A program made the position numbers and the translations under genes. A DNA stretch of 64,000 bases. Origin: Bryoerythrophyllum caledonicum (taxonomy: Eukaryota; Streptophyta; Bryopsida; Pottiales; Pottiaceae). Below the pieces are notes generated by a model. That model was not told the origin of the DNA. It saw nothing but the letters and a program-made list of their open reading frames with translations, and did not search any database. This document shows positions 1-64,000 of the stretch, piece after piece. The stretch is taken from positions 13,084,501 to 13,148,500 of the forward strand of contig OZ020517.1 in the NCBI GenBank assembly GCA_963971425.1, in the 5' to 3' direction. Each line of letters starts with the position of its first letter. Within the stretch, counting starts at the first letter, position 1.

Positions 1-2318
1 GGCCAACAACTCTCGCGGAGGCAACAGACCCGCCGGTAGCTGCTTCTCCAATCTCCACCGGACCCGACTGACTCACCGTTGCCTCCTCCCTCGACACTTC
101 CCGAGAATAACCAGCAGTCCTCTCGCCAGGACTCTTTTTGGACTCAGAGATAACCACTACATCCCCAATAACCACACCAGTGCCGTCCACCGGCCCATCC
201 TGCCCTTCCACGCTACCATCACCCTCGTCGGTTTCCCCACTATCATCCTCCTCCTCAACCTCCTCCTCATCCTCCTCCTCACTGCCAAAATCTCCTGCAA
301 AAACATCAAAAGCAATCCACTCCAATTCAGACTCCTCTCCCGCTCCTTCTTCTCTCGGCCAGGTCACCCTACTACAGTCCAAAAACCACTCCATATGCTA
401 TTCCAAATAGAGAAAACAACAATGCTAACCTTCCATGTCTTGTCCATCGGACCACCCTCAAGGACCTCATTCTGTGCTACCTAAAGTGAGTTGCAACGAC
501 TCTCGATAAAGACCAACCTCTCATCAGTTTGTACGCCTTCAAAAGGTCTTCCAGCGGCAGCTCGCTCTCCCTTTGCAGTGCACTCAGCTCCTCTTTCCTT
601 TCCTCTTCGGTTATCAATGCTTCATCTGCTTCTAGTGTCCCTTCATCGTCCTCCTGAGGATGCCAACGTAGCGTGCATCAGACTCAAAATTCCTATCACA
701 GCACTGCCGACACTTGGGACTCAATGGTCACCAATCTCGTTCCAGCCCTAAAGCAGCCGGCCGTGCCTTTCAACAGTCGTGAAGAGCAAATAAAGAAATC
801 AACCCATCACTTACTTGCTCTGCCTCGTCCTCTAGCATGAAATCGCCATCACCAACCCCCTCGATCTCCATTCTCACGGCTCCTTCGAAGTCATCGCCTC
901 CGCCACCATCTACTGCTTCCGACACAGTTGCCGGCCCTCCTCCATCAGCGCCGGACGCATCCTTCCCCACTAGGGCCAATACCGGAACGCTCCGGAGCTC
1001 ATGTGCAGGTGCCGTATCCGCAAGATTTTCCGCCAACATTGTCGAATACCTGCGCCAAGTAACCTCACATGAATCCAATCGCGCACTTCCACCATCCCCA
1101 CGATCCCCTTGCAAACCAAAAACGTCCCCATCTTCTTACGATGTCTCACCACTGCTACCGCTGCTTGGGCGTTGCCACTCCTGGTTTCAGGTGGCGTGCG
1201 TCTATCGTCTACCCTACTATGCTGTGCCCAACTGTGCCCAAACCACTGCACCAACATGATCTCCGAAGCACCTGACGGACACTCAACTAACTAAACATCC
1301 GAATCCACATGTAGCACTCTTACCTCTCTGTCTGCCCCAACAGGAAGTCCAGGTGCTTGTCTAGCGCCTTCTTCTTCCTTTCCTCTACAATTAATTGCTG
1401 CTTGTAAGATACCTGCCCAAGTGAAAATGAGACCACAATTCAGCAAAACAAAATCCTCACCAATCGCAACGTCGATCAATCCAACGCTGTGCTACACTAT
1501 TCTGTGGAAACAGTGCTCACGGACGAATCGGCTCATACTTAACGCAGTCATGGCCTTACGAATGACGCAATCGCCTCTCAATATACGCCAAAAAGACCCG
1601 ACATGTAGGTTACAGATCCTTACCAGCTTGTCAACTTTTAGCCAGAACTTCTTCACGTCTTTCGCAATGTTACTCGCCACTCTCCGCATCCGCTGCTCCT
1701 CCTCCTGGTCGACCACCACCGTTCCAATGCTCTCATTCATACATGGACCCATTGGTATGTGTGCCTCCGGCATCACATGCAATCCACACAAATGTTGCAC
1801 ATTCATCAACACTCAACCGGCAAGGTAAACGAAAGGAGCACCCCACCTTCAGTCGCCGGTTCTCTCTCGCTACCACGTCCAGCTTACTTCTGTTCACACG
1901 CAATGCCACCTTCTTCGCCTGGCTCAATTTCCATTTCCGCTCCCTCTCAAAATCCTGCCACAACCGACATCTTCATAAAGCCCACTTCACCCCATGCCAG
2001 ACCGTCATCCCCACATCACATACGACATCCTCATGTTGGACAAGCTTAGACACGAAAGCACACCAGACTGAACCACCCCACCAGGCCATGAAATGCCATC
2101 CTAAACCACACAATCTCCCAATAACGGAGATTAAACACACTACTCAAACCGCAAACAAAACCGTAACAATCATCCCCGAGGAAGTGAACGTCAATGCCTC
2201 CCACCTTGGCCAGCCACGCCATTTCCTCCAGCACGAAATCCCAGTGAGTCTTAGGTCGCGCCGGCTCCTTGCTCTTCGGCAGCCCCTTCTTGTCTCGGTT
2301 TGCCTCCAAGTACTGCAT
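1..2318 (-). CDS. PIE1: PIE1/SWR1-type chromatin-remodelling ATPase, N-terminal part (runs off left edge)
   Basis: This is the 5' part of the plant SWR1-complex Swi2/Snf2 ATPase, which exchanges H2A for H2A.Z in nucleosomes. Seven phase-consistent exons read 2318-2205, 1954-1847, 1704-1624, 1412-1324, 1049-815, 653-518 and 294 to beyond 1, giving about 352 residues. The HSA domain that binds actin-related proteins is spread over exons 1-4: RPKTHWDFVLEEMAWLAK, then DFERERKWKLSQAKKVALR, then RRVASNIAKDVKKFW, then KKKALDKHLDFLLGQTER. Next come YSTMLAENL, then ITEEERKEELSALQ with LPLEDLLKAY, and a long Glu/Asp tract in the last visible exon; all are PIE1 hallmarks. The helicase and SANT parts lie outside the window. 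The ATG at 2318 gives a short N-terminus as in Arabidopsis, but a CAG just inside it could be a splice acceptor, so the true start may lie upstream. Identity is seen directly; function is known from the family. Confidence 0.93.
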
Positions 2319-2784
2319 ACACGACAGGCAAATGGAAGCCAGCGCGTCAGCCCTATCCCACCACTCAACCGAACAATGCATCCTGATGCACCTCCGCCAC
2401 CACGACCATTCGCTTCACTCGAAATGGTTCTACAGCCCCTCGTCAAACACGCTCGTTCCTCACTTCCAACCATAACCACCTCAGACGCACACACACCCTA
2501 CAAGTTGCGCAATCCGCCAGCCGAGCAATTCCATCCAAAATCTCGACCGAGAATGGGCTCATGAGAAGCCGACGTATCCAGATCATCGTCAGCACCATCT
2601 GAGGCAATTTCACGACGCACGCAAGACATATACAAGCACACAATCCACGTCTCTGAGCTAACGCAGCTTCCACACAGAAGGGCGCCGCTTCCTAGCATCA
2701 CTTATTATACACATTGACAAACCTCCACTCTCTACGTGCGGGGCCAGTGATACTGCAATAGGAGCTCATGGAAAAGATTTGCAC

Positions 2785-4326
2785 CTCGTGCTTCAGAAGA
2801 ACATCGTCGGCTCGAGCGACCACCGCGTCATCGCCCTGGCGCTTCTGGAGGGCCAGCAGCCGACGACGAGATGCCAACGTACCCTGCGCAGCAACCCCGG
2901 CCTCCCGCTCCTCACCCACACTACCCCCGTCCGCCTTCTCGCGGCGGCACTTGCCAGCCACTCTCTTCTCCGCGACCGACTTCGCCCCGTCCCTCCTCCC
3001 GACGGCCTCCGCCCCTGCATCTTTCCTCTCGCGATGGGACTTTCCGCTCGCTCTCTTCTCGACCGCGGAGTGCAACCCTTCTTCCATCCTGTCCCGCGCC
3101 TGCGCCGCTGCATCGCTTTCCGCGCAATCCACCCTGTCCTCAGTTGCAACCTGCCTCTCAGCCTTCTTCTCAACCAAGCCCTCTCTCCTCTCGCGATGGT
3201 GCTTTCCACTCGCTTCCCTCTCGGCAACACCCGCGGCCTCCTCCGCCCCAGCGCCTGCATTTCCCTCCAAGACTCCCTGCCCGGAGCCCGCCTGCCCTTC
3301 GCTAATCGCCACAGTGCCCTGAGCGACGTCGCCCGCCTCCGCTCGCTGGGCTTCCTGCCGCGCAATCTGGCCCCTCGTCTTCTGAGAGCCAGGGGACGCG
3401 GAGCCAAACGCATTGCTCCGGCCATGCTTTGAGCCTCCATTGCTGAACAGACCCACGATCCGCACCCGCACCGGCACTCTGTCGTGGGCAGCCTTCAAGG
3501 GCAGGGCCGCCTCCTCCCCGGGAGTTGGATCCCTCGCAGCCTCCCGGGCGTCAGCTGCCCCGGACCTGCCAACGGAGCTTCTTGTCGCCGGTACCTTCTT
3601 GCTCTCCACATCGCCAAGCGCCTTCTCGCCCTGCTTGGGCGCGCCCACGACCTTCCTGGGCCTCCCCCTGCCTGCATGTGGCGCCTTCGCAGCCTCGACA
3701 ACCTCGGGCACAATCACAGGCACGGGCACAGCCTCTACGCCCACATCCTTACCCTCGTGCGGGGCAACCTCCTGGCTAGTGGGCTCGGGCTTCGGTCGGT
3801 TTCGCCTCCCATAGCATTTCAGTTGCTGTGACGAAGTCTGTTGCATCTCTTACCTTCTTTTAACATTCTCGCTTCATGCACTCCCAATGCACAAAACGAG
3901 CGTCCTCTCGCCCTAATCAAAACACTCCCCTGCCAATCCCCCTACTGCCCGCACCAAACTTCACACCACGCCCCTGTCCAATCAACAACGGCAACCACAC
4001 GAGCTCTCCAACCCACACCTAGGGTTTCACCCGTTCTTGATCAAACCAAACCCTAGCAACGGACCTCCAACCTGCTGCCACACGACCGAGACCGACAATT
4101 CCCGCGCACGCGAGCTCCTGAGCATGCGGAGCGGGTCCGACGAAGAAGCCCTAAGCTCATTCCTGGAAGGAAACTTGAAAGTAGAGCGAGAATCCGAACG
4201 GAAGCCGAGGAGTGCAATCCTTCGACGCTCTTCAGCGAGAGCTTGTTCCTCTTCTTCTTCGGTGCTCACCTCGTCTGGAGCGAGAGACGACGATGAGCGT
4301 GCGCTTTGTTTCGTTTCCGCCAGCAT
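2785..4326 (-). CDS. Putative upstream exons, acidic then Lys/Arg/Glu-rich (PIE1 N-terminal extension or separate gene)
   Basis: Two long minus-strand open stretches precede PIE1. The first starts with ATG at 4326 and reads MLAETKQ..., with an acidic run followed by EERRRIALLG and FKF; a possible donor lies near 4070. The second is open from 3846 to at least 2785, where GAG is followed by GTGCAA. It starts near CYGRRNRPKPEP, has an AT-hook-like GRGRPRK at about residue 60, and carries three spaced copies of a motif like EKRASGKSHRERK. High GC content and a biased, highly charged composition support coding. The pairing of EERRR...FKF with a later GRRNR motif recalls the N-terminus of plant EAF1, a NuA4 scaffold, but only weakly. 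No promoter-like gap separates this block from PIE1, so it may be the same transcript. Exons between 2785 and 2318 could not be settled. Confidence 0.45.
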
Positions 4327-6104
4327 TGGATTGGCGCAGTTGCAATTTTAGTTTGCAACAGGAACCTCGCATGCGCTGTGTCAGTCAGTCAAGCGTTTTA
4401 TTGCAGGATTTGGTGCTCTTTTGACTCGAACCAAACTTATTCATGATACTGTATGATGCAGTTGATGTCCTGTAACCACCAACTTAGGCTCCCTGACCTA
4501 TAAATAGCAGTGGTGTATGAGGAGTTCTTTTAAGTATGTCATCGATGATTTTTGTAATTTTTCTGCGATTTAAACTATGAGTTTTAAATTAGAAACGAAC
4601 TTTTAAAGTGTAGAGTAAGCCATGACATGTTCTTTGTCATAGATAATGTCCTATGTCTATCGCAATTTGTTGTTGGTTGTTGCCTAAAATCGCTTGTTAC
4701 GGAGCATTGGAGATGTTGAAAACAAAATTGTTGACTCTAAAATAATCTGATCCTACAACTTTAATGATGTAACAATAGTCATGATTTTATTAGTGGTTGC
4801 TCTACCTTAAAACCACTATAGTATATGTCATGAAATCACCTTTAAAAGGTAGATTATGGTGCATAGCTAATGAGTTATGGAATGTGATTCACTCACGCCT
4901 TTAGGGTTGGTGGTGGATAAGGACAATATGACCTTATCTTTGGATATGGTCCAAGATTAGACAATTTTACATTTCTAAACACATGCTTAAAGCTAGTTGT
5001 GATTTCTTCCAAGGTCTACAATATGTCTTAAAACATGTTTCACCAAAAAACATTAGTTTAGGTTCAATCAGTTTCTAATTTTTTTTTAAAACATTAGTCT
5101 TTGGACATGTGAATTTGTCACAACATATTCCAATGAGACTATTGACTCAAGTTTTCTTCTACTTGTCATCAGCTATGATAAATTGTGGTAGTGCATCCAT
5201 TATTTAACTACTCAATTAAAAAATCAATAATATAGTATATGTATTATTTAAGGTTTCAATTTTAATTTTTTAAATTATAAGAGTAAATAAAAAAAATTTC
5301 AAGTCATACATGTTATATAATTTAAAGTCAATCTCTTGTTAATGGTTTCCAAATCCTTTAAACAAAAATAGATCAATTATTCAATGAGTTATATTTAATA
5401 CTATCTATTTAATACCATTATTTAATACAATCAATGTGTTATTTAATGAATAAATTTCTATAAATTATTTTACAATTGTCCTACATTGTTCTCTGAAAAT
5501 AATGTGGACGAGAGTAATTGAAGTTTCTACACTTATTGGAAATTTGCATCCAATGAGCAACCGGTACAGACTTGCTTGAAAATGAATATCCAATCAGAAC
5601 TTGACATGCATGTGCTAGATGTAAATTAATGTGCATGATCCACATCAATTATGAATCCAAGTTATATTCAATGAACGATGTTACTAAGTGATTTAAAATA
5701 CCCCTTCATGTACTCATGCACATTCATTTGACATTGATGTCTATCATGATCAAAAATAACGAATGGATTCAAAATGTTTTCCTTCACTTCATTTCAATTA
5801 TTAGATAGGTGAGGATGTAATGCAAACCCATAAATCCACATACAAGCGCTAGTAATCACCTACAATTCAATTAAAAGATCTTAGTTCAATTAAATTTTCA
5901 AATAACCTGCTTTAATCAAATTATATTATATTTTTTTAATGAGCCTTATGTACATATTTGAAATTCTAAAAGATTTTTTTGGAAAAATGAATACAAAAAA
6001 ATCCTTTAGTGAATAATTCATTGCTAAAAATTTTAAGACACAATGCATTGCCAAATATACTCAGTTACTTTGTTCCAAATCACTTAGTAATATATTTCCT
6101 TTGT

Positions 6105-6232
6105 GAGTCTATCCTTGGGTCTACACTACTAATCCTTTGTCCGGTGGGCATCAATTTACTGGTGGAACAAATAGGCAAACTATCACGCCTGCTTCCACTA
6201 GAGACTAGAGTTGTTGTTCTTCTTCTTCTTCC
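6105..6232 (+). mobile_element. Short retroposon, copy 1 (old)
   Basis: Diverged copy of the (TTC)n-tailed micro-retroposon. It shares CTACTAATCC, then TCCGGTGGGCATC, a TGGTGGAACAAA block and a CACGCCTGCTTCC block with the better copies, and ends in four TTC repeats near 6219-6232. No target duplication could be seen, as expected for an old insertion. It extends about 15 bp further 5' than the short copies. Confidence 0.65.
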
Positions 6233-6989
6233 CAATAAATTGACAGGGCAAATATGGTACAACTAAATTTAATTTTAGCATAGTGGTATTATATGATTTG
6301 AAAATGCTATAGTTTTTTACTTTAGAAGATGATTTTTACTAGAGAGTACAACTACACCAAATACTGATTATAGTGTGGATGCATTAGTAATGTCAGTGAA
6401 AAGTGATGTGGACCACATTAAATTTGGTTTTGAAACACAATTACTGTGGACACATATCAACATGAGTCACGCCGACCACTCCCACCTCACCGCCACTCAC
6501 TATCAAATATCTTGCACTCCCCTCCAACGGCCGCGACTTCACCACTGCTTATTGCCACCTCTCCATCAATCCACATTAATTTTGTGTCAACAATTTTAAA
6601 TCATTCCACACTATTTTATAAGGAACACTATTGCAAACAAAATTAATAAATATCAACTACTACTCAATGACATTCAAGCACTCGAATGGAACTTAGACCC
6701 CCTCATTGTCATCACCGAGGGTGCTAGAGCCACTACCTTTATTCCCTCAATGACAACCCTTGAAAAAACATTCAAAATTCTCATGACTTCAATCAAGATC
6801 ACCTTTACAAATATTAACACTATTGCAATCAATTATGCTCTGTCCATACTCCTGCACAAAAAAAACAAAAAAAAACAACCAACTCATCTCAGTCACGCTC
6901 GACCCCCCACAAAACCTACTAGACATCTTATCACATTAACCTCTATGGCGTCTTTGGCTCTCTGTTCTTGGTTACCTGTTACGTGGTAC

Positions 6990-7125
6990 ATAGTGTCTAT
7001 CCTCGAGAGGGGGAAGTAGTTCCATACTACTAACCCATGTCCACCGGACATGGATTTAGTGGTGGTACGAACAAACACTTTATTCACGCCGGCCCCCTTT
7101 GAAGAGTGGAGTTTTTTTTTTCTTC
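6990..7125 (+). mobile_element. Short retroposon, copy 2
   Basis: Well-preserved copy. It starts near GTCTATCCTCGAG, contains the hairpin CCATGTCCACCGGACATGG (8-bp arms, 3-nt loop), then TTAGTGGTGG, ACACTTTATTCACGCCGG, a C-run and a T/TTC-rich tail. Together with copy 1 it shows that longer forms exist, so the shorter copies are probably 5'-truncated. Confidence 0.7.
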
Positions 7126-7344
7126 TTTATAAGGAATATGATTTGATGTGGATTGAGAATTGAGGTGGACCACTGAAATTTGTATTTACTAGAATTAGTG
7201 TAGGCATTTTGAAATAGTCTAATACAAAGTACACTAAGTGAACGGTGTATTCATACTACCGTACGAAGAAGTCACTTTCGACAGCTCTCTATTGAAAGAA
7301 TTATTTCCCTTTGACGCAGTGATTTGGACACAATGGATATCACC

Positions 7345-7432
7345 TAGATATCACATGATTAGCACTTAGATATCACATGGTTAGCACCTAGGTATCACAT
7401 GGATAACACCTAAGTATCACTTATACATCACC
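7345..7432 (+). repeat. 22-bp tandem repeat, 4 copies
   Basis: Four contiguous 22-bp units starting at 7345, 7367, 7389 and 7411, with consensus close to TAGRTATCACATGGTTAGCACC. The first three are close; the fourth is more diverged. No coding content. Confidence 0.85.
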
Positions 7433-8334
7433 TAGCGATTATTCACATAGCAACTTGACATTACAAAGATAATCACCTAGACAAAAAAACTATATTTTCC
7501 AAAAATTCTGAACACACTTCATTTTGAATTAATTATGTACGAAAGTTACCACTAAATAGGGTACTCAAAGACAATGATCATTGTCAACATGGTTGGTAAA
7601 TATATATTTATTAAGAGTAAAAACTTAGGGCAGTGCGAAGTCGAGAGGTCGACCGTCAAAATTTCAGCCGAAGCAATGGCAAAAGCCCAACTTTTGGGCT
7701 AAAAAAATACATTAAATAATACAAATTGAAGGAAGTTGACGATCTCTTGATGGAAATTTGGGTCGGCCAAAAACGGCAACCCAAGTTTGCACTTAACACC
7801 AAAACTCTCTAAAGTGTTTCCATGAGGCACACAATGGACGCCAATGGCTTTTGGACTTTGGCCGTTGGTGTAAAGGCCAAGAGGCCAAACTTTGGCCATT
7901 CCCGCAATCTCATTGGTGGAAATTGATGGCCTCCCGACCTTAGTCTTGGTGTCAAGCAACCCTTACAACACTTATAAACCACATAGTGTGCCTGCACTGA
8001 ACATAAAATTTCGAGTTCCCAAAGATGGAGATCATCATCAACATTGTTGGCCAAATATTCATAAACTTATAGCATTTATAAATCATATATAAAATTTTCG
8101 TGTACTGTAGATATAATGAATACGACGATATACGAAAATACGTAGATACGGTGGTAGCCGACGATGAGTGTGTGTGGCTGAAATAGAAGCCAAAACCCTG
8201 AGGACGGTGTCCACGAAAACCCTAACTCCATACTTCGCTCACACAACCGCGCTCCATCCCTCCCCCGCTCACTCGCACCGCGCCATCTCCGCTTCCTTCA
8301 ACCGCCATCGCCGCGCGCACCAGTACCGCGACTG

Positions 8335-8747
8335 GTACGTATCTCGTCGGCTGGATAGTTTCACTCCCTGTCACTTCGCTAGGGTTTCAGGCTCTTGGAC
8401 TTGTCTTTTTACAACGTCGTCGTATGGTTTTCGCAATTGAGGGTAGGGCGGTAGGGTTTGGGGCGGGGGTTGGAGTGAGGACGGAGAGGGGCTGGATATT
8501 GGTCTTGTTTGGTGGCTTGTGGGAGTGCGTATTCGGACGGTGTTCTAGGCTCGGAATTGTGTTAGGATTTTTCGGTTTGTGTATTTGTCTCCGGTTTTTG
8601 CCTTGGTTTTCGCAATTTTTTGTAGTTGCGATGTTGCCGCATTTGTTGGAAGGGTGAGGGAGAAAGGTTGTTTTGGGTTTGTTGTGTGATGTTTTTTCTG
8701 AGTCCTTTTTGCTCAATTGTGGTCGGGGTCGGGTTGCTTTGTGGCAG
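8335..8747 (+). other. Probable 5' UTR intron of the UBA2-like gene
   Basis: A strong donor (ACTG then GTACGT) at 8335 and a pyrimidine-rich acceptor ending GTGGCAG at 8747 bracket a T/G-rich stretch just before the ATG at 8776. The preceding 8160-8334 is C-rich and looks like a non-coding first exon. Introns in the leader are common in plant RNA-binding-protein genes. Confidence 0.6.
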
Positions 8748-8775
8748 TTAGGGAAAGTTTTTCGTTTGAGTCATC

Positions 8776-10594
8776 ATGGACCAGAAGAAGAGGAAGCTGG
8801 AGGATGGTGGCGTTAACGTTAAACTGGAGCCTGGTTTGGCCGTGGCCGTGCCTGCGTTCGAGGTTACGAAGGAGGATGTCAAGAAGCTGGTGGAGCCTTT
8901 TACCAAGGAGCAGTTGATGGACTTGTTGGAGAACGCTGCTCTTCTTCATTCAGGTACGTCTCTCTTGCAGTGTTGTGGCAATGGTCACGTAAGGAATGGT
9001 TGGTGGGGGATATTAAGCATGTGTGCCCTCTGTTGGTTGTGCAGACGTTTTGGAGGAAATCCGCAAGCTAGCGGACAAAGACCCTGGCCATAGGAAGATT
9101 TTCGTGCGGGGTCTGGGCTGGGACACGACGACGGAGACGTTGAAGACGGTATTCTCGCAGTTCGGAGAGGTCGAGGAGGGGGCCGTGATCATGGACAAGG
9201 CCACAGGGAAGAGCAGAGGGTTTGGGTTCGTGACGTTCAAGCACATGGACGGTGCTCAGCGGTCGCTAAAGGAACCTAGCAAGCGCATTGACGGGCGGAT
9301 GACTGTGTGCCAATTGGCATCGACCGGGGCGTTGCAGACGAATCCAAACCAGGAGGTGTCGCAAAGGAAGATTTACGTGGGCAACGTGCCGCTGGATCTT
9401 TCCGCCGACAGGCTGCTGGCGCTCTTTGCAGGTTATGGGGAAATCGAGGAGGGGCCCTTAGGGTTTGACAAGTTCACGGGTCGGTCTCGAGGTTTCGCGT
9501 TGATTATATACAAGACTGTGGAGGCTGCCAAGAGGGCGCTGCTGGAGCCGATCAAGGCACTGGATGGCATCCAGATGTACTGCAAGCTGGCAGCGGAGAA
9601 TCAGAAGCAGACGGGGAGACAGGGTCCCGGAGGGAAGAGTGACAGTGATATTTTACTTGGCAGGCAGCCGGTAAGCACCCAGGGCGATCTCTTGCTTTAT
9701 GTATGATTGTATTCATGAGCGACTGGGTGCCAGAATTCATGTGGATGTGGCTTGGTCGTCCCATATGCCTCATCAGATAGCATTTATAGTCGGTTGCAGA
9801 ACTTAATCCCCTTTGGTGGCGTTTTTTTCTTGCAGGTGTCCGCTCCTCAGTCCCTCACAAACGGACAGAATATGCCTTACGGTTCGATGAACACTGGCCT
9901 GATAACTACGGGGATTCCTTTGAGCCAGGGCGTGAACCAAGGAATGAACCAAGGGCCTCATTCAGGCATTAGCAACCACAACCAGGGTCTGGGCGGGATG
10001 AACAGCTCCATGAACCCGCCCTTGAACTATCCGCTGAATTCATCTCTGTCTTCGATAGGGCAGCTCCCGAATCCGTCAATGAACGGCTCTCTGAACTCTA
10101 CCATGAACACACAAACTTCCATGGGGAATGGGTCCTATGGCTCGCAGCTGGGAATGTCTCAGTATGGGGGTCAACCAGCTGGACTTGGCGGGCAGCCGGT
10201 GTACTCATCCATGAATGGAGCTCTCTACGGAAATGCAGCTATTCCGGTGGCATCTCAGCAGGTATTTGAATTTTCCTTATGTCTTGCATGATATAATGTG
10301 GGGAAGTTCGGGTTCTCTTGTGAGCCTTGGTCAGGTTTACTTGATTGAGGTTATGATGATGGTCTTGGATACTAGTGCTGGATGCTGAGGAATTGTGTTT
10401 ACCCGACATTCTGCCCAGTAGATGGATTTGATCTGACTCGACAGGTTTTTTCTGTTGCTCAGCAAGCAGCGATGCAGGTGGCTGGCGGTCACTACGGATA
10501 TGGATCATATCAAAACCCTCCACTCCCTGCTTCGTCCGCTCCACGCGCACCCTCGGTGGGAAACATGTATATGCCGTCCAACTACAACCTATGA
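8776..10594 (+). CDS. UBA2: UBA2-type nuclear RNA-binding protein with two RRMs
   Basis: Four phase-consistent exons (8776-8953, 9045-9670, 9836-10261, 10445-10594) encode about 459 residues. The N-terminus has a basic KKRKLE patch and a conserved helical stretch, [23 protein letters not shown]1 starts at [12 protein letters not shown] and has the RNP1 motif [13 protein letters not shown]2 starts at [12 protein letters not shown] and has RNP1 [10 protein letters not shown]. The C-terminal half is Gly/Asn/Ser/Met-rich low complexity with repeated GMN and SMN steps, ending MYMPSNYNL. This is the layout of plant UBP1-associated proteins 2a/2b/2c, which bind U-rich 3' UTRs in the nucleus and act in wounding, ABA and senescence responses. 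The last exon has two in-frame acceptors 18 bp apart (after 10444 and after CTCAG at 10462), giving or omitting VFSVAQ. Family assignment is firm; the exact paralogue is not. Confidence 0.93.
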
Positions 10595-13500
10595 GGTACG
10601 TTTAGGACTTTCTCTTCTTTGTTTGGATCGCTTGGTTTTCATTGGACGCTTTAGCTCTTTTCCGTGTGTTGGGATCCTCATGCCAGGGGCTCGTGTGGTT
10701 GGTGTATTTGAGCAGGCATGCCGTTAGGGTTGATTAGGGTTTGACGTTCTCCCTGTTGTGTAACGGCAGGTGGTTTTTTTTTGGTGCTGTAAGCGGTTTA
10801 GATGTGCTTTTTAGGACGTCTAAGTTGTTTTATTTGCCTTGATTTTGGTTTGAGCGCTAGTGCGGTTGAGGCGTTTGGTGATGAAGTAGTTTTAGAGGCG
10901 ATGCGTGTGGTTTTTGACGTTCTGGCTTGTGGTTTGTGTCTCTGAATTTTCAATCATGCAAATATTCGGCCTGTAATTATGATTGTTCATGTTTTGGTGG
11001 CCTGGTGTATCTGGACTTCAGAGTTTTGATGGTGCTGCGGGTTCACTGTGGTTCTTCGCCGCGTCATGTCAACAAATAGTAGGATATCTCGGAGATGTTG
11101 AGCATGGCTGAATCCTCACTCTTATGGAGTGGGGGCGTATGTTTGTGTGATGGACATGTTTGAGCGACATATGATTCTTGAGACTCTGCAAGTGTACCTT
11201 TTCTGGAGGCTGGTGCTTTTTTGTACATGACACTGGGCTTGAATCAGAAGCCACACAGTCAGTCAAGCTGAAAGGCGATTGTGTGGGCCTGATCTGGAAC
11301 CCTCTTCTTCTTGAACAGTCCTAGACAAGTGCTTTGCAAGAGCAGATAGTAGGAAGCACTCGTATTGGGTCGCAGCGAGTGAATGACATCTCTTCCGCCA
11401 AAGTTAGGATAGACTGTAGAAAGGGTTCCATGAAGTGTTCAGAGGTAGCTTGATGTACCGATGCATGGACTGGCAAGGGAAGATAGAGCTGGTGCATTTG
11501 GAGTGTTGCTGTGGAATGCTGTTTCATCTTTTTTGGAGTTCCTACGGTACTCTCACTATGAGACCAGCATTGGCGAAATGGCATTATTTGGGAGGTGTAG
11601 TCGTGCAGAGTGAGAGCTATTTCATAGTTGAGCACTCATATTTTTCGAGAAGTTGGGTTGCTTGTATTTGAGACAAATGTTGAAGGTTCTGCACTTGTGT
11701 GCGCTATTTTTGACCTGACAAACTGTGAGACTGCCTAATGCAATACGTTGGAATGCCCGTGCTCTTTCGTTGAAGGCTGTGGGAGTTTTTGATTTGTCGG
11801 GAAACTTCAGACGGCATGTTTTGGATGTTAAATTGAGCTCAAAGTGAAGTTGATCTCTGTGACTTGTGTATGTGTAGATTATTTTTCTAACCATACATTG
11901 TCTTGTTTTTTTTTTGTTTGTTTGTTTGTTTGTTTTGTATATTTAAATGCTTGTGATGAATATGATTGTGGTATAGCCGGATTTTGCGGAAAAGGTTGCG
12001 TCAAAGAGCCGAATCTGCCACTCTGTAATTGTTCTGAATTTTGGCCATCACATGTGTGGTTATAAGACCTCTGTATGTGGTCAACAATGTTGTAAGTTCG
12101 TGGTTGCTCGTCAATAACATGGGGCAACTCAGCTTACAAGTGGGTCACATGTGCTTGAATCGCGGGGAAGAGAGAGTATGTGGCATGAGCAGGGGTAGCA
12201 TCCGTACATCAGATCTCACCTCCAAAGTGCTCATTTGTTCTTATGCTTCAAGTAGGTAATATTTCGGTGGTCATGTTGAAACTTTTCTGAGGGTCATGGC
12301 TTGCCTTTTTTGGTGTTGGTCACCACGGGACCCCTGAGCAACCTTTGGTGGACGTGAGAATGGGATGAGATTAGCTGGAGGCTTGTTAAACCAGGTTTCT
12401 TAAGCGTGTGCTGGATCGATATAGTATGGGGAACCAGCTGCTGAGGTTGCCAGGGATGAGCTTGTCGGTTGGTCTTCGAAAATTTACTCCAGTGGGCGGC
12501 AGTGGCCTTACCTCATCAGTCTCTCGGAGACCTTGGCGTCAACGGTGGTGGATTGAACTTGGAATGGTAGCCGCAAGTCCAATTTTCGGCAAATTGTTTG
12601 CTGTGAGTATATTTGAATTACTTGTTCCACATTTTACTAGGTGGTGTTGGGTGGTGATACACTTTTGGAGTGCTCTGCGCAAATATGAAACTTGCAATGC
12701 TGTTGTTTTTGTTAGAGTGGTTTCTGTGATTGACCTGGTTTGTCCAGGGAATGGTTGGTAGTCATGAATGCGGAGAAGAGGTATGGAACTTCATTTGCAG
12801 TTCTTTGTCGTTGAAGTTTGTTTCACTTTGTTATGATGTGAACTCAGACGCTTTCTATCTTCTGTTCATGCAGCAGTAATTAGTGAGTGGCTGTAGTGGA
12901 TAAGATTGTCGTCCGGTTTATAGGGGTGTTACAGATGGATTTGTTGCTATCCTTGATAGAGTCTCTGGAGGATATGTAAAGCAAGGATGCAGGAGGCAGC
13001 TTACTTTGGTTGTTTTTCACAGCTTTGTCGCAGTGACGGTAGTGTGATCAGTAGGCTACCAAAGTTTTTCTGATACAATCGGTACTCTCTTTTTTTGGTC
13101 TTGTTGAGTTGGATCGTTTCTATATTAGACTGGTTTCTTGTCAGTAGAGCGCCGCTTCTTAGCATCCCGGTGTACCAATGCTGTAGCAGTAAGCCTCGAG
13201 TACAGCTGCGGCTTTTCCGTTCGTGTGCTTGTAAAAATGCACTTAGTGTTTTATCAGGTGTTTTTTTTACATACCCAGCTTGTAAAGTGTTTTTGTGTTT
13301 CTTGGTTTGCTGTTCTGGATTTGGAATTCATATTTTCGGGTGCTGCTGTGTTGCCCGAGATTGTCACCTTCCTCACCAAGAGCGTTTGTGTGCTGTGGGT
13401 GGTTTCTGATGTTGCAGGCAGGAATACAGGCAAGGCCACGGCTGCAGACGGGCAGCCCACCGTACTGGTGTGGGTTCGACCCCCAGTGGTCTTATGTCAT

Positions 13501-13660
13501 CGTTTCGTTCGGAGGTTAGCATTGGAAGTGGAACTTGGTATTTCAGAAAGCGTCACGTATTCGAGAAGGTACCCTCAACGGGAGCCTAAGAATAATGTTG
13601 TGGTCGTGGGATTTTCAACCAACTTTAAAATTGAGTATGAAATAATAGTAGTATAAGAAC
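10595..13660 (+). other. Long spliced 3' UTR candidate of the UBA2-like gene
   Basis: Two bases after the stop codon lies a consensus donor (GAG then GTACGT, GT at 10596), so an intron begins in the 3' UTR. The next 3 kb is T/G-rich but clearly less AT-rich than the intergenic DNA, carries no long ORF, and contains several pyrimidine-rich acceptor-like sites, for example near 13420. Arabidopsis UBA2 genes are known to make splice variants in this region. The end of the transcript cannot be placed; a J-family terminal sequence is seen at about 13655-13700. Confidence 0.45.
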
Positions 13661-14060
13661 TAAAAAGTGGGGTTATATTACACAAGTTCCGGGTGACTTC
13701 AAACCAACTCTAACAATTTTACGTTACATGAATAAGCAGTCAAATATTTTATAGCTTCGTGTCTCCTGCTGCAACCACTTTCCGATACTGATTGTGTGTG
13801 TTCTGATGCCGCAATCTCGCCCCCTTCCTCCTGCGCCACAAGGTGGCCAGGGGACACCCTTTTAGTCCTGCCCTTAGTGGCGAGGGCTGCGCAGTGAGAA
13901 TACCCTAGGTCACTAGTCAAACCACTTGCACCAGACCTTGGTCAAGAGTCCATAGTCTACCGACACTTTGCATACGGGTAGTGTGGTTTCAAGGTTCCAA
14001 AACTGCTTAGCTTTGTAGGGGTTTGATGTTTTAGATGAAGCGCTCGGTGGTGGATACGTG

Positions 14061-15473
14061 ATGGCGAGCACCGACACCAGGAAGCAATGGCTGGACCAGC
14101 TCCGAGACGATCCAAGCAACTACGTGACAGTGGCCAACCCCGCCCCCATCTGCACCGTCTGCGCCGTCCCCGACATCCTCCGTGACATGTCCCCGGAGTA
14201 TCACCAGCGGACGGAGCTCCAACTCGGACTCCACAACCGCACGCACCAGACCGCCGGGACGCAGCAGCTGAAGGGCGACATCGCGGGCTCCCTCCACACG
14301 AGGCTCGTCAGGTCCGGCCGCTCCTGGCCATCCTTCGCCAGCGCTGTCGTGGGGGACGCCGCCATCGCTCGCGGGCACTACCAGAACGGCGCCGGCGTCC
14401 CGGACGAAGCCGTACCCTACATGCTCGCCATGGACGCGCTCTTCCTCGTCGTCTTCTTCCAGTACCTCAACGACACCACCTTCTTCTTCGACGAGTTCCA
14501 GCACCTGGGGGCGCGTCTTGGCGACACGGCACGGACGCTCATCCGGTCGGATCTCCTCTTGGTGGAGAATCAGGTGCCCATGTACCTGCTGCAGAGCGTG
14601 GTGAGGCAGTTCGTCATCTTACGAGCTGGGGGTGTCCCTTCTGACCTCAAGAACCAGGTGGAGGATGAGCTCTTCGTGATTCTGAAGGTCGCGGTTTGCC
14701 ATCTGTATCCCGTGGGGCACCCTGAGAACTTCGATGACTATCTAGATATGAAGTACACGCTGGAGCCGATCGCGCGCTCGCTCCAGAACTGCAAACATCT
14801 ACTGGACTGTGTGTACGTCGTCCTCTCCGGCCACGCGCTTCCCTTGAGTGAGCCTCCGCCGAGCCCTACTCCGTCAAAGCTGGACTCGATTCCGTCCGTC
14901 ACGCGTCTCCAAGCGGTGGGGATCTCGGTCACCGACACAGCCGCGACGTTGGACCGGATCGGGTTACACGGGTCTGGGTACGTGACGAGCGCCCGCCTGA
15001 GGCTCCCCAAAGTGGACGTGTACGACTTCACGGAGATGGTGTTCCACAACCTGGCGGTGCACGAGCAGCTGGTGGACACCGGGCGCCGCGGCGACGTGCG
15101 CTGCTTCCTGCAGTGCATGGCGTCGCTGAGCAGCGACGCGGGCGACCTGCGCCTGCTGGTGGACCACGGCGTGGTCGACAACAAGGTGGGCAGCAACGTG
15201 CTGGGCATGTGGGAGCGCGTCCTGAGGGGCGTGAACACGGCCTCGCCCTCACCCTCGTGGCGGCGCTGTTACCAGGAGATTCACCTGCATCGCAGAAGCC
15301 GCGTGAAGCGCTGGCGCCGGGAGATGTGGGTGCTCTTCTTCTCCAAGCCCTGGACGTTCGTGGGCTTGGTCGGCGCGTGCTCCATCTTGTTCCTCACCGC
15401 TCTGCAGACGTGGTTCACGGTGGTCAATTCGCCGCACAGGAGTTGGCGTTGGCCCAGCGGAGGCGGCGGCTAA
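14061..15473 (+). CDS. DUF247 family membrane-anchored protein
   Basis: Single-exon gene of 470 residues, as is usual for DUF247. The ATG at 14061 (MASTDTRKQWLDQL) is the first in-frame ATG. Family marks in order: YMLAMDALFLVVFF (position of the usual ML-DGCF block, residues about 120-135), SDLLLVENQVPMYLLQSVV (about 165-185), the SVTRLQAVGISV and RLPKVDVYDFTEMVFHNLAVHEQ blocks (about 285-345), and a C-terminal FFSKPWTFVGLVGACSIL transmembrane segment ending before the stop. The coding sequence is GC-rich, in contrast to its surroundings. Members in grasses act in self-incompatibility, but the molecular activity is not known, and nothing here tells what the moss-type protein does. Confidence 0.88.
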   Translation: MASTDTRKQWLDQLRDDPSNYVTVANPAPICTVCAVPDILRDMSPEYHQRTELQLGLHNRTHQTAGTQQLKGDIAGSLHTRLVRSGRSWPSFASAVVGDAAIARGHYQNGAGVPDEAVPYMLAMDALFLVVFFQYLNDTTFFFDEFQHLGARLGDTARTLIRSDLLLVENQVPMYLLQSVVRQFVILRAGGVPSDLKNQVEDELFVILKVAVCHLYPVGHPENFDDYLDMKYTLEPIARSLQNCKHLLDCVYVVLSGHALPLSEPPPSPTPSKLDSIPSVTRLQAVGISVTDTAATLDRIGLHGSGYVTSARLRLPKVDVYDFTEMVFHNLAVHEQLVDTGRRGDVRCFLQCMASLSSDAGDLRLLVDHGVVDNKVGSNVLGMWERVLRGVNTASPSPSWRRCYQEIHLHRRSRVKRWRREMWVLFFSKPWTFVGLVGACSILFLTALQTWFTVVNSPHRSWRWPSGGGG

Positions 15474-15479
15474 GCTCAC

Positions 15480-16226
15480 ACCCGTGCTTACAACCACACG
15501 CATCAGCCCATAGTCACATCCATCTCCATTCATACAAAACTTGTGCGGCCATGTGAGGTATGTTGAAAGTGATGCGTTTTCTGCCAAATCATGCACTTCT
15601 TCCTCGGAAACTAATTTGTTCAACTGAATGCAGGTGCTTCGATTTGAGTGATGGATGGCCATGTTTTTACAAGACTTTGCACAGAAGCTCAGGACTATAT
15701 TATGTATGTTGCCACCATCCATAGTTGCACGTCATTTCAGAGTTTCCGCTTCATTGACTTAGTTTCTCATTCAGTTGTAAACCCTACATGAGGAAAATTC
15801 CTTCGTCACTTACTTCAGCTGTCCTGTTTCTGCAGATTTCGATCTGATCATAGATGTGATGTTTAGTATGCCATGGACAATGGATGCAAGGCGAAATCAA
15901 CCTCGGATCATTGGTAATTCAACTGCCACCAAGCTTTACTTTGTTGTGCAAGTACTATTATTGAATGTCCAGTACTCTTTTCTGAGTTGAGTTCTTACAA
16001 TAGAGATATCTGCAAAGTGGTTGGGAGTTTGACTTGTTCTCCCACAAGCGCCATAATTTTTGGACTTTCATTTAGTGCATAAACTCATTGCACCAAGAGT
16101 CATAGTTTTCTCATCATGTTGGGCACTATGCAAAAATTAACGTCTTTTTTCCTACATATAATCTAATATTTTTATCATTTTTTTTTGTTGCACTCCAATA
16201 AGGGGTATTGATCTTTGTTTTGATTG
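15480..16226. other. 3' flank of the DUF247 gene and AT-rich spacer
   Basis: No gene seen. The first 400 bp probably includes the DUF247 3' UTR; GC falls steadily towards 16200. Confidence 0.5.
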
Positions 16227-16239
16227 TTTGGGTTATATG

Positions 16240-16317
16240 TGGACATTGGTTTAATGGTAGAACGAACAAACACTTTATTCACTCCGGGCCCCTTCAGTGA
16301 GGACCGGAGTTCTTCTT
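16240..16317 (+). mobile_element. Short retroposon, copy 3 (5'-truncated, perfect 13-bp TSD)
   Basis: A 78-bp body begins inside the hairpin region (TGGACATTGG), continues with AACGAACAAACACTTTATTC and a CCGGGCCCC block, and ends TTCTTCTT. It is bounded by a perfect 13-bp direct repeat, TTTGGGTTATATG, at 16227-16239 and 16318-16330. Variable 5' truncation, a simple 3' tail and a target duplication of this length are the signature of LINE-type target-primed insertion. Confidence 0.85.
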
Positions 16318-16330
16318 TTTGGGTTATATG

Positions 16331-16899
16331 ACACTATGTTTGCAAAAACAACAAATGTGGATTTACAATGTTGTGTACTCAATCCAATTGAAGTAAGGTT
16401 TTCATCATACAATAAATGCCTTTTATTTCTAAAATCATTAAAAAGTGTAGACCCCATTGGGAATATTATAAAAAGGTTTTTAATAACAAATGATATGTGA
16501 GGTCAATGTTCTCGAAAAATACCACTATCTACTATGACAACATATATTGGTTGGTTATTCATTTATAGTTTTTGTAGCAAGAGTGTTTATTTGGCAAAAG
16601 TTGTCAAGGAAATATGGGATAAATATGGTTACCGTTGTAATATGCACTGCCTATATTTTTATATGATGCGCTTGAAATTTTCATTGGGGAAGTCACACTA
16701 CACGAGTTTTCCGCATATAGTGACTGCCAAAACTGAGTACGATCACAGAATATTGAAATTCAAGAAACAATGTAAGAAAATTGGATGCACCAAAAATGAA
16801 ACCATAAATTGCATAGGATTACCATTGCAATCAGTCATACCTCCATGGGGATTGAGGTCTATTACACACAAGTATGCATGTACAGAAAAAAAGTAAAGC
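16331..16899. other. AT-rich spacer
   Basis: No supported gene. Short ORFs on the plus strand have no recognisable content. The stretch lies between the short retroposon and the 3' end of the Tc1-like element. Confidence 0.5.
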
Positions 16900-17994
16900 G
16901 AAGTTCAATCCAAAACTCAATTTTGCTCACACTGGTTGGAACAAAGTTAAAAATTTGTCCACTACCCTTAGCAGCTATAATAGTTGCAATGCGCTTAGGC
17001 ATGCTTCTATACAAGTTCTTCCACTCAATAGAAGTAATTGAAGCCCAACAATCCTCAACACACTCCCACAATTCTAACATTCCTTTGGGATGTCTCTCCT
17101 AATAGTTCAATGGACGGTTTAAAGTTACCCACTAGTGTTCGATCCGATTCAAGTCTGGAGATTGTGCCGGCCACTTCAAAAAGAGTGAATTCTTGCAAAT
17201 TCAGCCAACGGCGCACACTCTTGGATGTATGTTTTGGGTCATTATCCTGTTGAAAAATCAAATTGGCAAGATCTTGAATTGAATGCATGCAATGTATGAA
17301 TTAATTCTCGCTCTAAAATTTCTCTATACATGTACTGATCCATTCTTCCCTCAATCCTATACATCATACCAGGGCCACTTTGAGTCATGCAACCCGACAT
17401 CATCACTCCCCCACCTCCAAACCTGACAGTTTGTTGCACCATTCCAACACTTCTACTTTGCCCATGACGAAACCAACACCAACTACGACCATCAGAGCAA
17501 AATTGGTTGATTTTTGTTTCATCAGAGAATACTACACGATCCCAATCATCATTAGTCCAATGGCAATGACATCTAGCAAATTCTAATCGTCCCTTAATCT
17601 AAAGAAGTGTGAGCTCTGGTTTCTTTTGCTTTACTTTACATTTCAAACCTGCTTTTCGTAACACTCTCTTCACAACACTATCACTCATACCAACATGAAC
17701 CTCGTCTCTCAAGTAATTTCCAACTTTGTGTGCAGTTTCTAAGCCACCTACAGTGATCTCTCTCACACAAGTCCTACGATCAGGTGCACTATACACCTGC
17801 AGCCTGCCACCAAAAGTGCAATTCACATCACTCAACTCACTCAAATGTTGCTTACCAAATTGTGCAACCCAACTTTGGAATATTTGTAAGTCTCTAGCAA
17901 CATTTCTAGTACTTTCACCCCTCTTCAACTTCTCTAAAGTAGCTTCTTCTATCTGCTTTCTATGAGCAAGAGAGAGAGACGTCAATGAAACCAT
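16900..17994 (-). pseudogene. Tc1-like (DD34E) transposase, decayed
   Basis: DNA-transposon transposase read right to left. It starts with ATG at 17994 (MVSLTSLSLAHRKQ), followed by a paired helix-turn-helix region, KLKRGESTRNVARDL and GGLETAHKVGNYLRDEVHVGMS. The catalytic domain shows FSDETKINQF (first Asp), IFQQDNDPKHTS (second Asp) and SPDLNRIEH (Glu), spaced as DD34E if one frame change is discounted, and ends in KRIATIIAAKGSG. It is inactive: a TAG stop near 17600, a frame change near 17285, another near 17170, and two stops after the catalytic Glu (near 17135 and 17100). Terminal inverted repeats were not found with confidence. The ends seem lost, so it could not be mobilised even in trans. 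Confidence 0.9.
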
Positions 17995-18408
17995 TTTGCT
18001 CAATTTGCATACATGATGTGCACTAAATAGGGACACAATTATAAATGTGATGACCAAGAACATGCCCATCCAAAAAATCAGACCCAGAAAACCACTTGTG
18101 TATGTCAAATTTGTAGCGTTCATTGCGTAATCCAAGTGTGAGCATAACTAAGTTTTAGAACTAATTTACTTTAATCTATATCTTTCTCAAATTATTTTGC
18201 ATTGCTAGACTTGTAATTTGGTAGCCACATCATTTACTTGCATGTATACCTGAGCTGTCAACTGATTTGGCATTAAATGCAATAAATTATAAAATATGAA
18301 TGGGTAAAGGTTAACTCAGCTATTTTGTACTCAGTTTTTGCAATCTCTGTATAAGTTGATGTGGTTGAACCTCCTAAAACATAATTGTAGAAGTACCATC
18401 TCCGACAA

Positions 18409-18981
18409 TTAACCCCTAAAGGACCAAGGCATTTTAGAGGGAAAAACCACTCTAAAATTGCCATTGTTGTAAAGAGGCATAAAAATCACATTTTAAAGGA
18501 AAATTTTGGACTTTTAACCATAAGATCTTAAAAAATACTTCTATATGAACATACCATATTCTTTTGGTTGCAATCTACTGCACAGATTTGAAGATTATAG
18601 CAATTGAAGTGCTAGAAAAAGTTGCCCTACAATGTGTGAAAATGTTTGACTTGGGTTAAAACGTGTTTTTGCACCAATGACAAGGATTATTTTTTGACAT
18701 CTTCAAAGATAGTAATATCCTTTACATGTATGAAAAATCATGATTTCAATAGAAACTTCTAGCAAAATTTTAAAGCTGCCTAAAGTTCCTACTTTTGTCC
18801 TTACAATGGCATAACTTTCTTTCTTTAGAGGTTCAATGTCAAAAAAAAATCCGACAAAGCTACTATTATGTCGCATCTTAATATTAAAAAATTCTTAAAT
18901 TCATGATCAATATTGAGACTGTAGGAACATGCCTGAAATGGTAATTGTCCCTCCCAGGAGAAATGGTCCTTAAAGAATTAA
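18409..18981 (+). mobile_element. TTAA-flanked non-coding element B1
   Basis: Begins TTAACCCCTAAAGGACCAAG at 18409 and ends GGTCCTTAAAGAA plus TTAA at 18978-18981. Interior is non-coding and shares long stretches with B2 and the inverted B3. TTAA duplication with CCC...GGG ends is the piggyBac pattern. Confidence 0.75.
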
Positions 18982-19028
18982 CAGCATAAACCGCCGAGAT
19001 AAGCGTGTCAATGATGGCGCTTGTTGCA

Positions 19029-19322
19029 TGAACCCTTTAAGGCCTAACGCCCGTATATCGGTCGTTTTGGCACACAAACCTTTGTGGCAAACACTACATG
19101 CCACCTTGAAGGAAGAATGCACCATGATTTAGAGGTGGAGGAAGATGGGCATCTATTGAAACCATCGCCATAACAATCGGTGCAAGCATCAGCAAGTTAC
19201 AATGATTTCCGTGAAGTGGAATTGTAGATTTTGTGCTAAAATGTACCCAATGCATAGATGATAATTTGCATGATGTAGAACGATTGTAGATTCTCTCCGG
19301 CAAGGATACCTCATTGCCTTAA
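19029..19322 (+). mobile_element. TTAA-flanked element E1, about 294 bp
   Basis: Starts TGAACCCTTTAAGGCC (TTAA mutated to TGAA), has the inner motif CGTATATCGGTCG, and ends at TTAA 19319-19322, where it abuts element B2. Shares its interior with E2 (61278-61566) and the inverted E3 (47883-48179). Confidence 0.7.
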
Positions 19323-20615
19323 CTAACCTCTAAAGGACCGTGACAATTTCACACCAAAAACACTTCAAAATTGTTGATTCTAGTGCAATGAGTAAAAAAG
19401 GAAAAAAAACCTTTTATTTCTGGTTTCGACCGTAGAATCTCAATTACAACTTACTAAGTAACATATTCACAAAATTTCAAAAACTATGACCGCACGGGTT
19501 GAAATATTATAGTATTTGAAGTCAAGAAATTGTTTCATTTTCTTCCTTGCATTGAGTGGATCGGTAGACTTTGACTTCACTTGGTCTAAATCCATTACCA
19601 TTGAGTTTTGTTTCTTATACACCAATATTTAGTAAACATGATATTAGTTCCCTGTACACCAATATTTAGTAAACATGATATTAATTCCCTGTACACCAAT
19701 ATTTAGTAAACATGATATTAGTTCCCTGTACACCAATATTTAGTAAACATGATATTAGTTCCCTGTACACCAATATTTAGTAAACATGATATTAGTTCCC
19801 TGTACACCAATATTTAGTAAACATGATATTAGTTCCCTGTACACCAATATTTAGTAAACATGATATTAGTTCCCTGTACACCAATATTTAGAGTAATATG
19901 AAGGGATGTAGCATATTCAAAACAAGTGTGTAGAGAGTGGAGGTTCAAAAATTGTCAACTCATGTTTTATTTTTTTGTGAACTTAATATAATTTAGAACG
20001 ATAATCCAAACGGTCAATAAGAAGTTTTACACCACGTCTAGGAATAAAGAAATAAAAAGTGAAAATATGAAGATCTCATAATTTTTTGTACAAAAGAATA
20101 ATTTTTTTAGTTCATTGCCTGACATTGTTGGTGTACAGGGAATTGATATGTGGTTGTTAGAAGGTTCTCACTACATATTTTTTACACTAAAAAGTGAAAA
20201 ATATGAAGATCTCTAGGTTTTATGTAGAAAGGAAGAAGTTTTTTTTCCCCCTTGGCCAAAATGTGTAAAAAATGTTTGACTTGAGCTTAAATGTTTTTTT
20301 ACACGAAAGACAAGAATTTGTTTTTGGCATATTCTAAGAAGTTAACATTCTCCATATGTTTGAAAAAATTCAATGTTGATAGAAACTTCTAGCAAGTTTT
20401 GGAGCTGCCCGAAGTTCCCATTTCCAACTTTTGAGTGGTATTAACTTTCAAACCATGAATTCAAAAATAATAATAAAACTATCTCCACAAAGCTTTGATC
20501 ACGTACAATCTATTATGAAAATTTCCAAAAAAAAAGGTTTTTCTTTTCAAATTTTAGGAACCTGCCGAAAATCACAATTGTCCCCCTAACGAACACTTGG
20601 TCCTTTAGGGGTTAA
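19323..20615 (+). mobile_element. TTAA-flanked element B2, about 1.3 kb, carrying a minisatellite
   Basis: Starts CTAACCTCTAAAGGACC and ends CTTGGTCCTTTAGGGGTTAA (TTAA 20612-20615); this right end is the exact reverse complement of the left end of B1. The interior matches B1 and B3 but is expanded by the 37-bp tandem array. A single inverted piece of the array unit (GGTGTACAGGGAATTGATAT) occurs at about 20131-20150. No coding sequence. Confidence 0.75.
19616..19893 (+). repeat. 37-bp tandem repeat, 8 copies
   Basis: Eight nearly identical units at 37-bp spacing (ACCAATATTTAG at 19621, 19658, 19695, 19732, 19769, 19806, 19843, 19880), with CATGATATTAGTTCCCTGTA completing the unit. One base differs in the second unit (ATTAATT for ATTAGTT). 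The near identity means recent expansion or homogenisation inside element B2. A single diverged inverted copy is visible in B3 near 25360-25385, so the unit pre-existed in the family. Confidence 0.95.
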
Positions 20616-21594
20616 AGGGGTAATGTGGCAAAATCATCCCCTCTAGGAATATTAGAAACTGAAGCAGCCTACAATCATAAACCACCACAAGAGGACCTAA
20701 GAACAACCAATAAGCAACAACAAAAATCACGATTCTGATCTCTAAACAAGTTGCTATGAAGAGAAGACAAACTCTACACTCTAACCTCTTTTATGTCATC
20801 TTCTACGATATCTAGAAACCGTAGATCTAGAAGGATATCTTCAAATTTGTGATATTAAATTAGGGCTTGAACACAAATGTCATCTAGGAAGAACAAACGA
20901 CATTCACCGTAGCCTGAGGTTAGCTTCGACACCTTCATGCTGAATAATTAATTAACTCATAGAAAGGCCGCTTGGCTTTCAATAAGACAAATAAACAATT
21001 TTTGGGGAGATATCAAAGATTCCTAGCATATTTTGATGACCAAGGGATTTGAACCTCACAAATCTAGGAAATAGTAACTTTTATTTTGAATAATAATCTT
21101 GTAAGATTTTGGATTTCAATGAGTACTTTCGACTAAAACATTAAGGTCTGAAGCTTTTCCAGTTCTTTATTGGAAGTGGCAAACTTTTCTCAGCCTGCAA
21201 TTTCTTACATCATAATTTTCCACATTGGGAAGTAAAGTCAAACAAGTGATAACAATCCACTGCTGCACCAGAATATACATTAAGATTCATAACAGAAGGC
21301 TCTTGATTGTTATGATATGGTTTCATATCAGTCTGCCCCAAGTGATAACAGTTAATAACCAGCAGAGTGCCACTTTTGAAATGATTGGCTGTTTTCAAAT
21401 TTTAAATTGGAACAAATAAAAGTTCATCTTTTAAAAAAATGAATTTTCCGATTTTCCTATTTAAAGGAAACACCATTGAAAATCGTCTCAAAAGACTTAG
21501 TAGTAGCAAAATGCCACCGTAAATATGTTTGATTATTGTTTTTTACCTTTGGTCCCCATAACTCTCTAATTTTTAAATTTTATGAGTCTAGTAC
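20616..21594. other. AT-rich spacer between elements
   Basis: No gene or clear element boundary seen. Confidence 0.5.
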
Positions 21595-21596
21595 TA

Positions 21597-22141
21597 AGGT
21601 AGAGGCACCTAATTCCGATCGGCCACCCAATTCCGATCAGTAGAGTATGCATGGCATGGTGCATGAAAATGGTAAATGCATGAAATGGTGCATGGAGCAA
21701 CCCAAAACCGATAACTCAAAATTTGAAAACCCCAGTCATTATCGGCATTGGGTCATGAAGAGTGCAATTTTGGGTTGTTCCATCTCAATTGAGCTCTCAT
21801 TGGTGGCCTTGCCTCGAGTGTTGGACAAGGCCGGTCGGCATTGGATACCCTCCATGAGTTGGTTATCCATGGCATGTCTTCTCTCTTTTACTCACTCTCA
21901 CTTGTTGGCATTGGGTGAAGGAGGGCACCAAATCTCACCTACTCTTCAATTTGATTATGGGCTCCGGTGGTTTTCGGGCTTTTAAATTCTATATCAATTC
22001 CAAATCTTTGTGTTTAAATTTGAAAAAATATTTGTTGAGTTTCATTCCTGATTCCGCATCTTTCTACTTAAATGTTTTTGACATACAATGTCATTTGAGT
22101 CTCCAGTTGGCTTAAGTGATCAGAATTGGGTGCCTCTACCG
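21597..22141. mobile_element. 545-bp TA-flanked MITE (K)
   Basis: Terminal inverted repeats of about 24 bp: AGGTAGAGGCACCTAATTCC on the left and, read inward from the right, CGGTAGAGGCACCCAATTCT. TA dinucleotides at 21595-21596 and 22142-22143 are the likely target duplication, as in Tc1/mariner and Stowaway-type elements. The one sizeable ORF inside resembles nothing. Confidence 0.75.
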
Positions 22142-22143
22142 TA

Positions 22144-23755
22144 GTGTCTATTTTTCCGTGGCGAGTCCCCCGGGCTTGCCTTCTCTATTGGGCGTTTGCA
22201 TCTTCACCTGAGCGTACTTGTCCTTCTCCAGTTCTCGATGGTGAACATGTTTCTCTTGCTTCTGTTGATAGGGGGCAACTGAAGTTTTGGTTGAGGGAAT
22301 TCTTGAAGCTATTATGAGGGACCTGGAAAGGGAGGACGTTGCCTTGGTGGTCGTCTTTGAGGTTCTATTGGATCCTCGAAACACTTTGTATTTAGACAGC
22401 GATCTTGTCCTCGATGGGAGGCGCATTAATTCAAGAGGCGTCTTCGGAGTTGGGAGTGCCTTCAAGTGCTCATCATCATTTGTTCTATAATTATCAAGTC
22501 GAGCCTTGTTTGCTTGTTCATGTCTCCCTTCGAGGTAATTGTCTTTCGTTTAGAGTCTGATTGACTTTGTTGCTTAGTGCTTGTGAGACCCTCGCTTCGT
22601 ATAAGTGGTTTGGTTTTCTTTCTTTTGTGTGGGCGTTGCTTCTTACGTTGGTTTTCTCTTCCCTTGGCTTTTGCTTTGTACTGAGTCTTAGCCTTGTGGC
22701 ACATTTTTCTTCTTGGGCTCGGTGTCCATTTCTTTGAGAATCTTTGGTCTCGTTGTACGATGTCTCCGTTAGTTCAACCCAAATTGAGATCTTTAGTATC
22801 AATGTCTATTAATCCTTTGACATCGGGTTGGCTATGGCTGATGGTCAAATCCGCGAGTAGAATAGATTCTGTAGAACATCTTCTATTACACTTGTTGATT
22901 CTTTATCAACCATAGAGAGCCCAACCTTTAATGGTTAAACATTGACCAATTGTACATGACAAATGTTAATAACGCAATGGATGGAGAGTGCCCTTCATAC
23001 ATTTTGTGGGAATGATGGGGTCACCCAATGAGCGCATTCCTTGCAGCATTGAACCACCCTTTGTAAATTTTTAATTACAAGATTTCAAAGATTTGGGCCA
23101 ATTGAACTTGACAAGGAGTGCTTTCTAGAGTATCAAAGCAGGTAGAAATAGGGTTTTCACATGGTCTTGTGGACATGATTCCATACGTTCAACAAGTTCA
23201 AATTAACCCTTTTTACACTGGAGGTCTTTACAAGGCTCGGAAGAATCAACGAGTGTAGTAGAGCATGCCCAACAGCTAGTAGATAATGCACACCAGTATC
23301 TATACATTGAGTACATTTTACGTTGACCCCACTTCACAAAAATTATTGTAGCTCTCCAATGCTTGCACAAATGCGCCCGGGAATTGTTCCATTTGAAAGA
23401 TATTCACTATTGTCACACACATTCCAACCAAAAAATGCATCCAACTTACACACAAGGAGAGCTCACCAGAAACATACCCAGATTTACCCAAAAACAACCA
23501 TCTCGATGTTAAAGGATTAACCTCTCAAGACCAAAAGTTTAGAGGTGAGCTATTGCATGTTGGGCACAATCCCATTATTATAATTTAAAGTTCTAGGTCT
23601 TGAAATTTTCTATGTAGATGCAAGAAGATAAGAGCTATGTGGGAACATCCATTTTTAGTCTAATTCAACCCGTAGCAAGAAGTTATGTTGTCTTTAAAAA
23701 AATTGTTCAAAACATGCACATTAGGCATCTTAAAAATCTTATGCTACGACCCTTG
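22144..23755. other. Spacer with moderately GC-rich unknown stretch
   Basis: 22150-22900 is less AT-rich than its surroundings and open in short pieces on both strands, suggesting an old coding or transposon remnant, but no family motif is visible. The rest is AT-rich with nothing recognised. Confidence 0.4.
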
Positions 23756-24057
23756 TTAACCCTTTAAAGACGAGAGGTCTGTAGGTGGTCATTCTGGAGT
23801 AAATTAAAAATTGGTGGACCGATACTTCATGTGTTTGATCCACGGCCTAATTTAAGTTCCTTGGATTCTTGTACTTACAACAAATGTGGTGAGAATGTGC
23901 GCCGGAGTTTGACAGGCAAACTATAGGGATATTTGTGTTGACCAGTCACGATGAAATGTATCCATTGTATAAATGATGTAGATACTAGTCGCCGTGCGAT
24001 GTATCCACTTGTGGCATCTCCCATGTCTGGTCGCAAGTGTTGTCCTTAAAGGATTAA
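23756..24057 (-). mobile_element. TTAA-flanked element M, about 300 bp
   Basis: TTAA at 23756-23759 followed by CCCTTTAAAGACGAG; right end TTGTCCTTAAAGGA plus TTAA at 24054-24057. Read on the minus strand its interior resembles G1/G2 (shared ATGGATACAT region), so it belongs to the same roughly 300-bp size class. Confidence 0.7.
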
Positions 24058-24692
24058 ACTTGAGATTATTAACAAACATAGCAACATTATTTTATTAGAG
24101 AATATTAAAAAAAGACCTTACATAGGGTAGAACTTCGACTCTAAGACAAGTCAAAGTTTTCTTATATTTTTGGGCAATTTACCAAAAAAAGTATAATTTC
24201 CTCGTAAAAATGAGAGATCTTGATGTTTTCTCATTTCATTTTTAAGTTCAAAAGAAGCATGAACCTTAATTTTGACCGTTTGGATTTTCTAATAACATAA
24301 AAATGGATGTATCAAAAAAATGTTTTGGTATCTTTTGAACCTCTCTTCATTGCTCATTTTCTTTTTTTCAAAAATGCTTCACATCTCCCTTTCTTCTAAA
24401 AAATAGTTGTATAAGGCACTAAGGTCATATGCATCACAATGGCACAGAATTTAGAACTTTTGTCACCAAGTGAAGTCAAAGTCCATGGGTCATTTAAATG
24501 CGGGATAAAGAATTACTCTTTTTTTCACTTGAAACGCTATAATCTTTCAATCCAAATGGTCATTGTTTTTTAGATTAATTGAAGGTGTGGCTTTAATTGT
24601 ATAGATTAAGATCTTAATTTTGCATTGTTTATACTATAATGAATAGTATCAAAGTGTTTTTGGTGAGAAATAGCCAAGGATATTAGGGGTAA
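24058..24692 (-). mobile_element. Partial B-family element (B4)
   Basis: Inverted B-family similarity (GTGAAGTCAAAGTCCATGGG, GTGTTTTTGGTGAGAAA) ending ATTAGGGGTAAA near 24692. The left border is unclear, so this is probably an incomplete copy. Confidence 0.45.
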
Positions 24693-24748
24693 AAGATAGA
24701 CCTATATTTGCAAATTGTTCTAATTCGGGTCTAGGAATTCTCAACTAA

Positions 24749-25696
24749 TTAACCCCAAAAGCCCAAGAGTCCACTAAGGGGGCTCTTGATGGTTTGGGTA
24801 GGTTCCTATGGTGTCAATTTATAACATTCCTTTTTAATTTTTTTGTTGTAGATGGACAATACTAAAAGCTTTGTAAAAGTACAATTTTCCCCTAATTTTG
24901 ACATGTATTGAAGAAGTTGTAGGGTTTTGAATTTAAAATGGAGAGAGGGAGCATGTTGAGCAATTCCAAAAACTTTTGCTAGGACACCCTATTGAATGTG
25001 AGATTTTCAATTCTAGCAAGTAATATTATTTCCTTTCACATTATCAAAAAATCTCTTGTCATCAGCGAAAAATAGCACATTGACCCAAGTCAAACATTTT
25101 CTCACATTCTCACACATTGTGAGGCAAGGTATCAAAAAACTTCTCCTTTTCCACATAAAACTTAGAGATCTTCATATTTTTTACTTTTGATTTTTTTTGC
25201 CACAAGATGTGGTGTAAACCTCTGTATTGACCAATCAGATTATCATTCCAAAACATTTAGTTCAAGAAAAATTATAACGTGAATTGGCAATTTTTGAACC
25301 TCCACTCCTTGCACAATTGTTTTGAATACACTGCACCCCTTCCTCTACCTCTAAAAATTGGTGTACAAGGAAATAACATCATGATTAACGTGATGGTAAT
25401 GGATTGAGACCTTCTATAGTGCAAACTTTTGACACCGAGTGAAGTCAAAGTCTGTTGATCCACTCAAAGGAGAAAAGAAAACGAACCAATTTTTGTACTT
25501 CTAACACTATTATCTTTCAATTCGTGCGGTCAAATTTGATGAAATTTTGTGAATACATTACTTAATAATTATAATTTGAGATTTTACGATTAGATGTGGT
25601 AATATATTTTTTTGTTTTCCTCCTTCCTCATTGCACTAGAACAAGTAGTTTAGAAGTGTTTTTGGTATGAAAATGCCTTGGGCCTTTAGGGATTAA
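24749..25696 (-). mobile_element. TTAA-flanked element B3, 948 bp, inverted
   Basis: TTAA at 24749-24752 then CCCCAAAAGCCC; right end GGGCCTTTAGGGA plus TTAA at 25693-25696. Its right end read inward matches the left ends of B1 and B2. The TTAA at its right border also serves element D1. Confidence 0.75.
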
Positions 25697-26624
25697 CCCT
25701 CTACTGCCCATAAGTCCCAGAAATGGGACGCTAGAGGGGCTAAAACCCAAATTTCATGAAATCCATGAGGAATTAGGCTTCCAGATACTAAGTTCACATT
25801 TGCGCACACATTACATGAACACTCTCAAGCAATCAAATCATAATTTGGATTTACAGAACTCTTGGAAAAGCTAGAAATACAACACAAAATACATCAAATA
25901 CAGAAGAAGAAGAACGCCAGTACCCGAAGGGGGCCGGCGTGGATAAAGTGTCCGTTCATTCCACCACTAAGTCCATGCCCACCGGGCATGGGTTAGTAGT
26001 AAGTACATCAAATACACTAAAATATAGTGAATACAGTGAACAGAGTGAATAGCATGCCACATACCATGTTGTATTTCACACACTTGCACATTGATTTTGG
26101 TCTTAAATTTTGATTGAACTTCGTCTTTAAGACATTCTTCATTGTTATGTGATTGTTGACCTCTCTCCTCCCATACGGAACTTCCATTTTGATTCGTATA
26201 AAGTTGGAACATTTTTGTATACAATCAAGTAGAAAAAAACAAAAAAATCACCAATAATTGTGTATAAATATTTTCTTCACATATGACATGTCAATGCAAA
26301 GCTATCAACCTAGTCCACATGTGAACCACTCTAATTCAATGTAAAATAGTGCTTGCAAGAATCTATTGATGGTTACAGTAGTACACCCTTCAAATTCCAC
26401 GATTTTCACTACCAATATACGGTAACTTTAAACACTATAATCTATTCCATCAACGGATGAATGTTGTGTAAAATTTTCCCAAAGTTCAGGTCATGGGTTA
26501 AGTTCAATTTTGTAAAGTCAGACATCAATACGAGGCATTGTATTTCCATCAAATCTAGTTGAAAGAAAAAAATCAGCAGACATCTTGGTTTTTCCATAAA
26601 CATCCCTAGACGGTAAAGGGTTAA
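25693..26624 (+). mobile_element. TTAA-flanked element D1, with a retroposon inside
   Basis: Starts TTAACCCTCTACTGCCC, followed by an AAGTCCCAGAAATGGGAC region, and ends CGGTAAAGGGTTAA at 26621-26624. It is paralogous along its length to D2 (28709-29511). The difference of about 115 bp near 25900-26016 is the short retroposon plus its 13-bp duplication. Confidence 0.8.
25903..26003 (-). mobile_element. Short retroposon, copy 4 (perfect 13-bp TSD, empty site in D2)
   Basis: A 101-bp body on the minus strand: CTACTAACCC, the hairpin CCATGCCCGGTGGGCATGG, TTAGTGGTGGAATGAACG, CACGCCGGCCCCCTTCGGG, then four TTC repeats. It is flanked by the exact 13-bp repeat TACATCAAATACA at 25890-25902 and 26004-26016. 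The paralogous element D2 carries the same host sequence without the insertion, near 28908-28925. It is the youngest copy in the window. Confidence 0.92.
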
Positions 26625-26883
26625 GGGATACCCTACAAGGACGGCCATGGCAAAATGACCCCCTCATTGAAGGATCAGTGGATGGACGGAGGTGGACGAG
26701 GACCATTCCCATCCTTGTTCCCCCTATAACCTAGTTTTAGGGTTTAGAGAATCCTCGGGAGGGTTTTAGGGTTCAAGGTTTGGAAGTTAGGGTTCACCCT
26801 ATAGAGTTTAGGGTTTATAGGTGGTATTAATAAAATAGTTTTCGTTTGACACTCGGACAGTTCAACACCCTAAGCAAAATTTA
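26625..26883. other. Spacer with telomere-like GGGTTTA-type runs
   Basis: Around 26740-26820 there are several interspersed TTTAGGGTT and TTAGGGTTC units, resembling degenerate Arabidopsis-type telomere repeats (TTTAGGG) but not in an exact array. No gene. Confidence 0.45.
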
Positions 26884-27455
26884 CTAGATCCTAGAAGATT
26901 CAATATATGGGGATGAAGAAGCCGAAAAGTACATAGTTGAAATACAAAATAGGCCCTGGCCTCCACTGAGGTTGGATAACCTATCACCACCACCAACCCC
27001 AAAATCAACAATCTTTGTGGGCCAAAACCACCAGCCGCCCACCCCATTTCCAAAATTTTAGGAAAGTCGGTTATGATTGGGTGTCAGTTTATAATTGGTT
27101 CAAAGCTCTCGATTTTTAGTCTCTTGCACAAGTGGTCATTAGCACAACTTACTGTGGAAGTAGAGAGTTTTGTATGTCGAGAATGGGTGACGGTTTACTA
27201 TCCACTTAAATTTTTTGTAGCAATTTCAATATGAAAAAAGAAATGGTCACGACAATTGCAATATTCATGAAATCCTATTTTGAATTCCAAAAAAAATCTT
27301 ACCACAAATAAAAACGCTATAAATAGGTCAGCAAGCTTGAGTTGGTGGTTATAGGTCATCCAACCTTAGATCCTAGAAGATTCAATGTATGGGGTTGAAG
27401 AAGCCGAAAAGTACATAGTTGAAATACAAAATAGACCCTGGCCTCCACTACACCA
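26884..27455. mobile_element. Inverted-repeat element (L) between 85-bp direct repeats
   Basis: An approximately 85-bp sequence (TAGATCCTAGAAGATTCAAT ... CCTGGCCTCCACT) occurs at about 26885-26972 and again at about 27370-27456, in the same orientation. Between them lies a sequence whose ends are inverted repeats of about 30 bp: AGGTTGGATAACCTATCACC on the left against AGGTTGGATGACCTATAACC read inward from the right. The class is not known. Confidence 0.6.
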
Positions 27456-27456
27456 A

Positions 27457-28275
27457 AATTAATGTGTACCACACTAAAAGCCATCTTTAGTGTAGTGGAA
27501 TGGTACTGTATGACTCGATGAATATTTTTACTCCATCAGCATTGTTTTACCAAGAGCAAAAACTTAAAGCATTTATGAATCATACAGTGTGACGACATCA
27601 AACATAAATTCCAATGTACCAAGTGGGATTTTTAGGACAAACACTCCTTTAGCTTACATTGGTATCAATAATTGATGGTAGAGGTTTGTAACCGGCCATT
27701 CTTTTCACATCCATGTCACATGTGAACTGTGTGTTACATTTATTCCACATGAGCAGCACACAAAGCTTCAACTCGTTACTCCACCCACTTGACGAAAAAA
27801 CTTGTATGATTGTAAGGTGTCAGTAAAATTTTTGGGTGGGGTGATACCGAAAGGAGACCCGGATTCTGGGATCCTGGTACATGCATGATGATGAGACAGC
27901 ATCAAGTGTAAGTTCGAATCATACGACATTAATTGGGATTTGTACCTACTAAGGTCCAAACACAATAACTTAGTGGGGAGCAACCTAGAAAAGGGAGAAG
28001 AAAGACAAGCGCCCTAAGGTAGGACAACACAAACCGATCAACGACCCAATATTGCTCCCTTCTATACCCTTCCTAGATTCCAGGGAGGAAGTGTAGCTTG
28101 TCTTTACATGACTTATGCATTGACCAATAAAATTATAAGTGATGTGATGAGCAACTACATTTCCTCATCAATGTTGGAAATCTAGGAACGATGTAGGGTA
28201 TTTGGTTGGTTTTGGGTTGTCATACCTTAGTAAATAACCTTCAAAGCAGCCCCTTGTCTCCTGTTCAACTTTAGT
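27457..28275. other. AT-rich spacer
   Basis: Contains a short inverted piece related to the 44581-44800 fold-back element near 27465-27590, and on the minus strand at about 27960-27900 a fragment (LLCLDLSRYKSQ) that might be an LRR relic. Neither is firm. Confidence 0.35.
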
Positions 28276-28508
28276 TTAACCGTAAACATCACTCGGAAAC
28301 TATATGAACAAGTATGTATTTCACTCTATTGAATACAAAAAATGCATCAAAGTTTAGCGAAATTTACACCTTTAGATTGAAGATTCTACAACTAACATCT
28401 TTCATTTGGAGGTCATTTCAATATCTGAACCTCATAATGTTCAAATATGGCAACATACATGTAGAATATTGTGGCCACCAACTGGATGTTATGATGTTCA
28501 AGGATTGA
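28276..28508 (+). mobile_element. TTAA-type element A3, about 233 bp
   Basis: Interior matches A1 over CTAACATCTTTCATTTGGAG and GGTCATTTCAATAT and ATTGTGGCCACCAA. Left border TTAACCGTAAACATC, right border AAGGA plus TTGA (from TTAA). Diverged copy. Confidence 0.65.
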
Positions 28509-28708
28509 GATTATCTACATTGGATATTATACATTAGGAACAATTAAGAAAGGCAACCTAAAATTACACCTAAGATTTGTCACCATTAGAGAAGAAAGGT
28601 TTATCTAGCCAGTGATGATTTCGACACAACATTGCATCTAATCACGGGTTCTTGTGTTCAACTTTAGCTATAGATAACTTACAAAATTGAATCTAGCAAA
28701 CAACTCAG

Positions 28709-29511
28709 TTGATCCTTTGCCGCCCAGGAAGCCTGAAATGGGACTCTGGAGGTGCTAAAACACAATCTGCATGAAATCCATGATACCAAGTTTGGGCTTC
28801 GAGAGACCAGGTTCCGATTTGTGCACACATTACATGAACACTCTCCAACAATCATATCATGATTTGGATTTATAGAACTCTTGGAAAAGCTAGGATTACA
28901 ACACAAAATACATCAAATGCACAAAAATACATTGAATACCATGCCACATACTATGTTGTATTTCACACACATGCACATCGAATTTGTTCTTAAATTTTGA
29001 GTAAACTTTGTCTTTAAGACATTCTTCATTTATTTGTGATTGTTGATCTCTCTCCTCACATACAAAACTTCTATTTAGATTTGTATAAAGTTGAAACATT
29101 TTTGTATTCAATCAAGTAGAAAAAAACAAAAAAATCACCAATAATTGTTTGTAAGTAATTCCTTCACATATGATATGTCAATGCAAAGCTATCAACTTAG
29201 TGCACATGTGAACCGCTCTAATTCAAAGTAAAAAATTCTTGCAAGAATCTATTGATGGTTAAAGTAGTACACCCTCCAAAATCCACATCTTTCTCTACCA
29301 ATATATGGTAACTTTAAACACTATAATCTATTCCATCAATGGTTGGATGCTATGCAAAATTTCCCCAAAGTTCAGGTCATCAGTTAGGTTCAATTTTGCA
29401 AGGTTAGATATCAATATGAGGCATTGTATTTCCATCAAATCTGACTGAAAGAAAAAAAATCAACAGAAATCTTGGTTTCTCCATAAACATATCTAGGTGG
29501 TAGAAGGTTAA
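28709..29511 (+). mobile_element. TTAA-type element D2 (paralogue of D1 without the retroposon)
   Basis: Starts TTGATCCTTTGCCGCCC and ends GGTGGTAGAAGGTTAA (TTAA 29508-29511). Shares most of its length with D1, including AGAACTCTTGGAAAAGCTAG and ACTTTAAACACTATAATC. Serves as the empty-site reference for retroposon copy 4. Confidence 0.78.
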
Positions 29512-29607
29512 GCCCAAGATTTCCTACCGTCGCAAAGTAGAAGGTTTGTTGAGCTATTGAATATTATGATGACATAGCACTATGCCAAATTTTGAATTGC
29601 TCACTTA

Positions 29608-29724
29608 GGGGCGGTTTACGCTACGGACCAAGAACTCGTCCCATGCACCTCTAAAATCTATGATTGGCCAATTGAGTTGATGGAGCCAATCACAGATTTT
29701 TTAGCCCCTAGTGTAAACCGCCCC
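29608..29724. mobile_element. 117-bp Tourist-like (PIF/Harbinger-type) MITE
   Basis: Near-perfect 16-bp terminal inverted repeats GGGGCGGTTTACGCTA and, from the right, GGGGCGGTTTACACTA, plus inner inverted pieces (ATGATTGGCCAA against TTGGCTCCATCA), so the whole element can fold. A TTA trinucleotide flanks each end (29605-29607 and 29725-29727), matching the TWA duplication of Harbinger elements. Confidence 0.8.
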
Positions 29725-29792
29725 TTAGAGGTTAGAAACTCGTGATTTGAGACGAGATTAACATCCTTGGTGTTTTGCGTGGTTTTGCAATA

Positions 29793-30146
29793 AGGTAAGC
29801 CCCCCTAAAACCGTCAAGTTAAGGAATGTGCATTTATGGAGAGAGGAGGTGATTACACTATTATTTTTCAGTGATAGCCAATAGAATTACAATTCCAACC
29901 CAAGTGATTTCATATTTTTGGGATGAAAACTGAATAAGTTATGAATTTTCAAATTGTGCAGCCATGTTTAGTGGGTGGCCAGCAGTAGGTACCCCCCATT
30001 ACCAACGACCAAAAGTAAGGGTCTTGACTGATAGCAAACCTCCATTTGGAACTTAGTTGGTGGTAATGGGATGGAAGAGGGTTGGATATACCCCAATTTT
30101 ATAGGCGTTGGCTATGGGTTTTTGTTGGTTATGGGGAGGCTTACCT
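29793..30146 (+). mobile_element. 354-bp TA-flanked MITE, F1
   Basis: Ends AGGTAAGCCCCCCTAAAACC and, from the right, AGGTAAGCCTCCCCATAACC. TA at both borders (29791-29792 and 30147-30148). Same length as F3 and high similarity over the whole element, so the family moved recently. Confidence 0.85.
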
Positions 30147-30148
30147 TA

Positions 30149-30780
30149 ATGCAGAAATCCGGTACTGCATTGGGTCCTTGAGGCAAGCTGTACCTCAAAA
30201 GTATTTATGACTTTCCTCTGACTTATCAGTGAACATGAACTTCGTGGGTTATTTCTCATGTTTATTTTGCCACAAACTTTTTGTCTGGTTCATTTTACAG
30301 TGACATTTACTTGTTTCCAAAGCACGGATGAAAGCATCAGTTTTAATTCAAGGGGGAATTAAAAGCACTTTGTGAAATGAATCAACCCCGAAGTTGTCTC
30401 TCAGATTTAAGGCAGTTGAAGTTGAATAAGAGGCAGTTGAAGTTGATTTGTATTCAAATTTGGCTCCAGGTGCTACAGTCATCATACTAATTCAAATTTT
30501 TGTCTGCCTTGTACCTTTGTACTTTTTTGCTGGTAACTTCAATAACTAGCTCACAGAATTGCTTTAAAAGAGCAGCCAAACCATGGTACCACTAACAATT
30601 ACAAGGAGTGTACAATGATTTACTTCAATAATTTATAAGAAAATTATTTTTCAAGGTATAAAATGGATTTGATACATTTTCTTTGTGGAAATCATTGGTG
30701 TAAGTATGTAGTATGGTTTAAACCAATGTCCTCTACTTTTCCATAATGGGTTGAAGTATGACCATGTAGTGGTCCATAAT
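30149..30780. other. AT-rich spacer
   Basis: Includes a small tandem duplication GGCAGTTGAAGTTGA at about 30410-30447. No gene recognised. Confidence 0.5.
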
Positions 30781-31018
30781 TTAACCCTTAAATGACCCAT
30801 AGCGACCGTATATACAGTCACATATATTATTTTGAATAATTTATTAAAAAAACATTATAAAATTTAGCAAGACATACGCCTTTGGATTGAAGATCTTTCA
30901 ACTAACATCTTTTATTTGGAGGTCATTTCAATATATGAACCTTCTCTGATTCAAATATGACACCATACATGGAGAGTATTGTGGCCACCAATGGCACCTT
31001 CAAACGTTTAAGGGTTAA
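30781..31018 (+). mobile_element. TTAA-flanked element A1, 238 bp
   Basis: TTAACCCTTAAATGACCC at 30781, the motif GACCGTATATACAGTCA nearby, and right end CAAACGTTTAAGGGTTAA. The TTAA at 31015-31018 is shared with the inverted neighbour A2. Confidence 0.8.
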
Positions 31019-31239
31019 CCCTTAAACGTTCCAATGTGTGGTTGTGACCATAGTATTCGACATGTATGCTGTCGTTTTTGAATGAGAGAAGGTTCAGGTA
31101 TTGAAACAACCTCCACATGAAATACGTTAGTTGAAAATTACGTAGGTGTATGTCTTGCTAAATTTTAGTACATTATTTTGGGTATTATTCAAAGTAAAAT
31201 ATTTGACTGCATATACGGTCCCCATAGGTTGTTTAAGGG
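31015..31239 (-). mobile_element. TTAA-type element A2, inverted against A1
   Basis: Starts TTAACCCTTAAACGTTCC and ends TGACTGCATATACGGTC, then GTTTAAGGG at 31239. Read on the minus strand it matches A1. The expected TTAA at the right is absent; the following bases belong to another sequence, so that border was lost. Confidence 0.72.
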
Positions 31240-32760
31240 CATCTCCACCATTGATGGGATAATCACCACGCCAGGCCGGGTCCTGTCAATGGTGGAGCGG
31301 AGACGATATGGAGCGTACCATGGCAGAAGCTCACCGGTACCTTCTAATGTCTCCCTAGAGAAACGCCATCCGACGGTTCCCACATTCACATTCACGTAAC
31401 ATGCAGGCTAGGCACGTTTCCGATGGCGAAAAGTCCACTCCGAGCTCTCCTCTCAAAAGTGACCACTCACGCGCAGAAACCTGGCACTACATGATTGGTG
31501 GGCCACTGTGGGGTATTTTGGTGTCATCCCACATTATTGAGAAATATGGCGTCCGAAAGGAATTCCCCAGCCCCCTTGTCTCCGGTAGACAGCCTTTTTT
31601 GATATTCCACAGTATTCCAAGTATTCCTCCGGGGCCCCGTGCCCCGGTAGAGGGTTAAAGAGGATACGTACATAACACATCCATCCAACAAGTATCTATC
31701 CTCTATATACGACAAATATCATCCATCTACATTTAACGTAGCAATCTTAGAATCAAATTTAAGAGAAGTACCATATGTGAAGGGCACCTTCGGCTATAAT
31801 TTATTCAAAAAAGGCATGCCAAATTATTTGGGAAATTATTGAGTGAAAATGCCGAAATTGAAGGAAATATTAAAATACAAAATCTTTGGACTCCGAGGAC
31901 ATCAATGGGGAGTTATGCTTGGAAAGCCTTGATTCTTGGAAGTGTGTGCAAAAGAGCTCCAAGTAGGGAGCTCAAGGTCTTAGGTTCAATCCCCTTGGCT
32001 GTCAAAATAGGCTAATTATAGTATTATTTGAACTCTTGCTGAAATCTGCTAAAATTTCTTTTAGAATGTCGAAACCACTTTTTTGACTTTAATTAATTAT
32101 TCGGTGTCCAAGTGCCAGAGGTGCCTTTGACCTACGGTAGTGTAAATGCTACAACTTACACTTCAAAGTAGTTAAGTAAGCTATTCAAGCACATAATGTA
32201 TGGAGATACCTAGGCCATATCCTGCAATATCCGTCATGTGCCTAATACCCATGATATACCTATGTAATACCCATAGATATCATCTCAAGAGGTGGAAAAA
32301 TACTTATTGTGTTGCTTAGCATTTTGGCTGAATTTCATTATTTTTTTCAAACTTTAATAGTGTATTATTCGCAGCCCAATTTTTCTTGTAGCATCTCTGC
32401 TAAAATTAGCCAGTTCAGGAATCTCGAGTTCAACGAAAGTCATCCATCTACAGTCAACGAAAGTCATCCATCTCCCTTCAAGCGAGCGAGAAGAGGGGGC
32501 GTCTCGACTGTTGCGTTTCCTTGCGCGACCATCTCTCTCTCCTTGCCTTCCGCGTCCGATTCGCCGCTGCCTTTCGCCACCACCACCACCACGACGACGA
32601 CGACCCAGCCCGCGGCGACCCACCATCTCCTCGATTCGTGCCCCCGCCGTCGGAGCATCCCATGAACATTCACCCAATCCGTCCCCATCGAACCTTTCGC
32701 AACCCAAGCAGCACACGCAAGGAGCTTGCTATATGTCCCAACCATCACACCTCCCGAGAG
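31240..32760. other. Spacer upstream of the XBAT32-like gene
   Basis: 31240-31658 is fairly GC-rich, has an internal inverted pair (CTCCACCATTGA against TCAATGGTGGAG) and ends at a GTAGAGGGTTAA border at about 31658, so it may be another TTAA-type element. Further right, 31900-32010 has a tRNA-like box (GGTTCAATCCC). From 32440 on GC rises; this is probably promoter and leader of the next gene. Confidence 0.45.
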
Positions 32761-32970
32761 AGAGAGAGAGCGAGAGGGAGAGAGGAGGCTCATCATTGTC
32801 GGTGATGGAACCGACGGAGGAGTAGCGTAGCGTGTGTGGATCCCCGGGGCTGGGTTTGATGTTGAACAGGGTGGATACTGGATGGTGGGTTTTGGGGATG
32901 AGTGAGGGAGGAGGGGGAGTGTGAGAGAGAGAGAGAGAGGGAGAGGGAGAGGAGGGGTTGTGGTGCGAGG
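32755..32970 (+). promoter_or_regulatory. GA-rich leader of the XBAT32-like gene
   Basis: Two GA-repeat tracts (about 32757-32790 and 32922-32956) sit directly upstream of the ATG at 32971. GA/CT tracts in 5' leaders are common in plant genes and are bound by BPC-type factors. That any of this acts here is inference. Confidence 0.45.
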
Positions 32971-35900
32971 ATGGGGAATTCGTTTGGGTGCTCGGCGTCG
33001 GGGGAGCGCTTGGTGTCGGCGGCCAGGGACGGCGACTTGCAGGAGGCGCAGGCGCTCCTCGACTGCAACCCCCGGTTGGCGAAATACTCCACGTTCGGCG
33101 TGCGCAATTCGCCGCTGCACTTCTCCGCCATGCAGGGCCACAATGAGGTTCGTCCTCCGTCTCGAAATTTTGACAGTTCTCTACTCTTGGGAGAGCTGGA
33201 GCTCAAGATTTGAGATCGGAGTTTTGTAATTTGGCGAGCAGGAGAGAGAAGAATGGAGGCTCTAATCTCTTGAAAAGAGTCACGGATGAGCATTTCGATC
33301 TACTGCTGTAATTTGGTGGTTGCTCTTTGTGAGCTTATTGTTTGATGGATTTATTGCTCTCCAGATTGTCACGTTGCTTCTCGAATGCGGGGTGGAAGTC
33401 AACACGCGCAACTATTGTGGACAGGTGTGTACGTCAGGGCTGTTGATTTCGATTCAGCGACATGATCAGGTCATGTTGATTATCAATGCTCACGTTCACC
33501 AATGCTCTACACATAACGTGTCGTTTCCCCCACTTTTGAATTTGCAGACTGCGTTGATGCAAGCTTGTCGCTACGGGCACTGGGAGGTGGTGCAGACGTT
33601 GCTACTCTACAGAGCAAATGTACGCAATACTCAAGCCATTTTCTGATTAACAGGCGTAGCTGAGAGTGGTTAGGATGCATCATGAGTCATCTAGAACCTT
33701 GATCAGTTGAAGCAGCGAATGGAGGTGGTTTTAGGTGAAGGATGATTCTTTCAGCTTATGCACATGTGGGCACATTGTCCAGGGTTTTTCTTCTTGCATT
33801 CTTGAGAGCAAATGTATATTTTTTTGACCCTGGCATTAGGGACTCATGTAGAAAACACCCTTGTGGGGCTCACGTATGCATTTCTGCAGTGACGCTCCCC
33901 TGGTTTGTTTCCTAACATGAGTTTCTAATGCAGATTTGCTTCACTTGGCGCATTTCGGACTTTGTCCGGTATTCCCTTGGAAGTTACCCTAATGGAATTC
34001 AGTACGGATTGGAGGTAGTCCACTACTTGGCCTCGTAAATTCTTCAGTTGTTTTCGGGGCTAAGTAGTGGATAGTAGGGATGGTTTCGCAATGGAATGGT
34101 TGCTTGAGAACTGATTAAGCTCGACAGATATGCTCAAAAGTGTGCATATCAGTTTCTGAACATACGTTGGGTTATGTGATCTCTTTTCCTTTCATTGAAG
34201 ATCTGAGGTTTTGGTGTGCAGGTGAACAGAGCGGATTACTTGAATGGGCGCACTGCTTTGCATTTTTCGGCAGTCAGCGGCCATGCACGGTGCATACGCT
34301 TGATTGTGGCGGATTATGTGCCCAGCATTCCCCAATTGTGGAATGCATTGAATGCGGATGGATCTGAAGGCTACCCAGACCAAAGGTAATTTATCAATTC
34401 TATCCTTGCTAAATGGTGTTGTTGGAGATAAATTTCCCCCCCAAGTGTTTAATAACGGAGTGCATTTGTCTTGCAGTTCTTTAGCTAGGATTGTGAACAG
34501 AGCAGCTGATGGAGGCATCACATCGCTTCACATGGCTGCTTTGAATAGCCACACCGAGTGTGTACAGTTGCTACTGGATCTTTCTGCAAATGTTCATGCA
34601 GTCACCGTTCAAGATGGCACCACTATTGATTTGATAGGTATTTTTTCCAATCTGAGGCCTTGATAATAAGAAGTGGTAGCTGTTACATATCTGCTACAAA
34701 GGCTGAGAGTTTTGTGAGGAAATCTCTAGCTGTCTTAGTGACTTGGATCTTCAGCTGAAGATATGCTAATTAGTAAAAGATTGGGTACCTTTACTGAGAT
34801 GGAAGAGTGATACAGGAGCAGGTAGTGCGCCGTTACATTATGCTGCTTGTGGAGGCAGTATACCCTGCTGTCAGGTGCCATATTCTACCTCATTTGCCTC
34901 CTAAAACATGTGTGCGGTTATGTTTGTATCTGGATACAGTAATTCTAAGGTGCGGAGGGTCTGCTGGTCTGTTTTAAACCAGAGCTTTTCTTGTTTACAG
35001 GCTCTCATTGCGAAAGGGGCAAGTCGGAGTGATACCAATTGCAATGGGTATGGTTATAGCTATTCCTCCATGTTTTTCTTTTGTACTGCGTGCTGTGCTT
35101 GGAAGGAACTAGTAAAAGGTTGTGGAGGTCATGTTGCCATGCATTATTGTAGACGCCAGGAGCAGTGGCGGTGATTGATATTGTGCTGCTGTCGGTGTGA
35201 GCTTTGATAGTCCAAGCTGACAATCTGCCCAACAAGTTCTAAACGCAGGATATTTGTACTTTTGGTGTAGATGGACAGCGTTGCAAGTGGCACGATTGTG
35301 GCGTCGGCATTGGCTGGAGCCTCTGTTGATACCGGACTCATCAATTCCCATCCAACCTTTCCCTCCGTCTCGTTACCTGGCTCTACCTCTCTCCAGTATC
35401 ATGAAAATAGCGAGGTATGTGTGAGTTTATCGTGCTCAGCATATTTCCAGTTCAGCTTTGTGGTTGAGTTTATTGTTCGAATAAAATTCGACCCAGACAT
35501 TCATTTATCTGGTGTGATTGTTGTTGAGGAGGCGTCATAGTGTTGTACCACTTATTGAGTTGCTTTCCCATCTAGCAGGGATTGTGGCTGGCGAAGCGTA
35601 GATCCTGCACCTGTGGACGCCGACCCCTGTTCTGTCTGCCTAGAAAGACGGTGTACTGTGGCTGCAGAAGGTATGATATCATCTCTTATTCTCGAACACT
35701 TTCTTCACTCACGCAATAGAATCGTTTGTTAGGTCACCGGAAGGTGGAACCAGAGACCCCTTTCTTCGCATTTCTCATAATTAAAACTACCTCTAAATAG
35801 TCCTTAATTAATCTAAAAGCGGCTCGAAGGAGAGGTTTAAGGCGGCTACTGTTTATAGTCACTCGTGCACACTCTATCTTCACTCTTAAAAAAACGGCTA

Positions 35901-36831
35901 AAATTACTTTGACTTGAGTTTAGAGAGCACCAAGCTCTTGCATTGACTTAATCGAAGGACAAGACCGCCAAGCTCTTCTATTGATTCAATAACTAATTAG
36001 AGTGAAGTATGATAAATCAAAAGAGGGGGTATCTCAGTGAAATTCGGGTGGCTTAACAAATGCTCTCATTACTTACTGATGGTTTTTCTTTTGTGTGTAC
36101 GCTGTAAAACATCCTGTAATTTCACGGAGAATGCACAGGCTTTTCTATATTACTGACAATCCACGATCCCTGTGGCAGGTTGCGGCCACGAGCTCTGCAC
36201 ACGGTGCGCGCTCTACCTCTGCTCCACCAACATCGTAGCCACCACGACTTCCAGTCCACCAGGCGCCATCCCCTGCCCACTCTGCCGGCACGGCATCGTC
36301 GCCTTCGTGAAGCTCCCCACCACCATCTCTCTCAAGGACCTCGCCAAAGTGAACCTCGCCGCGCTCACTCTGTGCACCACCTGCACCATGGAGATCTCGG
36401 AGCCGAACTCCGCCAGGGCCCTCCTCCATAACCGAGTGTCTCCTCTCTCCGCCCACCCGTTGAGATTGACCTGCCCTGGCTTCTCCGCGCTCAACTGCCC
36501 GGGAGGGTTCGAGTCCAACGACGAGAACTCCGGGTGCGCCTCGCCTGCTGTGACGTGCGGGTTCACAAGGTCCGACTCCAGGTCCGAGGTCCGAACCGAC
36601 GACTCTACCACCATTGAGAGCCTGGCGTGGCCTGCGCCTTCCCGGCTGAGGGGGACGCCTGTGGCGGCTGTGCAACCCGTACAGCCTGCTGATGCCGAGG
36701 TTGCGGTGGCGCCGCCCTTAAAACCGAGGCCACAGCGGGAGTTTACTCCGAAGAACGTGACTTCGAGGCAGTGGCTGAGGAAATCGTTTCGGTGGGGAAA
36801 CCACGCCAGTTTGAGGTGGCATAGAGGTTAG
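32971..36831 (+). CDS. XBAT32: XBAT32-type ankyrin-repeat RING E3 ubiquitin ligase
   Basis: Ten phase-consistent exons: 32971-33147, 33365-33424, 33548-33619, 34222-34385, 34477-34637, 34816-34874, 35001-35047, 35271-35414, 35579-35670, 36179-36831; 542 residues, near the 508 of Arabidopsis XBAT32. Starts [20 protein letters not shown]; Gly2 and Cys7 make N-myristoylation plus palmitoylation plausible. Ankyrin repeats run from about residue 48 to 290 ([76 protein letters not shown]). The C3HC4-type RING is split over exons 9 and 10: [11 protein letters not shown], then [14 protein letters not shown] and [10 protein letters not shown]. The Ser/Pro-rich tail is variable. In Arabidopsis XBAT32 ubiquitinates ACC synthases ACS4 and ACS7 and limits ethylene output; the moss-type target is not known. 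Intron 9 contains a J-family MITE. Confidence 0.95.
35733..36052. mobile_element. Intronic MITE-like element, J family (XBAT32 intron 9)
   Basis: Starts GTCACCGGAAGGTGG with GAGACCCC shortly after, and ends GGGGGTATCTCAGTG then AATTCGGGTGGC, an imperfect inverted repeat. The interior has TTACTTTGACTTGAGTTTAG and CACCAAGCTCTT. Related sequences lie in the VDAC and DRC2 introns. Confidence 0.6.
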
Positions 36832-37742
36832 GCAACCTCGGTTCTCTCTCGAGGTGGGTTCACTCTTGCACACACTCCTGTTTGAAAGGGAAGAAGTTCG
36901 GTGACCCATTTTGTCTCTGCTCGGGACCAGGGTTTTGCATGTCGTGGATTTGAGTGTCCAGGACCCGAGTTCCGCATACAAAATTGTACAATGTGTTATA
37001 CTATTGACAAGTCTAATTGTTGGCGCTTTTGCTTCTTTCCAGTGGAAACGTCCAAGTCTCCACTCGTTGTAAATGATCTGGCTTGATTTTTTCGGACTCT
37101 CGAAGCGTCATAGACTCACAGTGTCTAACTACCAAAGTTGGTACAATTTGTTACATCCTTCCATGTATCACTTGAATTGCAAACTGAGGCAAATGCATGT
37201 CAAAGTGGCTGGTTTGTCTTCCAGATCTGTGGAAAGGCAAAGACCAGGTTTGTCACTTTGCTGCGGCCAAAAACTCACCAGGTACTCTTCGAATTCCACT
37301 AACGTAACCTGATAGACAGATTGATCGATCTGGATTAACATAACAAGCATGAGATTAGTATATTGTAAACGAGGTGCAAGGTTAATCAGTACCTTGGTGA
37401 CAAGAGTTTAGTCTGCAAAGTTCATTAGTAGAAAGGGGAAAGGTAAATCTCAAATGATCAGACGCGGTGAGATGTGCACACATACGTGACATGTAGGGAA
37501 TCAAGACTCTTGTTCAGCAGGCTTTGTCTTTCTTGCTGGAGGCTCGTACCATGGAGCGGGAACAAGCCGGGGCGAGTTTGGCTTCTTCTTTATGGTCTGC
37601 ACCGCAGACAATAGTTTGCAGTGCATTAAAAAGTATCCATAGCATTGATACTGTCACCCAATGTTTCAACACAATTTTCTATTCACCCATAGTTTCAACT
37701 AGATACTCTCTCTTTTACTACTCTTTCCTCACTCAAAGTAGT
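36832..37742. other. 3' flank of XBAT32-like gene
   Basis: Probable 3' UTR and spacer; no further gene recognised. A J-family-like fragment (TTTTACTACTCTTTCCTCAC) lies just before element F2. Confidence 0.5.
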
Positions 37743-37744
37743 TA

Positions 37745-38230
37745 AGGTAAGCCTCCCCATAAGCAACTAAAACCCACAGCCAACGCCTATAAAATTGGGG
37801 TATATCCAACCCTCTTCCATCCCGTTACCACCAATTCACCTCCAAATGGAGGTTTGTTTTTAGTCAAGACCCTTACTTTTGGTCGTTGGTTATGGGGGGT
37901 ACCTACTGCTGGCCACCCACTGAACATGGCTGCAGAGGTTGAAAATTCATAACTAATTCAGTTTTCATCGGAAAAATATGAAATATGAAAAATATGAAAC
38001 TTGGGTTGGAACTGTAATTCTATTGGCTATCACTGAAAAATAAAAGTATAATTATCTCCACGCTCCATATATGCACATACTTTAACTATCACTGAAAAAT
38101 AAAAGTATAATTATCTCCACGCTCCATATATGCACATACTTTAACTATCACTGAAAAATAAAAGTATAATTATCTCCACGCTCCATATATGCACATTCTT
38201 TAACTTTGTCGGTTTTAGGGGGGCTTACCT
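37745..38230 (-). mobile_element. TA-flanked MITE F2, inverted, with internal triplication
   Basis: Same ends as F1 and F3 in reverse orientation (AGGTAAGCCTCCCC on the left, GGGGGGCTTACCT on the right), TA at 37743-37744 and 38231-38232. It is longer (486 bp) because a 59-bp segment is present three times. Confidence 0.85.
38028..38204 (+). repeat. 59-bp tandem triplication inside F2
   Basis: Three almost identical 59-bp units starting at 38028, 38087 and 38146 (TATCACTGAAAAATAAAAGT then ATAATTATCTCCACGCTCC ...). F1 and F3 have one copy, so the expansion happened within this insertion. Confidence 0.95.
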
Positions 38231-38561
38231 TATTAGATCAGAGCTTGGTGTTCTCTTAAACTCAAATGGAAAGAATACATGAAAAAGCATTTTAAAACAT
38301 TTTTTGAGGTGAAATGTGAGGTAGCAGAAGGTAAGAATGCTTTTATAGACTGGGTCGATTTTGGATGTACTGAAAAAAAATGGTAAGAATGCTAATATTT
38401 TTAAAAAATGGTAATAATGAAGAAAGAATTTGAATGTGAACAACTCTAATGAATATTAGGGCTCTGCCTTCTTCTTCTCTCAGCTAATTTTGGAATATTT
38501 AGAAATGATTATCTTATTTATTCAAACTTGGGTTGACTTTACAAATAATCATAATATCACT

Positions 38562-41500
38562 TTATGTTGAATTATTTACCACCAAGATGTTGTATTCTCT
38601 CTTGAGCTTCTCCGGGATGGTTTGGCTTTCAATGTAATTCCTCAAGGCAGAGGCAAGCTTGGTATTTTCAGCACTCATCTTGTTCCTCTCCATCTGAATG
38701 GCCAGTGTATCAAGCTTGGCCTGTTGCATCACTCCACTCAATCATCATAATTTGCAAGCACTGGAAAAATCAAGCCACTTTTTTAATCCAGTTTGGACAA
38801 TTTTAGTTATAATATTGGGTGTCAGAGTGATTGATTCATTTATTTGTTAACCCTCTAAGGACAAGCCAACCCAAACTTGACGTCCATAGCTATTTTTAGA
38901 GAGTAGTAGAAGATGCCTTGTTGCAAGGCTGTTTGAATCAACCCCGCAATCCTCGGGTGTCCACATTTGTTTTTCCAATTTGATTTTGGTTGGCTGAATT
39001 GAACCATGACCGTGTACAATTCGGCCGTATGCTTGGCCAGCTATAGCACCCCGTCGTCCTTGAAGGGTTAATGGAGAAAAAACAAGTGATAGTTTTCATC
39101 AAGGAATGAAGTTTTAGTGTATTTTCACATCCACTAATGGGTAAGTCATTTTGGACCTAATTTCTACTAGTAAAGTAATGTGAAGCTTCTATGCATGTGA
39201 CACTCATTGTGCCTCAAAAGTTGGCATGAAGTAGAGGATACTATTTCCATGTGGGAATTGTTGTAGTCTCCCATGAAAGCACAGATAGGCTAATTCCTTA
39301 ATTTCTAATTGAATTCCCTTGTATTTGATTGTAAAATGATACAATATCAAAAGAATAGCAAGTAGTTGGTGGATGATATGAATACTTTAATGAAGTAGTC
39401 TATCAACAATTACAGGGGTCTACAAGGATTTACTTTCTCAAGAAAATTAGAATAAATAAATTTTCAAGTTAAAAAATGGATTTGAGGTTCTCACTAAAAG
39501 TTCCAAGTGTGGGTATTTTTTATTTGTGGAGATCATTATCACAAGTACATTGCATGGTTTAAACCAATGGAAATAGTGTACCCTACCCTTGAATGAACAT
39601 GACGTTTGAGTGAGTGGATTTTTTACCTTGTTGAAGCGTTTGTTAAAGTTGGTCATATAGTCAATCTCTTCCACTTCATTGCCCGCTTGATTGAGAGCAT
39701 ATGATCCCCAATGGAAACGTTGTTTGCCACTCTCTACTGGTGGCGTAAGTGGCTCCGCAGGAAACTGACTAGGAGGTACAATGGGCACTCCCAACCCATT
39801 CTCTTCCCTCTCCTTCTCGGCCACTGCATAAACATTGTATCATTAGAAACAAAAGAGATTGACAATCATTCCCAATCCCCCTAAAATTTACAATACAAAT
39901 GTCACAACTTATTTCAAAACAAAATGCACTTTTCATATCACATGCGAAATCTAGATTTGTTAAACTAGCAATATTCATATTGTACTTTTCATGCCAGATT
40001 GGTTATATTGGCAAATTCTTGTTGTCGTGAAAGTAGTGTGACTTGTGACTAATTCCCATGCCTTCTAACTTTTGTATCCAATTAATGTAATTCTTATGCT
40101 GATTGGCCAACATAAAGAATATGGTGTTATTCTTTCTCTCTCTACTAATCAATTTTTGTATTTTTTCTCTATTCATGTGGTACTTTCGACAACAAAGCCT
40201 ATCTAAAATATTGAAATGATACAAAAACCTTAAAACGTTGGAAAAGATGATGGGAGTAAAAGCCGCTAATGTAAGAAATATAGCCAAATGTGCACTTTTA
40301 ATTAATATGTTGTTAAGATTGGCATACTTATTGCTAACATGCACTTGTGGACCCCATAAAAACATGAATGAAAGTCGGATGGGAATGCAGGACCTTACAA
40401 TCCTCGTCCGCCATGTCTCTGTCCAACAATGTTCCAGGCACAGTGGGGATTGTGGAGCAATGCAAAGGGTCAAATGGGAAGATCTTCTCATGATCTGTCT
40501 CAAGCTGGGTTTTAAAAATAAAATAAAAATTGCGTTAGATTTAGAATTTATTTAAATCACAAAAAAATAACTTATACATTTCACTTTGTGTTACTTGAAT
40601 AACTATGATACTTTGTGGTAAAGATTAGACTAATTGTGGCTCTCTCATAGTACATAGGACATATGAAGGCTTACCTTGCTGACATACTTTGCCATGACAA
40701 GCACTCGTTGCGCAGCCACATACTTGCCCATCAAACTATTTGTTGCATCCAAAACATGCCGTGAAACTTCCTACAAGCACGATGTTCATGAAAACGTCTC
40801 ATTTGCATGTGATGTTTTTAGAAATATGGTATCAGTATATTTGCACTTCTCACATGTATTCAACTATCCTATATTATAGGGCACACCTTCTTCTGTGCAA
40901 TTCAACATTTAAAAAAAAATTCTAGTGATTTTATTTGAGGTTTTGTGAGCTAGGAGAGAGGACTCTTTTATCCTTATGGGCCCCACGTAGAAATGGGCCC
41001 AAATATCTATAAGTAGAGATACAAACTTCTTATATGTATCCAAAGTATCCCGTGTTGTAGGGAAAACGTTCTACTTTCCATCACTGATGGAAAGTAGAAC
41101 GTTTTCCCTACAATTCAATCCCTTTATGTCATATTTAATAATTTGGAAGAATCTCAAGTATTTGGGACTATAAATGCCGCATCACGAGCTCCTTAAAATG
41201 TACATTCAAGAGCAGAAGAGTCCAAAATGAACTCAATTTGAGGTGGTTTTGGGACTTGGAATCTTCCCCATTTATTGAATATGACGTTGGTCTTCTGAAA
41301 AGTCTCATCAGCTCCTACAACAATGAAATTTTTGTCCATATGAAGTACCTTGAGATTGTTGTGCTCATGTCGTGATATTCTATCCAACAAGCTCTTCAAA
41401 TCAATATAGTGCTCCAACAAAACCTCCTTCTCCTCCCTCACATGTGTATTTGTAGTGTCCCACTCTTTGCTGTCAATGCACACAAAAGTAAATTTAGTCT

Positions 41501-44077
41501 CCATAACCAAAGTAAAGACAACGGGTGACTATGGCTTGCCAAGAAAACGGCCGAATTGTACTTAAACACAATTCAATTCAACCTGCGAAAACCAAATCGG
41601 GGAAGGTGAATGTGGACACATGAGGATTGCGGGATTGATTCAGAGAGCCATGTGCAAGGCATCTACTCCTACTCTCCAAAAATAGCTATGGTCATCCAAA
41701 TTGAGCCCTAAAGGAATAATCATGCTCACAATTAACCCGTCCATACTTGTCCATACTTATATGATTTCTAATCAAAAGATTGATCTAAGACCCAGGAAGG
41801 AAAAGTCAAGAGAGGGGGATATATCTTTATGAAACTGTGGGTTAATTTCAAAGTTATGTGGTTTTGGAATATGCTTACCCTTTAGTTATGATGCGACCAC
41901 GCCATAATGCAAGCTCTTCATGAACTTTGATGAGCTTGCGCATGCGCTGCTCAATGATGCGCGCTGTGACAGCATCCTTGGCAACCAAACTCTTGAATGA
42001 GATGGTCTTGGCTTCTGTGCTGCCCAGGTATTGCTGCACAAGATCACGTGGAAGCTCAAGTTCAGCCCTTTTTTTTTGGTTTCACTGTTACAGCACTACA
42101 ACAAACCTTGTCATTTTCATTTACTATTTCGAGGATTTTCTGAGCGGGGAGTCAATTAGGTCACAAAGGACAAAAAAGTAGATGCTTTTCTGATTTTCAG
42201 TGAGCGAAGAGCGACATTTAGTGAGTGAAGAGCAACACTATGGAATGAAAAATGACAGGGTTCCTTGTAGTGCGGAATGAAAAACGACGTTGTTTGTTGT
42301 AGTGTAGCCAGAGTGGCTACACAAATGTTTTGGAGAGCACACATTTGGCAACACAAAATTTCTCCTGAAACCATACAGGACCAAATTTACTCCATAAACA
42401 CAGATTAGTACATCCTTTCTGGCAACACGATGGAGTCCCCACTGTTCATTAGTAGCAACATGGTGATATGGCAACGGCCATCGATGAAATTTTTGGCGAT
42501 ATAAATCATAAATTTCCCACTTTCAGGGAATATTCATTTTTGGATTTTTTTTTCACCTTTTGGCTCCAAATTGTAAAAAAAGAAAAAGAAAAAAAGGGGG
42601 TTGCTCAGGTCATATTGTTGCCACATAGTAACAAACTTGCTGAAATTTACCTGATGTGTGTGCTCAATCCGCCGCTCCAGCTCCTCGATTCCACGTTCAA
42701 GCGAGAGCTTCAACATGTTGTACTCCTCAACGTTTTTGTTCTGTCTCACAAGCGATAACATGACACTAAGATACCGCATTTCGAAACTACAAAAGAGCTG
42801 TGTTACATGATAGAGTTCTTTGTAAGTATGATAGAGTTGATCTTACGCTTCAAACTCTTCCTGAAAGACGGCTAGAACTACTTTGGCTTGAGTTGAGAGA
42901 CCACCAAGCACTTCTGTAGAATGAATTCAAAAGAAGGGGTATTTTGCTGAAACTTTGGGCGACGTCGGTATGATTATGCAAAGAAGAGAATGTTGCAAAC
43001 CTTGAGTTCTTCCCGCAATGCTTCAAACACTTGTCTTCTTTCGTCAATGGCTTCGTCGGCGTCGGCTTGCATGGCCACAATCATGTCTTTCAGTTCCTGC
43101 ACGGACACCATATCCAGTTCTTCACATCACAGAAACAAAACTAAACCTCCGAGGAATACTACAAGGAATACATGAGTCCAGGTACCGTTTTCTGTTTCTC
43201 GTGGTTGGACGTCATGAGGTTCCGCTCCGTCATGAAGGAGCTCTCCAGGCCTTTCAAATTCTCTTGAAACTCCTCCTCCATTTTCTGCAGCGAACCAACA
43301 CAACGTCAACCAGTGTGTCCAGCTCGGAGGCTGGTGGGGATGAAGTAGTACCGCGATGCGCGAGAAATGCAGATCAATCAGAACGTCAAGCATCGACAAG
43401 TGCTTGATCTGAGCGCTCCGGTGCTGAGCTTCAGATTCGTCCATCTGCTTCTTGTACAAGTCTATGAAGTGATCCTTCGTTTCCACCTGATGCACATGCT
43501 TCTTCGCCAGCCAATCGATGTCCCTTCGTTGCTCTTCAATCTTGGCAGTGCGCATGATGACCCGCCAGTCTTTGTGGATCTGCAGCATGCTCTTCAAGCT
43601 CCGCTTCTCCTCGTCAATCTGAAACCATGAGCGAAGACGGTGAAAACCTAAAACTCACGACACCGTCCTGAAGGAAGCCGCGGAGACCCACCATAGCTTG
43701 CTTGAACGCTGCTCTCCTATCTCGAATGGCCTTCTTCCTCATTTCTTCAACCTGTAGACATTGATGCAAAGTCATCAGAGAAAGTTCTTTAAACACATGT
43801 GGGTGGAAAAAAGTGCCATTTACCTTGAGAGCCTCGAAGTCAGCTTTGGCTTTCATCTCCTCCTCTGTGAGTGGCTTCTGCAAGAAAGAATAACACCCTC
43901 CTCACACATCGACGACATCCAAGGTATGTGTTACCCACGAAACTAAAAATTAGGTCAGATATTGATAAAACTCCCAACATCTTTTCATAAAATGAACACA
44001 TTCTTGAAGGATTTTTAACGAGAGAGAAGAGCGGGTCAACTTACCTTCACCTTCTTCGGAGGCTTCTTGGGCGCCAT
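38562..44077 (-). CDS. DRC2: Dynein regulatory complex subunit 2 (CCDC65 homologue)
   Basis: Thirteen exons read on the minus strand: 44077-44045, 43877-43824, 43751-43692, 43618-43352, 43284-43186, 43096-43001, 42740-42651, about 42054-41879, 41469-41349, 40770-40675, 40504-40399, 39823-39627, 38720-38562; all phases agree and the product is about 517 residues (human CCDC65 has 484). It begins MAPKKPPKKVKKPLTEEEM. Diagnostic blocks: HKDWRVIMRTAKIEEQRRDI, NLMTSNHEKQKTELKDMI, EELKNKNVEEYNMLKLSLE, FKSLVAKDAVTARIIEQRM, LRNYIE near the C-terminus. Nearly all predicted coiled coil. DRC2 pairs with DRC1 and DRC4 as the N-DRC base plate linking outer doublets in motile axonemes. In a land plant this implies flagellated sperm and expression mainly in antheridia. 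Weakest border: the acceptor of exon 8, which has a poor pyrimidine tract. Confidence 0.93.
38847..39071. mobile_element. TTAA-flanked element H, 225 bp, in the last DRC2 intron
   Basis: TTAACCCTCTAAGGACAAGCC at the left and CGTCGTCCTTGAAGGGTTAA at the right (TTAA 39068-39071); the outer 15 bp are inverted repeats. It sits in DRC2 intron 12. Confidence 0.75.
41055..41113. repeat. Perfect 59-bp palindrome in DRC2 intron 9
   Basis: Left arm 41055-41083 and right arm 41085-41113 are exact reverse complements (29 bp each, one-base centre). The arm starts TTGTAGGGAAAACG and ends TTTCCATCA. In RNA it would fold to an uninterrupted hairpin. Confidence 0.95.
42847..42963. mobile_element. Intronic J-family fragment (DRC2 intron 6)
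   Basis: Contains GACGGCTAGAACTACTTTGG then CTTGAGTTGAGAGACCACC and ends GGGGTATTTTGCTG ... CTTTGGGCGAC, matching the J copies in the VDAC and XBAT32 introns. Only part of the element is seen. Confidence 0.6.
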
Positions 44078-44580
44078 GGTGGTGTTCACGAAAGCTTCTC
44101 TACAGATTTAAACAACTTCTGATACCATCCAACACAACACAGAAGCCAAAGCTCATTGACATGAGAAGCATGTGAGCATGTTGATCATTCAAAAGAAGCA
44201 AGCTTGTAACAGGGCCCATAAATTGTTGAAACCTGGTCTCTTTGATGAAATTAATATGGGAAATTTAGAATGAAAGTGGGTTGAATTTTCACAAACTTGG
44301 GGAAAAAAACTTCTTGCCAGTTGAGTCAAGATTATGAGCAGATGAAGAAGAAGTATTAACTTGGGTGGTAAAATATTCTCCATCTTCCCTGTTCAAGACT
44401 TTGGTGGTTTCATGAGTTGGGATGCTAATTTTCTCTTCTCACCTCTCATCAGTAAATGACAACTGATATTCATATTGTCATTTTTCATTAATCTGCATGC
44501 AATTCTGACTCAGTAATGGGACGTATAGCTTGACATAGGTTTATGTTGTCAAAATTTGGGTGTTAATATTTACAAGAAAG
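44078..44580. other. Upstream region of DRC2
   Basis: Probable leader and promoter of the minus-strand DRC2 gene. No other gene seen. Confidence 0.5.
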
Positions 44581-44800
44581 TACACTAAAGATCACATTTA
44601 GTGTATGTCAGTCTAAGGTATTTATAAATGCTATAACTTTTTACTCTTGATGAATATTTTTACTAAGAGCACAACTATCTATACTACTCAAAGAGGTGCA
44701 TCATTATAGACATAGTTGATAATAATACTCATCAAGAGTAAAAAGTTATAGCATTTTAAATCAATTAGTCTGACATACACTAAATGTGATCTTTAGTGTA
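44581..44800. mobile_element. 220-bp fold-back MITE
   Basis: Two arms of about 90 bp: left begins TACACTAAAGATCACATTTA, right ends TAAATGTGATCTTTAGTGTA; both contain AATGCTATAACTTTTTACTC or its complement. TA at both borders is compatible with a Stowaway/mariner-type element. Related short stretches occur near 6290-6400 and 27465-27590. Confidence 0.8.
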
Positions 44801-46050
44801 GTGGTTGTATACTCAAAAAATTTAATTGTGATGCATTGAAGTGAAAGAGGACTCAGTTGCTACCTAATTTCAATGCATCACTATTTTTTTTATTTTTTTT
44901 CAACTTGTTGCATTGAATAGAAACATGACTCAGTTGCTACCTGATTTCACGCCTAATAATAAGGTATGTCATTACCGCCTACTTTTCCAATACCGTCCAA
45001 TTTTCGTAGATTTCAGGGAGGAAATCTAGAAAGGGTATGGAAGTGGTTGGTCCTGTAAAACTGGGCGGACATGGACAGACATATCCTAGTATACCCTTAG
45101 ATAACCCCTAAAGGAGCTAGACAACGTTTCATCAGAACCACCCCAATACTGTCTCTCTAAGATGAGACGTTGTGAGACTAGTCAAAATAACTTTTTACTG
45201 GTTTCTATTGTGCGATCATCAAATTAATTACTACAAGAAGAGACTCAGAACATTTTGTAGACTTTGACCACACAGATTGTAAGATATATGTTTTTAGAGA
45301 GTGCAATGTGGTTTCTTTTCTTCCTAGCGTGGACAGGGTCAACATACTTTGACTTAAGATAATGGCATAATTTTTCACTAAACATTGCATACATCTTATG
45401 GATCTATGTTCTACTTTGTGTTAGGTCATTGCATGCACATATCTGCAATTATTGGAGGTGTTTAGGATAAGAAAAATGGACTTGTAATGATTAGGGGTAT
45501 TGAAAATTGCCACTTACATAGGAGGGTATTTTATTTTTAATATGCTAAATAATAAATTTATTGTCGGATATTATATGTAAATCCTAATAGAATCATTAAC
45601 CGTTTCTCAATTAGAAAAAAAATTATTTCAGAGAAAGTAAAATATTTAATTTTTGCTCATTTTAAAGTAAAATCAATGAGGGTTGCCAAGAACTTTCTTT
45701 TCCTGTGACCCGCCTTAGAAGAGTACACTATTCAACTTTACAGTAATACTATTTAGCTCCGTAGTCCCTGCCCGCCCTGCTTGTTTTCTTTGTTTTGAAA
45801 TTCAAAACCCTAGAACCTTAGTTTTGGGCATTTTTTTTAATAAAAATTTCCCCCACTAAACATTGCTTACCCACATTTTCAATATAAAATTTGGAAATTC
45901 ATGATCTAAATTGATATTGGCATAAGCTCCCCCAAATCACTAGAAGCCCACCTTGGTACTTTTGGTCTTATGAATTAATAAAGATGAAGACTTTAAAAAC
46001 GTAGGTGGTAGACAGATTGTCATTAGAAGCTCTATCAATAACACCATATT
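44801..46050. other. AT-rich spacer with B-like repeat remnant
   Basis: 45111 begins ATAACCCCTAAAGGAGC, a B-type terminus, and 45300-45420 (AGATAATGGCATAATTTTTC, TTGCATACATCTTATGG) recurs in reverse at about 63110-63200. No gene. Confidence 0.5.
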
Positions 46051-47880
46051 TGATGAAAGAGCACAAAGCTATGGACGTTTTCTTTTTGAACAAATAGTAG
46101 GCCCTTTTCACCACCTTACATATTCTTACTTGATGTAAGTATATAATCTCACCTACAAACAGAACCTCCATATTTGCATTTTTTTTTCTCTAAATTATGA
46201 CATTTATTGCAAAAGTCATTGCCCAAAACAATATTTTTGGGAGGGTGGACAATTCAGGCAGTCTACGAAGTTATTCAAAAAATTCTCTATGATTTTTTAT
46301 CAATAATACAAAATATCAAATATAGAATATTTATATAGAATAACATTTTCTAATCAAAATTTCTTAACTAGACCAATAGAAAAATCTTGACATAGTACCT
46401 GATATAGTATTTTAATATTATTTCATTCCTAGCATTCTCCTTTAATTTTGAGTCTTAATATTTTCAAAACCTGAGCTAAAAGCATCCTCCTCCATTTGTG
46501 GATTTAAGGCTCTTCTACAAACATTGACCACCACATTCACTCTAGTATCAACCTCATCACCAACCACCTTATCTATATTTGTTGCTGTAAAGTCTCTTGG
46601 ATGATTGTGGCATATAACATTTGGTCCAGTAGACTTTATGTATATATGTAAAAAGTGTTCCCCCTCAAAACAATACTAGGGACTTCTTCACAATTATACC
46701 AATTTGAACCATCAAACCATTGGTATACAATAGAAAATATGTATAGCCATTGAAATATAATTCTTGAATACTAATATCGGTTGTTGATGCAATCCTTTCA
46801 ACTTCTAAGTATTGTTCATCATCAAGTAGTGGCAATATGTTTCCACTTGCTCCTCTCTACACATCTCATGTCCCTCTACTTCCACTTGCAACAATTGTCT
46901 TAGATTGCTTCCTTGCTGGACTTTCACCATCATTTGAAGAAGAGTTCTTGTCATTGTTTTCATTATCAAAGTTCATCTATCTTATTTTCCAAAAAGATTC
47001 TTCTCCATTTGTTGGAGCAATTCTATCAATAATTTTTTTCTTTCAATGATGCAACCATAAAATCCACAAATAATATTATCTCTACATCATTTCCCGTAAG
47101 TTAGGCATCATATGTAAACACTAAAAATCCATGACCTACTATCATCCATGATGTAAGGCGATAATATGATGAAATAATTTCATCTACAACATCCAAATGT
47201 TGTACAATGAAGTCCTTTATGTAAATATCACACCCGATGTTAGGTTAAAAAAAGATTAAATCAGAGTTGTTTACCCAAACAACTAAAATATCTACAATTG
47301 AAGTTGTGAGGGAATAGTAAAGTACATATATAATGAATACCACAGTTCTATAATTCATAATAAGTGTCATAGTCAACCAAGCTAGTATGAAAACAAGTCC
47401 TAACGTAGTTTTCAAGGAGTCACTACAGCTCTTTTGCTTCTTGAAATCAAATTAGATTTCATTTACAATTTATGACCAAGGAGTATGATTGTTGATTTGC
47501 ATACTAATACAAATAATAATTTATTTTTTATTATAAGATCTACGGTTTCAATAGAAGAGGTATATTAATATACCAGTATATATTTGTCACAATTTCCAAA
47601 TTTGTATAAATATGCTTCTCCATGTACATAATTTCATAATTCTCCATGTACATTTTCAAAAAATGCTTCTTATTATTTGTCATTGATTGGATTGCATACA
47701 ATATATTGTTCTTCACTTGTTGCTTTGCCTTAGTTAGATTGTCCCACCATTTCCTATACTTCGGCAATCCCTCAAACATGAGCATGTTGAAAAATACTTT
47801 GTTGCTTCAAATGAAGAAGGATGCTCCCCAGACTTTGTTCCTCGCTTAAAAACCTCACAGAAGCCCTATCTACGCAAAAG
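46050..47880 (-). pseudogene. Decayed coding region of unknown family
   Basis: Several minus-strand stretches look like former protein: SSSNDGESPARKQSKTIV and DEQYLEVERIASTTDISIQE around 46770-46960, WFDGSNWYNCEEVP and ICHNHPRDFTATNIDKVVGD around 46540-46720, and GLPKYRKWWDNLTKAKQQV around 47720-47790. The reading frame is interrupted in many places. Composition is AT-rich, like the surrounding repeats, which points to a transposable-element protein rather than a host gene, but I recognise no family. Confidence 0.45.
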
Positions 47881-47882
47881 GA

Positions 47883-48179
47883 TTAAGGCCAACAAGCTTT
47901 TACGGCATGTGAGGATCTAGGAGTGTTCAAGATCATGCAGAATGGCATCTACACAATGAGTACATTTCAGCACAAAAATCTACAAACGCATTCAACAAAA
48001 ACCACTAAAGCTCACCCATGCTTGCACCGATTGCGGTGGTGATGGTCTCAACAGATGCCCATCTTCTTCCACCTCTCAATCATGGTCTATTTTTCCCTTT
48101 GAGGCGACCCGTAGTGCTTTCTATCAAAAATTTTGTCCAGAATCAACCCATATATGGTCGATAGTCCTTAGAGGGTTAA
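47883..48179 (-). mobile_element. TTAA-flanked element E3, 297 bp, inverted
   Basis: TTAA 47883-47886 at the left; right end GTCCTTAGAGGGTTAA at 48176-48179. Read in reverse it matches E1, including GAAGATGGGCATCTGTTGAG-like and CATGGTCGATATA-like segments. It ends about 390 bp upstream of the VDAC start codon. Confidence 0.72.
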
Positions 48180-48570
48180 AAGGTTAAAGGGTTAAGAGGC
48201 AGGTACCTCAACAGTGTTGATACCCGGCTACAAACAACGAACACAGGAAACAACAAGCATCCGAGCACGCTGAGTCAGCAGCATGCCACGTACACATGTT
48301 TGCCAAGTGGACACCCCCGATAGGTCGCGACCCTCCACGCGGCCGCTCCCAACATCTCGCCAAGAGTTGCTCCTTCGGGCCCTTCGCATGCGATCGCCGT
48401 CCCCGTCCCCGCACTCGCACTTCGACGCCGAGGAATCCCTCCCGCCCCCGAGGAATCCCGGCCCTTCGCAACCCCCCCACGAGCTGCCCCACACTCACAG
48501 CTCTCCGACGCACCTTCAAACGCGGGATTTGACCCCCTCTAGCCCTCTCTAGCCTCAGGGTTCGGTGGTG

Positions 48571-50603
48571 ATGGCGGACGAGAAGAGGGCGCCGCTGTTG
48601 GCCCGCATCGGGGGCCCGACGCTGTTCGCGGACGTGGGCAAGCAGGCCAAGGACCTCGTGCACAAGGGCTTCGTCGGGGGCCACACGCTCATGCTGTCGT
48701 GCGTGGGGCCGCGGGCCGCCACTATCACCACTACTGCCACCATTGTGCAGGACATCACTGTCGGGGTCGTGCAGGCCACCTTCCAGGAGGGCACCACCAC
48801 GCACAACCTGTCGTTCGCTACCACTGGCAACCAGGTGATGATTCCTAGTTTTAGGGTTTTTGCTTGCTTGTGGTGGTCGGTTTTCTAGGTTGCCTGGTAA
48901 TGGAAGTCTAGGTCACGGTCTGATTATGCTGCTTTGTTGAGCCAGTCTGGAGGCTTCGAAGCTGCTTGCACGTTACCAGACTCTGTTCTTGTTCGTGAAT
49001 GCTTGCCTGCCAACTTTACTGTTATGGGCTGCATTGACGTTGTTAATGTTCTTCTTAGGCTGCATTGACGTTGTGAAACCCTAAACCCTAGCTGCAGAGA
49101 ATCGGTTGTTGTTTGTTCTGAAGTGAGTTCGGGCGGATTGGTTGAAATAGATTAGTTCTGGAGTGGTCATTTGCCTTCTAGTTGCTAGTGCAAATATTCA
49201 TGTTGCTGAATGTCTGAATTTTCTTTTTTGAGTTACACTCTAGATTAGGGTTTTGGTTTTCCAAGCTAGTTTCAACGCATGTCAATCATTCTTTGTTTCT
49301 CAGTTGTCTTACATGGTTCCTTGTGGAAGCATTCAATAGATTTAGAAGCTTGGACTAGTAACTAGTGTCGGAGGGATTCTTGTGTCCATGCTTGTTGTCT
49401 GTATACGGTGTGCAGATAATCATCTTTTCTCATGCTTTCGCTTTGCATTTTTACAGATTCAAGCCCAGTCAACCATATCAGACTTTGGCGTGGCAGGATT
49501 GACCGCAGGTCTCCAAACGAGCTTCCCGGGTGGCGCAGACGGCAAAGCTCATGTACGTAATTTTTCCTCTCTCCTACTGATGAGTTTTAAAACATATCTT
49601 TCTGACATAACCTACACACTGATTTAACTCTTATCATTTTGTCACAGATCACGTACCATCACGACTACGCTGCTCTCCACGCCAGAATCCATGGATTCAA
49701 GGCTGCTCCTGACCTCGAATTGTCTGCAAACTTAGGAAACAAGAGGATCTTCACCGGAGGTTCACTCATGTACAACACAGAGTCGAGGAACATTTCTATG
49801 ACAAAAGCTGGTACGTTGTCGAATTGTGCCCATATCACGTGTAGCACATTCTCACCTGCAGATGTTAGAGGTATTTGTAAAGTTGCCCAAAGCTCCAATG
49901 AGATAACCCCCTCTTTTTACTACTCTTTCTTCATTTAAAAAGAGCTCGGTGATCTTTCAATTAGAACCTGGTTCTTATTAAGTATGGAAGAGCTTGGTGG
50001 TCTCGTAACTCAAGTCAAAGTTGTGTTAGTCGTCTTTGAGAATGAAAAACGAACGAGTTTGATGAGATATTAGCCGTCTTTCTCTCTTTGAGCTAAGTAG
50101 AATTCTTCAAAATGGAGAAAGAGGGAGGGTTATTGTATTCAAACTTCGGGTGACTGTTATTGGTTCTGTCTCCCGACAGATTCTGTTATTGATCGATCAT
50201 ACGATATTCATGTTCATAATTATATGATATTGATTCTTCCCTTTTTTCTGCAGGAATCGGTTACACCACTGATGAGTTCTCTTCAGCGTTGGTAGTGGAC
50301 CCTCTGATAGAGAAGAGCTTCGACCTCTTCTTCACACGGAACCTGTCACCGAGGTGTCAAGTGGGCACTCACATCAGCCGTTTGTACGAGAAGGGGCTGA
50401 CCTCCGCCAAGGTCGCAAGCTCGTACGTCTACAACAGCCAGACCACGTTGAAGGGGCGGTTCGACGACAAGGGACTGGTGGCCGGTCTGTTGCAATTCTC
50501 GCCCACCCCTCTCGTGACGTTCAGTTTGCTTGCCGAGGTGAACTCCAGGGACTTGAAAGCGCAGCCCAACGTCGGGTTGAGCCTGTCCTTTTTGGCTGTT
50601 TGA
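48571..50603 (+). CDS. VDAC: VDAC-like mitochondrial outer-membrane porin
   Basis: Four phase-consistent exons (48571-48834, 49457-49552, 49648-49810, 50254-50603) encode 290 residues; plant VDACs have about 275. The start is the ATG at 48571 (MADEKRAPLLARI). After a short extension it follows the porin-3 layout: LFADVGKQAKDLVHKGF matches the N-terminal helix, ITYHHDYAALHARI the conserved central strand, and SLLAEVNSRDL with AQPNVGLSLSFLAV the last strands and beta-signal. No signal peptide is expected, since the protein is imported through TOM/SAM. It forms a 19-strand beta barrel for metabolites and ATP/ADP. The N-terminal extension of about 10 residues and a diverged second exon region suggest a less typical VDAC paralogue. 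Intron 3 carries a J-family element. Confidence 0.88.
49878..50155. mobile_element. Intronic MITE-like element, J family (VDAC intron 3)
   Basis: Imperfect terminal inverted repeats of about 35 bp: left TTGCCCAAAGCTCC ... ATAACCCCCTCTTTT; right, read inward, GTCACCCGAAGTTTG ... ATAACCCTCCCTCTTT. The interior has GAGCTCGGTGATC and AACTCAAGTCAAAGTTG. Best-bordered copy of the family. Confidence 0.7.
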
Positions 50604-51398
50604 AATGAGTTGTTAGCATGTGATGAGCATGGGAGAAGAGTACAATGGTTGAATGATAGAGGAATTTTCCTGATTGTTGTTGTACTGAGCCTGGGATGTA
50701 TTCATTCGAGGAGGGAGATACTTAGAGAGATGCCGCCATAGGGAGACCTTGCGAATGTAGCTACATGTTGCATGCAACCGTATTTCCAATCTGCATTCTG
50801 TTAGACGAATAACTTGTGCAATCTATCTTTCAATACACACCTTGTCTCACACATTTGTGAGTTTTCTTTTCTACTCCAGGGTTCTGTTGAAATTGAATTG
50901 GTGTGCATGTTTTGTGTCTGGATTGAAGATCCTTCAACACCCTAAACCTCTTCTAAAACATCAAAAACCTTTAGATCTAAAGCATATCCTCAAAATACTG
51001 AACTTGCAAAGTACAAAAAGAACGCAAGTGACTTCCACAATTCCTGACTTTGAAGCCAACCAGTTGACGACCGTCAAAGCTCGCGAAGATCGGTACCATT
51101 TTTCCTGTTGACCGGTTCACGGCCCGCAACTTGGATAAATCTAGACGCGAGTTCAGAAGCGTTTCTCGAGATCCAACCCCGCAAAGTGAACGCAGTAACT
51201 TTCACAACCTATCGCTTCCAAAACGTCTACAATTTATCAGCTGACAAACTTAGCGGCAGCTTTCCAAGTCAGGCCCCTTCAGAGCGGGCAAATTTGGCAG
51301 AAGGCGGTCTAGAGTTGACTATTCTAGCCACGTTCGTTTAGATTAATTACCTGGTGAGCTACCGATAATTTCTTGCCCAGTCTGGCATCTGCGGAAAT
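50604..51398. other. 3' flank of VDAC gene
   Basis: Probable VDAC 3' UTR and a short spacer with mixed composition. No gene recognised. Confidence 0.5.
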
Positions 51399-51452
51399 AT
51401 GGGTCAACTTGGCAGCTGCTGCTGCTGCAACCACAAGCTGAAGTTGTCTTGA
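51399..51452 (+). CDS. 17-residue upstream ORF with Gly2 and Cys4 (uORF candidate)
   Basis: Tiny ORF MGQLGSCCCCNHKLKLS, about 370 bp upstream of the NB-ARC start codon. Gly2 followed by four Cys is the look of a myristoylation plus palmitoylation anchor, also used by some NLR proteins. It ends in a stop and no good donor permits fusion to the downstream ORF, so it is at best a uORF or a lost N-terminal exon. Confidence 0.25.
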   Translation: MGQLGSCCCCNHKLKLS

Positions 51453-51825
51453 AGGAGGAGTGAGCTATCACTTCCTGCAGTGCGTGTGGTAAAGCTTCTT
51501 AGATGAGCCTTGGATTTTGGAGGAGCGAAGTTAGACTGCTTGAAAACACGAGGTTGAATTTTGGTCGGAGACGGGTGAGGGATCTTTGCGTTAGTTTTCT
51601 TGGAGCGGCAGTGATGTACTCCAGCTTATCTCTGAGTCGAGGTTTTGGTAGTGTTTGGAGGAGCTACAGTAAGTTAGGTTGCTTGCATAGATGAGGTAGG
51701 ATCTTTTGTCTGAGCAATCTTTCTTGCGCATGCGTTAGTTTTCGTGAAGCGGCATGAGTGATGCGCTCCGGAGCTGCGGTCAGGGAGTGAAGCACGAGAG
51801 AATTTGAGTTAGGAGAGTGTTGGCT

Positions 51826-53022
51826 ATGGCGGATCGGAGGGAGTATTTCGTCTCGTCCTTCATCATTCCGCGGCATAGTGTGAACTTGGGGCAGCGGGAG
51901 GTGGATTTGTTCCATCTGCTGAACGACGTCCCGATTGCAGGGCTGGTTGGCTTGAGCGGCATCGGGAAGACAGCTCTAGCGAGCCTGTTCTTCCAGGTGC
52001 GACGCGGCGCGTACGAGAGGTGCTGCTTCCTGGAGAATGTGCGGTCACGGCACATCGAGGACGTGCAGCGGCAGCTCCTGTTCGACCTGTGCGGGACGGT
52101 GGACTGGGACAAGTCCAAGTACGGTTTGAAGATCCGGCAATGCATCACTTCGACGCGCGTGCTCATCATCGTGGACGACGTCAGCTCCGACGAGGAGCTC
52201 GCGGCCTTGCAGCTGTCCGCGTTCCGGGACGAGAAAGCCATCAAGAAGAAGAGCAAGGCCATCGTCACGGGCCAGGACTGGCAGGTCCTACAGGAATATG
52301 TTGGAAACCACGGGCGCGTGCAGGTTAGCGCCCTGGACGAGCTCGACGGCATGGCGATCTTCTCCTACCACGCCTTCGATGGCGCCAAGGTCGACCGCGA
52401 GCGGCAGAAGCTCATCCACCAGCTCATGGTGAAGGATGGGCGCTCTCACAAGAACGCAGAACACCACCCGAACGTGGAGAAGGTCGCGCGGGAGTTCGAG
52501 CAGATCGCCAGCGAGATCGTGCATGAGTGCGCGGGGATCCCACTGAGCTTGCAAGTCGTCGGGGACTATCTAGGCAAGAAGAAGAACTCGGTCGGCACCG
52601 CCGAGCTCTACGAAATGTTCAAAGAAGCGCTCTACAAACTTCGCAACGCCGAGGGGATTGGCGGAGGGAAGGCCAACGACAGGCTCTGGAGCAAGTTCTG
52701 GCAGCGCTACCACGACTTGGAGCGAGCCGAGAGAGAGATGTTCATAGAATTCGCTTGCTTCTTCGGCACCGAAGATGATCAGACTGTCGCCACCGCTTGT
52801 TTATGTGTAAGCAGAGACACTTTCCTAAATTCGTCCAAGTCTGGAAGTCCCAGAATTAGTCTCCAGAATCTCATAGACAAGTCTTTCATCTTCGTGAAAC
52901 CTGGCAAGCAGCTTAGTATGCACAACCATCTGCGTCGCCTGGGCCGCAGGATTGCTAGAGATAGGCTTGTGAAGGACACGAGCACCATGGTGAGGATCAC
53001 CGATGAAAATACTGTTTTATAA
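51826..53022 (+). CDS. NB-ARC (NLR-type) protein without TIR or LRR
   Basis: Single ORF of 398 residues from the ATG at 51826 (MADRREYFVSSFII). NB-ARC motifs in order: P-loop GLSGIGKTALASLF (about residues 40-53), kinase-2 STRVLIIVDDVSS (about 109-121), an RNBS-B-like SKAIVTGQDW where other NLRs often have a TSR step, GLPL box as CAGIPLSLQVVGDYL, RNBS-D-like FIEFACFF, and the MHD position as LSMHNHLRRLGRRIARD, with Asn in place of Asp. No TIR, coiled coil or LRR is fused, so it may be an NBS-only helper or decoy, or a truncated gene. A donor (AAG then GTACTA) lies just behind the TAA. Role in immune signalling is inferred from family. The sequence is GC-rich and intronless, like many bryophyte NLRs. 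Confidence 0.85.
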   Translation: MADRREYFVSSFIIPRHSVNLGQREVDLFHLLNDVPIAGLVGLSGIGKTALASLFFQVRRGAYERCCFLENVRSRHIEDVQRQLLFDLCGTVDWDKSKYGLKIRQCITSTRVLIIVDDVSSDEELAALQLSAFRDEKAIKKKSKAIVTGQDWQVLQEYVGNHGRVQVSALDELDGMAIFSYHAFDGAKVDRERQKLIHQLMVKDGRSHKNAEHHPNVEKVAREFEQIASEIVHECAGIPLSLQVVGDYLGKKKNSVGTAELYEMFKEALYKLRNAEGIGGGKANDRLWSKFWQRYHDLERAEREMFIEFACFFGTEDDQTVATACLCVSRDTFLNSSKSGSPRISLQNLIDKSFIFVKPGKQLSMHNHLRRLGRRIARDRLVKDTSTMVRITDENTVL

Positions 53023-53968
53023 GGTACTACACCACTTTTTTTCTGTGTCTTGTGTGCCCATGTCTTCGAATTCTCTGTCTGTCGCAATGCTTGTGTTTCT
53101 CTTGGAAGTGCATGCGACGTTGGACTGGATTGGACAGTTTCAATTCAGTCTTGATAGACAATGTTACTTCTAAACCACAAATTAGAAACTACTTTGCATT
53201 TCGTTGGTGAGTCACCGCCAGTGCTGCCTCAGTTTTAGAAGTTCCTAAACAGCCACATGCTTTGTCTTGTTGAAACCGCCCATGGTTGCATTAGCTTCTG
53301 ATGTAATGGCTGTATTTGTTATTTTGGCTGTTTAGGAATATTAGGAATGAAGCTTTTGTTGTGGTTTTTTGGATATGAAGATGTTGCAGGAGGGAATTAG
53401 CGTCGGTGGAATGAGCGTCACTCATCCAGTATGTGATAGTGTGACTTTACAAATAAGTCTGGTGATACTGGTGATTCGGGTGACTTTACAAATAAGTCTG
53501 ATGTTTAGGAGTCGTTGAGCTTGTCAAAACTCTTTTGTACTAAGTATGCTTTTTTTTTGGTATGACAGGCATTTCGGGACCAGACCTGGAGCCTAGCGCA
53601 GGTTCATATTTTGAGCCTGTTCGGTGCTATGGCAGCGAGGGTTAGCAGGTTCGTATGGAGTTCACGTCTCATGCATCGCAGACAGTTGTGAGGTCTGGTG
53701 TCTACTCCAGAGCACACCTGGTACATTCAAGTTTCAGCTGTATATGTTGTGTGTAGAAGATGGATCTTGACATGTTTTGTACAGAGCTGATGGTGCGCTG
53801 AAGTCGAGTCTTTGCAGAAGAGATTCTCCCCTTCATTTTTTTTGTGCACAGTAGATTTTATCAATCGTTTTACAAAATGTTCATGGTCTGCAAGCGTTAT
53901 CTTCTATAGAAAATTAGGGGGTGTAGTATACTATTTTGAAGTTTGATGACTTGAATTAAAATTCCAGA
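53023..53968 (+). other. Probable 3' UTR region of the NB-ARC gene
   Basis: Follows a donor directly after the stop codon; an acceptor-like pyrimidine run with GTATGACAG occurs at about 53560-53570. I see no LRR-coding exon here in any frame. Confidence 0.4.
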
Positions 53969-53970
53969 TA

Positions 53971-54165
53971 CAGTGAGCTCTCTTTATACAAGCATCTGAT
54001 ACAACCGCAATCTCGTTATAATAGGCAGCTTGGATCAGAACTGATCTTCTCTCTTTATAACAGCAACACTTGGTGTACACTCATTTACCCCCCCTTTCTA
54101 TAATAAAATAGCCGCTCAATATAGCAGGTAGAATGAACCAGGCTGTTGTAAAAGGGAGCCGATTG
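53971..54165. mobile_element. 195-bp pogo/Tigger-like MITE
   Basis: Ends CAGTGAGCTCTCTTTATACA and, from the right, CAATCGGCTCCCTTTTACAA, with inner TCTCGTTATAATAGG and CTCTCTTTATAACAGC units. TA at 53969-53970 and 54166-54167. CAGT...CTCTCGTTATAA ends are typical of pogo/Tigger-group elements. Confidence 0.65.
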
Positions 54166-54167
54166 TA

Positions 54168-55207
54168 TGTAGTGAGGTGCCAAGTAGCATCGGTGCACAT
54201 CTTGTTTTGAATTCCTCACCTCCTTTTTGACCTCATTTGTATTTATGATTGTAATGCATGTACTAATAGTGGGAGTCACCGAAAGCAATTCCCAAGAAAC
54301 GGTTTTGTAGGGAATGAGTTACTCCATTCAAGTGCAAGTGAATATAGTTAAAGGTGCAGCTGAATTCATTGTGCAAACACCACTCTAACACTTAGTGCGA
54401 ACCATACCCTTCTTTTGAATAACTACTATTTTTCCACTTCATAGAATGCTTGACAATGTGTTGTTTTCTTTTCCAACCTAAGTGCACTCCAAGTGAATTG
54501 ACATTCTACCTTCCCAATGGTCTACAATGTCAATTCTCTTGGAATGTAGGAGCAAGTCACACATTGCCAAACATTCCATGAAAAACATCTCAAATAAACT
54601 CACTTATGAAACACAAAGAACATGAATTATTGCCACGTGAGCTACAATAGAAAGAAATTGCAAGTTCATCATACAAATGAGGCATAGAACTCAAAGGATG
54701 GTTCCATGACAAAAGCTGACCAATGTGAATAGAGTGTTTGTTTGTTCACATCCAGAAATAGTTGGAGAAAGAAGAAGGCAAATATGAATGAAAAATCATT
54801 TAAATATGAATTTAAAAGCAAAAAAATTTGTTTTCACATGGCCCTACTTGAATGCTAAAAATATCCCCTTCAAGAGCCGTACAAATTGAGGTACTCCTAT
54901 AAGCCTTGGAATAGGAGTACAATGTTTATTATCATCTAAATATAGGTCCAAAATGCAAGAATGGGGGAGCAAATTATCAAAAAAGGGAGAAGGAAGACTA
55001 GAGGCCCTACCAAAAAGAAGAAACCGTGAAGCCCATCCAATCACCCCTTCTCGTGTTGAACTTTGACAAAACTTGATAATCTACAATAAAAAAATCAAAT
55101 CTAGGAAACAACTCAATTATACTCGGATCCACCACCATCACAAAAGAGAAGGTTTATCCAGCTAAGTTGTGGACATCATATATCCCAGAATAGAGGCTGC
55201 TGGTACC
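54168..55207. other. AT-rich spacer
   Basis: On the minus strand at about 54850-55040 a fragment (CILDLYLDDNKHC, then IPRLIGVPQFVRLLKG) may be an LRR relic. 55035-55190 shares pieces with 28560-28710. No intact gene. Confidence 0.4.
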
Positions 55208-55762
55208 TTAGTTGGAGCATCCACGGAAGATGGCAGACCATGACCAGGGCTGAGGAGGAGCAGCAGCAGCAGTTGAAGCGGACGAGCGTGCACCGTCTGC
55301 CGTCTTGAGCGTCGTGGACGCCGCCATCGCCGGATCCAACGCTTCGAAATCCCACGCGAATGCTTCATCCTCCAAACGAAATGAGGCTGCTCCTTTACCA
55401 TCCTCAAGTAATCCTCCACAACGTAATTCTCTCCATAGAAAATCATCTACCTCGCAGTCTACTCCAGGTTCCTCTGCGCGATCTATGAAGGACAGAAGAC
55501 GTTCTTCCACTACTGCCTCTTCCTCGTTCGCCAGTTCCCTCTCATTGTTCTCCAACCCTGCTGCGTTAGACTTGGCATTCTGCGTGGACGGGTTCTTTTC
55601 GAACCCGCTGTCGTTCCAGCCCTGCTCACACTGGAGAGCATCGCAGCGTCTGCGGACGTTTCGTTCCCAGTCCAACGCACAGCTAGATCGTTTCCGCTTG
55701 CGCGATGTCACTCTCTGCTCAACTTCCACTGCTGCTTCCACCTCGCCACTCCTCATCCCCAT
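55208..55762 (-). CDS. Hypothetical protein, 184 residues
   Basis: Minus-strand ORF from ATG 55762 (MGMRSGEVEAAVEVEQ). It has a basic patch SRKRKRSS that could be a nuclear signal, a charged middle (NNERELANEEEAVVEERLLSF), a W-containing acidic part (DDFLWRELRCGG ... FAWDFEALD) and an Ala/Pro-rich end. GC-rich coding composition and length support a real gene. A donor (AAG then GTACCA) overlaps the stop region, so further exons or a 3' UTR intron are possible. I do not recognise the family. Confidence 0.5.
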   Translation of the reverse strand: MGMRSGEVEAAVEVEQRVTSRKRKRSSCALDWERNVRRRCDALQCEQGWNDSGFEKNPSTQNAKSNAAGLENNERELANEEEAVVEERLLSFIDRAEEPGVDCEVDDFLWRELRCGGLLEDGKGAASFRLEDEAFAWDFEALDPAMAASTTLKTADGARSSASTAAAAPPQPWSWSAIFRGCSN

Positions 55763-56218
55763 CGCCGTGAAACTGCAAGTATAACTAGCTCTAGAAGGTG
55801 GCGGGGAACAATTCCTCACTGCCCTGCACGACAGGAACCTCGCCAAAGCGCTAGCTCTTACTTAAACTCCTAGTTCATAGCTAATTCTCTGCGCTTCATC
55901 ATCGATGGCGCTAGTGCCATTGTGTCGGTAGAAAGAACTACGGTTGTGTGCAGATAGCACAAGGACAGAGTGGGTAGAGCACTGAAGCTCTTTCTCACAC
56001 ACCGGCAAAGGCGCAAGCAGTGTTGCAACAGCGAAACGAAGCACAAAGTGCAGTGATCTTGGTGGAGACGACGCGGAAGTCGAGCGGAGTTCGTGTCGAG
56101 CTACCTGGCTTGCCGGGCATTCCAATCGCCTAATAATTGGATTGATTTGTGTCTAAGAATATTCTTCGGATCACTTACCGACAGCCCCTACTTTCACATT
56201 TCGGTTTCGAGCATGCAC
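55763..56218 (-). other. Probable leader and promoter of the hypothetical gene
   Basis: GC content is intermediate; the minus strand is open in parts but without an obvious coding signal. No other feature. Confidence 0.4.
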
Positions 56219-56868
56219 TTAACCCTTTAAGGTAAGCCCCCCTAAAACCGACAAGTTAAGGAATGTGCATATATTTAGAGAGGAGATAAATATACTTTTA
56301 TTTTTCAGTGATAGCCAATAGAATTACAATTCCAACCCTAGTGATTTCATATTTTTTCCATGAAAACTGAATTAGCTATGAATTTTCAAATTGTGCAGCC
56401 ATGTTTAGTGGGTGGCTAGCAGTAGGTACCCCCCATAACCAACGACTAAAAGTAAGGGTCTTGATTAATAGCAAACCTCCATTTGGAGCTCAGTTGGTGG
56501 TAATGGGATGGAAGAGGGTTGGATATACCCCAATTTTATAGGTATTTGCTATGGGTTTTTGTTGGTTCTGGGGAGGCTTACCTTAGTGCCAAGCATGACT
56601 GGCAAGACTTAGGAGATCCTATGAGCGTGATAGATCATGCAGAACATCATGTACGCGTCGGATACGTATCATCGCGACACTAATTCATGGAAATCATTGT
56701 AGTTTGCGAAACCCTAACTTGTGGCAATGGTCTCATTAGAATCATCGTAACGTGGATTACATCTGTCGTGAAGAATGTTTTTGGCCCTAGTTTCCTCTAT
56801 GGATTGTGATAGTGTGTTTTCACCTTGCTAAAGACCACGTTTGGGCCTTTCAGGCACTGAAGGGTTAA
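56219..56868 (+). mobile_element. TTAA-flanked element G1, about 294 bp, split by F3
   Basis: TTAACCCTTTA at 56219 continues after the F3 insertion as GTGCCAAGCATGACTGGC and ends GGCACTGAAGGGTTAA (TTAA 56865-56868). Removing F3 and one TA restores the terminus CCCTTTAGTGCC seen in G2. Confidence 0.82.
56230..56583 (+). mobile_element. 354-bp TA-flanked MITE F3, nested in G1
   Basis: Same length and ends as F1 (AGGTAAGCCCCCCTAAAACC; from the right AGGTAAGCCTCCCCAGAACC). TA at 56228-56229 and 56584-56585; the TA belongs to the G1 terminus CCCTTTAGTGCC, which proves the duplication. Confidence 0.9.
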
Positions 56869-56886
56869 TCTTCTTAGAGCATGCAC

Positions 56887-57185
56887 TATCCCTTTAGTGC
56901 CGAGGGTGACAGAAGAGATCTAGGGATTCTATGACTGTGTCATACATTATGCCAAACATCATGTACACAATGGATACATATCCCCACGATGGTAATTCAT
57001 GGAAATCACTTTTGTGGAGGTTGTAGGGGTCAGATTTGGCATTTGAGAGTTGTATGTGATCCCAAGTTCTAGGGTGCACCTTCGCTCCAAAATAGGCAAA
57101 GTCCACAAGTGGGTGGATTCACATATAGTCTCCCAAAATAGTCCCTGGAGACCGTGTTTTGGCCTCTTGGGCACTGTAGGGTTAA
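56887..57185 (+). mobile_element. TTAA-type element G2, about 299 bp
   Basis: Starts CCCTTTAGTGCCGAGGG and ends GGGCACTGTAGGGTTAA. Tandem with G1: both are preceded by GAGCATGCACT, so the pair arose by duplication of a unit that includes flanking DNA, or by repeated insertion. Confidence 0.75.
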
Positions 57186-59004
57186 TCCCCTTGGAGCATC
57201 TCAAAACTCAAGTAGTGGAAGCGTTATTGAAGCATCAATGCTAAAACAACTTTAGTTACGCCACAAGAGGCTTTGACACTCGGGAAAAAAATCACAATAT
57301 AAAGTGTTTTGTGTTATAGTATATGGAAATTTCATTAAATATAGTTCTATCCAATAGTCTCAATATAAGGAAAACATATCCAATAGTCTCAATATAAGGA
57401 ATAGTGTTGACTATCACCTTTCTATTGAAAATATTTTAATACCACTAGTAATACACAATTAAGCAATTTTGTTCTTGTAATTTAAAAACACACTTGCTTA
57501 TGGTATTGGCTATTGCACATAAAAATGCCAAAACTATTAATTGTTTTTTGTCTTTTTTTCTTAAAAGGAAAAGGTCAGTGCATTTGTCCATTGTAAAATT
57601 TAAGTTGTATTAAGCAATGTGTTTTAGTATCCAAGTAGAGTTGGAGTAGAGCAGAGTTGGAGTAGAGCATTGGCTGAGTCTCGTACACCCTCTCGTATGT
57701 CACCCTCTCCGGTTGAAGGCAGTGAGCCTCATGAGGGGGCCCTAACAGAGTTTATATCTGTGTTGATGCATATTGCACATGCAGACCCATGTTTGCACTC
57801 CTAGTGTTGCATGCGCCTCTCCCTTCGTAGCCACACAAATTAGAGAGTTGCGAGAGTCTTGGAGGGATGGGAACATAGAGTCTATTTTCGATATTGGAAG
57901 AGGTGGACGTCTCAACAACATACAGTCCTGATGGCATGGAACCACATCAGCTAGGACTCATGGTTCTTTGTACACAATAATCAAGAATTTTTTATTTTTT
58001 TAAAAGAATGGAGAAGGAGATAAAATAGTTTCAAAAAAGAACAATGTCTTTTTAAATTAGACTTGTAGGCAATCTGAAGCATTGAAGCACCAAAGCTTTA
58101 AAATTCCAAAGTTGTAAGTTTTTATGGGCTTTGCGAACAAAGTTGTAAAAAATGCTAAGAGATTTTGCCGTAATTCCCTCGGCCACTCATTCGAATACTA
58201 CACCTTTTGTATCCTGCGTAACTTCAAGTTTCAATAACCTCTAATTGGCTTCGACAAGCCTTAGTGATGTTCAAAGTTTAGAAACTTGAACTTTCTAGCC
58301 AATACTTTGTTTTAAGAGAGATTCGTTGTATGCACATTATACTATTAAGAACACAAATATGTAGGAAAGACTACAATTGACCAAAGTGTGCTTTGATATT
58401 GGATGAGGTGTAATTAAGGACTCGAATTCCATGGTTTAAATTGCAATGGATACACCTACAATCCACCTTCAAGGCAAGGGAGAAAATGATCAAATGTACA
58501 TGTGTCCTCAGAATGCATTCTTATAAAAAATGTCATTATGTACGGCGAGTTGATCTACAAAATAATTTTATGACAAAAGAGATTTTCTTATACAAAATTG
58601 AGGAAATTAAGGTACTTGTACACCCATGAAGTGGCCAATCTTGAAAGTACTTGATACACAAATTTATTCCAAAAAGATAATAAAAATTTATCCGTTTCAT
58701 TTTTATCATTTTTGGTGCAAAAAGCCACCATTTTTAGTCGCCACTAAATGCACTTGGTCAAATACAAAATTGCTTTAAATATTAAAAAATATATTATTAT
58801 AGATTTATATTTACTCAATTTATATAAATATCAATTTTAATATTAATACAAAATATTAAAATTTAGAATTTCATATAAATGAAGATTTATATTTAATATA
58901 TACTTAATATATTTATATTTATATACTTAATATATTTATATTTATATAAATATTCAATAAAAATCTTGAATATAAACATTCAATATATATATATTTTTTA
59001 GCCC
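57186..59004. other. AT-rich spacer
   Basis: No gene. Contains an AT-only stretch at 58780-58995 with alternating ATATTTATAT runs and a short direct repeat ATCCAATAGTCTCAATATAAGGA at 57350-57402. Confidence 0.6.
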
Positions 59005-59645
59005 AAAAAAATCATGAAGCCTCAATAATCAACGGCTTAAAATCATCAATGCCCTCCCATTTGTTCCGAGTATCACAACCAGATTTTAACAAGTTATCCA
59101 CCACTCTTCACATGTGGAAAAGGGAAGTGAATCAATCTACATGACCTGATCCATCTTGTGCATTAGTGTGAATGTAAAGCAACACATTACACCACACTAA
59201 TAATCATGATGTGTGATAGTGTGGTTACCCCACCTTGAATTTCATTAAATATCATTTTGTGTTCAAACTAATATTTAAATGGTTTAAAGTACTATAAAAA
59301 ACTAATTATATTTTAAAATTAGTTTTTTGTATTTTACAACATTAAAAATATTAATCTAACTAATAACTGCCAACAAATTAACATTTAGTGAGATTCAAGC
59401 AATAGGGTAACTGCACAATTGGTTTCATAACACCAAATATTATTAGTGTAGTGTATTAGTGTAATGTAATATGATCCTTTACATTCACGCTACTACACAA
59501 GATGTGGTCATACGATTAATTCACTTTGTCTTTCCACTCATGAAGAGTGGTGGATAATTTGTTAAAAATGATTGTAAAGGTCGGAACGAAAAGAGGGGCA
59601 CCAATGATCTTGCGATGTTAATCTTAAGGCTTCATGATTTTTTTG
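59005..59645. mobile_element. 641-bp fold-back element with about 205-bp arms
   Basis: Left arm 59005-59212 and right arm about 59438-59645 are imperfect reverse complements over their whole length (AAAAAAATCATGAAGCCT outermost; TTATCCACCACTCTTCA and GTGAATGTAAAG inside). The centre of about 225 bp is AT-rich and non-coding. This is the layout of Foldback or long-TIR MULE-type non-autonomous elements; no target duplication is evident. Confidence 0.8.
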
Positions 59646-61277
59646 AGAAAACATACAAGAAAGGAGTAGAAAGTAGGTGCTTTCCATTCTTGTGAAAGTA
59701 ATAGATATATTTTTGTTATACATGATGATGTTTTTTCATCCAAGTAAAGTAGGTAGATATTTTACGTGTTTTGTATTGTACATCTACGTTAACTTTTATG
59801 GTCTTTGAATCATTAAATTTGCCTAGTAAATTTATAATTCATTCCCAGATTCTTGGTTGTCTTTGGTTGTTTATTAATAGTTTGTCATTTCTTTATATAT
59901 TATTTTGTTAGATAAGTTTTTATTAAAATCTGAATAGCAAACCTACTATTTTCTATTGTAGTTGAAAATAATTACAACATTATATAGAATTTATCCTTTC
60001 TATTAGAAGATTTTTAGATTTTCATTGTAACATAAAAAATCACAGATATAATTGGATATGATACCTATATTTTTTAATTTAATAATTTAAATAATCATTT
60101 ATCGATAAATTAAATTTTAAGATTTGAATAACATTTAACTAGAGAAAATTATAAAACTTAAATTTGATATATCTTGTTCATTGCTAATCACGAGTTTTAT
60201 ATTCAAGAGAAACTTTCATTTAAGATAGACTATATATTTCAAATAAATATAATATAATATTTACAATGAAATATTGCTCACATTTAAATTGTTTAAGAAA
60301 CATTTACTTTAAAATAATTTTAGGCATATAAAGTAACTTACAAAAATATAAAGAATTTTAAAAGAGGTAAAATGGAGCAATATCCCATATTGAAAGTCTC
60401 TATGTTCACCAAGGAGCATTTTAAACTTTCAACATTCTTTATAAGTAATATCTCATTTGAGTTGAATGCAAATAATTATTTAAAGCGTGGCAAGGTTATT
60501 GCATGATTATACCCTTTGCCAACGGTTGACATTTGAATTGAGAAATAATTTGAATTTTTATGGTTGTTAAAAAAATGTTATTTTGACAATTCCTCCTACA
60601 TTAATGTAATGATATTTTAAATCATGGGTAGGACTTTTACATCCATTGTCACAATATCAATTACAATCGAAAGAATGCAATAACAAGACCAAAAGACAAC
60701 ATAGGTTCTTAGAGAGCCCATGAAAGAAGAAGCAAGGTACCATCTTAGATGATCAAAATATCAATTAAATTAAGAATAGATTAAAGGTTGAATATTACAT
60801 ATACCAAGTATATGGAAATGCTAATTTCTTTAACTTTAAAGAGAAAGTATGCAACAATTGTTTCTCTAACATTCACATTCCATACTATTCATGTCATATG
60901 CATGAAAGGCCATGAAAACAAAACATGTTTTTAACACCGAAAACATAAAACTTAGTACATTTAGGTTGTATTAAAAACTTTGGAGTACAAATTGTTAAAA
61001 AGGATGGAGTGTTATACTCTGATGTTGTTGTCCAAATAGGTTGGCATATTTTCACCACCTCGATCTTTAATCCTAAAAATAGACCATTACTCTAGCTCTA
61101 AATTCCTTCAATTTCATTATTAATTTCTTCATGAAACAAAACTATGATTTAAAAATATTTGGACCGTGTCCCAAACCATAGTTGTAATTCAAGAATAAGG
61201 TCCATGTACTGCATTGTGAATCAGACCATCAAGAGCGTTGAAATGTTTAGAAGATGCGCCCATGTTACCTAGGTCAA
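59646..61277. other. AT-rich spacer
   Basis: No supported gene or repeat border. Confidence 0.6.
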
Positions 61278-61566
61278 TTAATCCTTTAACACCTACGAGG
61301 CCTGGCAAGGTCAATTTTGGTACTTTTGCTCTTCAAACTCTTTTTACAATTGGCGATTGTTTCTCATATCCTCTCTGAAGGCATTTTGAGCTCCTCATTA
61401 GCTTTCCAACGGGATTCTCGAATCTCCAATCCATGCAGGCATTAGCAAAATACAATGATTTTTGTGAAGTAGAGTTGTTCTGAAATGTAGATGATGTTCT
61501 GTCTAATCTATTACACTTGTAGATTCTTCTAGGCTCTCATGGTCCACTTAGGCGTTTAAGGGTTAA
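61278..61566 (+). mobile_element. TTAA-flanked element E2, 289 bp
   Basis: TTAATCCTTTAACACC at 61278; right end CTTAGGCGTTTAAGGGTTAA at 61566. The interior matches E1 (TACAATGATTTTTGTGAAGT region). Confidence 0.8.
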
Positions 61567-61789
61567 TACATTTTGTTGACATGGCTAACATCCCCAAATC
61601 AAAGCAGTAGTTGAAGCTGGTTGAGCGCCTTGTTTACAACATGAGCATTACTAAAACCTTTGTTGTAGTTTTTTTTCCCCTTAACCCAACATTTAATGAA
61701 AAATTATAAGATACTATAGAGGTGAATAATACCACTATAGAACTTAAATAGTAGTATTGTAGAGTTGAATAATGCGCTTTTTTAAGCCA

Positions 61790-62270
61790 AGTAGCAATGA
61801 AGGAAAATCCTTGGCCCGGGGCGGCCTGCAGCGGCTTACCTTACGTTGATGTCTGGCTCCATATCGACGTTGCCTGAATTGGCAACGGATGAGGAACCAG
61901 ATAGGGCCCAAGTTGTAAGCGATGTGTGGGAAGACGTACAAGTCTAGCACAAGCTACAACATGAGACACTTCCCCCAATTCTTTCTACTATGGAGCATGA
62001 TCGAGTTGGGCACCAAATAACAAGGTTCCGTTAGGAGAATGGCCTTCTATTTTGGGTGTGGTTGGATGAAACTAGGCCCATAATTCCCAAGCCAGATCAA
62101 AGGGCTTCATTGGTACGACAAGTACATGAAGACCTAGGACATTTTGGTGTGTGACGGACTCATTCGATGTTGCATAGCCAGTACTGGTGGACCGGCATGT
62201 ATCAGCAAGCAGCCACATATGTTTCTCGGTCTAAAGTGTGTGATTAGGTATGTCGTGTAAAGAAAGATCA
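61790..62270 (+). mobile_element. Ty3/Gypsy retrotransposon fragment (fossil)
   Basis: Short piece of an LTR retrotransposon of the Ty3/Gypsy group: the plus strand retains the zinc-binding (H2C2) part that precedes the integrase core, with a HEDLGHFG block and an HSMLHSQYWWTGM block. Broken, with several breaks and most of the element missing; no LTRs seen. Old by its divergence and lack of flanks. Confidence 0.75.
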
Positions 62271-63560
62271 ATAACCACAATAGATCGAGAATTGCTTTCA
62301 CTTTAAAACGTGTAGAACTAAGGATTTTACTTTATTTTTTCAAAAAATAATTCTCCTAATAGAGGAAGGCATATTGATTCTATTTTCCATTCATATTTTA
62401 GATCCAACTATTACGTTTTTATTTAGGAAACAAAATTTATTTCCTATGCAAATGGCTACAATCATCCCTCCCATAAACTATAGCCAAATCTAGCACCGGT
62501 GGATGCCAGGAGTGGTAAGAACTTAGTAAAGGTTAAACTTAGCTGAGGATTTAGTGGAGGATTTAGTGGAGGGTTAGGAACTTCAGCCCAATTTCATCTT
62601 GATTCACCTGCTGTCATTTTCTAAAAGTGACTTGCAATTGGACAAAATTTAATATCAACAGTTGTAGGGCAAGTAAGCTTGTAGGACCTCACCATGACTC
62701 TTTAGGACATGGCTACCAATCACATGCAAGAGGCATAGCACATCCTGACATCTGCAAGCACGTTGTCTGCCTCAGCGCATCATAAAGCTCAAAACTGTCA
62801 TTTGAAACTTTATTATCTACTTCAACGCATCCTAAAGCTCAAAATTGTCATTTGAAATTGGACACGTCAACAATGGTCACACGACACGAGTGGTTGTTAA
62901 TTAGTTGAGGTTATAGATAATTGAGATTACAAGTTAACAGCATTATTAATTAGTTGAGGTTACATGTAGTTCAAGTTATAAGTTAGTAGCATTATAACTT
63001 ATGGGAGGGATGATTGTACTTTCTATAGCCCTAGTCATTTCAAGTCCATTTCTCTTTTCCTGAACACCTACATTGCTTGTGATTTTTTTTGTGCAATGAC
63101 TTGACAGAAGGTAAACATAGGTCCATAAGATTTATGCAATGTGTAATGAAGAAATATGCCATTATCTTGAGTCAATGCCCGCTGACCCTATCCTTGCATG
63201 CAACAAAAAATCATACTTGCAAATTCCAAATACATGTATCTTACAATCCATGTGGTCAAAATTAACGAAATCTAGTAGTTAACTTAAAGATGTGCCCTCG
63301 GAGGGGCACTTGGCAACCATCGGCATAGAAAACTCGACGTAAGTGAAGTGAAAAGCAGTCAAGGAACTGCAAATCATAAACATTGGGTGCAGATCATAAA
63401 CATTAGGAGCAGCTTCACTCCTTCAGCCAAGGATGTGTACTACATCCAACTCCAAATTTACACTCTGAACGTATTAACACATTGACAACATGGCCATCAC
63501 CTTCCCGTGACAACAAGAAGTGTGGGTCCTACAGTGCACAGGAAGCCAAGAAATAAAAAT
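62271..63560. other. AT-rich spacer with small duplications
   Basis: Two short direct duplications: CATCMTAAAGCTCAAAAYTG at about 62780 and 62830, and TTAATTAGTTGAGGTTA at about 62897 and 62946. A reverse copy of the 45300-45420 repeat lies at about 63110-63200. No gene. Confidence 0.55.
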
Positions 63561-64000
63561 GATTAAAAAAAACCCATGGTACAGATGCCTCCTTCAGCAA
63601 CGTCCTCTCAAAATCCTTTTGTCAGCTCTGCGATCTCTTCCGTCGTAATTTTCTGCACAGAACCATCCCATAACGAAAACTGGTCCGTAAGCTGTGCCAC
63701 TCAATCAGGTCAGCTGTATTACTATGAATGTTTCAAGACCCTACGATTAGACAAGGTGAAAGAAATCGATTTCAGTTCCAAGGCATACCTGCTCTTGTCC
63801 CGCAAAATCGTTATCAGGAGTCAAGAACAACATGCAATGACACTCCTTCCTGAACGCACATGAGAAAAATCAGGCGTCACAATGCAAGGGTAAGGCCTCT
63901 CAGACTGTGGAAAAAATAAGTCAAAGAAGCACGAGAATAGCATGCATTCTAGACAGTGATATCAATAACATATTCCGAGGAGAAGGACCTCAGAATCACG
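63561..64000. other. Moderately GC-rich right edge, possible gene end
   Basis: Composition rises compared with the spacer and both strands are open in pieces, including a 92-residue plus-strand ORF from an ATG at 63585 to the stop at 63863 (MPPSATSSQNPFVSSAISS). No family match. It could be the 3' UTR or last exon of a gene beyond the window. Confidence 0.3.

Follow-up and report, generated by a model that had tools for sequence, protein, structure and literature searches.

The short insertion W1 in the genome of the moss Bryoerythrophyllum caledonicum (101 bp; positions 25903–26003 on the minus strand of the window, i.e., the whole analysed stretch of 64,000 nucleotides) derives from a LINE longer than 9 kb, of which 5' truncation has left just the 3' end, and is not a SINE. 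It almost certainly goes back to an autonomous non-LTR retrotransposon with a folded 3' UTR and was dead on arrival, having presumably been generated by target-primed reverse transcription that ended early, which is an ordinary mechanism. The copies of this LINE share a common 3' end and have differing 5' ends, they carry target site duplications (TSDs), long parent copies hold the coding sequence, and the RNA of the 3' end displays paired changes. The micro-copies themselves constitute ordinary LINE debris, and it is the parent LINE that is the point of interest, since it looks unusual for a land plant.

The insertion W1 and its empty site

W1 shares 99% identity with the 3' end of another genomic copy (L009), which continues from there into LINE sequence. 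It is bounded by a perfect 13-bp TSD, TACATCAAATACA, one copy of which (25890–25902) adjoins the (TTC)n tail and the other (26004–26016) the truncated 5' end. The tail, (TTC)4 (25903–25914, minus strand), is directly preceded by the terminal hairpin H3 (25915–25939, minus strand), which was delineated by the fold of W1 and by pair counts from other copies, while a long hairpin, H2 (25962–26000, minus strand), was delineated by folding and pair counts. The arms of H2 correspond to the blocks CTACTAACCC and TTAGTGGTGG of the original prediction, and the hairpin described there is the tip of H2. Its overall observation is confirmed: the coordinates, the hairpin and the TTC tail of W1 are all present in the window, as are two perfect 13-bp TSDs, that of W1 and a second one, TTTGGGTTATATG (16227–16239 and 16318–16330).

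The predicted preservation of a pre-insertion site was likewise borne out. The flanks of W1, joined over one TSD, align to a paralogous sequence at 28732–29302 on the plus strand with 85% identity over 590 columns, and a single TACATCAAATGCA is present at the junction (approximately 28909–28921). A second match across the empty junction was obtained at another locus (L056; 86% over 569 columns). W1 has thus been inserted cleanly into one member of a dispersed repeat. This host repeat is a separate entity, which occupies 25717–26416 and 28732–29302 of the window and occurs at L056 as well.

Further copies within the window

Three other copies were recognised. W2 (6626–7125, plus strand), a truncated copy of 500 bp, stems from the same kind of LINE and comprises the last part of ORF2 together with the 3' end. 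It is flanked by the TSD TTTATAAGGAA at 6615–6625 and 7126–7136, and its translation is identical to the C-terminus of ORF2 in 64 of 95 columns. W3 (16240–16317, plus strand), a truncated copy of 78 bp with the TSD TTTGGGTTATATG, belongs to a sister subfamily, and W4 (approximately 6126–6233, plus strand) is an old, diverged copy with a mixed TTG/TTC tail, at which a TSD was looked for and none was found. As the copies measure 78 bp, 101 bp and 500 bp, besides the old fragment, there is no fixed 101-bp unit.

The motif ACACTTTATTCACGCCGG, allowing up to three mismatches, occurs at three places in the window (mean 0.06 in shuffles, none of 100 reaching three). On the contrary, the block CTACTAACCC, which had been described as common to all four copies, is exact in only two of them: W4 deviates at one position and W3 is truncated past it. 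With one mismatch it occurs at four places in the window, which is at chance level (mean 2.28; 19 of 100 shuffles reach four). The TTC tail ascribed to all copies is present as (TTC)4 in W1, whereas that of W2 consists mostly of T with little TTC.

Coding parts of the parent LINE

To read the parent LINE, stretches of about 9.5 kb were taken at 14 of the loci that the genome search had yielded. Upstream of the W1-like body, homology in most fetched copies continues through a further hairpin, CCCTCGAAAGGGGG, and then enters a reading frame, that of ORF2, with an end like ...HAMSILLHKRKLENNQPLPD. The same 3' end as that of W1 thus terminates long, ORF2-bearing copies, and the anticipated joining of the 5' extension to a LINE ORF2 and the anticipated autonomous LINE were both found. 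This LINE had been termed unseen, which holds for the full parent, lying outside the window, but not for the end of ORF2, which is carried by W2.

ORF1 is represented by an open frame of 568 aa, counted from stop to stop (L061), which gave no match to Pfam. In L058, the frame of ORF2 stays open from an ATG for 2346 aa and closes 145 nt upstream of the H2 tip. The Pfam domains of ORF2 follow in the order Exo_endo_phos_2 (4.2e-6; 27.1 bits, just under the cut-off of 27.4), RVT_1 (1.3e-28), PCIF1_WW (2.9e-9; 37.2 bits against a cut-off of 31.1) and RNase_H (2.3e-12). Hence, reverse transcriptase and endonuclease are united in one frame by RVT_1 and Exo_endo_phos_2, as is characteristic of LINEs. 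Another hallmark of LINEs is present in addition, namely copies that are truncated at the 5' end, carry TSDs and share their 3' tail, and no long terminal repeats were noticed in the long copies. A plasmid collection gave no match, and a search for relatives in viral contigs gave 10 pattern matches, none of which was confirmed.

Copy number, copy lengths and 5' ends

A 24-base signature of the LINE 3' end occurs at 3,797 places in the genome, compared to none for the reversed control. In the genome search, the best 40 of 2,123 candidates were scored, and the 39 copies besides W1 were fetched together with flanks of about 400 bp at either end. Among these, 13 end 101–146 nt upstream of the tail and the other 26 continue further, 25 of them extending collinearly for at least 470 nt. 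In the remaining one (L046) the match breaks at 346 nt, yet the wider stretch (L067) revealed a copy of 6.5 kb with internal deletions. When 15 of the 26 long copies, picked by hand rather than at random and including one with a run of N (L070), were followed outwards, 12 spanned at least 6.4 kb, while three measured 1.3, 0.6 and 0.6 kb (one of the latter being L057). As the genome search prefers matches spanning its query, still shorter copies are under-counted.

Both truncation points and TSDs were tabulated, as the original prediction had proposed, for copies with a 5' end and enough 3' flank (L062b was dropped due to its short flank). Exact TSDs of 9–14 bp are present in 20 of 32 copies with the 5' end in hand; since L046, an internally deleted long copy, lies outside this set, 20 of 31 is the proper count, and the other 11 of the 31 have no exact TSD of at least 9 bp. 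By comparison, only 0.3% of 992 mismatched flank pairs share at least 9 bp, and exact TSDs of at least 10 bp are found in 18 copies but in none of the mismatched pairs. For three long copies, the 5' end and TSDs were looked for and not found.

The 5' starts of 21 copies, i.e., the 20 with a TSD and one with a TSD of 7 bp (L012), are spread between -360 and 59 in the numbering of the 134-nt 3' end, with four of them at position 9 and seven at positions 8–12. Groups of starts at 8–12, 32–37 and 57–59 fall on the edges of helices and the loop of H2; this is only a hint, given that the clustering of the 21 starts is not significant (p = 0.06). As a separate observation, a second ultrashort copy at L062:9422–9497 is nested immediately after another copy's TTC tail, with an apparent 10-bp duplication, TGCAAAGGTA.

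RNA structure of the 3' end

The predicted layout of the 3' end consists of a closing helix around the short hairpin H1 and the long hairpin H2, followed by H3 and (UUC)n. Minimum-energy folds of four copies yielded z-scores of -5.7, -2.9, -4.5 and -4.3, with W2 differing in layout outside H2. For pair counts, 39 copies were aligned by sequence only, leaving out truncated and some near-identical rows, and the structure counted was the minimum-energy fold of one of these copies, a choice that favours the structure somewhat. Across the 39 copies, 89.5% of cells are paired in this structure, compared to 36–47% when it is slid along the alignment. Changes on both sides occur in 17 pairs (shuffled mean 11.0; 3 of 500 shuffles reach 17) and in 42 cells (22.3 in shuffles; none of 500), while further pair types amount to 47 against 41.9 in shuffles (21 of 500).

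The clearest covarying pair of H2 reads U-A in 21, C-G in 12 and U-G in 4 copies, and that of the closing helix U-A in 26, C-G in 6 and U-G in 5. On the other hand, one H3 pair (G-C in 10, U-A in 7) is broken in 21 of the 39 rows, another pair of the closing helix is broken in 17 of 39, and G-U exceeds A-C at Watson-Crick positions only modestly (107 to 81). RNAalifold, applied to 49 rows including truncated ones, returned no covariation and no more than 6 pairs. Neither double changes nor covariation were displayed by an alternative outer helix of H1, which was rejected. Overall, the folded 3' end is moderately supported as a real RNA structure: a conserved 3' stem-loop, as in LINEs of the stringent type, is indicated by the folds and the pair counts, against which stands the RNAalifold result on the wider set.

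Proposed mechanism of insertion and competing explanations

In the proposed process, the ORF2 protein would bind the folded 3' end of the LINE RNA and its AP endonuclease would nick the target, whereupon cDNA synthesis would be primed on the tail, i.e., by target-primed reverse transcription. The reverse transcriptase would often halt inside the folded region, giving rise to inserts of about 80–190 bp, and, once past the fold, would usually continue for kilobases. A recurrently truncated LINE 3' end, one of the two options of the original prediction, is borne out by the 5' extension into ORF2, the variable 5' ends and the commonness of exact TSDs; recognition of the hairpin by the reverse transcriptase, the second half of this option, is an inference.

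The other option, a very short SINE living as a parasite of the LINE and having the 3' end in common with it, would account for the size, the TSDs, the simple tail and the many very short copies, and the accumulation of starts around position 9 might be taken for the fixed 5' end of such an element. This clustering is, however, not significant, the starts scatter from -360 to 59 instead of being fixed, the copy body is LINE sequence throughout, and searches of the window for a tRNA, 7SL or 5S head revealed no tRNA and no Rfam match at gathering score. A SINE is thus unsupported and very improbable. Even less credible is an origin from fragments of a DNA transposon or an inverted-repeat element (MITE), to which the strong internal hairpin might point: the TTC tail is directional, the 5' ends differ, the 5' extension enters ORF2 of a parent that bears a reverse transcriptase, and terminal inverted repeats were not apparent in the copies inspected by eye. 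SINE, MITE and a separate 101-bp unit were rejected on the grounds of the differing 5' ends and the 5' extension. A further alternative to arrest on the full-length RNA is an origin of the short copies from short RNAs, such as cleaved or separately transcribed 3' UTR fragments. It draws on the two modes of copy length, with 13 of 39 copies below 150 nt and, of the 15 others followed, none below about 600 nt and 12 of at least 6.4 kb, as well as on the starts within 8–12; arrest at a stable fold, however, predicts the same lengths, and an origin from short RNAs is judged unlikely.

The PCIF1-type domain and the 2A-like motif

PCIF1_WW denotes the family of the cap m6Am methyltransferase. The domain was matched in all seven LINE copies searched, lying at 1852–3138 on the minus strand in L058. 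In a genome-wide search for the family, the best 150 of 2,614 candidate places were scored and all 150 exceeded the Pfam cut-off, while the same search of 14 control genomes gave no match. At 33 of these 150 places the open frame measures exactly 3,087 aa and the score is equal, which is suggestive of recent spread, and at one of them the 551 bases taken at the predicted position of the 3' end were found to contain this same end, TTC tail included. Moreover, at least 8 of the 20 PCIF1 places listed on contig 1 are followed by the 3' signature 2.06–2.15 kb downstream on the same strand, compared to 0.04 expected, when the first 88 signature places with zero mismatches are considered.

The site that we take to correspond to the catalytic NPPF of PCIF1, placed by eye rather than by alignment to PCIF1, reads HPHN in seven of eight copies, L070 being the one in which the motif was not found, and HPHN is invariant across the seven rows of the domain alignment (A3). 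At a catalytic site, such a sequence would suggest binding more than catalysis. Since a seven-copy profile, when searched against the PDB, returned RNase H1 only and no PCIF1 chain, the PCIF1 assignment derives exclusively from Pfam. A literature search by title and start of abstract gave no paper on a PCIF1-type domain carried by a LINE, and the domain may perhaps represent an undescribed kind of LINE cargo.

A 2A-like motif, D[VI]ExNPGP, is located 5' of ORF2 in 10 of 15 long loci (L058, L061, L062, L064, L065, L066, L067, L068, L069 and L071), compared to none on the reversed strands, and is preceded by a long Asn/Gln-coding simple repeat in several copies. It is absent from the short copies L057, L059 and L060, from L070 with its run of N, and from L063, for which no such reason applies.

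Relation to known LINEs

By pairwise PDB scores rather than a tree, the reverse transcriptase matches three R2-named chains best (1.5e-31 to 1.4e-28), followed by 8c8j (1.5e-19), which is presumably L1, and by 8gh6 (7e-18) and 8ibw (1e-16), both of which we take to be silkworm R2; these scores do not decide between the clades. In UnaL2 of eel, ZfL2-1 and ZfL2-2 of zebrafish, SART1 of silkworm and R2, a 3' structure is recognised by the LINE's own protein, and some tails of the stringent type consist of short repeats, e.g., TGTAA in UnaL2 (PMC4176376, PMC3747384, as far as their available text extends). The moss LINE has a tail that works in this manner, a 3' stem-loop followed by short repeats with putative recognition, but it differs in its larger multibranch 3' structure, the (TTC)n tail, the giant ORF2 and the PCIF1-type domain.

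Among plant elements, compensatory changes in a 3' hairpin are shared with the L1-clade LINE1-1_ZM group of maize and sorghum, the partner of ZmSINE2 and ZmSINE3 (PMC3747384). In the accessible text of the same source, 224 of 233 L1 families of flowering plants have an (A)n end, and the other 9 lack a terminal repeat. From these, including the LINE1-1_ZM group, the moss LINE is set apart by published description, not by sequence: instead of the poly(A) 3' end given for flowering-plant L1 in the available portions of PMC9033089 and PMC3747384, the copies inspected carry TTC tails. According to the same portions, the plant RTE clade possesses one ORF and a (GTT)n or (TTG)n tail, as opposed to two long open frames and TTC tails here. 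In its tail, the moss LINE hence matches neither plant L1 nor RTE, and the TTC repeat argues against both, as described in the excerpts of these papers.

Two types of endonuclease are carried by the RandI/Dualen LINEs. These green-algal elements, compared by description only, resemble the moss LINE in having simple tails other than poly(A) within the green lineage, namely (ATT)n and (CTATTT)n (available text of PMC3747384). The D[V/I]ExNPGP motif, in turn, is reminiscent of non-LTR retrotransposons of Trypanosoma cruzi and sea urchin, which carry 2A-like sequences according to the accessible part of PMC4981915; in the moss, a putative skip site of this kind occurs in a plant genome and, in several copies, behind the Asn/Gln-coding repeat. 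Titles and abstract starts in the literature searched included no paper on a PCIF1-bearing or (TTC)n-tailed plant LINE.

Implications

As stated in the available text of PMC9033089, all LINEs from 23 plant genomes belong to either L1 or RTE. Against this background, it is conceivable, albeit doubtful in its full extent, that the parent belongs to a LINE lineage outside L1 and RTE that has expanded to thousands of copies in one land plant, which captured a PCIF1-type domain between reverse transcriptase and RNase H, features a 2A-like skip site, and whose 3' UTR fold acts as both licence and road-block for the reverse transcriptase, yielding inserts of mostly either about 100 bp or several kb. 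A conceivable role of the PCIF1-type domain is to retain the capped 5' end during engagement of the 3' end of the LINE RNA, thereby joining both ends of the template. The copies of this LINE constitute a natural record of the stop sites of a reverse transcriptase on a folded template.

Surroundings in the window

Four of six scanned frames of the window encode recognisable domains, i.e., DUF247 (1.1e-43), NB-ARC with a Roq1-type winged helix, RRM and an XB3/XBAT31 RING, and this set of domains is indicative of a land plant, while the sixth scanned frame gave no domain match. In the fifth, at 17602–18147 on the minus strand, a weak match to the transposase domain HTH_Tnp_Tc3_2 was obtained (19.8 bits, below the cut-off of 31.5). 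Furthermore, positions 1–4000 exhibit a GC content of 0.56 with a strong skew of C over G (-0.36), and long frames on both strands overlap near 2700–3850.
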